From Myxococcota bacterium (lineage in GTDB: Bacteria > Myxococcota_A > Polyangia > JAAYKL01), in contig JASJCT010000010.1 of NCBI GenBank assembly GCA_030065855.1, positions 1 to 64,000 of the forward strand: DNA of 64,000 bases. The letters are read 5' to 3'. Below are positions 1 to 64,000 of the stretch, one piece after another. The notes under the pieces are model-generated. The model did not search any database. It saw only the letters and a program-made list of their open reading frames with translations, and was not told where the DNA came from. Every line of letters starts with the position of its first letter. Positions within the stretch are counted from its first letter, which is position 1. A program made the position numbers and the translations under genes.

Positions 1-55
1 CCAAGCAATTGTTTTCAAAGGTAAAATTCGATTGGACGTGTCAAAATCCCCCTAA

Positions 56-73
56 CCCCCTTTTTCAAGGGGG
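56..73. repeat. Short C5-N8-G5 palindromic repeat, copy 1
   Basis: CCCCC, then TTTTTCAA, then GGGGG. The same unit occurs twice more, head to head, between pstS and the phoU-like gene (2661-2713). It is therefore an interspersed palindromic element of this genome and not a chance hairpin. Confidence 0.7.
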
Positions 74-188
74 AGATCCTTTACCCGGCATAAAAATAGC
101 AAAAATCGCGACATTTGCCCTTAACCGAATGCCATTGGACGTTGGGGGAGGGGGACCGAGAGATAAGGCCATAAACGAACATAGGCGG

Positions 189-240
189 GCTACGTTATTC
201 TCCCTCCCCCAGCGCACAATTGTCCATCGGGGGAGGGCCG
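189..240 (-). repeat. 52-bp interspersed repeat, copy 1
   Basis: On the minus strand this matches 16129-16180 on the plus strand at 47 of 52 positions by eye. The core is an imperfect hairpin: CCCTCCCCC, an AT-containing loop, then GGGGGAGGG. An AATAACGTAGC tail follows on one side in both copies. Both copies are intergenic. Confidence 0.75.
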
Positions 241-301
241 GGGGGAGGTCCGGGGGAGATGGCTGGAGGCCCCAAAAAAGGACCAAAGGCAGCAGGTTCT
301 C

Positions 302-1237
302 CTACATCACTCCGGGCGGTTGTTGGGGCTCGGAGATAATCTCCATTGCACTCGGAACCTCTGTGGTCGGTACTACTGCAGTCGCAACCTCTATCTGTCC
401 AGCTCCTTCTGGCCCGATCTCAGCTCTCTCTTTGGGCTTACCCTTTTTTTTGGCCATGCGAATGCTGGGATAGCGGTCTAACGCCTTGGGGTCGTCGCGA
501 AAGGCAAAGCACGCTGCTGCCCGAATGTCCTCTATACCCTGGCGCAGGTACTCACCGGCCTTGTCCCTTTGTAGGCGAATGTCGGAAACCTCCTTTGTCT
601 GGACCCCGCCCAAGGCGGTCATCATCTTGGCACCCAGCTCTTGGGCCAGCAGCACCTCGTCTTCGGTCACGTTGCAGTTCGTCTCTGCCTCGTCCCAATG
701 GTCGATGAACAACGTAGCCAGGGCACCCAGGTCATCTGCCCGATTTAAATGACTGTTGCCCGCGCGAATCTTGGCCACCTCTTCTCCCAGATCTGGATCG
801 TCTCCCCATAGGTAGTCAGCTGCTTTGACCAGCTTTGCCCTAAGGGGCCCGGCTGCAGCCAAAAGGGTCTGCATGCGACCGCCTTGGTCGCAAATACGCC
901 GTAGAAGAATGTCCAGGTGCCAAAATGCTTGGGCCCGATCCCGCATATTGTCGAAGGCAGCCACGTCAAAGACTGACTTTTGAAAGGTGTCTTGGAAGAC
1001 CTCCCGGTCTTCTGCATACAATTCGGCAAAGTACAGGCCATAGCTGACCAAGGACGGCGGGGTGACTGGCAGGCGCCGTATTGACGCATCGTCGATTTTC
1101 GAGAGAAAGGGCGCAATTGCCTCGAGGGCTCGTTGCCCCTCTGATTGGCCAAAGGGACTGGCCGGCGCTGGTTGCTCCGTGGCTCTGTTGGCCACAACAG
1201 TCATGGGCGTCTGCTTTTCAGTGGGTTGGGATTGCAT
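302..1237 (-). CDS. Hypothetical protein
   Basis: I do not recognise this 311-residue protein. It looks soluble and mainly alpha-helical, with no signal peptide or membrane segment. The first 40 or so residues are polar and Pro/Gln-rich; residues 40-250 are the likely folded part; the tail has a Lys-rich patch (AKKKGKPK) and then a Pro/Glu/Val-rich disordered end. I chose the ATG at 1237 because AAAGGAG sits 6 bases upstream. An in-frame ATG at 1294 would add 19 residues and has a weaker site. The gene stands alone, facing away from the phosphate operon. Confidence 0.75.
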   Translation of the reverse strand: MQSQPTEKQTPMTVVANRATEQPAPASPFGQSEGQRALEAIAPFLSKIDDASIRRLPVTPPSLVSYGLYFAELYAEDREVFQDTFQKSVFDVAAFDNMRDRAQAFWHLDILLRRICDQGGRMQTLLAAAGPLRAKLVKAADYLWGDDPDLGEEVAKIRAGNSHLNRADDLGALATLFIDHWDEAETNCNVTEDEVLLAQELGAKMMTALGGVQTKEVSDIRLQRDKAGEYLRQGIEDIRAAACFAFRDDPKALDRYPSIRMAKKKGKPKERAEIGPEGAGQIEVATAVVPTTEVPSAMEIISEPQQPPGVM

Positions 1238-1626
1238 GACATGCTCCTTTGCCATCTGTTCGATGGCTGTTTGAGGGTGATGCACCTCCCTCATTGAAAA
1301 GGCCGTGCCACAAATCGCACACCCAAGGGTTATATGGCTAACTAACTAGAGTTATTTAATTATTCCTAACAGGCGCGGATCACCTAAACGGTTAAAAACC
1401 CGGCCGACAGCCTTACAAAGATGTCACCCCTTACAAAGATGTCACCCCCTGCCTGACAATCGTTACAATCGAGGCATGTCCTGACCCTGGATTTCAATCG
1501 CAGATAGCACCTAGATAAAACGACAAGCAGAATCTTCTTTAGAAAAGTGCCGTATACTTATGAAATATAATATCTTTTCCCGCGCCAGAACCATATTATG
1601 TACCCCTTCACTTAGAGTTTTCTACG
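1238..1626. other. Intergenic region upstream of pstS
   Basis: AT-rich stretch without a plausible gene. It carries an 18-bp perfect tandem repeat at 1411-1446, and the Pho box and promoter of pstS follow directly. I see nothing else here. Confidence 0.6.
1411..1446. repeat. Perfect 18-bp tandem repeat, two units
   Basis: CCTTACAAAGATGTCACC occurs twice head to tail with no mismatch. It lies between the hypothetical gene and pstS. Tandem sites of this size are typical of protein binding sites or of multi-repeat transposon ends, but no transposase is near. Confidence 0.8.
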
Positions 1627-1660
1627 TTGTCACAGGATTGTCACGTCCTAAGCCTATTAT
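1627..1660 (+). promoter_or_regulatory. Pho box and -10 element of pstS
   Basis: TTGTCAC (1627-1633), AGGA, TTGTCAC (1638-1644): two 7-bp direct repeats at an 11-bp period, as in the PhoB consensus CTGTCAT-N4-CTGTCAT. A -10-like TATTAT lies at 1655-1660, ten bases after the second repeat, the spacing of PhoB-activated promoters in which the box replaces the -35. It predicts induction of pstS on phosphate limitation by a PhoB-type regulator, which is not encoded in this window. Confidence 0.75.
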
Positions 1661-1711
1661 CCCCAGTGAACAAAAGCTGAGAAGAGAACGCTGAAAAGAG
1701 GAGGATGTATA

Positions 1712-2620
1712 ATGAGGTATTCGATTATCGTATTCGTTGTTTATGTCGCAGCTTTTGGTTGTGGCAAAAGCGATACAAAATCCGTCGAGCCCGGCGCTGC
1801 CCAGGATCAGGGCAAGCGAACTGTGATTCAAAACAAAGGGTCAGATACCCTGGTCAATGTAGCCCAGGCCTGGGCCGAAGCTTACGCTGAGGTGGAGCGC
1901 AACGTGGCAATCGCCGTGACCGGAGGTGGTTCTGGCACGGGTATTTCGGCCATGATCAACGGTACCGTTGATATTGCCAATGCCTCTCGCAAAATGAAGG
2001 ATAAGGAAATCGAAGCCGCCAAGAAGAACGGCATCGAGCCGGTCGAGCACGTCGTGGGCTACGACGCTCTGGCGGTTTTCCTGCACAAGGACAACCCGAT
2101 GAACGAGGCCACGTTGGCCCAGCTCGCGTCGATTTACGGCGAAGGCGGCAAGGTGGAAAAATGGTCTGACCTCAATATCAAAGTCCCAGGCTGCGATAGT
2201 GACGAGGTCGTGCGCGTTAGCCGGCAGAACAACTCTGGCACGTATGCCTATTTTAAAAAGGCCGTACTGGGCAAGGGCGCGGAGTACAAACTCGGCTCCC
2301 GGGACATGCACGGCTCCAAAGACGTGGTCGAGCTCGTCGCCAAGACCCCGTGTGCTATCGGCTACAGCGGCCTGGCCTATGCCACGGACCACGTAAAAAT
2401 GCCCTGTATTAAAAAAGAAGACGCAGCCGAGTGCGTTGCACCGACCATTGAAACGGCGAGCAATACCACCTATCCCATCGCAAGGCCCCTAATGATGTAC
2501 ACCGCAGGCCAACCAACGGGAAAGACCAAGGTGTATATGGACTGGATCATGAGCGACACAGGACAGTGCATCATCCTTAAAAAGGGCTACGCACCGATCA
2601 AGCCCGTTACTTGTAAGTAG
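1712..2620 (+). CDS. pstS: Phosphate ABC transporter substrate-binding lipoprotein PstS
   Basis: Binds inorganic phosphate outside the inner membrane and passes it to PstCA. A short hydrophobic signal ends in a lipobox Cys (AAFGC, about residue 17), so it is probably membrane-anchored. Phosphate-binding segments are visible: GSDTL near 44, the Gly/Ser-rich GGGSGTG near 71 followed by VDIANASR, and RQNNSGTY near 170. The start has a strong AGGAGG upstream. It follows a Pho box and is separated from the rest of the operon by a long terminator-like hairpin, which could make it the most abundant product. Confidence 0.95.
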   Translation: MRYSIIVFVVYVAAFGCGKSDTKSVEPGAAQDQGKRTVIQNKGSDTLVNVAQAWAEAYAEVERNVAIAVTGGGSGTGISAMINGTVDIANASRKMKDKEIEAAKKNGIEPVEHVVGYDALAVFLHKDNPMNEATLAQLASIYGEGGKVEKWSDLNIKVPGCDSDEVVRVSRQNNSGTYAYFKKAVLGKGAEYKLGSRDMHGSKDVVELVAKTPCAIGYSGLAYATDHVKMPCIKKEDAAECVAPTIETASNTTYPIARPLMMYTAGQPTGKTKVYMDWIMSDTGQCIILKKGYAPIKPVTCK

Positions 2621-2660
2621 TGAAATGATAAACGAATTTTGGCGGGCAAAGATTGAAAAT

Positions 2661-2713
2661 TCCCCCTTGAAAAAGGGGGATATCCCAGCCCCTGCCCCCT
2701 TTTTCAAGGGGGA
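2661..2713. terminator. 19-bp inverted repeat between pstS and the phoU-like gene
   Basis: TCCCCCTTGAAAAAGGGGG (2661-2679) pairs perfectly with 2695-2713 across a 15-base loop, followed by GGTTTTTTAT. It is built from two opposed copies of the C5/G5 repeat also present at 56-73. It resembles an intrinsic terminator and could attenuate transcription into the downstream pst genes. Confidence 0.7.
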
Positions 2714-2775
2714 GGTTTTTTATCCGACATTGCAAACTGGACAGAGCACTACTGCTGAGGAGAGAGATAAAGCCT

Positions 2776-3831
2776 ATGACGCTCTATGAACAGCGATTGA
2801 GCGAGGATCTCCAGGAGATCCGGATCAAGGTGCAAGACATTGCCGACCGGGTCTGCGCTGCGCTCGAAAACGCAGTCGCCGCCATTGCCAAAGACGACCG
2901 GGAAGCGCTTTATCAAGTGGTTCTCGACGACTACGGCATCAACCGGGATATCCGCTGCATTGACAAACGCTGTCACGAGTTCGTGGCCCGTCACTTGCCT
3001 GCGGCCGGACACCTGCGATTCATCTCTGCGGTGCTGCGCATGACCATCGCCCTCGAACGGGCTGGAGACTACGCCGTAACTATCAGCCGCGTGATGCTGC
3101 AACTGTCCAACCCCCTGTCGCCAAAGATAGTCGAGCGGGTACAGGAAATGTCCGCCATCTCGATCAAAATGATGGGGGATGCCACACGCGCTTTCCTGGC
3201 CGGAGATGCGGAAGCGGCAATAGAAACCAAGAAACTCGACTACGAGGTGGACAGGGCTTACGACGAAATTTTCAGCGCCCTGATGGAACACGGTGCAGAC
3301 CGGGAGCCACAGGAACTGGTATCCCTGCTCAAAATCTTCAGCAAGGTAGAGCGCTTTAGCGACCAGGCAAAAAATATTTGCGAGGAGACTGTATTTTCAG
3401 CCACGGGCAAGATGAAGGTCCCAAAAGTCTTCAACGTACTGTTCGTGGACGAGCGCAACGACCTGGTCAGCTTGCTGGCCGAGGCCATTGCCCGCAAGGC
3501 ATATCCCGGAGAGGGGGTATATGCCAGCGCTGGTTGGTCGCCTGCGGCAGAGATACATCCAGACCTCAACAGAATTGCCGAGCAGTTCGGCTTTGATGTC
3601 AGCCGCGCCAGGCCGTCGCGGGTGAGGAAGCTCGATACCTTCCCCACGCCTTACCACTTGGTCGTAGCGCTGAACATGCCACAAGGGGACGCGCTTTTGG
3701 ACTTGCCGTATCACACCATCCTGCGAACGTGGGACGTTCCTATTCCTGAAAACCTCGAATCCCTAGTGCACGACCTGAGCAGCCGCATCAGTGCGTTGAT
3801 GGAGAAGCTACGTGGCAAGCAAGCCGACTGA
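2776..3831 (+). CDS. PhoU-domain protein fused to an inactive LMW-phosphatase-like domain
   Basis: Residues 1-215 form the two PhoU helical repeats, with the metal-binding signatures ERAGD (near 93) and VERFSD (near 195). PhoU proteins couple the Pst transporter to the PhoR/PhoB sensor pathway. Ordinary PhoU ends near 230-240 residues; here a further 130 residues resemble a low-molecular-weight protein tyrosine phosphatase or ArsC fold (VLFV...AEAIA near 221-236). The catalytic CX5R loop reads DERNDLVS, without the nucleophilic Cys and the Arg, so this domain is probably a binding or sensor module. It sits between pstS and pstC and its last codons overlap pstC. Confidence 0.85.
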   Translation: MTLYEQRLSEDLQEIRIKVQDIADRVCAALENAVAAIAKDDREALYQVVLDDYGINRDIRCIDKRCHEFVARHLPAAGHLRFISAVLRMTIALERAGDYAVTISRVMLQLSNPLSPKIVERVQEMSAISIKMMGDATRAFLAGDAEAAIETKKLDYEVDRAYDEIFSALMEHGADREPQELVSLLKIFSKVERFSDQAKNICEETVFSATGKMKVPKVFNVLFVDERNDLVSLLAEAIARKAYPGEGVYASAGWSPAAEIHPDLNRIAEQFGFDVSRARPSRVRKLDTFPTPYHLVVALNMPQGDALLDLPYHTILRTWDVPIPENLESLVHDLSSRISALMEKLRGKQAD

Positions 3832-4765
3832 ACGCCCCACGGGTCGCGTATCGCCTGAAAACCGATCGGCGACCCACGACAAGCTGGACCTGGCTTGGTT
3901 CAGCGATAAGGCAGTTTACCTGATCGTCTTTATCGGCGGTGTGTCGGCGATTATTTTCATCCTCAGCGTATTCACGTTCATCACGCGCCAGGGCATCGAT
4001 TTTATCTCAGATACCATTGATTTCGGAGAGTTCTTCAGCTCGCCGGCGTGGCGGCCCACATCAGATATTAAACCCACCTACGGCGCCCTAGCGCTGATCG
4101 TCGGTACGGCCAGCGTTACCGGACTAGCAGTGTTACTGGCTGTACCTTTCTCCCTGGGCGCTGCGATCTTTGTGGCAGAGTTTGCAAAGGGAAAAGTCCG
4201 GGAGACGTTAAAGATCCTAATCGAGCTACTCGCTGCCATTCCTTCGGTTGTCTGGGGATTCATCGGTCTGTCTATCCTCAACCCATTGATCATCGAGACG
4301 TTTGACGTACCAATGGGGCTTAACCTGCTCAACGCCGGTGTGATCCTCGGCCTGATGGCAGCGCCCATCATGACCTCGATTGCCGAGGACGCGCTCAAGG
4401 CAGTACCGGATCATTATCGAGAAGCAGCCGAAGCCATGGGCGCCACCCGCTGGCAGGTCATTTGGAAAGTGGTGTTGCCAGCTGGCAGAAAGGGCTTGCT
4501 CGCCGCAGTGCTGCTCGGCGTGGGTCGTGGGTTTGGCGAAACCATGGCAGTGCTGATGTGCAGCGGCCATTCCATCAATATTCCGGACAGTATCTTTGAC
4601 TCCGTGCGGGCCCTAACCGCCAGTATCGCTGCTGAGTTGGGCGAGACCGCAGTGGGATCTGAACACTACGGCGCCCTGTTTACCCTTGGGATCTTTCTCT
4701 TCATCATCACGTTCGTCATCAACCTGACCGCCGACCTCATTGTGAACGGCGTCCGTAGGAAGTGA
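3812..4765 (+). CDS. pstC: Phosphate ABC transporter permease PstC
   Basis: Inner-membrane permease that pairs with PstA to form the phosphate channel. About six transmembrane helices follow a polar N-terminus of 35 residues. The cytoplasmic EAA loop that contacts PstB is clear (REAAEAMGATRW, near 205-216), as is the family GRGFGETMAV segment. It starts at a GTG inside the end of the phoU-like gene (20-base overlap) with GGAG just upstream, so translation is probably coupled. Confidence 0.95.
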   Translation: MASKPTERPTGRVSPENRSATHDKLDLAWFSDKAVYLIVFIGGVSAIIFILSVFTFITRQGIDFISDTIDFGEFFSSPAWRPTSDIKPTYGALALIVGTASVTGLAVLLAVPFSLGAAIFVAEFAKGKVRETLKILIELLAAIPSVVWGFIGLSILNPLIIETFDVPMGLNLLNAGVILGLMAAPIMTSIAEDALKAVPDHYREAAEAMGATRWQVIWKVVLPAGRKGLLAAVLLGVGRGFGETMAVLMCSGHSINIPDSIFDSVRALTASIAAELGETAVGSEHYGALFTLGIFLFIITFVINLTADLIVNGVRRK

Positions 4766-4769
4766 CCCG

Positions 4770-5639
4770 ATGTTCGAAACAACGCAACTAAACCGCCGCA
4801 ATCAGCGCATCGAGAGGTCCATGGGGATCCTGTACCTCATTATGACCCTGATGTTGATCTTGCCGGTGCTGCTGATCCTCGGATTGCTGGTATACAAAGG
4901 GGCCGGACATCTCACCTGGGAGTTTCTCTCTACCGATCCCAAGAACGGCATGACTGCAGGCGGTATTTTTCCCGCGCTCATCGGCACAATTGCATTGGTG
5001 GTGTGCGCACTGATCGCCTCGGTGCCCATTGGCGTGGCAGCTGCTGTATATCTCTCCGAGTTCGCCCCTGACAACTGGTTTACCCGAATTATCAACCTGG
5101 CGATCATCAACCTCGCTGGCGTGCCGTCCATTGTCCACGCCCTTCACGGGCTCGGGGCCTTTGTGCTGTTTTTCAAAATGGGCACCAGCATCCTGGCTGC
5201 CAGCCTGACCCTGGCCATTGCCACCTTGCCGATGGTTATCGTTGCTACCCGAGAATCTCTCCAGGCAGTGCCCCATGCATTCCGCGAGGCCTGCTGGAAC
5301 ATGGGCGCCACGCGCTGGCAAACCATTCGCAAAGTCGTGCTGCCAAACTCAGTGAGCGGCATCCTGACCGGCGTCATCCTCGAAGTCTCCCGCACAGCCG
5401 GTGAGACCGCGCCGATCATGTTTACCGGGGCCGCGTTCTTTTTGCCGTTTCTTCCTGAAAGCCTGCTCGATCAGACCATGGCCCTATCGTTACACCTGTT
5501 CGTCATCTCTACACAAGTGCCAGGGGTTCCTGAGCACATGCCGTTCACCGTGGCCCTGACGTTGATCGCCATTGTGTTGTTTATGAACGCGCTCTCCATC
5601 GGCTTCCGGATTTGGCTCAGAGGGAAAAAGAAATGGTAG
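4770..5639 (+). CDS. pstA: Phosphate ABC transporter permease PstA
   Basis: Second permease of the Pst importer. Six predicted membrane helices and the EAA loop REACWNMGATRW near 171-182, followed by the conserved SRTAGETAPI segment. It starts four bases after the pstC stop. Its last codons overlap the start of the first pstB gene. Confidence 0.95.
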   Translation: MFETTQLNRRNQRIERSMGILYLIMTLMLILPVLLILGLLVYKGAGHLTWEFLSTDPKNGMTAGGIFPALIGTIALVVCALIASVPIGVAAAVYLSEFAPDNWFTRIINLAIINLAGVPSIVHALHGLGAFVLFFKMGTSILAASLTLAIATLPMVIVATRESLQAVPHAFREACWNMGATRWQTIRKVVLPNSVSGILTGVILEVSRTAGETAPIMFTGAAFFLPFLPESLLDQTMALSLHLFVISTQVPGVPEHMPFTVALTLIAIVLFMNALSIGFRIWLRGKKKW

Positions 5640-6421
5640 CTGCTGCAAACAGCGCTGGCCAGCAGACCCCAAAGATCGAGGTGCGGGATCTGACCATCAA
5701 GTACGGCCGCACCCCTGCCCTATCAGGCGCCAGCTTTGACATTTACGAAAACGAGATCTTCGGCATCATCGGACCGGCCGGCAGTGGCAAGACATCTCTC
5801 TTGCGGGTGCTCAATCGGATGGACGCGTTCACCGCTGGCATGCGCTTTAGCGGAACAGTTCGCTACGACGGAAAAGATTTGAAGTCGTGGCGCAACCTGT
5901 ACGCGCTCAGGCGCCGCATTGGCGTGGTCTTCCCCTTGCCAGTGGGCCTGCCCCTGAGCGTCTACGACAACGTGGCCATGGCACCGCGGCTCTACGGCAA
6001 GTACAACAATAAATCCGAGCTCGACGACCTGGTGGAAAAGCATTTGCGCCGGGCAGCCCTATGGGACGAGGTCAAGGACCGGCTCGGATCCCTGGGCAGC
6101 CTGCTATCTGGCGGTCAGCAACAGCGACTCACCATTGCCCGGGCCCTTTCCCAAGAGCCAGACCTACTACTGCTGGACGAGTTCTCCATCGCCGTGGATC
6201 CGGTCACGACCATGCGCATCGAAGATGTGCTCAAAGATCTCCGGGACGAGATGACCATTGTACTCGTGACCAACCTCACCCAGCAGGCCAGGCGCCTGGC
6301 GGATCGCACTGCGTTCTTTCTGACCGGCGAGTGTGTAGAAGTGGGCAGCACCGACGATCTTTTTACTAGGAACGTGAAAGACGAGCGCACGAGCGCCTAT
6401 GTGGAGGGCCGCTTTGGCTAG
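5633..6421 (+). CDS. pstB: Phosphate ABC transporter ATPase, PstB-like 1
   Basis: First of two adjacent PstB-type ATPases. Visible motifs: Walker A GPAGSGKTS (47-55), signature LSGGQQQR (158-165) and Walker B LLLLDE (178-183). The Q-loop Gln is replaced by Pro (VVFP, 101) and the switch His of the H-loop by Asn (VTNL, 214). It thus offers a good signature to a partner but has a poor ATP site of its own. I chose the ATG at 5633 because AGAGGGAAA lies upstream; an upstream TTG at 5612 is possible. It overlaps pstA by 7 bases. Confidence 0.88.
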   Translation: MVAAANSAGQQTPKIEVRDLTIKYGRTPALSGASFDIYENEIFGIIGPAGSGKTSLLRVLNRMDAFTAGMRFSGTVRYDGKDLKSWRNLYALRRRIGVVFPLPVGLPLSVYDNVAMAPRLYGKYNNKSELDDLVEKHLRRAALWDEVKDRLGSLGSLLSGGQQQRLTIARALSQEPDLLLLDEFSIAVDPVTTMRIEDVLKDLRDEMTIVLVTNLTQQARRLADRTAFFLTGECVEVGSTDDLFTRNVKDERTSAYVEGRFG

Positions 6422-7196
6422 ACAGACCTCCCAGTACGCTATCGAGACTGAAAAGCTCAACCTGTGGTACGGCGACTTCCAGGCCTTGTTCGACGTGGAC
6501 TTGCAGATTAAGCAAGGGATCATCACCAGCATGATCGGGCCGTCCGGGTGTGGCAAAACCACCTACTTGCGCTCTGTGAACCGCATTGTAGAGCGGCTCG
6601 GATATGTGAGAACAACTGGGAACATCCGGATATTGGGCCACAACATCCTGGCCCCTGACGTGGCACTGGTCCAGGTGCGCAAGAACGTGGGTATGGTGTT
6701 TCAGCGGCCCAACCCCCTGCCCATCTCGATCCGCGACAACGTATTGTTCGGCCTGAGGATCCACAAGCCGAGCGGTAAGAAGCCGAGCCGTACCGAAGAA
6801 GACGCCATCGTCGAAGAGGCGCTGCGCACGGTGTTGCTTTGGGACAAGACCAAGGATCGCCTAAAGACCATCGCCACTGCACTGTCTCTAGAAGAGCAAC
6901 AAAAGCTCTGCATTGCCCGCTTACTACCGGTTAAACCCAAGGTACTGTTAATGGACGAGCCCTGTTCGGCCTTGGATCCAGAGAGCACCGAAGCTGTGGA
7001 GGAGCTCATATGGAAACTAAGGGGCAAGTACACGATTCTCATCGTCACCCACAACATGGCCCAGGCCAGGCGGGCCAGTGACGAGTGTATCTTCATGCTC
7101 CACGGCAAAGTTGTAGAGACGTCTAGAACCGAGAAGATGTTTGTCTCACCTCAACATCCCCAAACCGCAGACTATATCGAAGGTCGCTACGGATAA
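6414..7196 (+). CDS. pstB: Phosphate ABC transporter ATPase, PstB-like 2
   Basis: Second PstB-type ATPase. Walker A GPSGCGKTT (42-50), Q-loop VFQ (97), Walker B VLLMDEP (177-183) and H-loop VTHN (His213) are canonical, but the signature LSGGQ is replaced by LSLEE (157-161). This is the mirror image of the defect in its neighbour, so the two probably form a heterodimer with one good and one degenerate ATP site. GGAGG at 6403-6407 favours a TTG start at 6414; an ATG at 6399 is the alternative. It ends one base before the convergent nuclease-family gene. Confidence 0.88.
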   Translation: MARQTSQYAIETEKLNLWYGDFQALFDVDLQIKQGIITSMIGPSGCGKTTYLRSVNRIVERLGYVRTTGNIRILGHNILAPDVALVQVRKNVGMVFQRPNPLPISIRDNVLFGLRIHKPSGKKPSRTEEDAIVEEALRTVLLWDKTKDRLKTIATALSLEEQQKLCIARLLPVKPKVLLMDEPCSALDPESTEAVEELIWKLRGKYTILIVTHNMAQARRASDECIFMLHGKVVETSRTEKMFVSPQHPQTADYIEGRYG

Positions 7197-7197
7197 A

Positions 7198-8460
7198 TCA
7201 CTCCTCTGAGGATCGCGACGATAGTGTAAAATCGACGACGACCGGGAAATGATCAGATGGATAGCGGTTGTTCTCGTGATAGTGGTCGATGCTGATCCCA
7301 TTTAACGTGGCATTGGTGTCATAAAGAACCCAATCTATATGACTACCGTTGACTGACCCGTTATACCCGTGAAACGTCCCATCTTCGTCATTATAGGACG
7401 CGCCACTCGCCTGCCATGTGTCAGCAAAACCGTCATCGATAAACGTCTGGAAGGCCGAGGAGGTCTCTTGGCAGTTTAAGTCGCCACCGATGAAGACCGG
7501 CACCTCCGCATTGACATTGTCATCTATCATTTGCGAAATCAGTTCAGAGGAGAAGTTCCTGGCGGCCTGGGACATGTGCGAGTAGTGGGTGTTGTAGTAA
7601 TAGAAAGTAATCTCTGGCGCGTCGATAACCCTGAGCTCGCCCCAGGTACAGATCCTGGGCCAATCAGCACCTGGGTACTTGCTCCCTGGCACATCTGGCG
7701 TCTCGCTAAGCCAGAAAGTGTCGTCGTCTACTAGTTCGAATACGTCTGTTTTATAGAGGATATTGCTGTATTCGTCAGAGGTGTTACCGAAACGGCTGAC
7801 GCCAAAGGATTCGTAGTTTTCGGCTAGGTTGTCAACGAAATAGTCGATCTGTACGGCGAACGCTTCCTGCATGCCGATGATATCAGGATCCGCGTCGTCG
7901 ATGGCGCTGACAGCGATACTCTTGCGATTATCCCAGGAATTGATAGTGCCATCATCTCCGTGCAAGTTGCGAACATTAAAGCTCATGATTCTAAGGGTCA
8001 CCTCATCATCGGTGTCAGTGTCGGTTTCCGTGTCTGTATCTGTATCTGTATCCGTGTCTATGTCTGTATCTATGTCTGTATCGGTGTCTGTATCTGTATC
8101 CGTATCGGTGTCTATATCCGTATCGGTGTCCGTATCACTGTCCGTGTCTATATCCGTATCCGTATCTATGTCTGTGTCACTGTCCGAATCTGTGTCACTA
8201 TCCGAATCTGAATCTGAATCTGTATCACTATCCGAATCTGAATCTGCATCACTATCCGAATCTGAATCTGCATCACTGTCCGAATCTGAATCTGCATCAC
8301 TGTCCGAATCTGAATCTGCATCACTGTCTGCATCGCTGTCTGTGTCGGCATCACCAGCACTGTCCGAGTCTCGGGCATCTTCATCGCATCCCGATACGAG
8401 AAAGACCGCCAGTGAAAAAATAAAAATAATATTAGTGGTGTTTAAACAGAAATAATGCAT
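7198..8460 (-). CDS. Endonuclease/exonuclease/phosphatase-family lipoprotein with Asp/Ser/Thr linker
   Basis: A signal peptide ends in a lipobox (LVSGC, near 25). Residues 28-155 are a linker of repeating Ser-Asp, Ala-Asp and Thr-Asp dipeptides. The rest is an EEP fold: MSFNVRNL near the start (metal Asn), DIIGMQEA (catalytic Glu), NTHYSH, GGDLNC (Asp/Asn pair), HIDWVLY and the final SDHFPVV (catalytic Asp-His). All core residues are present, so it is probably an active surface or periplasmic phosphoesterase or DNase; the substrate is unknown. Its position next to the pst operon fits phosphate scavenging, but this is an inference. Confidence 0.85.
8016..8370 (-). repeat. Asp/Ser/Thr-coding low-complexity tract, copy 1
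   Basis: Imperfect short-period DNA (GAT/GAC alternating with AGT, TCG, ACC or GCA codons on the minus strand) encoding the linker of the EEP lipoprotein. A similar tract in the opposite orientation lies at 8850-9150, so the two could pair or recombine as inverted repeats. Confidence 0.75.
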
Positions 8461-8535
8461 TGTTGTTATCCTTAAACCATTGAAACCATGAACACCTAGC
8501 TACCTATAAACAATATACCTGTTACCGTTTAGAAT

Positions 8536-8625
8536 TGAAATATCTTTCCTGTTCACAATCCGAAAAGAAATATTTGCTGTTTGCATTCCGAAAAGGGATC
8601 TTTTCTGTTTATACTCCAACGAACG
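8536..8625. repeat. Imperfect tandem repeat in the divergent promoter region
   Basis: About three degenerate units of 28-30 bases containing CTGTT, then TCCGAAAAG or TACTCC. They fill part of the AT-rich 283-base gap between two divergent lipoprotein genes and could be binding sites that control both. Confidence 0.45.
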
Positions 8626-8743
8626 ACAAAAATACTGCCTTTGGCAGTTTGATAGTAATTGACGCGCATATTTTTCTTTAATATGCTTGAAAATGGATGC
8701 ATTTAAACACTTCCATGCAATTAAAACCTAAGGAGAAATACTC

Positions 8744-9580
8744 ATGAAAATAAAGCGTTTCAGTATGCTTATTGCTTTACTTGCATCTGCCCTTGCCTTG
8801 AGTGGGGTCGGGTGCACAGACTTGGATACTCAGACAGGATCAGCTGGCGATGCAGATTCTGACAGCGATGCAGACGGGGATATTGACGCTGACACCGATG
8901 CGGATAGCGACTCGGATGTAGACACTGATTCAGATGCAGATAGCGACTCGGATGTAGACACTGATTCTGATGCTGATAGCGACTCGGATGCAGACAGTGA
9001 TTCAGATGCAGATAGCGACTCGGATGTAGACACTGATACTGATACCGATGCAGATACGGATAGCGACACCGACACCGATACTGACACGGACACCGACACC
9101 GATACTGACACGGACAGCGACACGGATACGGACACAGAGATAGACACCGAGATCATCGACACAGATACCTATGAAGAGGATTATCCGTGCGGCAGCGTAA
9201 CACGGACTGCGAAAATATTCGGGGATATTGAAAGCAAAGGGGATTGCAGTGACTTTGAGCAGGCTGGATTCGCGCGCTTTGATCTATCCAGTTTTCCTCA
9301 AGGCACAACGATTTCTAGTGCATCCATGAAGTACTATATAAAATACATGGAAGAACTCGAAACCTGGTGGTGGTTAAATTACACCACTGTGGATCCTGCA
9401 ACCATGAGCGCGGCTGAATTTTTTGAGCACGCGAATGAGGAATTGAGCTGGCTCCATTCGGGGTTTAAAGTATATACGACTGGTTGGACCACAACTGATA
9501 TCAAGATAGCTGAGGTCAATGATATCCTGTCAAAGCCAGCTTCAGAAAGGAGGCTGGTGTTAGTCCCACAATCAGAGTGA
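8744..9580 (+). CDS. Asp/Ser/Thr-linker lipoprotein, C-terminus cut by TGA
   Basis: The signal peptide ends in a lipobox (SGVGC, near 24). Residues 30-145 are an Asp-rich linker and residues 150-278 look like the N-terminal part of a beta-rich DNRLRE-type domain ([21 protein letters not shown]). The reading frame stops at TGA (9578-9580). Without that stop it continues in the same frame for 26 sensible codons (TYNEILLDGV...) to TAA at 9659-9661. A CGA-to-TGA change would explain the break. AAGGAG precedes the start. The function is unknown; it is probably a surface-exposed structural or adhesive protein. Confidence 0.75.
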
Positions 9581-9809
9581 ACGTACAACGAGATACTCCT
9601 GGATGGAGTAGAAAACACCCCCCAGCTGATTCTCGACGGACAGGTCATCAACGTATCTTAAATATCCGTATTTGTCGTCCCTGATTCACCTGGCCATGGC
9701 CGAATGGGTGGTTGACGAACCATTGAATCTGCCCGACGCTACAGTAAGTGTGAGCGGCTGAGCGGTGAATTGATCGACGCCAATCCGACCACCAACCCAG
9801 GAGGTTGTT

Positions 9810-10469
9810 TTGAAAGGACCGAGCCCAGAAGACAGGGAACCGATGAAGGGCTTTGCCCAGTTGGGGTATCTCAAAAACTTCATCACGAGGGAAAACATCA
9901 TCGTCGGCGACTACACCTACTACGATGATCCACAGGGACCCGAGCGGTTCGAGGAGAACGTGCTCTATCACTTTCCATTCATCGGAGACACGCTGATCAT
10001 AGGCCGGTTCTGCGCTATCGCCAAGGATGTGAAGTTCATCATGAACGGCGCCAACCATTCGCTCGATGGGTTCTCCACGTATCCCTTTTACATCTTTGGA
10101 AATGGGTGGGAAAAGGTGACTCCCAAAGATGAAAATCAGACGTACAAGGGAGATACGGTCATCGGCAATGATGTCTGGATCGGATACGAGGCGACGATTT
10201 TACCCGGCGTTCATTTGGGCGACGGCGCGATTATCGCCAGCAAGTCTGTCGTCACTCGGGATGTACCGCCCTATGCAATTGTCGGCGGGAATCCAGCGAG
10301 CGTTATCAAGCACCGATTTGACGAGCAGACCATAGACCAGCTGTTACGCATCGCCTGGTGGCATTGGCCGGCCGACAAGATAACCGAGAACCTGGAGGCT
10401 ATCGTCGGATGTGACCTGGACCGGTTGAACCAGGCATCCGGACTGCAATCGAAATCAGAAACCCCTTGA
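9810..10469 (+). CDS. Vat/CatB-family xenobiotic O-acetyltransferase
   Basis: Left-handed beta-helix (hexapeptide repeat) acetyltransferase of the group that includes streptogramin A (Vat) and type B chloramphenicol acetyltransferases. Family landmarks are clear: [32 protein letters not shown] with the catalytic His (near 84), [11 protein letters not shown] and [10 protein letters not shown]. At 219 residues it has the usual length. The start is a TTG preceded by AGGAGG. It transfers acetyl from acetyl-CoA to a hydroxyl of its substrate; whether that is an antibiotic here cannot be told from sequence. It has no resistance or mobile genes around it. Confidence 0.9.
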
Positions 10470-10531
10470 CATAAAACCCAAATCGAAATGTATGAGATTT
10501 GTAACTGTTAAATGAATTTGGGGACAGGAGC

Positions 10532-10544
10532 CTAGTGGTACTAG
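10532..10544. terminator. Small hairpin between two convergent genes
   Basis: CTAGT-GGT-ACTAG is a perfect 5-bp stem. It lies at the junction between the acetyltransferase and the hemerythrin gene and reaches into the end of the latter. No clear T-tract, so this is weak. Confidence 0.25.
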
Positions 10545-10945
10545 AATAGGCCGTTATCGTTGAAGCATTTGGTGAATCTTTTGTCTTCCCCGTGGATGTG
10601 TTCTACCAGCCACTTCTTCACAAAATTCGTTACCTCCAACGAAAATACTCTTTCACCACCTTCGATTCGAGATTTTAACGCCCCCACCTTCTCGATAAAG
10701 GCTTGATGTTGCCCCTTGTGTTTTCTAGCGAGATGGAATCCGAATTTATCAAAGTACTTTTCTTCGGTTTCAAAGTGGTACATCGCGTACTTAGAGAGCC
10801 CGTCGATCAGCTCACAAAGAGCTGAACTGTCTTCTTTGTCAAAGAATTGATAGAAAGTGGCAAGCATTTCGATAATTTTCTTGTGTTGATTATCGATTTC
10901 TTTTACGTTCACACTCAAATCGTCTGACCAACGCAGATATTCCAT
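10541..10945 (-). CDS. Bacteriohemerythrin
   Basis: Single-domain hemerythrin of 134 residues that binds O2 at a di-iron site. Ligands are visible: His in DNQH (near 20), HFETE (HX3E) near 58, the HX3H of KHKGQH near 75-80 and the HX4D of HIHGED near 114. It may store or sense oxygen, or protect iron enzymes. The ATG at 10945 follows AAGGAGGGGGG; the longer start at 10969 lacks such a site. No partner gene is adjacent. Confidence 0.9.
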   Translation of the reverse strand: MEYLRWSDDLSVNVKEIDNQHKKIIEMLATFYQFFDKEDSSALCELIDGLSKYAMYHFETEEKYFDKFGFHLARKHKGQHQAFIEKVGALKSRIEGGERVFSLEVTNFVKKWLVEHIHGEDKRFTKCFNDNGLF

Positions 10946-11094
10946 CCCCCCTCCTTGGTTCGAACACACACTAATTGTATCGCATCCTTATTACGTGGCA
11001 ATCGATAGAGATAGACTGAAGCAGTGGCTATCCGCGGCGGCCACATCGCACTCGTTGGCGATGCTGCTGGCAATGGTAAAACAAGAAACCCAAA

Positions 11095-14073
11095 TCAGGA
11101 ATCGCTAACCAATTGAAGCGTTTCCTCAACGCCAGGGTGCTGAATTCGCATGCGCACCGCGAGCGCGGCCTCTAGTCGCTGTTGCGCCAGCTGGTGCTCG
11201 CCGAGGTGCTGGTGACAAATACCGCATAGATGAAGCGCGTCTGCCTCGCCCCAGGCATAACTACACGCCGGGTTGGACGACCGGTCCAAGGCTTGGCGTG
11301 CGTCGCGCAAGGCATTGCGGTACTCTGAATTGGCGCGGTGGATACGCGCGCGCAACAATAGTAGATCGATTGCGAACCTGCCATAGCCGCCGCTCTCTGC
11401 CAGGGTTAGGCCGGCTGTGGATTCTGTAAGTGCATCTGCTAATTCACCAGTACACAAGTCGATCTCTGTAGCTAAAATGTGTGCCTTTAAGATACAAACA
11501 GTGTGACCGGACTTGACCGTCCATTCGCGCACTGCCTTTAGGTGAGATCGGGCGCTGATGATGTTATTATCCAGCACCATGATGCGGCCCAGCAGGCAGC
11601 GATGAAGGGCGATGTCCCTTAAGCTTTTATCCATTATACAAACTGACAGGCTGGCCTCTGCGCGGGTCATCGCATCTTTCTTGTATCCCAGGGAAAAAAG
11701 GCACTCGGATTGAGCAACACCTGACAAAGAAGATAATGGCTGATTATAGATTTGTGCTGCTTTATCAAAGTGTTGTTGTGCCTCAGATACTTTTCCAAGG
11801 CGGTGATATACTTCCGCAAGCATGCCATGGCTGCTTCTTCTGACGTATTTATGTTCATCTGTTGAATGCTGGAGTGACTCGATAAATAATTTTTCTGCAC
11901 TAGGATAGTGACCCTGATCCGACAGATTCCTCGCAAGGTTTTGTAGTTCCAGGGCATAAAATTCCCAATCCCCCACATCCCTGGCTAGTTGGCCGGCAAT
12001 CTCGTGACAAGTCCTGGCGAGATCCAAATTTCCCAAGGCAGCAGCGGCGAGTCCCCAATTGTTAATCAAGATCGCACGCTGTTCTGATGAAAGCGTCGGA
12101 GCGAGGTTGTGCGGGCCATGATCTTTGAAGAAACCAGAGGTAATCCGCTCCATACGGCCGTAATCACCCAACGTATGATAAATATGGCATCTTTCGATGT
12201 TACCTCCGCGTAGGGCACCATCATAGAGGAGAAAAGCTTCTTCGAAGTGTTTGGCCAAGAGGCTATATTCGATGAGTTCTTCATACCGGTCCAGCATTTT
12301 GGGGTCGGTAGGTTTGCTCTCTGGTTTTGTTTCCAAGCTTGGGGCCAGGCGAGCCCGCACTGTTTCTTGGATCTGTTCAGAGGTTACCCCAAGCAGGTTG
12401 CGGAAGTATTCTCTCAGAAACGGATGGGCCGTATAATAGATACGACTGGTCCGCATATATGTAAAAATAAGTCCCAAAGCCTTGAGCCGATCCGCGAGCC
12501 TTGCAAGTTTTCGATCGGTAGTACCGAGCAAGGCGCCGGCGATCTCGCCGCCGGCATCGATTAGATATCCCATTGCCTCAACAGATACACCGTTGGGAAA
12601 CACAGACAGCCGGATCAATAGATCTCTTTGGTCATCGGGCATATGTTTCGCGTACTGTGCCAAGATGCGGCTTAGTTTGGCTGCCAGGGGGTCGTCTTCG
12701 CTCTCGTTTTCCAGGTCTAGTTCCTTGGCGCGATGTGGATTTCCATCACAATAATGATGTAGATAGGAGCCCAATATAGAAACCGAAAGGGCATGGTTGC
12801 CAACCTGATCAGAGAGGGCGAGAAGCACTTCGTCGGTACCCTTGACGTTCCACGCATGTAAGACATCAACTGCTGTCTGTGCATCTAGCTCATCGAGCAG
12901 ATGGGTCAGATATCCAGCCCCCTCCCACTGGTCCAGGTCTTTGAGTTTGTATCTGGAAGTAACCAGCGCACGTGCGTTGCCGATCCCGCTAGCCAGAGAG
13001 CGCAGTAGATTCTTAAGCCGGTGGTCTTCGAGCTCCCCCCTGGCCTTTGCCCTGCCCCCGGTTCCGGTTGCCTGTACCCGCTCTAGGCCGTCTAATATCA
13101 ACAGGTGGGACTCGCCCGAAGTCAGTGCTCGTTGGAGGCGCTCGAGGCGACCGCCTGTGCCTTCTCCTTCTTCACCTGCAAACACAATACACGCCTCGCG
13201 CAAGAAGGCGTCGGTATTGGGATCCTCGTAAAACGACCAGACCAACACGCTTCCCATTGGTTTTTGCGCCTGAATTTGCTGCAAAAAGCGTTCGACCACC
13301 GCGGTCTTGCCCTCACCGCCAACAGCTACTAGGGCGCGTACCCGGTCTGGATGCACTGGATCTTGCCACCACCTGTGCAGGTCATCCAAGAGGTACTGCC
13401 TACCGCAAAAATGGGGTGCTGGCTGGAGTGGGTGAACCACTCTAAATTGGTGGATTCGTTGGGTGGCTGGCCTGGCGTTGGCCTGACCGGTCCTGATCCA
13501 ACTGGAGAGACTTGCGACCAATTTTGCGGCCAGGTCATCCGGCGTAGTGAACGTATCGCGCACCAGCTTGTGCTCCAGGCAGTTTGTACGAAAGGCCTGG
13601 AGCAGTTTGACGTTTTCAACGATTTGGCGTTCCTCTGCTTTATCCTTGGCATGAAGGAGCCGGTCCTGTTCCCTGAGTTTTGTCCAGGGATAATCCAGGT
13701 CCACGACAAAGGCGAACACTGGCTTATCCGCATCCAATGCTGCTTCCACCTCCAGCCAGGTGATACTCTTTTTGCCATCCCCACCTTCTTCTGGGGCTGG
13801 CCGCTGCCCGTAGCGATGGGCTATCATGACCACCAGCGCATCGCACTGCCTGGCCTTTGCCAAGCAGACATCAACCGGCTCACCTGGTTGGGCCCCAAAG
13901 GCCTCCATTCCCACGGGCAGGTGGCCAAGGCGCATGATCATGTCAAACGCCTTTTTGCGATAATCTTCCAGGTCAATGGCCGTGGAGGATATGAAGATAC
14001 GATAAACAGATGTTGTTCGTGTATCCAATAGACGTTCCCTTTGTATTGCGGTTAATGAGGAGGGTATTGGCAA
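11095..14073 (-). CDS. DUF4062-STAND NTPase-TPR protein
   Basis: A 992-residue protein with three parts. Residues 18-150 match DUF4062 ([15 protein letters not shown], then [12 protein letters not shown]). Residues 215-560 are a STAND/NB-ARC-like NTPase, with P-loop GGEGKTA near 253 and Walker B LLILDG near 323. Residues 600-985 are helical repeats of the TPR type. In other bacteria this plan (effector domain, NTPase switch, repeat sensor) is used by NLR-like antiphage and signalling proteins. No toxin or antitoxin partner is adjacent. The frame opens at a TTG (14073); a TTG at 14028 with AAAGGGAA upstream is an equally good start. Confidence 0.85.
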
Positions 14074-14123
14074 ATCGCAGATAAATCAATTGCCTTTCCG
14101 CCAAGGCCACGGAAGCTCGGCTT

Positions 14124-14155
14124 CCCTTTACCAGCAAGTCGCAGTGACTACGTTG
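14124..14155 (+). promoter_or_regulatory. Two-part motif upstream of dnaK, shared with hsp20
   Basis: CCCTTTACC (14124-14132), 11 bases, GTGACTACGTTG (14144-14155). Exactly the same boxes at the same spacing occur at 22770-22801 upstream of the first hsp20 gene. The 45-base distance to the dnaK start fits a promoter with -35 and -10 boxes. Probably the binding site of a heat-shock sigma factor or regulator. Confidence 0.6.
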
Positions 14156-14165
14156 CATCTCAAAG

Positions 14166-14186
14166 GCGGCTGCCACAACCAGCCGC
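14166..14186 (+). promoter_or_regulatory. Hairpin just before the dnaK ribosome binding site
   Basis: GCGGCTG (14166-14172) and CAGCCGC (14180-14186) form a perfect 7-bp stem with a 7-base loop, ending directly before AAGGAGG. It may stabilise the mRNA or affect translation. It is not a CIRCE element. Confidence 0.4.
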
Positions 14187-14200
14187 AAGGAGGTGCAATC

Positions 14201-16093
14201 ATGGGAAAGACCATTGGAATCGACCTGGGCACGACCAACAGCGTCGTTTCGGTCATAGAAGGAACGGACCCCATCGTCATCCCCAACGAAGAAGGGGCCC
14301 GCACGACCGCCTCGGTTGTCGCGTGGAACGACCAGGGAGAGGTCATTGTCGGGCAAATTGCCAAGCGCCAGGCAGTGACCAACCCAGCGGGTACGGTATT
14401 TTCAATCAAGCGCTTTATGGGGCGCCGATACGGAGAAGTAAAAGAAGAAATCGGTATGGTGCCCTACAACGTGGTCGAAGCGCCCAACGGGGGCGCGCAG
14501 GTTGAAATACGCGGCAAGCAGCACGCGCCTCCTGAGATCTCGGCCAAGGTACTCATGAAGTTAAAAAAAGCAGCAGAATCGCACCTCGGCCACAAGGTGG
14601 ACAGCGCGGTAATAACCGTACCTGCATATTTCAACGACGCACAGCGACAGGCCACAAAAGACGCGGGTAAAATCGCCGGCCTGAAAGTCGAGCGCATCGT
14701 CAATGAACCCACAGCAGCAGCCCTGGCCTATGGCCTCGACAAGAAAAAGGACGAGACCATTGTGGTTTACGACTTTGGCGGCGGCACCTTTGACATCTCC
14801 GTCCTCGACGTGGGAGACAATGTCGTTGAAGTGGTAGCTACCAACGGAGATACCCACCTCGGTGGTGACAACATCGATCAAACGATCATCGACTGGCTCG
14901 TCTCCGAATTCAAGAAAGACCAGGGCATCGATGTATCAAAGGACAAGATGGTCCTGCAACGGCTCAAGGAAGCGGCTGAGAAGGCCAAAATCGAGCTGAG
15001 CTCTGTCATGGAGACCCAGATTAACCTGCCGTTCCTGACCGCAGACGCTTCAGGGCCCAAACACATGGACATCAAGCTTTCGCGGGCCAAATTCGAATCC
15101 CTGATTGGCGACATTGTCGAAGCCACCTTAACGCCAAGCCGATTGGCGCTTCAGGATGCAGGGAAAAAACCCGGCGATATCGACGAAGTTATCCTCGTGG
15201 GCGGTTCCACACGCATTCCACTGGTGCAACAAAAGGTGGCAGCGCTCTTTGGCAAGGAACCCCACAAGGGTGTCAATCCGGACGAAGTCGTTGCCATGGG
15301 CGCTGCGGTTCAAGCAGGCGTGCTCTCTGGAGAGGTTAAGGACATGCTCCTACTCGACGTGACCCCCCTCTCCCTTGGCGTGGAAACCCTGGGCAGCGTG
15401 ATGACCACGATGATCCCACGCAATACAACCATCCCGGCCAAGAAGACGGAAACATATTCCACTGCCGCAGACGATCAGACCTCTGTAGAAATCCACGTGC
15501 TCCAAGGGGAGCGCTCCATGGCCGGGGACAATAGAACCCTAGGGCGATTCCACCTCCAAGGCATCATGCCTGCACCAAGGGGTGTACCCAAAATCGAGGT
15601 GACCTTTGACATTGACGCCAACGGTATCGTCAATGTTTCGGCCAAGGACACGGCAACGGGCAAAGAACAAAAGATCACCATCACCGCATCCACCGGGCTA
15701 AGCGATAGTGAAATAGATCGCATGGTCAAAGAGGCGGCACAGCACAAGGATGAAGACGAGAAGCGACGCCAGGACATCGAGACCAAAAACAGGGCAGAAC
15801 AACTTCTCTACACCACAGAGAAAACGTTGAACGAAAACCGTGATCAGATATCGCAAGACGACGCCCTTGCCATTGACCACGCCTTGACCGATCTCAAGTC
15901 AGCCATCGACTCAAATGATACGAATCGAATGGAACGCGAGATAGAGAACCTCACTCAGCTCTCCCATAAGATGGCCCAAGCTGTGTATCAACAAGCGCAA
16001 CCATCAGCAGAAACAAGTCAATCCAGGGCCCATCCAACTGCAAGCGCAAACGACGACGATGTCATAGACGCTGAATTCAAAGAGTCTGCTTAA
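14201..16093 (+). CDS. dnaK: Molecular chaperone DnaK (Hsp70)
   Basis: ATP-driven chaperone that binds unfolded segments of cytoplasmic proteins. Hsp70 signatures: [10 protein letters not shown] near the start, [12 protein letters not shown] near 191 and [11 protein letters not shown] near 333. The substrate-binding domain follows from about 385. The C-terminus ([10 protein letters not shown]) is the usual DnaK tail. At 630 residues it has the standard length. The ATG at 14201 has AAGGAGGT upstream; the longer open frame upstream is not coding. No grpE or dnaJ is adjacent, so this may be an extra copy. It shares a promoter-like motif with the hsp20 pair downstream. Confidence 0.95.
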
Positions 16094-16128
16094 GGGGGTT
16101 TGAACCACCCTCTCTTTGGCCCCCACCC

Positions 16129-16180
16129 CGGCCCTCCCCCGATGGATAATTGGACACTGGGGGAGGGTGAATAACGTAGC
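16129..16180 (+). repeat. 52-bp interspersed repeat, copy 2
   Basis: Counterpart of 189-240 in opposite orientation, 47 of 52 bases identical by eye. The hairpin core CCCTCCCCC/GGGGGAGGG lies 36 bases after the dnaK stop and could act as a transcription barrier or mRNA stabiliser. Confidence 0.75.
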
Positions 16181-16229
16181 TTGGCCATAGCGGTTATCAG
16201 TTGACCCTCCCGTTCTATCCGGGCAAAAT

Positions 16230-16670
16230 GTGTATTTAATGTGGGCCGAGTCGAAAAAACAATGCGTACTGGTCCTGGCTGTGGCGTTGATCGAGTGGAG
16301 CGTGGCTTGGTGTTGCGGTCATTCGTTGATTGTCAGCGCTGGCCAATCGATAGGGCCGGATCACACCCATGCCCACCGACATCACCACGGACCATTTGAG
16401 CACGAACACTCCCATGAGCCCCCTGCCGACCCGGATCAGGACAATGCTCACGAACGGGAAAAAATCGGTGTGAGACACCTGAATTGGGACAAGATCGATT
16501 CAGCTTGTGCGCCTCTGTTGGAAAAGGTCGAGACCGGCAAGCCATGTTTCAGTTCTTTAGTGTTCAATGAGCCTGATCGGCATGGCGCCGTCTGGGTCAG
16601 GGCTGGGCCCTGCCTGGCAATACAATCCGGTCGTGATCATTGCTTGCGCTCCCAACGCTGGCGCTGCTGA
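16230..16670 (+). CDS. His-rich small protein upstream of metal efflux genes
   Basis: A 146-residue protein with a hydrophobic N-terminus (about 15-35), a His-rich stretch (DHTHAHRHHHGPFEHEHSHE, near 44-63) and several Cys. The His cluster suggests binding of Zn, Co, Ni or Cu in the periplasm or at the membrane. It is the first gene before a heavy-metal RND system whose adaptor has the same kind of His stretch. The start is uncertain: GTG at 16230 or ATG at 16239, neither with a good ribosome site. Confidence 0.6.
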   Translation: MYLMWAESKKQCVLVLAVALIEWSVAWCCGHSLIVSAGQSIGPDHTHAHRHHHGPFEHEHSHEPPADPDQDNAHEREKIGVRHLNWDKIDSACAPLLEKVETGKPCFSSLVFNEPDRHGAVWVRAGPCLAIQSGRDHCLRSQRWRC

Positions 16671-16759
16671 GCGCTACTCTCTGACTTCATAGCAAAAAGA
16701 AAAGGTGCCGTTTCGCTGCAGTCACCCGGTGTCCGGCGACTGTGTGTTGGAGTTTTATA

Positions 16760-18025
16760 ATGAGAGTAATTAGCAGAGGTACGCCTCTTCTTTGTTTATT
16801 GACAGCGATGCTGCCGGCAGCACTGGCCCAGGTCGCCTCTGGTGAATCAGAGCTACTCCAGGCCTCCCAGGCGGTCATCAAGGCAGTCGAACAGGAACCA
16901 GTGGCAGCATACCTGGCAGCGCAACAGGCCATGGCCCGTGCCGAGATTGCCGGATTGACGTGGCCCAATCCAGTTGTTTCCTTTGATCGGGAGCAGCTAT
17001 TTGATTCGCCCGCAGGGGACGGTGAGACCGAGATGGTGGCGGGAATTTCACAGCAGTTCGATTTCTCAGGGCGCAAAAGGCTACAACAGCAAGCTGCCGA
17101 GCATCGGATCAACGCCCAGACAGCCGCGGGTGAGGCTTTGAAAGGGGAGATTGAAGCGCAGACGCTCCAGGTATTCTATCAAACCCTTCACCAGCAGCGC
17201 CGTGTAGACGTACTCAAGCACTGGAAACAACAGCTCCAATCTGCAATGGCCGGCCTAGAAAGACGCGCTGCAGCAGGGGACGCGGCTGAATACGACGTGC
17301 TTCTGCTCAACCGTGAGATTGCCGACATCACCGCGCGCATCGATGTACATCGGGCCGAGCGCGAGTTTGCCTGGTCAGCGCTCGTTGCGATCATGGGCCA
17401 GATGGATATCAAGCCCAGACCCTGGCCCCGCGTGGGCGGCACCCTGCTGCCCCATGTAGCGGAGATTGCCGGTCCGAATCCCGGATTCCCTGCGGACGAA
17501 CACCCAGAGATCACAGCATTGGACCAGCTGGCCAAGGCAAGCGAGATTGAAAAGCAGGCGGCTGGGCGCTGGTGGATACCTGAGCTGACCGTCAATGGGG
17601 GATACAAGGTCCGGCGCCTGCCCGGAGATAGGGCCCATGGATTTACCATTGGCGCGTCCATACCCGTGCCGCTATTTTCCAGAAACCAGGGTGCTGAAAA
17701 GGCCGGTGTGGCCAGGCAGCGCCAGGCAGAGGCGGAGAAATCCATAAAACTGCGCCAGATATCGGGCGAGATAAAGGGCTGGCTGGAAAAAGCAACCATC
17801 CTTGCACAGGCGGCCCGTGAATTTCAGGATGCTGCAAACCATGCTTCGGTTCGGTTGGTCGAAACAGCACAGGCCGGGTTTCTCGGTGGAGAACTGTCTG
17901 TGCTAGCCCTGGTCGATGCTTACGAGCGCGCAGCGTCAGCCCAGCTCAAGGCCTTGGATATGGCGCTGGCAGCGCGCACGGCTCAGGTTCGGCTGGGCCG
18001 CCTAACCAGGAGGCCTGTCCAATGA
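16760..18025 (+). CDS. Outer-membrane efflux protein, TolC/CusC-CzcC type
   Basis: Outer-membrane channel of a tripartite metal pump. A Sec signal peptide (MRVISRGTPLLCLLTAM, cleaved after ALA) is followed by the two coiled-coil-rich repeats of outer-membrane efflux proteins (PF02321). At 421 residues it is typical. The ATG at 16760 is preceded by GGAG. The stop overlaps the adaptor gene start in ATGA, so the three genes are co-translated. Confidence 0.9.
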   Translation: MRVISRGTPLLCLLTAMLPAALAQVASGESELLQASQAVIKAVEQEPVAAYLAAQQAMARAEIAGLTWPNPVVSFDREQLFDSPAGDGETEMVAGISQQFDFSGRKRLQQQAAEHRINAQTAAGEALKGEIEAQTLQVFYQTLHQQRRVDVLKHWKQQLQSAMAGLERRAAAGDAAEYDVLLLNREIADITARIDVHRAEREFAWSALVAIMGQMDIKPRPWPRVGGTLLPHVAEIAGPNPGFPADEHPEITALDQLAKASEIEKQAAGRWWIPELTVNGGYKVRRLPGDRAHGFTIGASIPVPLFSRNQGAEKAGVARQRQAEAEKSIKLRQISGEIKGWLEKATILAQAAREFQDAANHASVRLVETAQAGFLGGELSVLALVDAYERAASAQLKALDMALAARTAQVRLGRLTRRPVQ

Positions 18026-19638
18026 CAAATAAAATGAAATTGTTTGTAACCACCTGGGTTGTGATGGTGGGGGTTGCCATGTTCACCGGGTGCCGTGCAG
18101 ATGGGACCCACAGCCACGCCCACGGCGACGCGCACGGACATGGGCACGGTCATGAAACCGAGCACGCCCACGACCACGGGGATACGAGCCGCGCGGTCGT
18201 GGTAAAGACCCACTTCACTGACCGCACCGAGCTGTTTGTAGAATTCGCCGCCCTGGTAAAGGGGGAGCCGTCGGTCATGGCAGCCCATCTAACCCGGTTG
18301 ACCGACTACTCACCGGTGACTGCCGGCATGGTCACTGTGGTGCTCAGCGGTGGTGGTCATCCCAACGAAGTCTTCTCGGTTAACACGCCGAGCTCGCCCG
18401 GGATATTTCGCCCTACGGTCACGCCTGAGTACAAAGCTGAGCGCCAGGTGATCCTGCGATTGAAAACAAAAGACCTGGACATCAGCCACGATCTGGGCGA
18501 GTTGCCTGTGTATGCCGCCACCAGCGAAGTACCCCTGCAAGCCAGCGCAGGAGCGTCCGGGGGGATTTCATTTCTCAAAGAGCAGCAATGGAAGATCGAT
18601 TTCGGTATCATCCAGGTAGTCGAGCGGTCGTTTCGGCAGGCAATCCCTGCTTACGGCAAACTGATCGCCCGGTCTGGCGGCAAAGCGATCATCACTGCGC
18701 CCGTGGCCGGCAGGGTGCTGTCAGTGGACGAGCGCTTTGTTCGATTGGGAGACGACGTGGCAAAAAACCAGACACTTTCGACCCTGAGCGTACGCAGCGA
18801 TCAGTCAGCTGATCCAGCAGCGCTGCAACTGGCCAGGGAGCAGGCCCGATTGTCCCTTGATTTCGCGACCGCCGAGCTAGGCCGGTTGACATCCCTTTAC
18901 GAGCAGGGAGCCGTGGCCGAGCGGCGGGTGCTTGCCGCGCGCAAGGAAGTGGAGACCCGGCAAGCCGAGTACAAAGCATCGATGCAACGGCTGCGGCAAC
19001 ACCTGGATCACACGGGCCAAACCCGAGGTCGAAAAAAGGGCAACCTGAGCATCCGGACGCCCATTGCAGGCACGATTACCCGCGTTTTGGCCACGCCTGG
19101 AGCGTTTGTGGAAGCCGGTGCCGAGTTGTTTCACGTGGCTGATCTGGATCAGTTGTGGCTTGAGGCGCGGGTCACCGAGGCCAATGTGGGAAAGTTGGTC
19201 GATCCCCAGGGCGCGTGGTTTCAGGTAGATGGATTTGAAGCGCCGTTCGAGACCGGGGATGGGGCATTGGTAACGGTAGGCGGCGTGGTCGACGAGCAGA
19301 GCCGCACTGTCCCGGTCATTTTTGAGCTGGTCAATCCAGATCGCCGGTTGCGCATCGGCATGTCAGCTGATGTGAGGATCGTCGTGGGTCAGGCCCGTTC
19401 AGGCCTGGCAGTGCCCCAAGATGCGATCCTCCATCAAGAGGGCCAGGAGATCGCATTCGTCATGGTCCAAGGTGAGACCTTTGAGCGCCGCTTGGTCGAG
19501 CTTGGCATTCGCGAGGCCGGCTATGTGGAGGTCACGTCTGGTCTCGATCTAGGTGAGCGCGTGGTCGACAAGGGAGCATTTGCGGTTCGGTTGGCAGGGT
19601 CAGCCGCTCAAATCCCGTCCCACGGCCATACCCATTGA
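18022..19638 (+). CDS. Heavy-metal RND efflux periplasmic adaptor, lipoprotein
   Basis: Membrane-fusion protein linking the RND pump to the outer-membrane channel. A signal peptide with lipobox (FTGC, near 24) is followed directly by a His-rich metal-binding stretch (about 31-54). The barrel-sandwich hybrid and alpha-hairpin lie around 230-370 and the beta-barrel and membrane-proximal domains to 520. It ends with HGHTH. At 538 residues it is longer than AcrA-type adaptors because of about 180 extra N-terminal residues, as seen in CusB/CzcB relatives. The metal cannot be assigned. Confidence 0.9.
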   Translation: MTNKMKLFVTTWVVMVGVAMFTGCRADGTHSHAHGDAHGHGHGHETEHAHDHGDTSRAVVVKTHFTDRTELFVEFAALVKGEPSVMAAHLTRLTDYSPVTAGMVTVVLSGGGHPNEVFSVNTPSSPGIFRPTVTPEYKAERQVILRLKTKDLDISHDLGELPVYAATSEVPLQASAGASGGISFLKEQQWKIDFGIIQVVERSFRQAIPAYGKLIARSGGKAIITAPVAGRVLSVDERFVRLGDDVAKNQTLSTLSVRSDQSADPAALQLAREQARLSLDFATAELGRLTSLYEQGAVAERRVLAARKEVETRQAEYKASMQRLRQHLDHTGQTRGRKKGNLSIRTPIAGTITRVLATPGAFVEAGAELFHVADLDQLWLEARVTEANVGKLVDPQGAWFQVDGFEAPFETGDGALVTVGGVVDEQSRTVPVIFELVNPDRRLRIGMSADVRIVVGQARSGLAVPQDAILHQEGQEIAFVMVQGETFERRLVELGIREAGYVEVTSGLDLGERVVDKGAFAVRLAGSAAQIPSHGHTH

Positions 19639-19653
19639 TCCGTTGAGGATACG

Positions 19654-22600
19654 ATGATCGATAAACTGATAAACTGGTCCTTAGAGAAACGGTTCTTCGT
19701 GATCGTAGCTGCGGCGGCCTTGCTCGGGCTCGGCATCTACCGCGGCGCCAATATAAAGGTCGACGTGTTTCCCGATCTCACTGCGCCCACGGTGACGATC
19801 CTCACCGATGCCCACGGCATGGCCACCCAGGAGGTGGAGCGGTCCATTACCTTTCCCATCGAAGCGGTGCTTAACGGTGTCGCAAATGTCCGGCGGGTTC
19901 GCTCGATTAGCGATGTGGGATCGTCGGTAATCTGGGTCGAGTTCGACTGGGGCGCGGATATCTACCGCGCCAGGCAGGTCGTGGCTGAGAAGCTGCAGCT
20001 CGTGCGCGAGTCCCTGCCGGAACAGGCGTCCCAGCCGGTGATCGCGCCCATCACCTCGATCATGGGCGAGGTGATGTTCATCGCTCTGACCGGAGACGAA
20101 CATTCGCTCATGGACCTCCGGACACAGGCGGACTGGGTGGTCAAGCGGCGTCTGCTGGCTGTGCCCGGTGTATCCCAGGTCATCTGCATCGGTGGCCAAG
20201 TCAAGCAGTTCCAGGTGCTGCTCGACCCCAGCCGGCTGGTGGCCTATGGCCTTTCGGCCGCTGAGGTGGTGGCGGCGCTCAGGGAGAGCAACGAGAACAC
20301 ATCAGCCGGCTTTTTCGAGGAAGGTGGCCTGGAGCACGTGATCCATGGTGTCGGTCGGATCGCCAGGATCAAAGACTTGGAACAGACTGTCATTGCCGTG
20401 CGCGATAAAAAACCAGTGCTGGTGCGCGATGTCGGCCGGGTGATTATCGGTCCTGCCCTGCGTCGCGGTGCTGGATCTTACAACGGCGAGCCCGCTGTGG
20501 TGCTAGGCATTCAGAAACAACCCACTGCCAACACCCTCGAGCTCAACCAGCGGCTCGACGCGGTAATCGAAGACCTGAGGACCAGCTTACCCACCGGCAT
20601 CACCATCGAACGCAATGGATTTCGCCAGGCCGATTTTATCGAAGTGGCCCTGGCAAACATCAGTGCTGCGATCCGCGACGGTTCGATCCTGGTGGTGTTC
20701 ATCATCCTGGTCTTTGTGATGAGCCTGCGCTCGACCCTGATCACCGCATTGGCGATCCCCCTGTCGCTGATCACTGCCCTGCTGGTACTCGAAGTGATGG
20801 GCGCCACAATCAACACGATGACCCTAGGCGGGATGGCCATCGCAGTGGGCGCGCTGGTGGACGACGCCATCATTGGCGTGGAAAACACAGTCCGCCGGCT
20901 TCGTCAGGACAATGGAACAGGGGAGCGCACCGGCCCCTCCCTGATGAAGATCGTGTTCGGAGCGATCAGTGAAATTCGAAATTCGATCGTCTTTGCCACC
21001 CTGATCATCATGCTCGTGTTCCTACCCCTGTTTTTTCTCACCGGCGTGGAGGGCCGGTTACTCATGCCGCTTGGCCAGGCCTACATCATCTCTTTGTTCG
21101 CCTCTCTGCTCGTGGCCCTGACCGTTACGCCGGCGTTGAGCCTATGGCTTTTGCCCAGATCCCGCACGGTAATGGCTGCCCGCGAGCCGCTCGTGGTCGT
21201 GTGGCTCAAGCGCGCATATGCGCCCTTACTCACAAAGGCGCTCAAACATTGGAAATCAGTTGCCATTGCAGCCGGAGGTCTGTTGATCGGAGCTGGGGGC
21301 GCGGTGTTCTTTGCCGGGCAGGCGTTCTTACCAGATTTCAACGAAGGTGCTTTGACCCTCAGCACGGTCACCTTGCCCGGGACCAACCTTACAGCATCAG
21401 AGCAGCTCGGTCGATTGGTGGAGCAGACATTGCTCAACGAGCCCGAGGTGCTCTCTACCACGCGACGCCAGGGCAGAGATGATCTGGACGAACACGGCAT
21501 GCCCCCGAGCTCTGCCGAGATCGATGTGACCCTGGAGATGGGCGATCGCTCAAAGGGAGAACTCCTGGGCTCGGTCCGCGAATCCCTGTCAGCCATCCCT
21601 GGGTTGACCGTTATCATTGGGCAGCCCATTTCCCATCGCATCGACCATATGCTTTCAGGCACCCGGGCTAGCATTGCAGTGAAGATCTTCGGGCCCGAGC
21701 TCTTTGTGCTGCGCGACCTGGCAGAGCAGGTCCAGACGGCTATGCAAGACATCCCCGGCGTGGTGGACTTGTCCAAGGATCAGCAGGCTGACATCCCCTT
21801 TGTTACGGTCTCATACGATCGCCCTGCCATTGCCCGGCACGGCCTCAAGATCCAGGATGTGTCCCATGCGATCGAGACCGCGTTTCGCGGCGAGGTGGTT
21901 ACCGAGATAAGGGAGGAACAGGCGAGCTTTGGCCTGCTGGTGAGGTACGAGGCAGATCAGGTCGAGAGCCTTGAAACGATGCGCGAGCTGCTGATCGCAA
22001 CGCCTACCGGGCCCATGGTGCCGCTCCACGCGCTAGCCCACATACAGCGGGACGTGGGACCTAACATGATCAGCCGGGAACATGTCCAGCGAAAAGCAGT
22101 GGTATCTTGCAACGTGGCCAACAGGGACCTTCAGGCCGTGGTGGACGATATTCGCTGGGCAGTCCAAGGGAATGTGACGATGCCACCAGGGTATCACGTG
22201 GCATACGGTGGGCAGTTCGAGTCAGCCGAGCGTGCCACAAGAACACTTGGGCTATTGGGCGTCCTGGTGGTGGCGGGCATCTTCCTGTTGTTGTTTATCG
22301 CGTTTGGATCGATTCGGGACGCGGCCCTTGTCATGCTTAACCTACCCCTGGCCCTGATCGGCGGCGTGATCGGGGTCTTTGTCTGTGACGGCGTGATCAC
22401 CATTGCATCGATTATCGGGTTCATCTCCCTTTTTGGCATTGCCACGCGCAACGGCATCATGATGATCACCCATATTCGCAACCTGGTGGAACAGGAGGGG
22501 ATGACTGACGTGGCAAGTGCAGTCAGAAGGGGCGCTGAAGAGCGCTTGATTCCCATCCTGATGACCGCCCTGGCCTCAGGGCTCGGCCTCCTACCCCTGG

Positions 22601-22764
22601 CCCTGGCCCAGGGGGAGCCGGGTAGTGAAATCCAGGCGCCAATGGCGATCGTGATCCTGTTTGGCCTGATGACCGCCACCGTGCTGAACATGATCGTGGT
22701 CCCTGCCCTGTATCAGCGGGTAGGGTCCATTGCGAAACGTTCGTATGGAGCGTCGATTCTATAG
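19654..22764 (+). CDS. Heavy-metal efflux RND transporter (CzcA/CusA family)
   Basis: Proton-driven inner-membrane pump, 1036 residues, with 12 membrane helices and two large periplasmic loops. KVDVFPDLTAPTV near 30 and the TM4 signature GMAIAVGALVDDAIIGVEN near 390-408 place it in the heavy-metal (HME) branch. Acidic residues needed for proton relay are present. It lies 15 bases after the adaptor gene. The exact ion (Zn/Co/Cd or Cu/Ag) is not clear; the TM4 sequence matches neither the classical CzcA nor CusA version exactly. Confidence 0.93.
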   Translation: MIDKLINWSLEKRFFVIVAAAALLGLGIYRGANIKVDVFPDLTAPTVTILTDAHGMATQEVERSITFPIEAVLNGVANVRRVRSISDVGSSVIWVEFDWGADIYRARQVVAEKLQLVRESLPEQASQPVIAPITSIMGEVMFIALTGDEHSLMDLRTQADWVVKRRLLAVPGVSQVICIGGQVKQFQVLLDPSRLVAYGLSAAEVVAALRESNENTSAGFFEEGGLEHVIHGVGRIARIKDLEQTVIAVRDKKPVLVRDVGRVIIGPALRRGAGSYNGEPAVVLGIQKQPTANTLELNQRLDAVIEDLRTSLPTGITIERNGFRQADFIEVALANISAAIRDGSILVVFIILVFVMSLRSTLITALAIPLSLITALLVLEVMGATINTMTLGGMAIAVGALVDDAIIGVENTVRRLRQDNGTGERTGPSLMKIVFGAISEIRNSIVFATLIIMLVFLPLFFLTGVEGRLLMPLGQAYIISLFASLLVALTVTPALSLWLLPRSRTVMAAREPLVVVWLKRAYAPLLTKALKHWKSVAIAAGGLLIGAGGAVFFAGQAFLPDFNEGALTLSTVTLPGTNLTASEQLGRLVEQTLLNEPEVLSTTRRQGRDDLDEHGMPPSSAEIDVTLEMGDRSKGELLGSVRESLSAIPGLTVIIGQPISHRIDHMLSGTRASIAVKIFGPELFVLRDLAEQVQTAMQDIPGVVDLSKDQQADIPFVTVSYDRPAIARHGLKIQDVSHAIETAFRGEVVTEIREEQASFGLLVRYEADQVESLETMRELLIATPTGPMVPLHALAHIQRDVGPNMISREHVQRKAVVSCNVANRDLQAVVDDIRWAVQGNVTMPPGYHVAYGGQFESAERATRTLGLLGVLVVAGIFLLLFIAFGSIRDAALVMLNLPLALIGGVIGVFVCDGVITIASIIGFISLFGIATRNGIMMITHIRNLVEQEGMTDVASAVRRGAEERLIPILMTALASGLGLLPLALAQGEPGSEIQAPMAIVILFGLMTATVLNMIVVPALYQRVGSIAKRSYGASIL

Positions 22765-22769
22765 CTCAA

Positions 22770-22801
22770 CCCTTTACCGACACCCCTCGGTGACTACGTT
22801 G
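22770..22801 (+). promoter_or_regulatory. Two-part motif upstream of hsp20, shared with dnaK
   Basis: CCCTTTACC (22770-22778), 11 bases, GTGACTACGTTG (22790-22801), identical in boxes and spacing to 14124-14155. It begins only 6 bases after the RND pump stop, so the hsp20 pair probably has its own heat-inducible promoter. Confidence 0.6.
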
Positions 22802-22866
22802 ACCCACAGCAGGGAGAAACAAGACAGAGCCGGCAATGCCGGTAGCATCACGCAGGAGGTAAGGTC

Positions 22867-23301
22867 ATGTTAGTAAGATGGGGTTCTGGTGTTCCGAGCG
22901 TTTGGAGTGAAATGTCACGACTGAGCAGGGAAATGGATCGGTTGTTCGGCGAGGCAAAAGCCACGTCCAGGGCTGGTGTGTTTCCTCCGCTCAATCTCTT
23001 TGACGATGGCGAGAGCCTGGTGGTACGGACCGAAGTTCCAAGTATAGATCCCAAAGACCTGGAGATCAACGCCACGGCCAATACATTGAGCATTAAGGGC
23101 GAACGCAAGCGACCCAAAGCCAACGAAGCGGCGAGCTTCCACCGCAGGGAACGGGGCTACGGCACGTTCAGTCGATCGATAGATCTGCCCCAGGAGATCA
23201 ATCCGGGCAAGGTGCAGGCGAGTTACAAGCTCGGCGTGTTAGAAATCATGCTGCCCAAGGCAGAAGAAGCTAGGCCGCGCAAGATAGAAATTCAGTCTTG
23301 A
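22867..23301 (+). CDS. Small heat-shock protein, Hsp20 family (1)
   Basis: ATP-independent holdase of 144 residues with an alpha-crystallin domain from about 38 to 140 (LVVRTEVPSIDPKDLEI; the consensus GVLEIMLPK near the end). The start has CAGGAGG upstream. The second hsp20 follows after 38 bases. The two may form mixed oligomers. Confidence 0.93.
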   Translation: MLVRWGSGVPSVWSEMSRLSREMDRLFGEAKATSRAGVFPPLNLFDDGESLVVRTEVPSIDPKDLEINATANTLSIKGERKRPKANEAASFHRRERGYGTFSRSIDLPQEINPGKVQASYKLGVLEIMLPKAEEARPRKIEIQS

Positions 23302-23339
23302 TAGACAACTGACGGTCCAACAACGATGGAGAAAGTGCC

Positions 23340-23750
23340 ATGTCAGAATACAAAGAAAGCAGAGAGATAAGTCTGAGAGAAAAAGAAGAGATCAAAAAAA
23401 ATGAAGGTGAGCCAACCCACGCGGGCGTGTACTACTCACCCACGGTAGATATTTTTGAGACAGAAGATGCGATTACCTTGCTCGCGGATCTCCCGGGAGT
23501 GGAAAAGAAAAACCTCGACATCAATGTAGAGGACAAACAACTCACCATTACCGGGTTGGTCGACAAGACCGAAGATCGGTTCCAGTCGGTATATACCGAG
23601 TACGGCATTGGCGGTTACACCCGCAGTTTTAGGCTAGGAGATACCATCGACCAGACCAAAATCAACGCCGCACTCAAAGACGGGGTACTCACCCTGGTGC
23701 TGCCCAAAGCAGAACGCCTGATACCGCGAAAAATAGAGATCACGGCTTAG
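23340..23750 (+). CDS. Small heat-shock protein, Hsp20 family (2)
   Basis: 136 residues; charged N-terminus, then an alpha-crystallin domain (ITLLADLPGVEKKNLDI near 46-62; GVLTLVLPKAE near 119-129). It is clearly diverged from the upstream copy, so the pair is not a recent duplication. GGAGAAAG precedes the start. It converges with the Cys-rich gene after 17 bases. Confidence 0.93.
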   Translation: MSEYKESREISLREKEEIKKNEGEPTHAGVYYSPTVDIFETEDAITLLADLPGVEKKNLDINVEDKQLTITGLVDKTEDRFQSVYTEYGIGGYTRSFRLGDTIDQTKINAALKDGVLTLVLPKAERLIPRKIEITA

Positions 23751-23767
23751 GGCTCGCTCAAGCCATT

Positions 23768-24265
23768 TTATTTGGCGCGGACATAAGGCGAGAGCATTTG
23801 CATAATCTGACTGAACTGTTGCTTCACCAGGTCGTCTGGGTCGATGAGCCTTCTGGGGTCTGTTGATACTGGCGTCTCAGATGGACATCCTATGATCATC
23901 TCGTCGATCACGATTTCCCTTTGACAAGTGTCGCAGTAGTTACAACTGCCATCGCATTTTTGGCAGGATTGACAGGTCACACAATTCTCGCACGAATCGC
24001 ACCTATTACAATAGGTGCAGGACGTACAGCCATCAACCGATTCACCGAGCATGCCCGGGTTCATCCGCTCCAGAACATCCATCGGCGTCACATGGCGGTC
24101 GAGATCGGGAATCAACTCCCTAAGCAGTTGAATCGTCGCAGCCGCCTGTTCTGGATCAAAGCTTTCAGCAGACCTAATGGTCTCTTTGACAGCTGCCACT
24201 TGCTCGTTGTGGTCAATCTCTTGCTCTAGGGCCTTAGACCGCTCTAGCTTCTTCTTTTTTGGCAT
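23768..24265 (-). CDS. Cys-rich protein with CXX repeat, candidate radical SAM substrate
   Basis: A 165-residue protein. Residues 1-75 are charged and helical, like a leader. Residues 80-114 carry 12 Cys at positions 80, 83, 86, 89, 92, 95, 98, 101, 104, 108, 111 and 114, almost every third residue, and a thirteenth is at 127. The last 40 residues are a Cys-free tail. There is no signal peptide. The ATG at 24265 has GAGGGGGAGA upstream and overlaps the end of the radical SAM gene by 32 bases, so the two are co-translated. By context it is the likely substrate of that enzyme (thioether-type peptide). A metal-cluster protein is the main alternative. Confidence 0.8.
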   Translation of the reverse strand: MPKKKKLERSKALEQEIDHNEQVAAVKETIRSAESFDPEQAAATIQLLRELIPDLDRHVTPMDVLERMNPGMLGESVDGCTSCTYCNRCDSCENCVTCQSCQKCDGSCNYCDTCQREIVIDEMIIGCPSETPVSTDPRRLIDPDDLVKQQFSQIMQMLSPYVRAK

Positions 24266-25481
24266 GGTTCTCCCCCTCTCTGTGAATGGTCGGACGTTGT
24301 CCTTCCTCATTTACAGTTACACCGGTGTCAGCACCTTTTTGCTGACACCGTTCAAAGTCATCAAGGCGTTTAAAGCCAAAGTGATTCACAATGGCCCTGG
24401 ATACTTCGTGGCGGATCAGCTCGTGGAAGCGCGACCAGCGAGGGCGCATTAAAAGATTGCCTGTAACAGCCAAGTTGGCCGCAGTGCAGCTGCCGCTACA
24501 GACCTCGCTCAGCTTGCAGTCCGCACACGGCATGTCACAGCCGAGAATGTTGCGGCGCGTCATGCGCAGAAACGGCAGCCGGCGCGTCTCGTCCAGGCTT
24601 GTGTCAATGTGGCCGATGGCATGACTGCCCTGACAACTCTCAGCAGTGGCAAAGCGGTGACATGGATAGAGCGTGCCGTCCACGCCGACCGCCAGATAGC
24701 CGCGCCCTGCGCCGCATAAGTGAAGATCTCCATTGCAATTTTCTGACTCACATGCGCCGCTATTGGCGCGTAGCATTGCTTTAATCCCCTTGTCCAGTGG
24801 ATTGACAGACCGCTTGGCGCCCTGGTCCAGCATTTCAGTATACATCTCGCCAATTTGGTAAAGCTGATCCTGGTAAGTGATCAGGGAGTTGCGATCCCAT
24901 GGGGTCTCTTCTGTATAGTAAATCGCGATATGCTCAAAGCCCAGATCGAGCAGGGAGGATACGCCTTTTGCAGTCAGATGAACGGTTTGCGGCGTAACGG
25001 TTATCCGCACTTGCTTGGAGCGCGCGGTGTTGAGTATCCGGTCCATATTCACGGCGAGCTTGCCGTAGGAGCCCTCACCATTTGCGAACCGTCTGTTCAT
25101 GTCGTGGGCTTCTGGCAGGCCATCGCAGCTCAACAGCACGCCAATGCCGTGTTCCTTCCAAAAGTCAGCCACCTCATCGCTGAATAACAGACCATTTGTT
25201 GTGGCGGTAAAGGTAAAGTGTTTGCCGACCTCGTCTGCTCGCCTGCGGGCATACGGGATCACCTCGCGTATCACTGGCATGTTGATCAGCGGCTCTCCTC
25301 CAAACAAGGTGATCTCCAACTCCTTGGACGGGCCAGAAACATCACTGCGCAAAAGCCAGTCTACAGCCCGTTTGGCCGTGTTAGCGGTCATGTGCTCGCC
25401 CCGCTTCTCGCCCTCAAAGCAATAGGCGCATGACAGGTTGCAGCCAGTCGTAACCATCAATGATATAGCTGAGATATACAT
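24234..25481 (-). CDS. Radical SAM/SPASM peptide-maturase-like enzyme
   Basis: 415 residues. The [4Fe-4S]-SAM motif is CNLSCAYC (Cys 14, 18 and 21), followed by FGGEPL typical of the family. The C-terminal SPASM domain shows the Cys pattern for two auxiliary clusters: CGAGRGY...GTLYPC, then CX2CX5CX3C (CADCKLSEVCSGSC). SPASM enzymes modify ribosomal peptides (sactipeptides, ranthipeptides, geopeptide-like products) or act as sulfatase maturases. The Cys-rich gene overlapping its 3' end argues for peptide modification; no sulfatase is in the window. Confidence 0.92.
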   Translation of the reverse strand: MYISAISLMVTTGCNLSCAYCFEGEKRGEHMTANTAKRAVDWLLRSDVSGPSKELEITLFGGEPLINMPVIREVIPYARRRADEVGKHFTFTATTNGLLFSDEVADFWKEHGIGVLLSCDGLPEAHDMNRRFANGEGSYGKLAVNMDRILNTARSKQVRITVTPQTVHLTAKGVSSLLDLGFEHIAIYYTEETPWDRNSLITYQDQLYQIGEMYTEMLDQGAKRSVNPLDKGIKAMLRANSGACESENCNGDLHLCGAGRGYLAVGVDGTLYPCHRFATAESCQGSHAIGHIDTSLDETRRLPFLRMTRRNILGCDMPCADCKLSEVCSGSCTAANLAVTGNLLMRPRWSRFHELIRHEVSRAIVNHFGFKRLDDFERCQQKGADTGVTVNEEGQRPTIHREGENHAKKEEARAV

Positions 25482-25587
25482 TGTACCTTACGGCTCCCCC
25501 CTCAGAATGGCTATCTTTGATGTATGCAGTCTAGCAGGAAAAATAGTGCGGGCAAGTCGAATGTGGTCTCGTTCCCAACACGAGGGA

Positions 25588-26823
25588 TTATCCAGGTATG
25601 AGAGGTTCCCGCACAGTGGCCTTTCTCGCTGGTTTTAGCGGCCTTCGTCGCCACAACCACAGTCCTAGTGCTACCGCTAGGGTTGAAAAGCCGATCTGGA
25701 GTCCAAACGGCACCTTCAGGTCTGTGACCTGCCACACGAGCGGTGCAAGGAGCGACCCTGCAATGCCGCCGCTCTCCCCTGCAAACCCGATGATGCCGGT
25801 GATCCGACCGCGCTGGATGCGGGTGGTGAGGTCTCCCACAGCAGCGTGCAGGCTATTGAAAAACGCAGCCACACCGATGCCGCCCAGCAAAAAGGCCACA
25901 GCGATGATGTAAGGGCTTCGCGTCAGAAAAAGCGCGGTGCCTTCGGCCGCGGCCAGGCAAGTACCGGCCACCAGTATGGGTGAGCGCCCCACCCGGTCAC
26001 TGAGCCTGCCCATATAGGGTCCAAAGATGAGCCCTGCGATACCTGCAATGGCATAGGCAGGACCGACAAAAGCAATGCCGCCTGCAATCTCTGCCTCACC
26101 AGCGATGGGGAAAAGTGCCATGATCGCACTTAGACCAGCCATGAAGCAGAGGTTTGTGCCGGCCAATGCAAAAACGCGACCGTCTCGCCTGATTTGGGAT
26201 GGGTGTTGACTGTGGATGTCCCTGATGGGCGACACAGGGAGGCTTTTCGCTGGGTAGGGAAAAAAGGCCAAGGCACACAGGGCAATACAACTCAATCCAG
26301 CACTAACAAAGAACGGCAGGGTAATATCGAGATCTGCCGCGGCGATCGTGCCGGCCGCAATCGGCCCAAGGACAAATCCCAAGTTTACAGACGATGAATA
26401 TACCCCCTGCGCTGTTCCCCGCAGCCTGGGACCAGCCAGATCGCTCATGAGAGAGCGGGCAGCAACGCTAAAGAAACCAGCAGAAATACCCTGGAGCACG
26501 CGAAAGGCGATAAGGCCGGTCGGTGTCGTCGCGGTTGCGTATCCCAAACATGTAATAGCGTACCCGGCCAGAGCAAAGAGCAGCACCGGGCGGCGTCCAA
26601 GACCATCAGTGGCCATACCAGCAGGGATCTGGGCCAGCAATCGCCCGCAAAAAAGACCGGCCATGAGCAAGCCAAGCTCTTGGGCACTGGCGCCCAATTG
26701 CCTGCTGTAGACCGGGATAAGCGGCACGATCATGCCAAATCCAGACATGACAACCGTTGATGCGGCAGCCACAATCCAAACAGTGCTGGGCAGCCGGCGG
26801 AGTGGGATTGAGGATCGCTTCAC
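25588..26823 (-). CDS. MFS transporter
   Basis: 411 residues with 12 predicted membrane helices and the MFS motif A DGLGRRP after TM2 (near 72) with a second copy (DRVGRSP) in the other half. It resembles drug/metabolite exporters. It begins at a GTG overlapping the lpxC stop (GTGA) and ends 106 bases before the radical SAM gene, so it could export the peptide product or an unrelated compound. The substrate is unknown. Confidence 0.85.
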   Translation of the reverse strand: MKRSSIPLRRLPSTVWIVAAASTVVMSGFGMIVPLIPVYSRQLGASAQELGLLMAGLFCGRLLAQIPAGMATDGLGRRPVLLFALAGYAITCLGYATATTPTGLIAFRVLQGISAGFFSVAARSLMSDLAGPRLRGTAQGVYSSSVNLGFVLGPIAAGTIAAADLDITLPFFVSAGLSCIALCALAFFPYPAKSLPVSPIRDIHSQHPSQIRRDGRVFALAGTNLCFMAGLSAIMALFPIAGEAEIAGGIAFVGPAYAIAGIAGLIFGPYMGRLSDRVGRSPILVAGTCLAAAEGTALFLTRSPYIIAVAFLLGGIGVAAFFNSLHAAVGDLTTRIQRGRITGIIGFAGESGGIAGSLLAPLVWQVTDLKVPFGLQIGFSTLAVALGLWLWRRRPLKPARKATVREPLIPG

Positions 26824-27662
26824 GGCGTGCCTCCTGCTGGCACGTCATCAGCTGCACGGCAAAACGGCAGCGCCCTGCGGGCAAGCGCGTGAACGAGCCG
26901 ATGGCCAGGTTTTCTCAATACGATGTCTGCCCAGGGGATGCCGCCGAGCAAGAAGAGATCCCCCAGCGCATCGAGCAGTTTGTGGCGGGCCAGCTCGTTT
27001 GGAAATCGCCACCCCTCTGGGTTAAGCGGCCCTGCTGGACCGATGATCAGCGCGTTATCGAGGGCGCCACCTAGACCGCGGTTTGAGGCGAGAATCGATG
27101 GGACATCAGATGCAAACGCAAAGGTCCTGGCCCCTGCCACGTCATTTAGGAAGTTATCTTTAAGGGGATAGAATGCGGCCTCTTGGCAGCCGATACGACA
27201 GCTCTCAGAAAAATCGACGGTGACCCGTATCAAAGGCGAGCCGTCAGGAGGTAGTGGTGTAAGCTGAGCTCGGCTATCCCCATCGGTTACCTCAATCGGT
27301 CTTGAGATGTGCACAAACCTGGGAGGAGGTGCTGCCCCTCTGTCTTTGAGGGCTTCGGCCCAACCAAGCGCACTGCCGTCCAAAATGGGGATTTCATCGC
27401 CATCCACGGTAACGCGGACATCTGTTTCACCATATGCTGCAAGTGCTGCCATCAGGTGTTCGACCGTGTGAAGGGCGTTGCCGCAGCTTCTCAGTGTCGT
27501 GGCCAAGCACCCGTTGTCGTCGATGGAAACGGGTGTAGCCGGGATACGACCGTCATTCATGATAAAAACAATGCCAGTGCCAGGCGCGCCCATTTCCACT
27601 GTGATCGATGATGGACGCCCAGTGTGTAGGCCTATCCCGGATTTCGAAAACGGTGCGAACAT
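26820..27662 (-). CDS. lpxC: UDP-3-O-acyl-N-acetylglucosamine deacetylase LpxC
   Basis: Zinc enzyme that commits UDP-GlcNAc derivatives to lipid A synthesis in the cytoplasm. Zn ligands and active-site motifs are visible: HTVEHLMAAL (near 65-74), HKLLDALGDLFLLG (near 225) and GHRLVHAL (near 257). At 280 residues it is slightly shorter than E. coli LpxC (305). It lies 9 bases after sppA and overlaps the MFS gene. Confidence 0.95.
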   Translation of the reverse strand: MFAPFSKSGIGLHTGRPSSITVEMGAPGTGIVFIMNDGRIPATPVSIDDNGCLATTLRSCGNALHTVEHLMAALAAYGETDVRVTVDGDEIPILDGSALGWAEALKDRGAAPPPRFVHISRPIEVTDGDSRAQLTPLPPDGSPLIRVTVDFSESCRIGCQEAAFYPLKDNFLNDVAGARTFAFASDVPSILASNRGLGGALDNALIIGPAGPLNPEGWRFPNELARHKLLDALGDLFLLGGIPWADIVLRKPGHRLVHALARRALPFCRAADDVPAGGTP

Positions 27663-27671
27663 TGTGAGGGC

Positions 27672-29459
27672 CTAGCGTATCTCGAACAGGACAGGGGCAA
27701 ACGTCAAGACCCGGTGGTGTCTCAGCAGCTGGGAAAGTGCCAGGCCATATTGGATAGAGCGCTCCTTGTGAAGAATGGCCTGCAAGGCAGTGACCTGTGG
27801 GGCAGTGACCTGCGGGTCAGAAAGGGATTCCCCGAGCATTTCAAATAAATTTTTGGGTTTGGGGAATACTTCCACCGGTGCTGTGGGGGGAAGTCCAGCC
27901 AGAGCTCTGGCGTGTGTCAAGGCCTCGAACAAGCCGCCCTCTGCATCGACGAGCTTGCGTTCGATCGCCTGGGAGCCCGACCAAATACGGCCCTCGGCTG
28001 ATGCCAATACTGCTTCCTTGTCGAGCCCGCGGCCCGTTGCCACACGCTCTACAAAAAGGTTGTACGTCTCAGCCATTGCCTGCCTGACCACGTTGCGGCC
28101 GTCCTCCCCAAATGGTGCAAAGGGGCTATATAAATGGGCGCGCGCACCCTTTTGGAGCCGCTCGGCCCGAATACCGAGCTTGGATGCGGCCTTTTCGATA
28201 ACGATTTTGCCGCCGATAACACCGATGGAGCCCGTGATGGTCGTCGCTGATGCAAAGATCTTAGTGGCGCCAGCAGCGATATAGTACCCACCTGAGGCTG
28301 CCACGTCTCCCAAAGAGGCGACCACTGGCTTGCGCTTTGCCAGGGCCTGTACTGCTTGCCAGATATTGTCAGAGGCAAGCGCGCTGCCGCCAGGGCTATC
28401 GATTCGGAGCACGACCCCGCGCACAGCATTGTCTCGAGCCAGCTCGCTAAGGGTCTTAACAAGACTGAGATCCCGAACCACATCCATCTGAGAAAATAAA
28501 TCCTCTGCAGGTCCGCTGGTCACCGGTCCTATCATCGGCACCAGCCCTATCTTGGCCACTGTCGTTGATTGCTGTTCTTCTTTAGACCCGCTCAGAAGTT
28601 TGAAAAACTCGGTAATGGAAAATGGCTTTTTCGGTGGCTTGCCATAGGTGTCTATCACACCGGCAGGATACAGATCCCGTGCCCTATCCAGGTAATCTCC
28701 AAGGGACACCACCTCATCCACTAAACCCAGGGCTAGGGCCTGCGACGCACTGAGCGGCCCCTGATCGATGATTTTTTGCACCTCTGCGGGATCCAAATTT
28801 CGGCGCGCTGCAATGCCGTCGATAAAATACCGATGGCGTTCATCGAGCAAGCTTTGCGCAGCTTCCCGCGCTGTTGGAGACATGCCTGTTCGGGTCATTG
28901 GTTCGGCTGCGTCTTTATACTTACCAATGCTTAAGACATCTGAAGCAATGCCCACTGAATCGAGGAATTCCTTTACGAACACCGCCTCCAGTGAGAGGCC
29001 GAGCGCATCGACACCCCCTGCTGGGCTCACGATAATTTGGGGACAAGCGCGGGCTGCCATCCAATAGGCGAGATTTCCCGCAGTATCGATGTGACAGGTG
29101 ACCTGTTTATTGTGCTGGCTCACCCGCCAGATAGCGTCGGCCAGCTCACCAGCTCTTGGAAACGATATCGCAGGTGAGCCGATGTGAATGATGAGCTCCT
29201 GCACCTGTAGATCTCGCGACGCCTTGGCCAGTAGGGCTTCCAGCTTGTATTGGCTTTTGACCATGGTTGGAAATAGTCCTGAAGATTCTGGAAATGGCGG
29301 CAGTGCACCATCGATTTCCAATAGCACAGCTGCAGGTCCCCTTGGTGTTACCGCGTCTTGCTCAGGGACGTCGGCATCAAATAGGTCGATGCCACAACTG
29401 CTCAACGCGATCAGCGCGGCAATGCTTGCCAAACGCGCGATACAACACACTGTGTGCAT
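27672..29459 (-). CDS. sppA: Signal peptide peptidase SppA, lipoprotein form
   Basis: Serine protease of family S49 (67-kDa type, two repeated domains) that degrades cleaved signal peptides. Catalytic Ser is in GDVAASGGYY near 396; the partner Lys is expected in the N-terminal half (GKYKDAAEPM near 183). Instead of an N-terminal membrane helix there is a signal with a lipobox (ALSSC, near 22), so it is probably lipid-anchored, which is unusual. It is the second gene of a minus-strand operon. Confidence 0.9.
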   Translation of the reverse strand: MHTVCCIARLASIAALIALSSCGIDLFDADVPEQDAVTPRGPAAVLLEIDGALPPFPESSGLFPTMVKSQYKLEALLAKASRDLQVQELIIHIGSPAISFPRAGELADAIWRVSQHNKQVTCHIDTAGNLAYWMAARACPQIIVSPAGGVDALGLSLEAVFVKEFLDSVGIASDVLSIGKYKDAAEPMTRTGMSPTAREAAQSLLDERHRYFIDGIAARRNLDPAEVQKIIDQGPLSASQALALGLVDEVVSLGDYLDRARDLYPAGVIDTYGKPPKKPFSITEFFKLLSGSKEEQQSTTVAKIGLVPMIGPVTSGPAEDLFSQMDVVRDLSLVKTLSELARDNAVRGVVLRIDSPGGSALASDNIWQAVQALAKRKPVVASLGDVAASGGYYIAAGATKIFASATTITGSIGVIGGKIVIEKAASKLGIRAERLQKGARAHLYSPFAPFGEDGRNVVRQAMAETYNLFVERVATGRGLDKEAVLASAEGRIWSGSQAIERKLVDAEGGLFEALTHARALAGLPPTAPVEVFPKPKNLFEMLGESLSDPQVTAPQVTALQAILHKERSIQYGLALSQLLRHHRVLTFAPVLFEIR

Positions 29460-29462
29460 GGG

Positions 29463-31601
29463 TTACTCCTCGCTCGGGGCGGGTTGGTCATCTGGCACTG
29501 CGTCTTCTGTTGCTTCGTCAGCCGCTGATCCCTCGTCTTCTGGCGCTTGTTGATCATCTGGAGGTAACACGACGACTCGCTCTTCTTCCAATGGCGGCGA
29601 TTCTGCTTCATCTGGCGCTTTTTCTGGTGATGGATCTGCTTCAGGCTCCTCATTATCGAGCCTCACCGCCAATTCGAGGAGGGAGACATTCTGCTTGGCC
29701 ATATTAATTTGACTGCCGTTGGGGTTGGTTTGGATGTACTGATTGTAATATTTAAGCGCTTGTTCCTTTTGTCCTCGCATCTTAAAGGTCTTGGCCAAGC
29801 CGATCAGTGCCGGACCATGAGATGGGCTACGTTGGAGAACGCGGCGGAAATAGGTCATGGCCTTTCCAGTGGCACCGGCGTTCTTGTAGCAATCGGCAAG
29901 CCCTGTGAGCGCGTCGAGGTTGTTTGGCGAGCGTTCTACCACAGACGCATACAACCGGGTCGCTTCGGCGTTGCGGCCTTTTTTCTTAAGGCGGGATGCC
30001 CGGGCGAGCATTTCACCGATGCCCGCTGGCTGGCGCGGGGCTGTGTTTTTAGAAGGTGTGGGCGCACTGGTCGTCGGTTCCGATACCGGCGTCTGTTTGT
30101 CAGGGACAGGTTCTTTTTCGTCGATATTTGATACCGCGGTGGGCAATGGTGGATGGAGACCGGCTTTTCTACCAGTGTCGACGCTGAGGACTACTTTTTT
30201 CCCATCGTCAATACGCGCGGCAAGATCCCTGGCCATCAAGTGATCCGGATTCAGCTCAAAGAGCTTTGCGAGCACTTCCCGTGCTGCATTATTATTTCCC
30301 TTGCTCGCCAGCATTCGCGCATTGCGGTACATGGCGCGTATCAGCGGCCGATTCCCGGTGAGTTGGGACAAGCGGAATGCCAATTTGTCCACGGCTTCAC
30401 CTGAATCTCGATCAATAAGCACTGCAACGTATGCTGCCTCTGGATCGCCTTGCTTGGCTAGTGCTTTTCCCAAATGGGATCGGGCCAGGACGAGATTTCC
30501 CTGAAGGCGTTTTATATCTGCCATCGCCCTATTCGCCTCGGGTAGATCCGGATCTGCTTTAATGGCCTGATCCGCCCAATCAGCTGCATCCCTGAGCTTT
30601 TCTTGATATTCGGACACCAACCGTTGAGATTCTCGTGTGGTTGCTGCTCCAGGCGTTTTCTCACCTGTGACGTCGATCAGCGCATCCACCTCAGCATCTC
30701 GCAGATATTGGGCCCACACTGCGTACATCTCTGCTAGGGCTGACAGCGTTGCGGCGTGGTTTTCTTCCAAACCCAGTACCTTCTGGAACTCCCGCTCTGC
30801 TTGGCGAAAATGGGCGAACGAATCGAGGAGAAAGCTTTCACGCCCGCGATCGTAGAATTTCTTGTGGCGGCTATCGCTTGATGTGGAAAGCATGTCGCCC
30901 ACCACATCATCTACGTTCTCGTACTGAAATTTAATAAAATATCCGATTGAAATAACGAGAAAAACAACGACGAGGAGGGGGACCCAACGACCCATTTTTC
31001 GCTTGACCGGCGGTAGCGATGCGAAGTCCTTTCGATATCGAGGAATCTTACCTGTCTTCTCTGCCCATTCCGGTCCTGACACATCGATATTGCTGCCGCG
31101 ATCCCACTCTTTTTCATCTGCAGACGCTGGAATCTGGGAAAAGTCTGGCTCATCTTGCGAGCCGGGAATGGACTTGGGATCGGGCTGGGAGCTGGGCTCA
31201 ACAGGTAGTTTATCAAAGAGGGACGGCGCGCTCATCTCTTGTGTTGACAGCGTGGAAAGATCCGGCTCAGGCACTGGTGGCGCCGATTTCGAAAAAAACG
31301 GGACCATCTCAGGGATATCCCCGATCCGCTTTGAAAGACCGCCATCGCGAGAGAGCACATCGTTTTTTGAGATGATGCCCGTGGAAATCGCTTGCTGCAG
31401 CGCGGCAATTCGGTCAAAGACAATGGTACCCCCCGTTGCCCGATGGACTTGCCACCTGTCTTTGGCACGCTTCGCACCACCCGGGGGATATACAGTGAAC
31501 ACATCTCCGCATTTTGTACAGCGCACCGAAGTGCCGTCCGAGGCCACAAGGGCATCTTCGAGTGAATACGCTGCACTGCATTTTTTGCATGTGACGTCCA
31601 T
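29463..31601 (-). CDS. Zinc-ribbon, single-TM, TPR protein
   Basis: 712 residues. The N-terminus is an MJ0042-type zinc ribbon (CKKC near 5, then CTKC near 28). Residues 55-105 resemble a GYF_2-like module (IISKNDVLSRDGG). A membrane helix lies near 210-230 (WVPLLVVVFLVISIGYF). TPR repeats fill 255-650 and the tail is acidic, Pro/Glu-rich. This plan is common in deltaproteobacteria (zinc ribbon in the cytoplasm, TPRs outside the inner membrane); no molecular function is established. It ends 3 bases before sppA. Confidence 0.85.
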   Translation of the reverse strand: MDVTCKKCSAAYSLEDALVASDGTSVRCTKCGDVFTVYPPGGAKRAKDRWQVHRATGGTIVFDRIAALQQAISTGIISKNDVLSRDGGLSKRIGDIPEMVPFFSKSAPPVPEPDLSTLSTQEMSAPSLFDKLPVEPSSQPDPKSIPGSQDEPDFSQIPASADEKEWDRGSNIDVSGPEWAEKTGKIPRYRKDFASLPPVKRKMGRWVPLLVVVFLVISIGYFIKFQYENVDDVVGDMLSTSSDSRHKKFYDRGRESFLLDSFAHFRQAEREFQKVLGLEENHAATLSALAEMYAVWAQYLRDAEVDALIDVTGEKTPGAATTRESQRLVSEYQEKLRDAADWADQAIKADPDLPEANRAMADIKRLQGNLVLARSHLGKALAKQGDPEAAYVAVLIDRDSGEAVDKLAFRLSQLTGNRPLIRAMYRNARMLASKGNNNAAREVLAKLFELNPDHLMARDLAARIDDGKKVVLSVDTGRKAGLHPPLPTAVSNIDEKEPVPDKQTPVSEPTTSAPTPSKNTAPRQPAGIGEMLARASRLKKKGRNAEATRLYASVVERSPNNLDALTGLADCYKNAGATGKAMTYFRRVLQRSPSHGPALIGLAKTFKMRGQKEQALKYYNQYIQTNPNGSQINMAKQNVSLLELAVRLDNEEPEADPSPEKAPDEAESPPLEEERVVVLPPDDQQAPEDEGSAADEATEDAVPDDQPAPSEE

Positions 31602-31756
31602 GATGGGTAATTATTACCGCGACCTTGGCGAATGGACAAGATAAGCCATCATCTAAGGATGTTCCCATCCATTAATTTGGATCCCCACCTGTGTCTGCCG
31701 GTCGTTCCAATCGGTATTTTGGGCCCTTTTTAGATGCGTGCCGGCTTGTTGCAGCG

Positions 31757-31795
31757 TGTTTCATGTTTCACAAGATGTTTCGCATGCATGTTTCA
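31757..31795 (+). promoter_or_regulatory. Four TGTTTC repeats, candidate enhancer sites
   Basis: TGTTTCA at 31757, TGTTTCA at 31764, TGTTTCG at 31776 and TGTTTCA at 31789, all in one direction. They lie about 95-130 bases upstream of a candidate sigma-54 promoter, the usual position of activator binding sites. Confidence 0.45.
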
Positions 31796-31888
31796 TTAAC
31801 GCAACACGTCGTATCAAACGGATACAAAGTTTGATATTTTATTGTTTAATTACATATCGTTATAAAATGTTAACAACCAGGCGCTTGC

Positions 31889-31905
31889 TTGGTTCGCTTG
31901 TTGCT
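31889..31905 (+). promoter_or_regulatory. Candidate sigma-54 promoter
   Basis: TTGGTTCGCTTGTTGCT matches the -24/-12 consensus TTGGCACG-N4-TTGCT, with GG and GC ten bases apart. Transcription would start near 31915, just ahead of the ribosome site and ATG of the regulator gene. Confidence 0.5.
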
Positions 31906-31936
31906 GGTAAATGAAACAGCATGTGGGTGGGGCAAC

Positions 31937-33340
31937 ATGGAGAGCAGGTACGTGAGCGAGAGAGAAAAAAGCGACCAGCAAGGGATAACCCCAAAATCTG
32001 AAAAGCAATTTTACGAAACCGTCCTCAATTCGGTTGCCGACGGGGTCTTTACCGTCGATCGGGAATGGCGCATCACTTCTTTTAATCGGGCAGCGGAGCG
32101 CATCACTGGCGTGCCTGCGTCTGAAGCAATTGGCAAGCGGTGTTCAGATGTGTTTCACGCGAATATCTGCGAGCGGGGATGTGCGATCCGGCAAACCATG
32201 AAAACCGGCATGGAGCAGATTGATTTACCTGCCCGCATTCTCGACACCCATGGCCGGTCTATTCCAGTAAGCCTGAGTACGGCAGCGATGTACAATGCCG
32301 ACGGGCACTTATTCGGTGCTGTGGAGACCTTTCGAGATCTCTCGGCAATTGAGCAGCTGAGGAGAGAGATAACGCAAAAATACACCTTCGAGGATATTGT
32401 CGGCAAGAGCGAAGCATTCCAAAAAATCTTCGCCATACTGCCTGACATCGCCGAAAGTGACTCTACAGTGCTCATTGAGGGGCCGAGTGGATCGGGCAAG
32501 GAGTTACTCGCCCGCGCTGTACACAACCTGAGCTTGCGGCGCAAGGGCCCGTACGTCGTGGTCAACTGCGGCACGCTACCGGTCAACCTGTTTGAATCAG
32601 AGCTCTTTGGATATACCCAAGGGGCATTCACCGACGCCAAACACAGCAAGCCTGGGCGACTGGCGCTGGCAGAGGGTGGGACCATATTCTTCGATGAAGT
32701 GAGCGAACTCCCTGTGGCGACTCAGGTGAAGCTGCTTCGCGTGTTACAGGAGCGGGAATTCGAACCCTTGGGCGGTGTAAGGACCATGAAGGCCAACGTG
32801 CGCGTGGTTGCCGCCACAAACCGAAAACTCGCGGATTTGGTCAGCCAAGGTAAATTCAGAGATGATTTGTATTTTCGCCTTGCCGTGGTTCGCCTTAGCA
32901 TTCCCCCCCTGAGGGAGCGCCGGGGCGATATCCCCTACCTTGTCGAGCATTTTATTCAACGCTTTAACGCCAAACGGGGAAAGCACATTTCCGGGGTCAC
33001 CCCCCAAGTCATGGCGCTGTTTATGCGCCACGACTTTCCTGGAAACGTCAGAGAGCTCGAAAACCTTATCGAATACGGGTTTGTCCTGTGTCACAATCGG
33101 CTCATCGATGTCGACCACTTGCCCGAAGATTTCAGACCGCCGGAACAGAAATACAACAGCAACAACAACCCACACGCCCCTACCCCCAAAGGCACCCAAC
33201 TGCAATGGGCTGAGGCAGATACCATTCGGCACGCATTCGAACGCAACAACGGCAATGTGGGCAATACTGCCAAAGAACTCGGCATCAGCCGAACCACCCT
33301 GTGGCGCAAAATGAAAAAGTACCATATCTCTGCAACGTAG
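31937..33340 (+). CDS. Sigma-54-dependent regulator with PAS domain
   Basis: 467 residues. A PAS domain (about 25-140) contains CERGC, a Cys pair often seen in redox-sensing PAS regulators. The AAA+ domain has Walker A EGPSGSGKE, a sigma-54 contact loop GAFTDA instead of GAFTGA, Walker B IFFDEV and the arginine-finger region. A Fis-type helix-turn-helix closes the protein (GNVGNTAKELGISRTTLW). I chose ATG 31937 because a candidate promoter lies at 31889-31905 and GGTGGGG precedes it. It directly precedes the cytochrome cluster and is its likely regulator. Confidence 0.9.
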   Translation: MESRYVSEREKSDQQGITPKSEKQFYETVLNSVADGVFTVDREWRITSFNRAAERITGVPASEAIGKRCSDVFHANICERGCAIRQTMKTGMEQIDLPARILDTHGRSIPVSLSTAAMYNADGHLFGAVETFRDLSAIEQLRREITQKYTFEDIVGKSEAFQKIFAILPDIAESDSTVLIEGPSGSGKELLARAVHNLSLRRKGPYVVVNCGTLPVNLFESELFGYTQGAFTDAKHSKPGRLALAEGGTIFFDEVSELPVATQVKLLRVLQEREFEPLGGVRTMKANVRVVAATNRKLADLVSQGKFRDDLYFRLAVVRLSIPPLRERRGDIPYLVEHFIQRFNAKRGKHISGVTPQVMALFMRHDFPGNVRELENLIEYGFVLCHNRLIDVDHLPEDFRPPEQKYNSNNNPHAPTPKGTQLQWAEADTIRHAFERNNGNVGNTAKELGISRTTLWRKMKKYHISAT

Positions 33341-33525
33341 GCAGTTTCTATACCGGCTAGCACCTAATACTGCACAAAACTCGATAATCATCCAAAAAAG
33401 AGCGAAGGAAAAGCAGCGGGCGGGCACTCATTTAAAAAGAAAGCTGCGGTTTCCACCAACGGAAAGGCGGCGTTGAATAGAGGAATGTGCACTGACCCAC
33501 TTCGATCACCGGACGAGCTCAAAAT

Positions 33526-35052
33526 GTGTTCACGATGCTGGATGTTGTCGCTAGTTCGCTGAATAACAGTGTTCGCAGCTTAAATGATGGGCCCTGCATT
33601 TTGATCACGCTGATGGCGGTTTATCTACCATCGTCAGTCTGTCTGGCATCAAAACTTCAGGAAACAGCTCAGGAAACGTCAGATATAGATGCAACACAGG
33701 AGGCAGTATCAGCAGCGCCACACAAAGAGAATCCTTGGCAAATACACTTGTTTGCAAGCGAAGCATATCGGTTTGGATACGCAACAGCGCCTGAAACCGA
33801 GACCTTTTCAGTCGATGGAGATACATCGACCGTCAGCGCCAATGCCGAAGATATTGACCATGAACTGCGATTTTTTGCCAATGGCAGTGTGCAGAGCCCC
33901 CAAGATCGGTTTTTTGCAGATGTGTCTTTTGCGTTTTTGGCGGACGTAGATGGCACCATCCAGGACGACACAATAACCCCATTTGGCTCAACGTACGAGA
34001 CCTATAACTATTTCGCGTGGTTCGATCTGTTTTCCGCTTACGCTGAGTACCGCACGCCCGGGGTTTTCTCATATGCGAGGGTTGGACGTCAGGAATCCGA
34101 CCACGGTCCATTGGTAATTTTTGACGGCGCTGCTTTGGAGATCAGACCTGCCCGTCCGTACCTGGACATCTTTGCGTTCGGCGGGCGCACGGTTCATTTT
34201 TATTCTGTCGAAAAGACCTTCTTCGAGGACTGGATCGCATCGGGGGGAGCAGTCATTAGGCCGCATCCAATGTTGCGGTTTGAGCTCGACTATCGGTTTA
34301 TCACTGAAGATCGATCCGGTGATGATCCCCTGGAGGAGCACTCCTATGGCGTCAGTGGGTTTTTCCGCTACAAGGAGCATCTCTACCTACGCGCCTATAC
34401 CCGTGGCTTGGACAAAAATATCGCCCATTCAGGCGGTGCGCTTAATCTCGAATGGCCGCGAGTTCAAACCGGGATAACGATTTCTATTGATGCCCAGCTC
34501 ATATCGTTGCGCCGAATTAATGAAGAAGAGGACCCTTATCTTGCTATTTTGGGAGAGAGTCTGCCCCATATGAGGTTTAACGCAGGTGTACACAAGGATT
34601 TCCCCACCCCACATGGCACCTATAGCATCGTTGCTGGATGGAATGGCCGGATAGCGACCGTGGACGAGACCACTGTTTTCAATCGAGATTATGGACGCGT
34701 GTTCCTTTGGTTGCAAGCTACAGACATCGGCATCAAAGGTCCATATGCCAATGCCACTACTGAATACCACTATACCTTAAAGAGTACTGAAACAGAAAAT
34801 GATGCCACATTGGCCTTGGGGGGATCCATGGGCTGGGATTGGAATTGGCTCAAATTTGAAGCAGGCACTTACTACCAATACTACAAGTACGATTATTATA
34901 TCGATGTGACGGAAATCCAAGATGCGCGCACGGTCTACGGAGAGTGTCGCATCGTTCCGATAGACTGGCTATCCATCCGGTTGAAATACGATTTTGAAGT
35001 GTACGATCGGTATGCCCACACCGCGATGCTCTCATTGATGCAGCGGATTTGA
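33526..35052 (+). CDS. Predicted outer-membrane beta-barrel of the cytochrome cluster
   Basis: 508 residues without a family I recognise. A hydrophobic stretch near 25-42 (ILITLMAVYLPSSVCLA) looks like a signal peptide. The rest alternates polar and aromatic residues in many short strands (YSYAR..., LYLRAYTRG, WLSIRLKYDFEVY), ending close to the terminal Ile-type barrel finish. It is followed 8 bases later by a multihaem cytochrome gene, which suggests it is the porin of a porin-cytochrome complex like MtrB/PioB in role, not necessarily in homology. The start is uncertain (GTG 33526, ATG 33535 or ATG 33613). Confidence 0.65.
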   Translation: MFTMLDVVASSLNNSVRSLNDGPCILITLMAVYLPSSVCLASKLQETAQETSDIDATQEAVSAAPHKENPWQIHLFASEAYRFGYATAPETETFSVDGDTSTVSANAEDIDHELRFFANGSVQSPQDRFFADVSFAFLADVDGTIQDDTITPFGSTYETYNYFAWFDLFSAYAEYRTPGVFSYARVGRQESDHGPLVIFDGAALEIRPARPYLDIFAFGGRTVHFYSVEKTFFEDWIASGGAVIRPHPMLRFELDYRFITEDRSGDDPLEEHSYGVSGFFRYKEHLYLRAYTRGLDKNIAHSGGALNLEWPRVQTGITISIDAQLISLRRINEEEDPYLAILGESLPHMRFNAGVHKDFPTPHGTYSIVAGWNGRIATVDETTVFNRDYGRVFLWLQATDIGIKGPYANATTEYHYTLKSTETENDATLALGGSMGWDWNWLKFEAGTYYQYYKYDYYIDVTEIQDARTVYGECRIVPIDWLSIRLKYDFEVYDRYAHTAMLSLMQRI

Positions 35053-35060
35053 GGAGAAAA

Positions 35061-35909
35061 TTGAAGCAAAAAGTGCAAGATTACATCATAGGCTCTCCCA
35101 TCTCTGTTGTGATGATGGTCATCGTCTGCATAAGCACTAACGCAGTTTCTAAAGACAGCCCATCGCAATTTTCCCACAAAGCGCATCTCGCTGAAGTAAG
35201 CGATTGTGAAACGTGTCATAAGGCTAAAGAGGACGAGCAGAAAAAGCCCGCAACCCTCCACTCTGCATGCACGGAGTGTCACGACGAAGTACCTGCTTAT
35301 CCCCGAAAGAACAAGGCCGTATTTTTAGAAAACGCGTTTCCCCATCAGAGACATGCAGACGCTTTGGACTGCGCGGATTGCCATGCTGCCACGCTGAACG
35401 ATACCTCAATAAAGCAGGTGTTTAAGATGACCCATGACGACTGTTTTGGATGCCATGACAAAAACGACGTCGAAATTATACCGAGCAATTGCGCATCTTG
35501 TCATGGTGTTGCCGCACAGCATATCAAACCCCAAAGTCACGGCAAAGACGTAGTGTTTCGACACGGCACTGAAGCCAAATGGCGTATATCTCTGGGCCAT
35601 GGCCGTGACTGTTATGCCTGTCATCAGAAGAACGAATGTACCAAATGTCACCTAACGCAACGACCCAGGGATCACACGGGATTGTGGCGACTCAGAACCC
35701 ATGGTATTGCTGCCTCATGGGATAGAAGTCGTTGTAAGACCTGTCATGGCCCAGGCATCTGTATCGCCTGCCATCAAAAGACCAAGCCGATCAATCATAG
35801 GGGGGCGTGGAAAACCCTACACGGTCTTTCCGTCCAAAATCGACAAGATAGGCGCTGCGGCGTCTGTCATGCGTCTTCATGGTGTGCTCAATGTCACAGA
35901 CGAAAATAA
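35061..35909 (+). CDS. Periplasmic 11-haem cytochrome c
   Basis: 282 residues with an N-terminal signal helix (ISVVMMVIVCIS) and 11 CXXCH haem motifs: CETCH, CTECH, CADCH, CFGCH, CASCH, CYACH, CTKCH, CKTCH, CIACH, CGVCH and CAQCH. Many extra His can act as distal ligands. Its role is electron transfer, presumably in or near the barrel upstream. The start is a TTG at 35061 with GAGGAG just upstream; its end overlaps the next gene by 31 bases. Confidence 0.9.
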   Translation: MKQKVQDYIIGSPISVVMMVIVCISTNAVSKDSPSQFSHKAHLAEVSDCETCHKAKEDEQKKPATLHSACTECHDEVPAYPRKNKAVFLENAFPHQRHADALDCADCHAATLNDTSIKQVFKMTHDDCFGCHDKNDVEIIPSNCASCHGVAAQHIKPQSHGKDVVFRHGTEAKWRISLGHGRDCYACHQKNECTKCHLTQRPRDHTGLWRLRTHGIAASWDRSRCKTCHGPGICIACHQKTKPINHRGAWKTLHGLSVQNRQDRRCGVCHASSWCAQCHRRK

Positions 35910-38332
35910 ACAATAGCAGAACGATAATCGAGGGGCTGGTTGTTTCGAACACGGTATGGTGTCTGCTATATCTTTGCTCCTCTTTGGGCTGTTCCAGGCA
36001 AGAGATGGCCGATGGTCTACCTGAGGATGTCCTCTGCCATTCGTGCCATGGCAGCGAGGAAAACAATGCACCGCCCCAGGCATTGGGAAGAGAAAACAAA
36101 GAATCAGAAGAAGCATTTGTAATTGGCGCACACCAGAATCACCTCAAGGCGGGAACCCTGCGTAAGGCTGTGCCGTGTGAGGAGTGCCACGTGGTCCCTG
36201 AGGATGTGAACGATGACGGTCATATTGATCCCCTTCCAGCAGAAGTAACGTTCGGTCAGCTTGCGCGACATGACGACACCACCCCAGAATGGCAACGGGA
36301 TAAGGCTACGTGTGATGATGTCTACTGCCATGGTGCAACATTACGTGGCGGTGAGAATAAAGCGCCCAATTGGACCATTACTGACGGCAGCGAGATCGCG
36401 TGCGGCAGTTGCCATGGGAATCCCCCGGCCGCGCCACACCCAAAAGGAGAGAGATGCTATGACTGCCACAAAGACACTGTAAACGCCGATGGAAAGATCG
36501 CTGTGAATAAGGGCAAGCATATAAACGGCGTCATCGATGTCATTGAAATGGCTTGCAATGCTTGTCACGGCAGTGAGAAAAATAATGCCCCGCCAGTGGA
36601 TACGAACGGTTATACAGATACCGCAGAAATAACAATAGGTGCGCATCAGTCGCACCTCAGATCGAGCGATTGGCACCTACAGCTCACGTGCGATGCGTGT
36701 CATGTTGTGCCAGAAGAAGTGACCGATCCAGATCACATCGAGACCTTACCCGCGGAGATCACCTGGAATGCGCTGGCTTCAAGCGATAATGCAGCAGGTG
36801 TTTTCGATAGAGCATCGGCTCGCTGTAGCGGCACTTACTGTCACGGCGCCACGCTGATGACAGGCGGATTAAATATCGAACCCAAGTGGACGGTTGTCAA
36901 CGGCACCCAGGCCGAGTGCGGTAATTGCCACGGCCTGCCCCCAGGTGAAACCCATCCACAGGCCGGTACGCTCGAGTGCCACCTGTGTCATGGGGATGTG
37001 ATTGGCCCACAAAATGCGTTTATCGCGCCTCAGCGCCATATCAACGGCACCGTAGATGTGGATTCGGAGATCGCGTGTACTAACTGTCATGGAAACGAGC
37101 TCAACGCGGCGCCTCCAGTAGATACCTTGGGTCTGTCCGATGAGACCCTGATCTCGGTCGGCGCCCACCAGTCCCATCTCATTTCGAGCAATTGGCATCG
37201 AACGGTTTTATGTGAGGATTGCCACAAAGTTCCGAGTGATGCAAACGATGGCCACGACGACGGTGTGCCCGCTGAGATGACATTCAGCACCTTGGCCAGC
37301 CAAGACAATGCCAACCCCAGTTTTAACCGCCCTCAAGAAACGTGCACCGACACCTACTGCCATGGCGCCACGCTGATGACAGGCGGTTCAAACATCGCGC
37401 CCAAGTGGACGGTTGTCAACGGCACCCAGGCCGAGTGCGGCAATTGCCACGGCCTTCCCCCAGAAGAAACACATCCCGATAGCACAGACTGTCAGTGCTG
37501 CCATGGCGCTGTGGTCAATGCGGATTTAGACTTTATCGCTCCCCAGAGACATATTGACGGCACAGTAGATGTCGCCAACACCCATCCAGATAACTATGAC
37601 GATCCTCAAAACCATGGCATGGATGCAAAACTTCAAGTTGCCGACTGTCGAGAATGCCATGGGGATAGCCTGACCGGTGGCTGTAGCGGTGTTTCATGCG
37701 ATACTTGTCATGATTCAGGCTGGCGGCAGCGGTGTACCTTCTGCCATGGGGGCACAGACAACCAGACCGGCGCTCCCCCTGAGGACTTGAGAAACAGCAA
37801 CAACAGCAATGTCGTTTACGTGGGAAGCCACACAGCTCATGTGGTCGGAAACAACCATATGACATATGACTGCCGACACTGCCATAGAAAGCCGACCGAT
37901 GTATTGTCGGAAAATCATATGTTCGACAACAGCCCGGCCAAAGCCGAAGTACACTTTTCCGCTGGATTAAGTGCGAACGGCTCATATACGTCTCCAAGAT
38001 GCGATAATCTATACTGTCACGGTACAGGTCGCATAAATGGGGATGTGTCCAACTTTGTCGGATCCATCAACGAATGCGATGCCTGCCATCCATATCTCAA
38101 CTCCAGTCAAAGTCTCTGGAATCAGATGAGCGGAGAACATGGCAAACACCTCCACGAAGGGGTGAAATGTTATGAATGTCATGAAGAGGTAACCAATTCT
38201 AATGGCCAGATAATCGGCGCACAGTTGCATGTCAATGGTGAGAAAGATGTGCGATTTTTAGGTGTGGAGTATAACGGAGGTACTTGCAATATTCGATGTC
38301 ACGGAGAACAGCACAACAATGAAGAATGGTAA
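35879..38332 (+). CDS. Multihaem cytochrome c lipoprotein with 23 haem motifs
   Basis: 817 residues. A signal with a lipobox (SSLGC, near 38) is followed by 18 CXXCH, four CX4CH (CDDVYCH, CSGTYCH, CTDTYCH, CDNLYCH) and one CX3CH (CNIRCH) site. CX4CH paired with CXXCH is the Geobacter-type CxxxxCH...CXXCH domain. Blocks of about 170 residues repeat, with near-identical DNA at 36839-36941 and 37361-37463. Probably a surface or outer-membrane electron conduit. Start may be ATG 35879 or 35891. Confidence 0.9.
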   Translation: MVCSMSQTKINNSRTIIEGLVVSNTVWCLLYLCSSLGCSRQEMADGLPEDVLCHSCHGSEENNAPPQALGRENKESEEAFVIGAHQNHLKAGTLRKAVPCEECHVVPEDVNDDGHIDPLPAEVTFGQLARHDDTTPEWQRDKATCDDVYCHGATLRGGENKAPNWTITDGSEIACGSCHGNPPAAPHPKGERCYDCHKDTVNADGKIAVNKGKHINGVIDVIEMACNACHGSEKNNAPPVDTNGYTDTAEITIGAHQSHLRSSDWHLQLTCDACHVVPEEVTDPDHIETLPAEITWNALASSDNAAGVFDRASARCSGTYCHGATLMTGGLNIEPKWTVVNGTQAECGNCHGLPPGETHPQAGTLECHLCHGDVIGPQNAFIAPQRHINGTVDVDSEIACTNCHGNELNAAPPVDTLGLSDETLISVGAHQSHLISSNWHRTVLCEDCHKVPSDANDGHDDGVPAEMTFSTLASQDNANPSFNRPQETCTDTYCHGATLMTGGSNIAPKWTVVNGTQAECGNCHGLPPEETHPDSTDCQCCHGAVVNADLDFIAPQRHIDGTVDVANTHPDNYDDPQNHGMDAKLQVADCRECHGDSLTGGCSGVSCDTCHDSGWRQRCTFCHGGTDNQTGAPPEDLRNSNNSNVVYVGSHTAHVVGNNHMTYDCRHCHRKPTDVLSENHMFDNSPAKAEVHFSAGLSANGSYTSPRCDNLYCHGTGRINGDVSNFVGSINECDACHPYLNSSQSLWNQMSGEHGKHLHEGVKCYECHEEVTNSNGQIIGAQLHVNGEKDVRFLGVEYNGGTCNIRCHGEQHNNEEW
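36839..37463 (+). repeat. Internal tandem duplication in the cytochrome gene
   Basis: The segments 36839-36941 and 37361-37463 are nearly identical at DNA level (both encode GATLMTGG...WTVVNGTQAECGNCHG) and are 522 bases apart, marking a recent internal repeat expansion. Confidence 0.7.
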
Positions 38333-38381
38333 ATTTGCTAATTCTGAATGGGTAAAACACACTATTTATAGGGAGAAACTC

Positions 38382-38747
38382 ATGAAACCGAATCATTTGA
38401 AAGCTTGTTTTATCGTATTGGCCCTGGGCATGGTCTTTGCTGTATTTAGTGGCTATGCCGGCGATACAAAACCACCATCAAAAGTAGACCTGACCCCGTA
38501 TCAATCGAAAAAGCCCACGTCCCGATTCGGTCATAAAATACACACCGACCTGAACATCAAGTGTAATCAGTGTCACCATAAAGCGAAAAATGGAAACAGG
38601 GATGTCAAATGTATCCAGTGCCACAAGGCAGAAACCAAAGGAAAAGTGCTCGGCATCAAAGAAGCATTTCACAAGCAGTGCAAAGATTGCCATAAAAAAC
38701 ACAAAGATAAAAACGCTCCATTGAAATGCAAAGAGTGTCATCAGTAA
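38382..38747 (+). CDS. Tetrahaem cytochrome c3/c7-type protein
   Basis: 121 residues with a Sec signal (cleaved near GYAG) and four haem sites: CNQCHH, CIQCHK, CKDCHK and CKECHQ. His-Lys-rich spacing resembles class III cytochromes, small periplasmic carriers that shuttle electrons from the inner membrane to outer conduits. GGGAGA precedes the ATG at 38382; it is the last gene of the cytochrome cluster. Confidence 0.9.
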   Translation: MKPNHLKACFIVLALGMVFAVFSGYAGDTKPPSKVDLTPYQSKKPTSRFGHKIHTDLNIKCNQCHHKAKNGNRDVKCIQCHKAETKGKVLGIKEAFHKQCKDCHKKHKDKNAPLKCKECHQ

Positions 38748-38780
38748 ATTAATCACTGCGGTCTAGTGCCTAATAATGGA

Positions 38781-40397
38781 TCATCCACGGGTGCGGCCCT
38801 GGGACGGGGTAGAAACTATCAGTCTGGGGTATGGCTGTCCGCAGGAAGAGGCGTGTTTTCCTATCCGCTGGGCAATATCTCGCACCAGCGACTCTTTGTA
38901 TCCCTCCGAGACTATCGATTCGAGGGTATGCCCCTGTTGAACAAGACGGTCGAAAACCACATCGAGCACCGTGTAGGACAGCCTGTCCTGTCCCTTGCGC
39001 AACGTGGTATCTGAAATACCCTGCCCTGGGTTGATCAGTGCCAAGGGGATCGCTTCCTCATGGCGGTTCATTTCAGCGGCAATTTTTATCACTCGGGTTT
39101 GAAGTACATCGCTCAGCACCGATAGTCCCTCTCCCCTGTTTATACGCGCCGCAGGAAGGTCTGCGAGAATATCCGACTTGCTGCAGGTATTGAGCAACAG
39201 GCGATGGTCTCGAGCGGCAAGGGCGCTCATCACAATGCTGCGAACGCGCGCAAGAAGGATCGGGTCCGGCTCATGATAACTCGGCGTTCCAGTTGCTACT
39301 TTTAATGACTTGATAAATGACTGAACAACATCATCAATGCCTATCACTTGAAGGTGAATGTTCAAATGTTTTGCTAGTGCCCTGGTATGGGCAAGTGAAT
39401 CTTTGCAGTCCCACCTTGAGGGCAACGCAACACCATACACATTGTCCGGTGTCACGGCGCGGGCGGCGATAACAGAGACAACAGCCTCTTCAATCGTCCC
39501 GGTCAAGCCGATGAGGAGCGTTTCAAACCCTCGCTTTTTAGCATAATCGCCTGTTCCGTGTATCAATGCCTGGATCAGGGTCGCGGTTTCATTCTCTATC
39601 GTTTCGTGAATCTCTCCAACCCCAGTATCAAGGTCGAAAACAGTAGAATCTTCGGAAAAAGCAACCCCTTGGGAACAAAGAGACCCATCCGGTCCAATTG
39701 CGGCGCTGTTACCGCGGAAAATCAAGCCCTCTCCCACACCCACCTGGTTGATGTGGATAATTGGCCTAGAGTGCTGTTTTGCCACGCGCCTAAGGTGCTC
39801 CGTCCAGTTTGTATATCTTCCAACTGAGAACGGCACCGCGGCAATGTTAATGATCAGCTCTGCGCCCTGCTCTACCAGGTCGGCTACCGGATCTAACTCA
39901 TTATTTCCATAAGCGCGGCTCCAATCCGGATCCTGCTTGCCCAAGGCATCTTCGCCAATGCAAATCCCAAGCTTGATGTTCCTGAAATCAGCCACTCGAC
40001 ATGACTCCGCAGGGTCGAAATACCGGTGCTCGTCAAACAGGTCGTTTGTCGCCAGCACCTTCTTGGCGTGGGTAGAGACAATCTCTCCCCTGTCCAGTAA
40101 GGCAGCCACGTTTTGCAGGCGGTTCCCCATGCCGATGGGCGTAGGACGTGCATATCCAACGATCGCTGCCACGTGCTTGGTTTTGGGTATTAACCGGTCG
40201 AGGCTGCGCAAATTATTCGCTACAAATTGAGTCTGATCGAGCTGTTCCAGCGGCGGATAGCCGATGATGGACATCTCTGGAAATACGCACAGATCCACAT
40301 TGCGCTTGTGCGCCTGCAAGAGCACATTCTCTATTGTTTTCAGGTTTCCTTCGAGATCGCCGATTGTTGGATTGATTTGTGCGAGTCCTATTCTCAT
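38781..40397 (-). CDS. nadE: Glutamine-dependent NAD synthetase homologue, degraded synthetase domain
   Basis: 538 residues with the usual two-domain plan. The N-terminal nitrilase-type glutaminase keeps Glu (FPEMS, near 41), Lys (HAKK, near 112) and Cys (LGICIGED, near 146). The C-terminal synthetase domain has lost its motifs: the ATP-binding SGGIDSA reads TGTIEEA (near 299), TGNKSE reads NTCSKSD, and the TLYGD loop is unrecognisable. True NAD synthesis is therefore doubtful; it may be an amidase or a regulatory paralogue. The ATG at 40397 has AGGAAG upstream. Confidence 0.8.
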   Translation of the reverse strand: MRIGLAQINPTIGDLEGNLKTIENVLLQAHKRNVDLCVFPEMSIIGYPPLEQLDQTQFVANNLRSLDRLIPKTKHVAAIVGYARPTPIGMGNRLQNVAALLDRGEIVSTHAKKVLATNDLFDEHRYFDPAESCRVADFRNIKLGICIGEDALGKQDPDWSRAYGNNELDPVADLVEQGAELIINIAAVPFSVGRYTNWTEHLRRVAKQHSRPIIHINQVGVGEGLIFRGNSAAIGPDGSLCSQGVAFSEDSTVFDLDTGVGEIHETIENETATLIQALIHGTGDYAKKRGFETLLIGLTGTIEEAVVSVIAARAVTPDNVYGVALPSRWDCKDSLAHTRALAKHLNIHLQVIGIDDVVQSFIKSLKVATGTPSYHEPDPILLARVRSIVMSALAARDHRLLLNTCSKSDILADLPAARINRGEGLSVLSDVLQTRVIKIAAEMNRHEEAIPLALINPGQGISDTTLRKGQDRLSYTVLDVVFDRLVQQGHTLESIVSEGYKESLVRDIAQRIGKHASSCGQPYPRLIVSTPSQGRTRG

Positions 40398-40474
40398 GCT
40401 GCGGCTTCCTATGCCAACGCGATGATATGTCTCTTTCCCCACTAAAGAAGCGACATCAGCACGTGCAAAATGAT

Positions 40475-40490
40475 GTTTCGCAGATGAAAC
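40475..40490. promoter_or_regulatory. GTTTC-N6-GAAAC inverted repeat
   Basis: A perfect 5-bp inverted repeat about 78 bases upstream of the nadE-like start. The half-site resembles the TGTTTC repeats at 31757-31795. Possible operator; weak on its own. Confidence 0.25.
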
Positions 40491-40647
40491 TTAGCCAGGT
40501 GATCGACCGCTACCAGTAGTGCGGGCAATGCTGAAGGTTGAACAAAACCACTTTTACTAAAAAAAATCAATGACAGTGTGAATATAAAAGTTTGAAAAGA
40601 GAGAAAAATTTAATACCAGATAGACGGACATACCACATGGCACTCGG

Positions 40648-41832
40648 ATGCCATGTTTTTCCATTGCGCCCAGGGACCTCAAACGCTTAATATTGATCTG
40701 TGAGAATGGAACCCATGATGACTTGGTACCTGAATTGAGCCTCGCTTTAGGGGAAATCGAGCGACTGGCAGGTCGAACAATTATCGCTGGATTCGAGGGC
40801 ACCCAATTGCCTTCAGAAATAAAGCGCGCCCTTGCCCAAGGGTCTCTCGGTGGCATCATTCTCTTCAAGAGGAACATCAAACAAATATTAGAATTTGTTG
40901 AGATAATTAAAGAAATCAATTCTATCAGCTCCCCTGAATGGCGCCCGATTATCTGCATCGATCAGGAAGGCGGACGGGTTGTTCGCTTAAAAGCGCCCCT
41001 GACTGTGCTTCCGGCAGCCCGCAAACTTGGGGATTTTAACGATCCAGAGCTGACAGAAGCTGCTGGAAAGTTAGTTGGATTAGAGTTGGGCGCCCTTGGG
41101 ATTACCCTTAATTTTGCGCCAGTGCTCGACGTGGATACTGCAACAGGACACGGCGGTGTCATCGGCGATCGATGCTATGGTCAAACGCCCGTCCAGGTGG
41201 TGACGCACGGACTCGCATTTGCCCGGGGACTGAAGCGCAGCGCTGTCGTGCCGTGTGCCAAGCATTTTCCCGGCCACGGTGATGCTGGCCTGGATAGCCA
41301 TGTCACGCTGCCTGAAGTCGCCCACGATGCCACCAGACTGCGATCGATTGAAATCGCCCCCTTTGCAGAGTGGGTGACCGCCGATATGGGTCCAATAATG
41401 ACCGCCCACGTGATGTTTCCATCCCTGGACGCTGAAAACCCTGCCACTTGCAGTCGCCCTATTTTGACCGATCTGTTGCGTCATGACCTGGGGTTCAAGG
41501 GCGTGATATTTTCAGATGACATGGAGATGGGTGCAGTCTCCGCGATAGGAGATCCCGGGTCAATCGCTATCCAATCAATACGTGCCGGGGTTGATGGCCT
41601 GTTGGTATGTCGCCGTCTCGATATACAAAGCGCCATTTGCGAGGCGTTGTCGCGCGCGGCCCGCGATGATCCTGCCTTTGCGAACCGGTTGCACATCAGC
41701 GCCCACCGCATTGGGGCGTGCCATCTAAAAGCGCCTGACCGGGCTGGACCAGGCCCCGAATGGGTCGGTTCAGATGCACATCGGGCAATGCAAACAGCGC
41801 TACTTAAGCGCCTGGACGGGAAACCACTGTGA
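40648..41832 (+). CDS. nagZ: Beta-N-acetylhexosaminidase NagZ (GH3)
   Basis: Removes GlcNAc from muropeptides in peptidoglycan recycling. GH3 signatures: IDQEGGRVVRL (near 107), KHFPGHGDAGLDSH (near 206-219, with the catalytic His/Asp loop of bacterial NagZ) and FSDDMEMGAV with the nucleophile Asp (near 289). The start is uncertain: the ATG at 40648 lacks a ribosome site. The stop overlaps hflX in GTGA. Confidence 0.92.
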   Translation: MPCFSIAPRDLKRLILICENGTHDDLVPELSLALGEIERLAGRTIIAGFEGTQLPSEIKRALAQGSLGGIILFKRNIKQILEFVEIIKEINSISSPEWRPIICIDQEGGRVVRLKAPLTVLPAARKLGDFNDPELTEAAGKLVGLELGALGITLNFAPVLDVDTATGHGGVIGDRCYGQTPVQVVTHGLAFARGLKRSAVVPCAKHFPGHGDAGLDSHVTLPEVAHDATRLRSIEIAPFAEWVTADMGPIMTAHVMFPSLDAENPATCSRPILTDLLRHDLGFKGVIFSDDMEMGAVSAIGDPGSIAIQSIRAGVDGLLVCRRLDIQSAICEALSRAARDDPAFANRLHISAHRIGACHLKAPDRAGPGPEWVGSDAHRAMQTALLKRLDGKPL

Positions 41833-43505
41833 CTGTGCACGGCAATCTCAACGGGCTGAAATCCGCCCAAAAAAAATCACTCGAACGACTGACGCGACGG
41901 CGCATCCCAGCCGAACGGATCATCACGCCGGAGCTCTCCCAAACCCTGGCTTATTTATCCCGGGAAATCAGTCGACAGATCGGACTGTTCATCGATCGTC
42001 AGGGCCAAGTCGTTCAAGTTGCAGTGGGCAACGCCACCCAGATCCTCTTGCCCGACTTTGGCCGGCTTCGGGCTGGTGAGCAGCGATTTCGAGGTCTGCG
42101 CTTTGTCCACACCCACCTGCGCAGCGAACCCTTATCCCGGGACGACCTCACTGATCTCACCCGACTTAGATTGGATATTGTCGTGGCCATCGGCGTGGGG
42201 CAGGACGGCGCGCCAGGCGCGATTTACATGGCACACCTGCTGCCACCCTCATCGAGCGACGACACCTATCGCCAACTCGGTCCCCTGAATTTGGGGATGC
42301 TGCCCACCAACTTTATCGAGCTCATCGAATCCCTGGAAGAAGAATTTCGGCGACAATACAGGGCGCGAGCGGTTCGGGCCCAGGACGAGCGGGCCATCCT
42401 GGTGCACGTGGCAACGGATCGCCGGCAAACCGCCGAAGCAAAGCGATCTCTCGATGAGCTGGCCGAACTCGCCCGGACCGCTGGTGTTTATGTTATCGAT
42501 TCGGTAATCCAAATTCGCAAAAAGCCGGACAGCCAGTTTGTAATGGGGCGTGGAAAATTGACAGATGTGGTGGTTCGCGCCATGCAGCAGGACGCCGAGC
42601 TTCTCATTCTCGACCTCAATCTCGCACCGAATCAAAGCCGGGCGATTTCCGACATCACAGATATGAAGGTCATCGATCGCACGCAACTGATCTTAGATAT
42701 CTTTTCCCAGCATGCCCATTCCCGGGACGGCAAGCTTCAGGTAGAGCTGGCCCAGCTCAAATATCTCTTGCCCCGCTTGGGTCAACGAGATGACTCCCTG
42801 TCTAGACTCACTGGTGGCATCGGCGGTCGCGGCCCAGGCGAGACCAAGCTGGAAATCGGACGTCGTCGGGCCAGGGATCGCATTCATAAGCTCGAAACCA
42901 AGTTGGCTGCCCTGTCTCGAGCGAGGTCTCAGCGCCGTGCCAGACGCCGGCGCAATGGGGTCCCTATCGTCTCTATTATCGGCTACACCAACGCGGGAAA
43001 ATCCACACTGCTCAACGCGCTGACACAGTCCAAGGTGCTGGTTGAAGACAAGCTCTTTGCTACCTTGGATACGGCCAGCCGCAGGTTGCGATTTCCAAGA
43101 GAACGGGAGGTGATCATCACGGATACGGTGGGCTTTATCCGAGACCTGCCCCAAGACCTCCTCGCTGCATTTAAAGCAACCCTCGAGGAACTCAAAGATG
43201 CGTCTCTCTTGCTCCACGTAATCGATGTGGCGGATCCGGCCAAGAACGAACATATCCGCTGGGTCGAACAAATCCTCATCGATTTGGAGCTGGCCGAAAC
43301 ACCCCGTCTCCTGGTTTTCAACAAAATGGACCTGGTCTCTGAAAAAACAGCACAGGAAGCGGCCGTTGACACAACCAGCGTGGCTATCTCAGCAAAAAGC
43401 AGGGAGACATTTCGTCCGCTTTTGAAGCAAATAGAGACCCATCTATGGCCGTCTTGTTTGACAAATACTGAGAACGCATCTCTCTCAAAACAAGGCGGAA
43501 ATTGA
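41829..43505 (+). CDS. hflX: Ribosome-associated GTPase HflX
   Basis: GTPase that splits stalled or stressed 70S ribosomes. The family motif GGIGGRGPGETKLE (near 336) precedes the G domain with G1 GYTNAGKST (near 384), DTVGF and NKMD. At 558 residues it has a longer N-terminal region (about 190 residues) than E. coli HflX (426). It starts at a GTG overlapping nagZ. Confidence 0.95.
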   Translation: MTVHGNLNGLKSAQKKSLERLTRRRIPAERIITPELSQTLAYLSREISRQIGLFIDRQGQVVQVAVGNATQILLPDFGRLRAGEQRFRGLRFVHTHLRSEPLSRDDLTDLTRLRLDIVVAIGVGQDGAPGAIYMAHLLPPSSSDDTYRQLGPLNLGMLPTNFIELIESLEEEFRRQYRARAVRAQDERAILVHVATDRRQTAEAKRSLDELAELARTAGVYVIDSVIQIRKKPDSQFVMGRGKLTDVVVRAMQQDAELLILDLNLAPNQSRAISDITDMKVIDRTQLILDIFSQHAHSRDGKLQVELAQLKYLLPRLGQRDDSLSRLTGGIGGRGPGETKLEIGRRRARDRIHKLETKLAALSRARSQRRARRRRNGVPIVSIIGYTNAGKSTLLNALTQSKVLVEDKLFATLDTASRRLRFPREREVIITDTVGFIRDLPQDLLAAFKATLEELKDASLLLHVIDVADPAKNEHIRWVEQILIDLELAETPRLLVFNKMDLVSEKTAQEAAVDTTSVAISAKSRETFRPLLKQIETHLWPSCLTNTENASLSKQGGN

Positions 43506-43536
43506 CCAAATCCCGTTGGTCGCGCAAACTTTCCAT

Positions 43537-44505
43537 ATGTTAAAAGGAAAACAGATTCTCATTACTGGGGGCGCGGGCTTCATTGGCACGCGTCTGGCGC
43601 TGCGACTCGTCGATGACAACCGGGTCGTGGTTCTCGACACACTGCATCGCAATGCACTTACAACCTCGGGGCTTGAGCACCATCCCAATCTCACCCTCAT
43701 AAAAGGAGATGTGCGAGATCGGATGGCGGTGAAACAGGCGGTCAGGGGCGCCACACATATCGTGCACCTGGCCTCTATCGCCGGCGTGGATACGGTCATG
43801 GCCAATCCACTCCTCACCATGGATGTCTGCATCAAGGGCACCTTCAATCTGCTCGAAACAGCCCTTGAAACAGATGGCATCGAGCGCTTTGTGGATTTCT
43901 CCACTTCCGAAGTGTTTGGCCGGTACGCGTATAACGTTACAGAAGGTGACGTCACCTCCCTCGGGGCTGTAGGTGAAGCGCGCTGGACATATGCTGTTTC
44001 CAAACTCGCGACCGAGCACCTGTGCCACGTGATGTATAAGCAGCACGAACTACCTACGGTAACCGTTCGTCCCTTCAATATCTTCGGTCCTGGCCAGGTG
44101 GGTACTGGTGCCATCCACCACTTTGTCGTGCGCGCCATCAACAATGACCCCATCGAGGTGCACAACAACGGGGTCCAGATTCGCGCCTGGTGTTATATCG
44201 ACGATCTGATCGACGGTCTCCTACTCACACTCAGTCGTCCAGAAGCCGTGGGTAGGACATTCAACATTGGCAACCCCCAAACCGCGGTTACGGTCCACCA
44301 CCTGGCCCGCTTGATTGTGGATCTCGTTGGATCGAAATCCCAAATTACTCATATTGACTGGCCTTTTCCAGATGTTGAATTGCGCGTACCAGACGTCTCA
44401 GCCGCAGCAGCCCTGCTTAATTTTCAACCAAAATTTGATCTCAATGAAGGTCTTCAATTAACTATAGACTGGTATAGAAAGAAAATTGCCTCGAGCAGCA
44501 CCTAG
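43537..44505 (+). CDS. NAD-dependent sugar-nucleotide epimerase/dehydratase
   Basis: Extended SDR of 322 residues. The Rossmann motif GGAGFIG (near 11-17), DVRD, the catalytic STSEVFG serine/threonine (near 122) and YAVSK (YX3K, near 156-160) are present, as is RPFNIFGPGQ. It most likely acts on UDP- or dTDP-sugars for envelope polysaccharide. Substrate not assignable. An ATG at 43537 and a TTG at 43516 both lack a good ribosome site. Confidence 0.88.
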   Translation: MLKGKQILITGGAGFIGTRLALRLVDDNRVVVLDTLHRNALTTSGLEHHPNLTLIKGDVRDRMAVKQAVRGATHIVHLASIAGVDTVMANPLLTMDVCIKGTFNLLETALETDGIERFVDFSTSEVFGRYAYNVTEGDVTSLGAVGEARWTYAVSKLATEHLCHVMYKQHELPTVTVRPFNIFGPGQVGTGAIHHFVVRAINNDPIEVHNNGVQIRAWCYIDDLIDGLLLTLSRPEAVGRTFNIGNPQTAVTVHHLARLIVDLVGSKSQITHIDWPFPDVELRVPDVSAAAALLNFQPKFDLNEGLQLTIDWYRKKIASSST

Positions 44506-44519
44506 TCCCCTGTTTCCCG

Positions 44520-45839
44520 TTGTCCTGCGATGAGGAGGATGCCATCCAATCAACCGTTCCAAAATTAGTCGAAAAGCTGTCGTCTCCATCGGTTCGCACG
44601 CGGGAGGCAGCCCTGGTCGCGCTGGCAGCGCTCCCGGTGAAAAGAGTGATCGAGCCGGTGGCCAACCTCCTGCTCGAGGAAACCTCGCCAGAAGTCCGAG
44701 TGACCTGCCTCGACCTGCTGGAGCGACTCGGCGCCTCTGCTTCTCTTTCTGACGTTCGCGTGGACGGATGGTTTGACCAGCTCGCTTCGCGGATTAACCA
44801 CTTCGATCAAATCTGCGATACCATGGGGGCCAGACTCCTGGCCTACGCCATCACCCTCGGCGTCCAAATCCGAAGCATCACGACCGATCCGCGGGTCCGC
44901 GCCAATACGACCATTGAATTCACAATAGGCGACGATCGCATCCAAACCCTGCCCCTGGTCGAGTTTCGTATCCGGGTCGTACAGGCTATCCTACAGATGC
45001 AGCGCACGCCCATAACGCCGACACTGCCCCTCACGCCCGAGCAAGGCGCGGCCATCATTGGGGGCAAATACTTATTGCTTGCTCCCCTGTTTGAAATTTC
45101 CCTTGAGCAAGTCGTACTAGCAACCCTAGACGAGGTGCCGACGCGCGCCATTGTTGGATACCTGTCTAAGGATGGCTTTAACTTTGTAACGCTCTCCAAA
45201 TTCGACGAGCTGATCAAGGGCAAGGTGAGGAAAGATCTCGCCACCATGGGAGAAGAGCCCTTTAAAATAGACCTTAGCGCTGTGGATCGCGCGCGCCTGG
45301 CGTTTGAGGTCGAAGATTATGAAAAGATCATCGCTGCCCTCGAATCCTGGCCAGGGTTGCTCAGTATCCTCCTACAAACCCCGGTCATCCACGAGTTGGA
45401 CGATGCACAGCGCGCCAAGCTGGGGGAAGGGCTCGATCTCCTAGGGATTGCCTTTGAAAAGAAAAATCGAGATGAGTGGTCTGAAGAACTCTTTAAGCTG
45501 GGAATCCAATTTGCCCGGGAAAGTCACATTGCTGGCAGGTTGTTTGAGCATCTCGGCGCATTGCTTTCGAAAAAAGAGCGATTCAGCGAGGCCATCGGTA
45601 TCTTGAGACGAGCTATGGCTCTGGGTCAATCAGAAGCGACCCTCCTCGCTCCGTTGGGCTGGGCCTACCTCAAGACCGGTAAACTCATCCCAGCAGCTGC
45701 ACTGCTCGAGCGCGCAGCTGCAAGTGGTATCTGCTCGCAACACGTGGAAACAGGTCTCTCAGAAATTAGAGACCAATTGGCCCGAGCAGGTCTTTCGTGG
45801 ACCGTCCCGCAGCTACAAATGACGCCAAAAGGTAACTGA
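44520..45839 (+). CDS. HEAT-repeat/TPR protein of unknown function
   Basis: 439 residues. Residues 10-75 look like HEAT repeats (VRTREAALVALAAL, VRVTCLDLLERLG), the middle part (80-250) is unassigned, and 310-420 form TPR-like helix pairs. No signal or membrane segment. The frame opens with a TTG at 44520, but the only good ribosome site (GAGGAGG, 44531-44537) points to an ATC codon at 44544. It directly abuts the next gene. Confidence 0.75.
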   Translation: MSCDEEDAIQSTVPKLVEKLSSPSVRTREAALVALAALPVKRVIEPVANLLLEETSPEVRVTCLDLLERLGASASLSDVRVDGWFDQLASRINHFDQICDTMGARLLAYAITLGVQIRSITTDPRVRANTTIEFTIGDDRIQTLPLVEFRIRVVQAILQMQRTPITPTLPLTPEQGAAIIGGKYLLLAPLFEISLEQVVLATLDEVPTRAIVGYLSKDGFNFVTLSKFDELIKGKVRKDLATMGEEPFKIDLSAVDRARLAFEVEDYEKIIAALESWPGLLSILLQTPVIHELDDAQRAKLGEGLDLLGIAFEKKNRDEWSEELFKLGIQFARESHIAGRLFEHLGALLSKKERFSEAIGILRRAMALGQSEATLLAPLGWAYLKTGKLIPAAALLERAAASGICSQHVETGLSEIRDQLARAGLSWTVPQLQMTPKGN

Positions 45840-46844
45840 TTGAAAATTTTACATTTTTTCAGCCTAGAAAAATTGCTTCTGTGCGCGATTTTGAGTTTCC
45901 CGACCGTTGCGTGCCAAGGGCAGTTGGGCACCATCGGCACCTATCAATTCGGGGATGATCCCTCTCAAGCCCGAGTCTTTGTCCCATCTGAAGACGCAGC
46001 GCCGGCGCAGGATGGGGGCGTGTCCAATGACGCACCAGGCGATGGGAATACTGCAGCATCTCAAGACATGATCATCGAAGAAAGCGAGATGGAAGACCCG
46101 GACGCGCTCGCCGCCCTCATTCGGGACCGAATGACCGAGTCAGCGGATGAGGCTGTGTTGCAAACCAGACCAGGATCGCTCGATGCGCCGACTGCCATTG
46201 AAAACTGGCGGCTGTCTCCTCAAGCATGCCTGGCACAATTAAAAAGGCATAAGGTCCCATTTACAAAACCCACCTTTCCAACGCCCCTTGTTCAGACGCC
46301 CCTGCTCCTCACAGGCCCTATCGATGGGGTCCACATTGCACCCCGCTTTGCCAAATCCAAAAAGGTAAACGCAGTGATGGACTGCCATCTGGTCCTGGCT
46401 CTGGTCGCGGTCGCTCAGCAGGCCAAATCCCAGGGCATCCAACGCATCGAGTTCTACTCGACCTATCGGCCCCTGACCCGACCGCCTAAAAAATGCCGGC
46501 GCAAACCAGCCAGCGCCCGGTGCCGAAGGCTCCAGCGCGCCTACAGAAAAGCTGCAAAAAATCCAAGCCAACACCGCCTGGCCCTGGCCATCGATATCCG
46601 ATGGCTTACCACCGAAGACAATCGTACCATCGACGTGCTCACCCATTTTGATCGGCGCGCCCGCAGAGATCCCTGCAAATACAGGACGTCAACCGAGGAG
46701 GGGGCACTGCTGCAAACGTTTGCCTGTGAACTTCATCGACATCGGATTTTTAACGTCATGCTCACCCCCAATGCCAACAAAGCCCATCACAATCATTTTC
46801 ACTTTGATATTTCTAAAAAAGCAACGTGGTATATTATTAATTAG
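45840..46844 (+). CDS. Extensin-like/LAS-type metallopeptidase lipoprotein
   Basis: 334 residues. Signal with a lipobox (PTVAC, near 25), an acidic, disordered region to about 110, then a domain with SQHRLALAIDI (near 241-251) and HHNHFHFDI (near 319-327). These Zn ligands resemble extensin-like C-terminal (PF06904) and D-Ala-D-Ala metallopeptidases that cut peptidoglycan. Paired Cys may form disulfides in the periplasm. The TTG start lies directly after the upstream stop. Confidence 0.82.
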   Translation: MKILHFFSLEKLLLCAILSFPTVACQGQLGTIGTYQFGDDPSQARVFVPSEDAAPAQDGGVSNDAPGDGNTAASQDMIIEESEMEDPDALAALIRDRMTESADEAVLQTRPGSLDAPTAIENWRLSPQACLAQLKRHKVPFTKPTFPTPLVQTPLLLTGPIDGVHIAPRFAKSKKVNAVMDCHLVLALVAVAQQAKSQGIQRIEFYSTYRPLTRPPKKCRRKPASARCRRLQRAYRKAAKNPSQHRLALAIDIRWLTTEDNRTIDVLTHFDRRARRDPCKYRTSTEEGALLQTFACELHRHRIFNVMLTPNANKAHHNHFHFDISKKATWYIIN

Positions 46845-46935
46845 TGCCGTCCCGAAACGGCTATTTCTGGAACCAAAATGTAGATGCGGGGTTTATCCAC
46901 GTTTGTAGAATAGCTTGGAATTACTTGGTTTTTCA

Positions 46936-46956
46936 CCGTGGGGATAAACCCCACGG
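46936..46956. terminator. Palindrome 3' of the extensin-like gene
   Basis: CCGTGGGG, ATAAA, CCCCACGG: a perfect 8-bp stem. A related broken copy (GCGGGGTTTATCCACG) lies about 60 bases upstream. The pair resembles a dispersed intergenic repeat that doubles as a terminator for the convergent genes. Confidence 0.45.
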
Positions 46957-47013
46957 CTACAAGATAAGGTTGAAAATATGTATTTCAGGTAGAGAACTAA
47001 TGAAAGGATAATA

Positions 47014-47631
47014 TCAGTAAAGAGATCTTAGACACCGAATGGCGAGTCTGTCCTTGCCGGAATCAGCGGCAAAAACAAACCCATCGCCAAAGGAAACGCC
47101 CCACATCAAATGTTCGCTCGAGGTTTCGTCTTGCGTGAATGTCGAAGTCCAGTAGTCGAGGGTGTCAGCGCCAAACATGCCCTGGCAAATAGGACTGGAC
47201 AAGCAAGGCATGCAAAAGCCCTCCAGGTCCTGTTCTACTATCGGTAGATCACAATTGGAGAGCAATGAGATAATATCTGCTCGTGTGGCCAGGTGGTACC
47301 GGCTATCAAAATCTGTACAGGCCTGCTGTGCTTCAGCCCAAGTCCGCTGATAGAAACGGCCAACGCATGCCGTTCCATCCCAATACTGACCTGCTGGGCA
47401 TCGCCGCCAACACTTATCAGCATTTATCTGCAATATCTCGTTTGGCGCGCATGTGTTTTCGTCGATTGACGTATCTTGATCTGTATCCTGCCCTGCGTCA
47501 CCCTGCCCATCCGTCGATGTATTGTCGCTACCTTGATTATTTCCACCAACAGTCGAAGACCCCCAATCCGCATGGTCATTCGCAGTGCAAGAAGCCATTG
47601 CACAAAGAATAAACGCAATGACACCGAACAT
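47014..47631 (-). CDS. Lipoprotein with DUF1566/lectin-like domain
   Basis: 205 residues. Lipobox AMASC near 15, then a Gly/Asp/Thr-rich linker to about 55, then CAPNEILQINADKCWRRC and a domain with TWAEAQQAC...ATRADIISLL...YWTST and a final AIRCLRS, the pattern of DUF1566/C-type-lectin-like folds in surface lipoproteins. Eight or more Cys probably form disulfides. The ATG at 47631 has TAGGAGGT upstream. Function unknown. Confidence 0.75.
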   Translation of the reverse strand: MFGVIAFILCAMASCTANDHADWGSSTVGGNNQGSDNTSTDGQGDAGQDTDQDTSIDENTCAPNEILQINADKCWRRCPAGQYWDGTACVGRFYQRTWAEAQQACTDFDSRYHLATRADIISLLSNCDLPIVEQDLEGFCMPCLSSPICQGMFGADTLDYWTSTFTQDETSSEHLMWGVSFGDGFVFAADSGKDRLAIRCLRSLY

Positions 47632-47839
47632 GTAACCTCCTAAACTCCACCGAGCCGAACTATAAGCCAATTATAATTATATACAAAGTTAATTGTTGGT
47701 AAGCGGTGTAATTTCACACACATAACGAAAAAACGGCAAATTGATTCACTTTTTCGAAATTGAGTCATTCAGTGGCGCATGGACTTGGATTAGTGAAGCG
47801 ATCTTGTTTCAGTGCCGACCCGGCTGTATGCTTCTGGGT

Positions 47840-48433
47840 ATGATCGGTCGCCTTATCGGAAAAATTGCAGAAAAATCTCATGTGGGCGTGCTCGTCGACG
47901 TGGGGGGTGTGGGCTATGACGTGGCTGTGCCCTTGAATACCCTCGCCAACCTGCCCCCAAATGGTGAGACTGTTACCCTGTACATTCACACGCATGTTCG
48001 CGAGGATGACCTTAGATTGTTTGGTTTTGCCGCTAAACAAGACCTCAGTGCCTTTCGAACCATGCTCGGCGTGGGAGGAGTGGGACCCAAGCTCGCCCTG
48101 ACTGTGATCGGTGCGCTTTCCGGTGCCCAACTCGCGTCTGTTATTGAGCAAAGCGACGTCAAGCGCCTATCGGCCATACCGGGAATCGGAAAGAAAACAG
48201 CAGAGCGCATTATTTTAGAGCTCAGGGGAAAGCTGGCCGTCGGTGCCAACGCACCTGATCCAGGCGTTGACAGTCCGTCCATGGACGCGCTGGCCTCTGC
48301 CCTTAAAAACCTGGGATTTCGCCCCACTCAGGTGGAACGGGTAATCGAGAAGATACGTCGGGAAAAAAAGGAGCATCAGCCATTTGAATCGCTCCTTCGT
48401 CTCGCCCTCAGCGCTTTGCAGGAGGCTCGCTAG
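47840..48433 (+). CDS. ruvA: Holliday junction helicase subunit RuvA
   Basis: Binds four-way junctions and loads RuvB. MIGRLIGKI is the usual start, and helix-hairpin-helix motifs (GVGPKLAL near 79, IPGIGKKTAERI near 112) are intact. At 197 residues it is normal. The longer upstream open frame is not coding. Another start at ATG 47828 is possible. ruvB follows after 3 bases. Confidence 0.95.
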   Translation: MIGRLIGKIAEKSHVGVLVDVGGVGYDVAVPLNTLANLPPNGETVTLYIHTHVREDDLRLFGFAAKQDLSAFRTMLGVGGVGPKLALTVIGALSGAQLASVIEQSDVKRLSAIPGIGKKTAERIILELRGKLAVGANAPDPGVDSPSMDALASALKNLGFRPTQVERVIEKIRREKKEHQPFESLLRLALSALQEAR

Positions 48434-48436
48434 AAT

Positions 48437-49471
48437 ATGACGTCTAAAATTCCTGACCGAGGCGTCATCAGCGACGCCCCCACCGAAGACGAAAGAAACT
48501 ACGACCTCGCGCTAAGGCCGAGATCTCTCGATGAGTATATCGGTCAGACAAAACACCGGGATAACTTGAGAATCTTTATCGAAGCTGCCCGCCGCCGCGG
48601 CGAACCCCTGGACCATGTGCTCTTCTGCGGTCCCCCTGGCCTCGGTAAAACCACCCTGGCACATATCATCGCCAATGAGCTCGGTGCAGAGATACAAATT
48701 ACCTCTGGACCGGCTGTTGAACACAAGGGAGCACTCGCCGCCCTACTCACCAAGCTCGGCCCCAGGGATGTGCTTTTCATCGATGAAATCCACCGCTTAA
48801 CACCAGCAGTGGAAGAGAACCTTTACCCCGCGATCGAAGAATTTGAAATCGACATTATTGCTGGCGACGGCCCCCATGCCGCGTCCTATAAACTGCCACT
48901 TTCTCCATTCACACTCGTTGGCGCAACCACCCGAACGGGCTTGCTTACCTCGCCCCTCTTGTCGCGCTTTGGTGTCACCATCCGGCTGGACTATTATCCT
49001 CCTGAGGATCTGGAAAAGATCATCACCCGATCCGCAGGCCTGCTCAACATAGACGTGGACCACATCGGCGCCCAAGAAATCGCGACACGCGCCCGGGGTA
49101 CCCCACGCATCGCCAATCGACTGCTGCGGCGTGTGCGGGACTTTGCAGAGGTCGAAGGAGACGGTAAGATTACTAGAGATCTTGCAAGACATGCACTGCG
49201 CCGCCTCGAAGTGGACGAAGCAGGATTTGACGAAATGGATCGCCGCATTCTTTTGACGATTGTGGATAAATTCGATGGGGGGCCTGTGGGCATCGAAACC
49301 ATCGCAGCCGCTGTAGCAGAACCCAGGGATACCTTGGAAGACGTGTACGAGCCTTACCTTCTACAAGGAGGATATCTAAAAAGAACCCCCCGGGGCCGCA
49401 TTGCAACGAGACGCGCTTACGAACATCTGGGCATCCCGTTCCAGCAGAGCCCGCAGGGGCGTTTGTTATGA
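48437..49471 (+). CDS. ruvB: Holliday junction helicase motor RuvB
   Basis: AAA+ motor for branch migration, 344 residues. Walker [10 protein letters not shown] (near 56-64), Walker [10 protein letters not shown] (near 114), GATTRTG sensor (near 156) and a C-terminal winged helix. Its stop overlaps the start of the next gene by 4 bases. Confidence 0.97.
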
Positions 49472-51063
49472 GTGGCGTAGGACCCTTGACGACGGGAACC
49501 GGCCAGAGTCGCCGCGATTATCTCGCCGAATTCATCCAAGGCTCAAGGTGGCTCCGACCAGAACAGGTCAAAGCGAGGACTGCCTGGTTCGATGCGCTTT
49601 CTACAAAGAAAAAGCAAGCCCACCTGTTCGAATTTGAGATGACACTCAAAGGGCTCATTTGCTTTGGCAGCCCCATGAACCACCCCGGCTCCCTGAGACG
49701 CGGCAAGCCTACAAAGGATCGGGAATTCCGCGACGAACTCGGCATTGTTCGCAGTATTCTCAAACGCGTCATCCAAGTCGGAACAGAGCTCACCCAAGGT
49801 ATGGAGGGCGCCACAACCAATAACCGGTATCTCGAAAGCGTCATTGCCGAGGATGGGACGCGCTTTCAAATGAGACAGCGGTCGATTCTAAAAGATGCAC
49901 CTGATCAAAGCTTTGCACACCTCGTCCTAGCAATCGAAAACCTCCTCATCATTGTCGATGGCCTGCTCCGAACCAACAGTATCTCCTACAGACGTTTTGC
50001 CTCGGTCATTCAATCTGCCAAACGGGAAATCCACCGATCCACCTACTTCGATCCGTTGGCTGCCATCGAGTTTTGCAATGAGTTCGACGAAATAAAGCCA
50101 ATCGAATTGTACGACATGGTCCGGTTATTAAAGAGCGATCCAGCTAGAAAAATAGCATCCCTGACCTTTCTGGCCCTGTTTCGGATCCTCAACTATCTCG
50201 ATACAATCGGGTCCATCCGCAATCGCACCAAGCGGTTAAGCGTGCTTTTCGCGTGGCTCGCAGTGCTGCGCTCAGATACCCGGGCGCTGATCATTTTTCT
50301 AAAGCGAAATGCAGCTTCATGGATGTCGGACGGATTTGGTGATCAATTCGAGGGGCTCGATGCGACTGCGTTGACCAACCACTTTCAAGCACTCGAAGGG
50401 GAATTTCGATCTCTCAAATCCCTGCGCGAGCTCCTTGGATCCATTGGCGACCAGCTGCGTCTAGAGCAGCGCAAACTATTCGACCTTGAGCTCGATGCCA
50501 TTGACACGCTCAAAAACCTAGACGCATTCTCAGATGCTGTATCGACAGCCATCGCCCCTTTTCGCGCATTCATTCAAAACGCCATTGTCTTGCTGGCACT
50601 TGAGTTCGATCCCATGCTCAGCGGATCCCGGATGTTCTCGGATCTCTCGCCCAGCGGTCTTCACTCCGAGCGGCTAAGGCGGGACATCTGGATGTTCCAA
50701 CAGATCCTGCGTGCATTTATCGAAAAGGCCAAATCCTCTTCAAAATTTGCAGATAAATGGTCTGGAAAAAACACGTTTCATTTTGTACACGAATTTGTCA
50801 GCTATTTCCGGTCTATGGGATACCAACTGCTGCGCTATTCCGATTACGAAAGGCTTGACAACTTTATGTCCCTGGTCGATAGGCTGCGCGAAGGGGATGT
50901 GCTCGAAGTCCAGCGCCTGGAGCAAGTGGTCGCTACGTGCGAGGATTTCCAGAGTTTCCTATTGCAGGCATTTGATGCAGTTGACAAGCGATCAGACCTG
51001 GCGGACAGGCCGTTTGACCGCAAAGAGGCCGTCACCACCCTTAAATTAGTCCTAAAGCGCTGA
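49468..51063 (+). CDS. Unknown alpha-helical protein downstream of ruvB
   Basis: I do not recognise this 531-residue protein. It has no signal, membrane segment or clear motif. Composition and heptads suggest long helices, with segments such as [21 protein letters not shown] near 50 and [19 protein letters not shown] near 440. It overlaps ruvB in ATGA, so it is translated with it; a role in DNA processing is possible but unproven. The next gene starts 36 bases later. Confidence 0.75.
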
Positions 51064-51098
51064 GGCCTGTCCATGCCTCACCAACAGCAGAGATAAAG

Positions 51099-52400
51099 AT
51101 GGACCTACCGCGGCGTCTTTCGCTGTTCACTGCTATCATGCTCGTGGTGGGCAACGTGGTTGGCGCCGGTATTTTCACTACCACTGGCGTGCTCGCAGCA
51201 GATATCCAAAGCCCCATGGTCATGCTGCTAATATGGGGTATCGGAGGTCTCATCACCCTGTGCGGCGCCCTGACGTATGCCGAGCTCGGGGCCATGTTTC
51301 CTCGGGCAGGTGGCGATTATCAATTCCTCAAAGAGGCCTATGGCCCGATAGCCGGCTTTCTCGTGGGCTGGCTTAGCTTTTGGGTGATAAACCCCGGATC
51401 CATTGCCGCCCTCTCCATCGCCGTGGTCAGTTATCTCCCGAGACCATCGTTTCTGACCGGTGGTACAGATCAGATCCTGGCAGTTGGCATCGTGCTTGGG
51501 CTTTCCTATCTCAACTACCGCAGCACAACATTGGCCAGCAGGACCCAATCCGTTATTACCGTAGGAAGTCTCGTGCTGCTCGCCGGGTTTATCGTCGGTG
51601 CCTTTCTCACCCAAACCGGCTCTTGGGATCATTTTTCTTTTGGTGCATCTGCTCAGAGTTCCCGATTGTCTGTCCCTGGCACCGCCATGATCGCCGTGCT
51701 CTTCACCTACAGCGGGTGGTTCGCTGCGGCCTATGTGGGATCCGAAGTCAAACACCCGGGTCGAAACGTCCCGCTATCACTGTTGATCGGAACGCTCATT
51801 ATCACCGTGCTTTACACCGCGATCAACGCTGCCTATCTCTATGCCCTGCCTATTGGGGAAATAAAGGGCATGCCCAACGTGGCCAGCATTGCAGCCGAGC
51901 GTCTCTTTGGCAGGGGCATTGCGATTGGCATCAGCATCGCCATTGTCCTCGCGATCGCCAGTTGCATCAATGCTACGGTCATGACCAGCGCACGGGTGTG
52001 CTATGCCATGGCTATCGATGGCTTGTTCTTCTCCAAACTGCGCGCGGTTCACCCCAGGTATCAGACCCCCCACGTCGCGGTGGTGGCTGAGGCTGCGATT
52101 GCAGTGGTATTGGTAATCATCGGTACGTTCGACGCACTGCTGACCTATGTGGTTTTTGCAATGGTGCTCGCCTCTATTGCCACGGGTATCGGCCACGTCA
52201 TTCTTCGAATCCGCAGACCAGATCTATCCCGACCCTATCGAACGTTTGGCTATCCGCTCGTGCCCATCATTTTCATTGGTACCTATGGATGGGTTGCTGT
52301 CTCCATTGCCAAGGTCAATCCCACGGCTTCTCTCATTGGTTTGGGTCTCGCCATCACCGGTGTGCCGTTCTACTATGTACGGCGATCGCAACAGCGGTAA
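51099..52400 (+). CDS. APC-family amino acid permease
   Basis: 433 residues with 12 predicted membrane helices. The APC TM1 break GNVVGAGIFTTTGV is near 17-30, and the conserved GGD/ELG loop (AELGAMFPRAGGDYQFLKEAYG) is near 67-88. It is of the LAT/cationic amino acid transporter type; the substrate is unknown. Confidence 0.9.
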   Translation: MDLPRRLSLFTAIMLVVGNVVGAGIFTTTGVLAADIQSPMVMLLIWGIGGLITLCGALTYAELGAMFPRAGGDYQFLKEAYGPIAGFLVGWLSFWVINPGSIAALSIAVVSYLPRPSFLTGGTDQILAVGIVLGLSYLNYRSTTLASRTQSVITVGSLVLLAGFIVGAFLTQTGSWDHFSFGASAQSSRLSVPGTAMIAVLFTYSGWFAAAYVGSEVKHPGRNVPLSLLIGTLIITVLYTAINAAYLYALPIGEIKGMPNVASIAAERLFGRGIAIGISIAIVLAIASCINATVMTSARVCYAMAIDGLFFSKLRAVHPRYQTPHVAVVAEAAIAVVLVIIGTFDALLTYVVFAMVLASIATGIGHVILRIRRPDLSRPYRTFGYPLVPIIFIGTYGWVAVSIAKVNPTASLIGLGLAITGVPFYYVRRSQQR

Positions 52401-52413
52401 ATTATCACGATAA

Positions 52414-52545
52414 TCAACGAACAGAATCTGGCACCTCTTTAGTGGTCGTCCTGCGACGAACAGCGGAATAGTCGGTGACAACATTTTCCATCGCATGGAC
52501 GTACATTGCCGCATACACGGCGAGATCTCGTTGATCAACTTTCAT
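52414..52545 (-). CDS. Possible 43-residue peptide
   Basis: ATG at 52545 to TGA at 52414-52416 encodes a polar peptide (MKVDQRDLAVYAAMYVHAME...). No ribosome site is visible. It may be the remnant of a gene broken by the adjacent transposase fragment. Weak call. Confidence 0.25.
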   Translation of the reverse strand: MKVDQRDLAVYAAMYVHAMENVVTDYSAVRRRTTTKEVPDSVR

Positions 52546-52588
52546 AAAAACCGTCTGGGGGTTAATTTTCAGTATAGAAATAATAGAC

Positions 52589-53167
52589 TTGCTGGCCGGA
52601 GCTGTTGTAGATCCATTTGGATTGCATTATCGGAAACAGGGCAATAGGCACGCTACGTCCACTTTTCCGTTCCGTTCCGTCTCCCAATCACAGCTAACTG
52701 TCAACAGTCTTCCCGAGAGTATGAAGCGAAGGCTACAGGAATCCTGGGCAGCGGGTTTTGCGTCCCGGGTGCTTCCTGTTCTTCTGGAGGAGGAAGTTTT
52801 GTTTTCCAAGCTGTATTGCCGGGACAACGGTCGACCGAATTGGAGTGTAGCACGTATGCTCGGCATCAGTCTGTTGCAGGAGATGCTTAATCTGGACGAC
52901 CAGAGCGCGCTGGACAGCCTGGCATTCGATGTGCGATGGCAGCACGCTTTGGGGCTGAGCGCCGAGGAAGCGTATCTGTCACGACGTTCGCTTGTGGACT
53001 TTCGCAGCCGCTTGGTCACGCTCGATCCTGAAATGCAGATGGTTCGGAGAATCTTCGACAAAGTGGGGGACGCGGCGATAGAGGACTTAGGCATCTCGGT
53101 CAAGGAACAGCGAGTTGATTCGACATTGATTGCTTCCAATATTCCTAATACCTCGCCCTCTGGGTGA
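52589..53167 (+). pseudogene. Truncated IS1182/IS5-type transposase
   Basis: The N-terminal DUF772 region of a DDE transposase is clear (FSKLYCRDNGRPNW, then LLQEMLNLDDQSALD, about 70-160). The frame goes as far as RVDSTLI, where the first catalytic Asp of this family sits (near 180), then stops at 53167. The rest of the catalytic domain is missing, so it is a dead fragment. No terminal inverted repeats were found. Confidence 0.75.
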
Positions 53168-53182
53168 GGTCGATTATTTTTT
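53150..53182 (+). terminator. Intrinsic terminator at the transposase fragment end
   Basis: ACCTCGCCC (53150-53158), loop TCT, GGGTGAGGT (53162-53170): a 9-bp stem with one G-T pair, then CGATTATTTTTTA. It overlaps the end of the broken transposase frame. Confidence 0.6.
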
Positions 53183-53260
53183 ATCGAGGATGTGGATTGG
53201 CGATCTTCCTGGCCCGCTCGCTTACTATAGCGCGCCATTTGAGTTAAACTCGCCTTTGCG

Positions 53261-54163
53261 ATGCAAGAGACCCAAACAACCGAATCCCCTACTATCGGAT
53301 CCCCGTTCGGCATGAAGCTCCTGGGCGCGCTGTTGCACGTGTTGCCTCGCTTTGCAGTCTATGCCTTCGCCCTATTTCCTGTCTTCTGGTACTACCTCAA
53401 GCGACCCGAGGGCCGCGCCTCATCAATAGCATTGCTTCGGCAACTCGGTTCTAACCGCGGTCCTTGGGGTCGATTTTGGTTCGGGCTGGGCCAGGCACGG
53501 GCCTTTTCCCATGTGATTTTAGACAATATGTACCTCGGTGCCTTTGGGCCTAAAAAGTTTGAGCTAAAAAAACTCGGTACCGAGGCCTTTCACAAGGCCC
53601 TTGCCAAAGGAAAGGGCCTGATCCTACTGTCTGCCCATGTGGGCAATTGGCACTTGGCTGTAAACTTTCTGTGGAATACCAACACGCGGGTTCATCTGGT
53701 CATCGACGATGTGCGGCAAGCCGATGTGCGCCGACAGATGGATCTGGCCAAGAAGTCGAGCCCTCACTTAATCATTCACGATCCCGCAGATGGCCAGGCC
53801 CTTATTTTTGAGCTCAGTGCGGCGCTCAAACGGGGCGAAGTGATCGTCCTGGCCGGTGATCGGCTGGCCGGGGAGCGGCGGGAGCGCATCCCGTTCCTCG
53901 GCGATGAGGCGTGGTTTCCAACAACCGCGTTTTCCATCTCTGCTGCGACCGGCGCTCCGATCTGTACTGCCCTCTCCTTTCGCACGGGCATGCAGCGCTA
54001 CGCGTGTTATGGCTTGGGCCCCTTTGATAAGGAAATACCCCGGGAAATTACCAATCGCCAGGCCCGGGTGCGCTGGATGGCCCAGACCTTTGCCGCCCAT
54101 CTCGAAACCTATGTCCGCCAGTACCCCAAGCAATGGTTCAACTTTTATGATTTTTGGCGCTAA
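53261..54163 (+). CDS. LpxL/HtrB-type lysophospholipid acyltransferase
   Basis: Family of inner-membrane enzymes that add acyl chains to lipid A or related lipids. A hydrophobic helix lies near 25-45, and the acyltransferase block SAHVGNWHLA is near 126. The usual HX4(D/E) dyad reads HX4H here, so the acid partner is replaced. The later block GDRLAGERRERIPFLGDEAWFPT (near 205-227) matches the family. 300 residues, normal length. It may act on another substrate than lipid A. Confidence 0.85.
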   Translation: MQETQTTESPTIGSPFGMKLLGALLHVLPRFAVYAFALFPVFWYYLKRPEGRASSIALLRQLGSNRGPWGRFWFGLGQARAFSHVILDNMYLGAFGPKKFELKKLGTEAFHKALAKGKGLILLSAHVGNWHLAVNFLWNTNTRVHLVIDDVRQADVRRQMDLAKKSSPHLIIHDPADGQALIFELSAALKRGEVIVLAGDRLAGERRERIPFLGDEAWFPTTAFSISAATGAPICTALSFRTGMQRYACYGLGPFDKEIPREITNRQARVRWMAQTFAAHLETYVRQYPKQWFNFYDFWR

Positions 54164-54249
54164 CCGCGTTGGCTGGGCACACATCGCAAAGCACAGGCTT
54201 TGTTTCTGTTGGCTTGACATGGGTATCGACGATTAGTATGTTTTTATGT

Positions 54250-54501
54250 ATGAAGACAACCGTAAATATTCCAGATCCTATTCTTAAACAGGCCAAACAG
54301 ATTGCTATTCGCAATAATACGAGCCTTAAGCAGGTAATCATCGAGGCCTTACGCAGTCATATCGAGCAGAGCAGCACCGGGACCAGTGGGGAGATCGAAT
54401 TTTTCACATGCAAAGGCAATGGTCTGCGACAGGGATTGAGCTGGGACAGTTGGTCTGAAATCCAGGAGATGGCCTACCACGGGCGGGGAGGCCGGTCGTG
54501 A
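54250..54501 (+). CDS. vapB: Antitoxin VapB-like (ribbon-helix-helix)
   Basis: 83 residues with an N-terminal RHH DNA-binding fold (MKTTVNIPDPILKQAKQIAI). It neutralises the adjacent PIN toxin and probably represses the operon. The ATG at 54250 is used; upstream codons in the same frame are not conserved-looking. Its stop overlaps the vapC start in GTGA. Confidence 0.85.
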   Translation: MKTTVNIPDPILKQAKQIAIRNNTSLKQVIIEALRSHIEQSSTGTSGEIEFFTCKGNGLRQGLSWDSWSEIQEMAYHGRGGRS

Positions 54502-54923
54502 TCGCAGTAGATACGAATATTTTGGTTTATGCCCACCGTGAGGACAATCCCTGGCACGACCGTGCTTGCAAAGAGCTGCTGAAAATATCGCACGCACCCT
54601 GGTGTATCCCCTGGCCCTGTGTGCACGAGTTCGTGGCCATCGTCACTCACCCGAAAATCTATGACCCGCCGAGCTCCATCGAGATAGCGTTGAAAGCCGT
54701 GAATGGATTTCGGAAGTCGTCCCACCTGCGCCTGCTCCAAGAGCAGCAAGGGTACTGGGAGATCCTGAAAAACACCGTGCAGACCAGCCACGTGACCGGG
54801 CCTCGCCTTCACGACGCAAGGATCGTCGCCCTTTGCATTCAACATGCTGTGGACGAGCTGTGGAGCGCAGACCGGGACTTCACCCGCTTTACAGGCGTCC
54901 GGGTTGTCAATCCGCTGGCGTAG
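54498..54923 (+). CDS. vapC: Toxin VapC-like PIN ribonuclease
   Basis: 141-residue PIN domain. The acidic Mg-binding residues are present: Asp in VDTNIL (near 5), Glu in CVHEFV (near 44), Asp in LHDARI (near 103) and Asp in SADRDF (near 121-123). VapC toxins cleave tRNA or rRNA. Starts at a GTG inside the antitoxin stop. Confidence 0.9.
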   Translation: MIAVDTNILVYAHREDNPWHDRACKELLKISHAPWCIPWPCVHEFVAIVTHPKIYDPPSSIEIALKAVNGFRKSSHLRLLQEQQGYWEILKNTVQTSHVTGPRLHDARIVALCIQHAVDELWSADRDFTRFTGVRVVNPLA

Positions 54924-54976
54924 GAAGTTTCAGGGTTCAACATGGACCAGCTGGATTTCAGGAAATGAGACTATAG

Positions 54977-55885
54977 ATGAAATTCGATATCAAACAGCTC
55001 ATCGTATTTGTTGAGGCGGCGGATCACCTAAGTTTCTCGCGCGCTGCTGATATTTTAGGGCTGGCTCAGGCATCTGTGAGCGAGCGAATTTCTAACTTGG
55101 AAACATCGTTGGGTGTAAAATTGTTTAACCGCCTGGGTCGACAAGTGGAGCTGACATCTACTGGACGGTTTCTCCTCGATCGCGCGCGGCAGATCATCTC
55201 ACTTAGGGAAGACATCGTTCGAGAGCTCAAGGACCACCTAGACCTGCGCCATGGAGAGGTGTGCCTCGGCGCGAGCACAGCGCCTGGGGAGTATATGCTT
55301 CCGAGTGTCTTAGGCCGCTTTGCAAAGGAATTTCCAGACATCAATGCCCGGCTAGCCATTGGCGATTCAGAGGCAATAACTCGGAAAATAGAGGCTGGGT
55401 CCCTAGAGCTCGGGATCGTGGGCAGCCAGGTGAACACACAGACCTTTGCGTCTCAAAAGATGTGGCAAGACGAGCTCGTACTAATTGCCTCTCCAGCCCA
55501 TGGATTGGCCCGCAAGCGAGGGCCCATCTCTCCTAAGACACTGCTGAATGAAGCATGGGTGGTCCGCGAATCTGGTTCGGGCACTAGAGGGGTTGCAGAC
55601 AGGTTTTTGAAAAAGCATATCCCCGGCGGATTCCGCGCGGTCAATGTGATTGCTGAATTGGGTAGTGTAACAGCTGTCAAACAAGGGGTAAAGTCAGGCC
55701 TTGGTGTTTCGTTGATCTCTGGGCTTACTGTCGCTGAAGAGTTAAAAAACAAATCACTGGTTAAAATATCCCTCGCCACCCAACCTGAGCAGCGGTCCTT
55801 CTACCTTATCCGAGAAAAGCGACGCACCCTCTCGCCCGCTGCCAAAGCCCTGTGGACATTCATTCTCCGCGAGCCAGATGCCTGA
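54977..55885 (+). CDS. LysR-family regulator
   Basis: 302 residues: N-terminal winged HTH (LSFSRAADILGLAQASVSERI near 17-37) and a periplasmic-type co-inducer domain starting near 90 (LGASTAPGEYMLP). The latter resembles LysR proteins associated with selenium metabolism and CysB-like members; no selenium gene is near. Target unknown. Confidence 0.88.
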   Translation: MKFDIKQLIVFVEAADHLSFSRAADILGLAQASVSERISNLETSLGVKLFNRLGRQVELTSTGRFLLDRARQIISLREDIVRELKDHLDLRHGEVCLGASTAPGEYMLPSVLGRFAKEFPDINARLAIGDSEAITRKIEAGSLELGIVGSQVNTQTFASQKMWQDELVLIASPAHGLARKRGPISPKTLLNEAWVVRESGSGTRGVADRFLKKHIPGGFRAVNVIAELGSVTAVKQGVKSGLGVSLISGLTVAEELKNKSLVKISLATQPEQRSFYLIREKRRTLSPAAKALWTFILREPDA

Positions 55886-55921
55886 TCGATCGCGCCCAAG
55901 CTTTGGAGATCCACTTGTTGA

Positions 55922-55940
55922 CACGATTCTAATGATCGTG
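55922..55940. terminator. Hairpin after the LysR gene
   Basis: CACGAT, 7 bases, ATCGTG: a 6-bp perfect inverted repeat in the 146-base gap. Could be a terminator or a LysR-type site for the next gene. Confidence 0.3.
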
Positions 55941-56031
55941 ATACTTAAAAAATACATGACAAATGTATTAAATCAGAGAACGATGTTTATATTAATTATA
56001 TTTTGATATGACGCAAAAAGGGAAATAAGTA

Positions 56032-57192
56032 ATGAAAACAATCACCTTCGAGAATCTATGCGCGATTCTTGTTCTGGCAATGGTCTTCTTTTTCACGGGT
56101 CAACACGATGCAAGGGCAGATTCAAATTTTCCAAGCCTGCTAGCGCCTAAACCATCTGAACTCGCCGATACTGTTGCAGATCAACGCGGCCCGTATCTTC
56201 CAGTGGTCTATCGTTCTCATTATGGTGATGTCTATGCGCCAACAGTGAGGATCGATGGAGGCCCGCTGGAGTTACCTTACCCCATAGCGCTGGTTGCAGG
56301 TGATCTAATTGGCAATAAGGAATCTTATGAGTGGATTGGATATCACTTGGCCTCGCACGGTTGGGTTGTGGGCATTCCCCCTACCGGCTTGACAGCCACG
56401 CTTCTTGCTCGAATTGATCAGCTTTTATCGCAAATGACAGATAACGATTCCTATGTAAATGATATAGCCAACTTTGTTAGCATATCTATCGTGGGTCATG
56501 GCATTGGCGGTTCTGGTGCACTACAGCTAACATCTCAAACACCTGATATCAAAGCTATCATTGCTTTGGGTCCTGGCGATGAGTTGGAAGAGGATCAAAT
56601 CGAATCTATTGATATCCCTGTATTGCTCATTCACGGGGATCAGGATTGTGTTTATGATATAGAAAATACTGAGGATTATTTTTATTGGCTAAATACATCG
56701 AACAGAGAGATGTTGACCTTTGTTGGTGGAAATCACTATGGCTTTAATGATGGTTTATTCTCGATTCCCCTCATTTTAGGTGGTATTTTTGGTGATTGCC
56801 AAAACGAAACAGTTGGTGGTCTTAAAAATCAGTTAAAATTAGCGCGCCGCTATATCACATCTTGGTTAGAGTATTACGTAAAGGGGAGGAATAACTTTCT
56901 ACCCTATCTATCTGGCGGCGATATACTGGAAAATGACATCCAAGACGGCTGGGTTATATCGCAGGAAGATACAGACGACAATGAAGATACTGACGACGAT
57001 ACAGACGACAATGAAGACACAGACGGGGATTCAGATAACGATGAAGACCCGGATGGGGATAGCGAAGGCGATAATAACGATGTCGACACGTCTGACCCAT
57101 CGTACAATTCCGGTTGCCAAATGTCGGGCGCTCTTTCCGGTAAGACTTTTATCAATGCGACTCTAATCAATCTGCTCTTGGCGATTTTGTAA
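56032..57192 (+). CDS. Alpha/beta-hydrolase-fold secreted protein lacking the Ser nucleophile
   Basis: 386 residues. Signal peptide (cleaved near ARAD), hydrolase fold in 60-285, then a long Asp/Glu/Thr-rich linker (about 308-355) and a final SGCQMSGALSGK plus hydrophobic end (INATLINLLLAIL), a C-terminal sorting-type tail. The nucleophile elbow reads GHGIGG, where GHSXGG is expected, so the catalytic Ser is Gly. The acid (HGDQDCVYD) and His (GGNHYG) are kept. It may be a pseudo-enzyme or binding protein. AAGGG precedes the start. Confidence 0.8.
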   Translation: MKTITFENLCAILVLAMVFFFTGQHDARADSNFPSLLAPKPSELADTVADQRGPYLPVVYRSHYGDVYAPTVRIDGGPLELPYPIALVAGDLIGNKESYEWIGYHLASHGWVVGIPPTGLTATLLARIDQLLSQMTDNDSYVNDIANFVSISIVGHGIGGSGALQLTSQTPDIKAIIALGPGDELEEDQIESIDIPVLLIHGDQDCVYDIENTEDYFYWLNTSNREMLTFVGGNHYGFNDGLFSIPLILGGIFGDCQNETVGGLKNQLKLARRYITSWLEYYVKGRNNFLPYLSGGDILENDIQDGWVISQEDTDDNEDTDDDTDDNEDTDGDSDNDEDPDGDSEGDNNDVDTSDPSYNSGCQMSGALSGKTFINATLINLLLAIL

Positions 57193-57211
57193 TTCCGCGC
57201 GTTTGTTTGCG

Positions 57212-58729
57212 CTACGGTGTCATCTGTACCATGCCGAACAAGGTGCCACTGTAAAGGCAACTGTCTGCTCCAATCTCGGTCGCGGCGTAGGCACTGTTGA
57301 AAATCGGGGATGTCCCATACTGATAACTGAAGACAGACGCACCTGTATCCCAGTCAAGGGCTTCAAACGTCCACGCGCCCAGCCAGTCCTGTCCAACACC
57401 GTAGATCATATTTGTGGCCGCACTCATACAAGGCACGCCATTGGGCATGCTCACCTCTTGGTTCGCCCAAACAGAGGACATGGTCTGTGCAGATGGGTCC
57501 CAGCTAAACTTCTCCACGCCATAGGGCGCCAACAGGGAAATACCAGATGCTAGAATGCCGATTGCCTGGTTATCAAGGGGGATGTTGAGCTGGTTATTGA
57601 CGACCAGCGCATCATACCCCCTAACGCAAACAGACTGTTCAGACAGGGAATCGGTCGCCTGGAGATCTCCAAACATGACCGGCACCTGGGCGGCAATTCG
57701 CCTGTCTTTTGTGCCAGGTATTTGCTGCCAGCCCAACGGTATCTCATCCCGCCAAAAAAGCACCAGGTGCATCAACTCCTGACCGTCTGTAATGACCACG
57801 AACTTATCTTGGTCGCCAGTGCCCATCAGTGTCGGTGTTGCGCCAGATCCTGCCCCAATGCGGATGCCAGTGGGTTCCCCGGTTTCATATGCGGCGCGCC
57901 AGCCACCTTTTGATGCCTCTATGGTCAGTGCTGTGCCGGTCCACTGCACGCGATACATCGCAATGTTCGTCACCACATAAATACCACCGTTCTCATCGCA
58001 TGCGATGGCATTAGAAATCTCTTCGTCTGCGCCGAGATGGTAATAATAGGCCGCGTCAAACGACCGGGAAACCACGCCTACCAAACCGTGACTGGTGGCA
58101 AAAGCCAGCAGGCCGTCATAGGTCATTGAGAGCCCGATAATCTTCTCTGCTGGATCGCTCAGTCTCCCTTGGGGTATTTCAAAGACCTGTTTTATCTCTA
58201 TTTTGGAATAGCGGTCACCCTCAACAGGGTCACCAAAGGCAAAGAGCTTTGTAAATCTGGGCATATAAAAAATATTGTCACAATCGATTAACGTATAAGC
58301 GCCAGATATGGAGCTGTCAGTGGACAATATCGAGAATACAGACAGGTCTTCTTTTGTCCATGTATCGATATAATTGAGGGAACGGTCTGCCTTGAAGACG
58401 CTTGTTGCAGAACTCCCCCAGAGAACGCGTCCACCATCTGGATAGACCCCTGATATGGCTATTGTAATCAGCCCTGGCATGCCCCAATTAAACTCAGCAT
58501 CTGTAAGTGGGCCTACTTCTTGGGGACCGGGGTATGGGGATGAGGCCTGACAGTAGGGATTTCTGTGGGTCATGGGCCAAGGGGAGTCCGCCAGAAACGA
58601 ATTCATCGCTGGCTCATTGTCAAAGGTTGCCACGGCTGGCTCAGAACCCAGCGCAAATGATGGGCCGGGCAGCAGCAACTCAGCAACCATGACACCGACA
58701 CTAGACAACAACGGTAGTGCACTTTTCAT
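57212..58729 (-). CDS. Secreted beta-propeller-like protein
   Basis: 505 residues. Signal peptide (MKSALPLLSSVGVMVAELLLPGPSFA). The rest consists of repeats ending in Trp- or aromatic-rich turns typical of PQQ-like or NHL-like propellers (YDGLLAFATSHGLVGVVSRS, GGIYVVTNIAMYRVQW). Substrate or partner unknown. The start is uncertain: ATG 58729 or 58732, or GTG 58747; AGAGGGA lies just upstream. Its promoter overlaps a TetR-type operator. Confidence 0.75.
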   Translation of the reverse strand: MKSALPLLSSVGVMVAELLLPGPSFALGSEPAVATFDNEPAMNSFLADSPWPMTHRNPYCQASSPYPGPQEVGPLTDAEFNWGMPGLITIAISGVYPDGGRVLWGSSATSVFKADRSLNYIDTWTKEDLSVFSILSTDSSISGAYTLIDCDNIFYMPRFTKLFAFGDPVEGDRYSKIEIKQVFEIPQGRLSDPAEKIIGLSMTYDGLLAFATSHGLVGVVSRSFDAAYYYHLGADEEISNAIACDENGGIYVVTNIAMYRVQWTGTALTIEASKGGWRAAYETGEPTGIRIGAGSGATPTLMGTGDQDKFVVITDGQELMHLVLFWRDEIPLGWQQIPGTKDRRIAAQVPVMFGDLQATDSLSEQSVCVRGYDALVVNNQLNIPLDNQAIGILASGISLLAPYGVEKFSWDPSAQTMSSVWANQEVSMPNGVPCMSAATNMIYGVGQDWLGAWTFEALDWDTGASVFSYQYGTSPIFNSAYAATEIGADSCLYSGTLFGMVQMTP

Positions 58730-58775
58730 CATTCCCTCTTTTGTCACCGCAGTTGTATTGGTATTTTTAGCGAAA

Positions 58776-58826
58776 TGTATACAACTGACTACACTTGTTT
58801 GTAGCCAATTGCATACATACTGTCAA
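58776..58826 (-). promoter_or_regulatory. TetR-type operator overlapping a promoter
   Basis: Half-sites TGTATACAACTGACTACA (58776-58793) and, on the other strand, TGTATGCAATTGGCTACA (58800-58817) match at 15 of 18 bases across a 6-base spacer. On the minus strand a perfect -35 TTGACA (58821-58826) and a weak -10 TACAAA (58798-58803), 17 bases apart, overlap it, facing the propeller gene. Confidence 0.65.
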
Positions 58827-58920
58827 GCGGTTTTGACAATATGCCGGCCCCACTGCGGCATAACTGTGGGAAATTTGATTTTATACGTGTCTGAGGATGT
58901 GTCTGAGCAAAGGCGAGCCT

Positions 58921-59574
58921 TTACGCGATAAACATAGAAATGAAATTGTTCCGTATTTCTGAAAGCACATTTTCAAACGGCTCATCCCCCAGGCCGGTGC
59001 TTTCCATAATGTATCGCTCGAACGCCCGAATACCGAGGAGGTAGGCGCAGACGACAGCGACAACATACCGAGGATCCAGGTCTAGTTTTATCGCTCCCTG
59101 CTGCTGCCAGGTACGCACAAGCGTTACCATCTTTCTCACAAAGGGAAATTCAGCTTGGACATCCCCTTTAACTTCTCCATCGAGAAAGCTCCGGGCCATG
59201 ACTTTCCAAAACTGGGGATGTCGCTGTAGGGCATTTTCCATTTCTGTTAGGAGATCACTGATATTGTCAGACACGCCGATATCATCCCGCACCTGCTGGG
59301 CAAGGTGTTCCTGGGTTTGTCGTCGCAAATTCTCCTTGGAGCCAAAGTGGCGATGAATCAGCCCATGATTCACACCTGCATGCGCGGCGATTTCTCGCAC
59401 GGACACGGCGGCAACACCGCGCGCTGCAAATAGCTCAGCTGCAGATGCTATCAACGCCGAGACCACCTGATCCCGACCCAGTGGTTTTTTTGACTTTTTA
59501 GTAGGGACACGGGCCCTTTGTCGCGTGCTGGTGTCCCTGGTTTTATTTTTGGTCTCCGTACTCATGGCCGCCAT
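58921..59574 (-). CDS. TetR-family repressor
   Basis: 217 residues. The N-terminal TetR HTH is clear (AAELFAARGVAAVSVREIAAHAGVNHGLIHRHFGSKE near 40-75), preceded by a basic, disordered tail. The ligand domain resembles no specific subfamily. It lies upstream of the propeller gene on the same strand; the operator between them suggests it represses that gene. The start is ATG 59574 or 59565. Confidence 0.88.
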   Translation of the reverse strand: MAAMSTETKNKTRDTSTRQRARVPTKKSKKPLGRDQVVSALIASAAELFAARGVAAVSVREIAAHAGVNHGLIHRHFGSKENLRRQTQEHLAQQVRDDIGVSDNISDLLTEMENALQRHPQFWKVMARSFLDGEVKGDVQAEFPFVRKMVTLVRTWQQQGAIKLDLDPRYVVAVVCAYLLGIRAFERYIMESTGLGDEPFENVLSEIRNNFISMFIA

Positions 59575-59669
59575 TGTAGCGCTTGGGGGAAAGAGATACC
59601 AGATCTCGGGACGATGGAGCACTTCGGGTATGGCCGTAAAAAGAATTCTACCGATAGGTAAATAGACGT

Positions 59670-61562
59670 CTATAAAATTGTCTCGTCACAGCTGTACTTG
59701 ATGGCAATGCGTTTTACACGAGGGCTATTGGTCGTATCGACGTCACAGCCGTCGCCTTCGTTAAAGACGGCTTTCATATACAGCTTGACCTCGATCGCCA
59801 GGTAATTTGCATCTGGATTGACAAGGGCGCCAATATCAATTGAATCGGTCGTACTGCCGGGTAGCACCTCTACCAGCGACTGCCATGCTGCGTTTTGGAA
59901 TGCATCAGGTGTCTTTCCGAATCGGTAGCGAAAGCGAACGATGCTGTCTTCTGGCAGATCCAATTCCCATCCGAGGTGATCCCACATTGTCGCATTCACA
60001 CCACCACAACCGTTAAATTGGTAGCGATAGAATCCAGGATCCTGATTGACGAGCGTGTACTGAACGCCGGTCATATCCGAATAGGTGTAAGGACTTGTAA
60101 GCCCAGTCACTGCATTTTGAATGACTGCGTTGTTTGTAAGTGTTGGTCCTGGTTCGATCACGTGAACGGCGTTACTCTGAGGCACTGCCCAAACCTTACC
60201 GGCGCGATCCACAGCAATACCTTTGGCTCCGACTTCAGATATCAAGACCCCCTGAAACGTCTCGGCATCTACCCTGCGAACCTGTCCTGCATGGGCGCCC
60301 CAAATAAAGCCTTCGGCGTCTGCTGCAATACCGTCGACATTGCCGTTGAGATTGGAATCCCCATGCCTGAATCGCTCGTTAAACGGGGCAAAGGGATCGA
60401 AGCGCTTGATAAAACCACCGGTCGACCCCAGCCAGACGCGCTGCTTGCAATCCACGGTGATGCCATAGGTATCGACGGGTTTGATGTTGTAGACAGCTTT
60501 AATCGCATCATCACACTCTGCTGAACAATTGGCCACCGTACAACTGGTCTCACATACCGTTCCTGAGCAGCTCGCGTGATCGACACATCTGGCAGTATCC
60601 ACGTGGGCTAAGTTGCCGCCGCCGGTACTGCCGCCGGTAATCCACAAATACGGACCGTTGGTTTGGTTGGCCTCTGGAAAGACCCTGTCTCGTCCGTCAA
60701 GGGCCAATCCGTAAATTGGCAAGGGGGAGGTCATGCTGATCAGGATTTCTCCGGTCTCACCATCCAATTTATAGAGTTTAGAACCAAGGCCCCCGGCCCA
60801 CACGAATTCCCGCTCTGTATCTCGACGCGCTGATGTGGTCTTTGGCAGGTGGGCATCGCCGAGTTCATCCGGCGAGATCACTTGTACGGCAACCCCTCTA
60901 ATATGATCGTCCAGTTCTGTATGCCAAAGCACGCAATCGTCTTGCCCGTAATCCAAGACATCGTCTGGCCCGGTGGATGTGGTTATGACGCCGTCTCCGT
61001 TGGTGTCAGGGCACTCCAGGCCCTTAGCAGATATCTTGGTCAGGCCCTTGCCGTTACGAATGCCCACGTAGGCATCTCCATTGGGGGAAACAGACGTGCG
61101 CGATGGGTCGACACCACCCACGCGATACCGCGCCAGCTCTATCATTTCATCGGTGTCGATTTTTGAAATAGTCGCCAGTGGGGTATTCACAATCCAGATG
61201 AGGTGCGTGTCATTGTCGTTTACCGGATCGATTATCAACGCACCCTCGTCATCGATAACGACATTGTCATTTTCGTTGGTATCGAGGTCAAAAATAACCT
61301 CTTCCTCGGAGATAATACCGGTATCGGTTTCAGTATCTCCTTCACTATCTGTGGACTGATCACTATCGGAGTCTCCACCGCTGTCAGAATCGGAAGCGCT
61401 GTCTGTCCCCTGTTCCTCCCCGGATTCATCTGTTCCCGGAATATTCCCGTTAACTTCGGCACAGGTAAAAAGGGCTGTTGTTACCAACCCCACAATTACA
61501 AACAGAATCAGAAAGTCAATCATCCCGCGCGCAGCATTGACTGATCTTTCCTTAATATTCAT
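59670..61562 (-). CDS. Large propeller lipoprotein with Asp/Ser linker
   Basis: 630 residues. Long hydrophobic N-terminus with a lipobox (ALFTC, near 34), Asp/Ser/Thr-Glu linker (about 45-95), then repeated WIV/YVGI/VWAG-type blades of an NHL/PQQ-like propeller (115-480) and a beta-rich C-terminal domain. Calcium-type DxNxDG motif PDTNGDGVI occurs near 188. A surface protein; the partner is unknown. It is divergent from the TonB-dependent receptor gene. Confidence 0.8.
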   Translation of the reverse strand: MNIKERSVNAARGMIDFLILFVIVGLVTTALFTCAEVNGNIPGTDESGEEQGTDSASDSDSGGDSDSDQSTDSEGDTETDTGIISEEEVIFDLDTNENDNVVIDDEGALIIDPVNDNDTHLIWIVNTPLATISKIDTDEMIELARYRVGGVDPSRTSVSPNGDAYVGIRNGKGLTKISAKGLECPDTNGDGVITTSTGPDDVLDYGQDDCVLWHTELDDHIRGVAVQVISPDELGDAHLPKTTSARRDTEREFVWAGGLGSKLYKLDGETGEILISMTSPLPIYGLALDGRDRVFPEANQTNGPYLWITGGSTGGGNLAHVDTARCVDHASCSGTVCETSCTVANCSAECDDAIKAVYNIKPVDTYGITVDCKQRVWLGSTGGFIKRFDPFAPFNERFRHGDSNLNGNVDGIAADAEGFIWGAHAGQVRRVDAETFQGVLISEVGAKGIAVDRAGKVWAVPQSNAVHVIEPGPTLTNNAVIQNAVTGLTSPYTYSDMTGVQYTLVNQDPGFYRYQFNGCGGVNATMWDHLGWELDLPEDSIVRFRYRFGKTPDAFQNAAWQSLVEVLPGSTTDSIDIGALVNPDANYLAIEVKLYMKAVFNEGDGCDVDTTNSPRVKRIAIKYSCDETIL

Positions 61563-61733
61563 AGCGATCCCCTTCCTCTTCTAATCTACTAAGGATTATA
61601 AGCAGAAAAGCTTTAAAAATATAGCATTTATTATATTTTTACATATTTATTGATCTTTCTGTATATTATCTGCAGGTACCGTCCGGGTCGTAAACCCTAT
61701 TTTGAATTAAGGCATCAAATACAGTAGCAACTA

Positions 61734-63875
61734 TTGCAATTTCGTAGCACGCATCCTATACCCCGGTGCATGGGATTTGATCTCAAGTGCTGGCTACTTA
61801 TTTCGCCGTTTATATCGATAGTTGTCACAGTGGGTGCAGCTAGTCAGGTGAATGACGGAAGCGGTGTCACTGCGACAGATATGGCATTCTTAGATGAATA
61901 TGAGATAGAAGTAGGTACCTTATACGAGACTGTCGTAACAGCTCAACGCCCTGCCCTATCTGCCGGTGCCGAATCCTATAAAAGCGAGGAGATAGCCAGT
62001 GCCCATCCGTCTTGTGCAGATGATGTACTTCGGCTTGTTCCAGGGATGATTGTGGTGCAACACGGGGCCGAGGGTAAGGGACATCAGCTCTTTATTCGAG
62101 GCTTTGACGCGGCCCATGGCAGCGATGTGGAGGTTTTGCTCAACGGTATTGGACTCAATGAGCCTTCCCAGGTGCATGGCAATGGATACTTGGACCTTTA
62201 CGGTATCATTCCCGAACTCATCACCGAAATGAAAGTGGACAAGGGGCCCTTTCTGCCGTGGCAGGCAAGCTTTGCTACTGCAGGATCTGTTCGCTTTGAG
62301 TTGGGGGTGCCAGCCGAGTTGGGCTCGGGATTGGTGCGCAACCATGTCAGCCATCGCGGACACCTCAGGGCTGTTGCAGTGGTGGCACCTCAAACGGCCA
62401 ATGAGCACACATTTACTGGGATCGAGGCAGTCCATGACGATGGCTTTGGTCCAGATAGGCGGGCGCGGCGCGCCGCTTTAATCTCTGGATATGGCCTCCA
62501 ATTGGGTGCGAATGACGAGATTAAAGCATTGGTAATGGGCCAGACAGCGCAATTTGAATCTCCAGGCGCATTAAAGCTCTCTGATGTTGAGGCAGGGATA
62601 ATGGCCTTCCACAGCGCCTATGGACCCGCCGGCGCTGGACGATCAGATAGGGGGCTGCTCAACATCAGCTGGGATCATGAGGGCGAGACCACAAAAACTG
62701 CCCTGAACGCATACGCAATGGTACGACGGTTTTCACTGACAGAAAACTATACGGGGTGGCTGTTTTACGACGATGTAGGGGATCGCAAGCAACAGGCCCA
62801 GTCTACGCAAACAGTAGGCGTTCGTTTTCAGATGGAGCAGAGATTTATGACACCACTGCCATCCACAATGCTCGCTGGTCTGGGATGGCGACTGGATGTC
62901 GTTGACCAGGTCGAGCAACAAGTGGATGCTCAGGGAAAGCCGTGGCAAACAAATCGGGATCTCGCCCTATCTATTCAACACGTGCACGTATACGCCGGAT
63001 GGCGCCTGAGTCCATGGCGCTGGATCGCGCTGCTACCTTCAATACGATTTGACCTGCTTTACAACGACGTACAGGACAAGCTCCTGGGTCAACACGGCAG
63101 GGACCATCAATTGGCTGTGTCGCCAAGACTGGCACTTTCGCTTCCATTGCACAACCGTCTAACCCTGTTCGGCAATTACGGTCGGGGATTCAGACCGCCT
63201 GAGGCGCGGGCTGTTGTGGCCGGCACCCAACCCCCAGAAGACGAGACCCTCTCGCAATACACGGGCGGCGACCCGAAGATATCAGTGTGCGACAGTGCGG
63301 CAGTCGGGGTTCAGTGGCGCCCTTTGGATGAAGTGCAGGTCAAGCTCGCTGGCTTCGCTACTTGGATCGCACGGGAGATGGTGTTCGATCATGTGGCCAA
63401 CCTCAATCTGGAGCGAAATCGTACGCGCCGAATAGGCGTTGAGCTGTCCGCATTCTCGAAGCCGACCTCTTGGACGACTGCTAGCGCAGCACTGACCTGG
63501 GTCTCGGCCCGGTTCTCTGCATCGGGTCATCCCATCCCAGGTGTGCCGACTTGGATGGCCAGCGGCAGGATTCAGCTGGGCCGCAGTCGCGGACCGAGAG
63601 GCAGCGTCCAGGTCATTTGGATCGGGACGCGGCATCTCGCCCACGGGGCAACGGTCAATGGCTACGCCCGCCTGGACGCCGATGCGGGTTGGCGTTTTGA
63701 AGCGTTCGAGATCACCGCACTTATCGAGAATCTCTCAGATCAAAACATCATGGAAGGCGCCTATCACTACGCATCCCATTTCAATACTGTAGAGACACCC
63801 AGCGCCATTCCCAAAATTCACTACACAGCTGCCGCACCAATCACCGGGCGGCTCATCTTGACGATCTTTCTCTGA
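61734..63875 (+). CDS. TonB-dependent receptor
   Basis: 713-residue outer-membrane uptake channel. Signal helix near 18-35, TonB-box-like segment YETVVTAQRP (near 64-73), plug domain (80-190: DDVLRLVPGMIVVQHGAEGKGHQLFIRGFDA) and a 22-strand barrel ending ITGRLILTIFL. Substrate unknown (iron chelate, metal or vitamin). Start ATG 61734 or 61770. A lipoprotein gene follows after 9 bases and is probably its partner. Confidence 0.9.
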   Translation: MQFRSTHPIPRCMGFDLKCWLLISPFISIVVTVGAASQVNDGSGVTATDMAFLDEYEIEVGTLYETVVTAQRPALSAGAESYKSEEIASAHPSCADDVLRLVPGMIVVQHGAEGKGHQLFIRGFDAAHGSDVEVLLNGIGLNEPSQVHGNGYLDLYGIIPELITEMKVDKGPFLPWQASFATAGSVRFELGVPAELGSGLVRNHVSHRGHLRAVAVVAPQTANEHTFTGIEAVHDDGFGPDRRARRAALISGYGLQLGANDEIKALVMGQTAQFESPGALKLSDVEAGIMAFHSAYGPAGAGRSDRGLLNISWDHEGETTKTALNAYAMVRRFSLTENYTGWLFYDDVGDRKQQAQSTQTVGVRFQMEQRFMTPLPSTMLAGLGWRLDVVDQVEQQVDAQGKPWQTNRDLALSIQHVHVYAGWRLSPWRWIALLPSIRFDLLYNDVQDKLLGQHGRDHQLAVSPRLALSLPLHNRLTLFGNYGRGFRPPEARAVVAGTQPPEDETLSQYTGGDPKISVCDSAAVGVQWRPLDEVQVKLAGFATWIAREMVFDHVANLNLERNRTRRIGVELSAFSKPTSWTTASAALTWVSARFSASGHPIPGVPTWMASGRIQLGRSRGPRGSVQVIWIGTRHLAHGATVNGYARLDADAGWRFEAFEITALIENLSDQNIMEGAYHYASHFNTVETPSAIPKIHYTAAAPITGRLILTIFL

Positions 63876-63884
63876 GGAGGCCAC

Positions 63885-64000
63885 ATGGTTGCACGCATCT
63901 TTTATTTTCTCATCTTCGTTATCAGTGCCGCGATCTTCCCGACTGTCTGCACGCCAACCGGAGATGAGCCAGCGCTGGTAATGCTACCGCTTACTTCGAG
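63885..64000 (+). CDS. Lipoprotein N-terminus, cut by the window edge
   Basis: ATG at 63885 with GAGGAGG upstream. The 38 visible residues are a signal peptide with a lipobox (FPTVC, near 22). It lies 9 bases after the TonB-dependent receptor and is probably co-transcribed. Confidence 0.75.
   Translation, partial: MVARIFYFLIFVISAAIFPTVCTPTGDEPALVMLPLTS

Follow-up and report, generated by a model that had tools for sequence, protein, structure and literature searches.

In the 64,000-nucleotide stretch of a Myxococcota contig analysed here (hereafter 'the window'), two overlapping genes, one for a radical SAM (rSAM)/SPASM enzyme and one for a small protein with cysteines at every third residue, probably form an enzyme–substrate pair in which the enzyme places thioether cross-links in the cysteine ladder (Table 1). 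The pairing is likely on the strength of the translational overlap of the two genes and of the fact that related enzymes in viral contigs repeatedly lie next to CXX ladders, both of which support the original prediction of such a pair. We give about an even chance to a wider reading, namely that the window pair is one instance of an undescribed class of PapB-like rSAM/SPASM enzymes that turn C-x-x ladders into cross-linked structural rods, with some phages carrying a thioether-reinforced tail tip.

Table 1. Features of the enzyme–ladder gene pair (window coordinates).
Feature	Position	Strand	Basis
Radical SAM/SPASM enzyme, 415 aa	24234..25481	-	CX3CX2C at residues 14-21; profile matches
CXX-ladder protein, presumed substrate, 165 aa	23768..24265	-	stop TAA 23768-23770
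N-terminal part, residues 1-79, predicted helical, leader-like	24029..24265	-	AlphaFold2, low confidence
Ladder, residues 80-114, 12 Cys, CTSCTYCNRCDSCENCVTCQSCQKCDGSCNYCDTC	23924..24028	-	sequence
C-terminal tail, residues 115-165, 13th Cys + predicted helix 143-163	23771..23923	-	
Gene-gene overlap, 32 bases	24234..24265	-	sequence
Shine-Dalgarno-like AGAGGGGGAG before ladder gene	24270..24279	-	sequence

Both genes are real ORFs at the place first given for them, and the overlap is as it had been described, the bases common to both running from the end of the enzyme gene (stop codon included) to the ATG of the ladder gene at 24265; a 180-aa version of the ladder ORF in the ORF listing begins at a start further upstream. 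The Shine-Dalgarno-like sequence is strong and lies 4 nt before this ATG, and the overlap suggests that the enzyme and ladder genes are translationally coupled. The neighbours are ordinary chromosomal genes, and the G+C content of the pair is the same as that of its surroundings. An MFS gene lies 106 bp upstream of the enzyme gene and overlaps lpxC by 4 bp, an sppA-like gene is also among the neighbours, and two HSP20 genes nearby are convergent with the pair (lpxC, sppA and the efflux genes mentioned next were named by eye). The MFS gene had been put forward as an exporter; its position was borne out, and a role in exporting the 165-aa product was unsupported. Also close to the pair, on the plus strand, is a CzcCBA-like heavy-metal RND efflux operon (16742–22764).

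The ladder protein has 13 cysteines (residues 80, 83, 86, 89, 92, 95, 98, 101, 104, 108, 111, 114 and 127), of which 12 sit in the C-x-x ladder with a spacing of three residues but for one four-residue step, as had been read from the sequence. Codons and spacer residues vary along the ladder, so it is no tandem repeat at the DNA level; it is preceded by 79 residues and followed by a tail of 51. Single-sequence AlphaFold2 modelling predicts helices at residues 5–32, 38–51, 61–68 and 143–163 and gives the ladder segment no structure (mean pLDDT 43, low confidence), so that the helical N-terminus and the tail claimed around the ladder hold at the level of prediction. The profile search proposed as a check returned no match to the protein in Pfam, NCBIfam or PHROGs, and in Pfam this includes ferredoxin and Fer4 domains. 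Nor does the ladder fit the pattern of CXXX-repeat substrates, whose cysteines recur at every fourth residue.

The intact CX3CX2C motif claimed for the enzyme was confirmed (C14, C18 and C21 in GCNLSCAYCFE) and, together with a PF04055 score of 49.8 bits against a gathering score of 29.5, places the protein in the Radical SAM superfamily. The 'full' SPASM pattern, on the other hand, was a misreading: six cysteines are present (C256, C274, C319, C322, C328 and C332), while the final one, a Cys in all 12 other aligned enzymes, is Phe, and the Pfam SPASM model (PF13186) is barely exceeded (21.7 versus 21.5 bits). The best curated NCBIfam model is that of the ranthipeptide maturase PapB (NF047865; 277.6 bits, E = 1.4e-82, cut-off 340), followed by the nif11-peptide, QhpD, SCIFF (TIGR03974; 192.9 versus 425 bits) and CXXX-repeat (TIGR04115; 154 versus 350 bits) maturases, and the enzyme falls below every curated maturase cut-off. 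Two further assignments were rejected: the geopeptide maturase (TIGR04280; 102 bits, cut-off 400), and with it the suggestion of a geopeptide-like product, and the anaerobic sulfatase maturase (TIGR03942; 89.9 bits, cut-off 349), a grouping that the original prediction had set as its own refutation. The other product suggested, a ranthipeptide-like one, is acceptable as a description of mechanism but not of membership, because PapB is the best model but is matched below its cut-off. The enzyme has no RRE/PqqD-like N-terminal domain; the match to the radical SAM core begins within a few residues of the protein's start, and longer maturase models begin to match it only at profile positions 77–96. 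The nearest solved structure (5wgg/5why) is an rSAM/SPASM enzyme known as the SCIFF maturase CteB.

The window pair is an orphan. Among 290 genomes of the class and 379 of the phylum, the ladder protein had no close homologues beyond tandem-repeat artefacts, and searches of plasmids and the PDB gave low-complexity or chance matches or nothing; the Cys-rich protein is thus not one that is widespread without the enzyme in the sampled genomes, the other refutation that had been proposed. Homologues of the enzyme are common in the class (63 of the 290 genomes, at most 37% identical), and in the homologue loci inspected from other genomes, which cover about 1.5 kb on each side, no enzyme adjoins a ladder of CXX or CXXX type. 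A scan of genome contigs with the enzyme led to two distant loci. That no second genome with the pair was found in the class and phylum samples, and that the window enzyme shows only about 30% identity to any other, both count against the enzyme–substrate reading. In trees the window enzyme sits on a long branch, and groupings with the phage ladder enzymes, the bacterial clade of its class, the SCIFF maturases or the nif11-type enzyme were none of them rejected (p-AU 0.15–0.30), which weighs against that reading too.

Ladders also occur without an enzyme. In DNA at large, CXX ladders that arise by chance or low complexity consist for the most part of tandem repeats of 9 or 18 bp, as the window ladder does not, and CXX-ladder proteins with no enzyme are found in phages and in the window genome itself. 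One conserved protein of ~140 aa, unrelated to that of the window and with the ladder CTRCxxCVFCxxCDRCYRC (L462, L463, L465, L466, L467 and L469), is present in most of the 14 genomes of the window's taxonomic family, the window genome included, and has no rSAM motif within ~1.5 kb on each side of six copies. Since ladder families occur without an enzyme, one of them in this very genome, a ladder alone is not diagnostic, and these enzyme-free ladders together with the missing final SPASM Cys argue against the pairing. The enzyme-free ladders also lend weight to the view that the window ladder protein is an unmodified metal-binding or redox protein, metallothionein-like, and that the rSAM enzyme acts elsewhere or is a mere neighbour, as does the nearby RND efflux set. 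We regard this as unlikely, although less so than the other alternatives below, given that the efflux genes are on the opposite strand with the two HSP20 genes between, that the ladder gene overlaps the enzyme gene by 32 bases, and that the composition of the ladder's spacers sides with enzyme-linked ladders.

This last point comes from a per-unit log-odds score of spacer composition (in bits per unit, own clades left out). In enzyme-linked ladders the first spacer is mostly Q, D, E, N or V and the second T, S, V or A; in ladders without an enzyme the second spacer is mostly D, N, S, G or Y. The window ladder scored +0.81, near the bottom of the range for enzyme-linked ladders (0.34 to 2.86), and all 23 ladders without a nearby enzyme fell below it (-2.91 to +0.57), as did six members of the ~140-aa family (-0.77 to -1.38); the sets compared are small, partly related and chosen by us. 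In spacer composition, then, the window ladder resembles enzyme-linked ladders more closely than enzyme-free ones.

Viral contigs were scanned for ladders only, beginning with a pattern of eight CXX units, which returned mostly tandem repeats, some real ladder proteins with no rSAM gene in view, and one enzyme-linked locus, L061, in which two ladder ORFs immediately precede an rSAM/SPASM gene. Its relatives L180–L182, whose enzymes are 58–60% identical, keep this arrangement, the order being a gene for ~1,100 aa, one for ~370 aa, a protein of 820–940 aa with a C-terminal ladder of 54–68 CxxC units, then a stand-alone ladder protein and last the enzyme. A second pattern added L213, L244, L265, L268 and a gut group (L185, L198, L221, L227, L261 and L262), and a third, tighter pattern 68 more loci, among them no new enzyme-linked one. 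Because these scans were swamped by tandem repeats and enzyme-free ladders, ladders alone were dropped as evidence, and to avoid choosing by ladder we searched the viral contigs with an alignment of enzymes only (A2), which yielded 80 loci. A CXX-ladder ORF (a CXX run of at least 5 Cys) lay near the enzyme in 17 of the 80, always on the same strand and at -52 to +85 bp, a count that is not a prevalence since A2 contains four ladder-linked seeds; the 17 loci represent 13 distinct arrangements, four of them the seeds. The shuffled-protein control gave 2 of 80, the sole ladder match away from an enzyme or another ladder in these loci was an antisense ORF, and a control scan with a phage QueE gene gave three loci, which is too small a number for a comparison. 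Thirteen of the ladder-linked enzymes form a supported clade, the others falling in a second clade and apart; ladder-less members of the second clade that we inspected often adjoin Cys-rich proteins with CXXX or mixed spacing. PapB is again the best model for the phage enzymes of L213/L376 (280.6 bits) and L441 (202.4 bits). In the short sets of L441 and L244 the ladders are small and the enzymes lack long extensions. It is this recurrence of the same kind of pairing in many phages that makes cross-linking of the window ladder probable.

Other cysteine-rich arrangements were seen in the viral records. The gut-group loci encode, next to their rSAM genes, two small CQTCQGC-ladder proteins with leader-like N-termini and CNCNCSDD tails, and a comparable short Cys peptide follows the rSAM gene of Phage Phass-1 (L301). 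CXXXC-ladder proteins stand beside an rSAM gene in the viral locus L375 (252–3894), and CXXX ladders adjoin enzymes in L423 and others too. Four records labelled fecal bacteriophage (L300, L372, L373 and L374; MT835702, MT837264, MT836452 and MT835472) carry genes for a SCIFF-like precursor and maturase and are therefore probably bacterial fragments; we rejected these enzyme matches (up to 34% identity) as SCIFF-like loci. Many radical SAM genes have been reported in a paper on Campylobacter phages that never mentions cysteine (PMC2853527).

The long ladders of the phages are carried by a protein that we call only 'tail-hub-like', since its whole-chain TM-scores are low (0.2–0.3). Modelled from eight sequences, it reached a mean pLDDT of 52, with the best blocks at 70–85 and the ladder unstructured; in the PDB it is closest to tail-tip proteins of T5-like DT57C, T5 and lambda (E = 1e-10 to 1e-8), and among the proteins that it matches in BFVD are tip attachment protein J and a central tail hub. 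In L061, L180–L182, L265, L411, L413, L422 and L427 such proteins end in 23–68 CxxC units, and the hub ladder is followed by the stand-alone ladder protein and then by the rSAM/SPASM gene. A search with the hub part alone found 13 loci, most of them the seed contigs (new are only L482, L484 and L487); a ladder is present in 12 of the 13, and 11 of those 12 have the enzyme, the sequence of L487 ending right after the hub. In L484 the hub (1045–3162) ends in an H-x-D repeat that replaces the Cys ladder and is overlapped by a SPASM-type rSAM gene (3099–4439), and in L482 (9161–11485) an intein-like, homing-endonuclease-like insert splits the rSAM gene inside CX3CX2C, between the second and third Cys. 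Among named phages, no isolate with hub, ladder and rSAM genes together came to light. The literature searched held no description of tail-hub CXX ladders with an rSAM gene, nor, in its open-access part, of rSAM chemistry building virion parts.

The phage loci bear on two further alternatives. It is quite improbable that the ladder protein is no substrate but an accessory that carries Fe–S clusters or electrons for the enzyme. CXXC units can bind iron–sulphur clusters, the window enzyme lacks one SPASM Cys, and related phage enzymes have CxxCYxC modules within their own N-terminal extensions, but in phages the ladders exceed 200 residues and belong to a protein whose model resembles a tail hub, and such a protein is no enzyme accessory; the window protein, moreover, has no ferredoxin or Fer4 match. 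Scarcely probable, too, is that the pair does not work as a bacterial system and is what remains, degenerate or domesticated, of a ladder–maturase module from a phage: neither reading frame is disrupted, the radical SAM motif, the ribosome-binding site and the overlap are all intact, the G+C content matches the surroundings, and the adjoining genes (lpxC, the sppA-like, MFS and HSP20 genes) are not those of a phage, against which stand the nearest parallels in phages, the loss of the last SPASM Cys and the lack of a close relative in the phylum sample.

Returning to the enzyme–substrate pair, we infer the action of the enzyme on the ladder protein, the thioether chemistry, the acceptor residues and the biological role as follows. 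With the genes overlapping, the enzyme would bind the ladder protein during its synthesis; as it has no RRE-type domain, recognition is probably via the helical N-terminus of the ladder protein. Radicals derived from SAM would then join ladder Cys sulphurs to nearby spacer carbons as thioethers. The acceptor may be the residue at i+4. In a CXX ladder this position falls on the first spacer of the following unit, where most cysteines of the window ladder have T, N, D, E, V, Q, Q, D, D or Q, and it would match the acceptor place in the Cys-X3-Asp/Glu motifs of PapA; alternatively, the links may be to alpha-carbons, as in sactipeptides. The modified ladder would form a rigid rod or patch held by cross-links, kept on the 165-aa protein or released, and the parallels in phages favour a structural or surface function over that of a small antibiotic.

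In the curated libraries, the known rSAM ladder systems have other spacings (CXXX, Cys at every fifth residue, SCIFF). A CXX ladder paired with an overlapping maturase gene would bring in a further spacing, in which every Cys lies on one face of a chain with three residues per turn. The same pairing on tail-hub-like proteins suggests that phages use rSAM chemistry in building parts of the virion. If the ladders are modified, this would be a new use of that chemistry: such phages would have a tail tip reinforced by enzymatic thioether cross-links, with the ladder as a C-terminal extension of the central tail hub.

How, then, does the window pair compare with known systems? PapB links Cys-Xn-Asp/Glu with n = 0–6 (PMC9413430), and the likeness to PapA/PapB lies in the rSAM/SPASM enzyme, the repeated Cys donors and the acceptor-like D/E/N/Q residues at i+4; in contrast to PapB, the window enzyme is below the 340-bit cut-off, lacks the last SPASM Cys and has no N-terminal RRE-like extension. 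With CteB (TIGR03974; 5wgg) it aligns in the rSAM and SPASM domains over residues 3–334, whereas ~95 N-terminal residues of CteB are absent from it. SCIFF, as its name says, is a six-Cys peptide, of about 45 residues. The phage modules (L061, L180–L182, L213, L244, L265, L268, L411, L413, L422, L427 and L441) share with the window a PapB-like rSAM/SPASM gene adjoining same-strand CXX-ladder genes with similar spacers, yet their ladders precede the enzyme, are mostly longer and are often on the tail-hub-like protein, while the window ladder follows its enzyme; for these modules the libraries searched held no curated family except the uncharacterized phrog_15341 and phrog_1802. Finally, the CXXX-repeat system (TIGR04115, TIGR04116 and TIGR04119) likewise pairs an rSAM/SPASM enzyme with a protein whose Cys ladder is long and regular. 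A genuine member, which counts in favour of the enzyme–substrate reading, is present in the same genome on contig C179 (L173, G000:C179:31000-38000; genes at 1358–2878, 2957–4078 and 4179–5054), with a TIGR04115 enzyme above cut-off (533 bits), a fused TIGR04119/TIGR04116 protein and a convergent gene whose protein combines 17 Cys spaced by four residues with a long TD-repeat stalk and a signal-like N-terminus. The same genome holds another putative RiPP cluster (L174, G000:C140:19000-26000; 1696–5648), where the gene for a 104-aa precursor-like protein ending in CNNGGTCGIA is followed by a pair of SPASM-type rSAM genes and by one more gene, radical SAM-like and of B12 type. The CXXX-repeat ladder has a spacing of four against three in the window, and inspection of the ORFs beside the window pair revealed no TIGR04116 or TIGR04119 partner gene; judged from sequence, the pair looks like a CXX counterpart of the CXXX-repeat system, without its partners.
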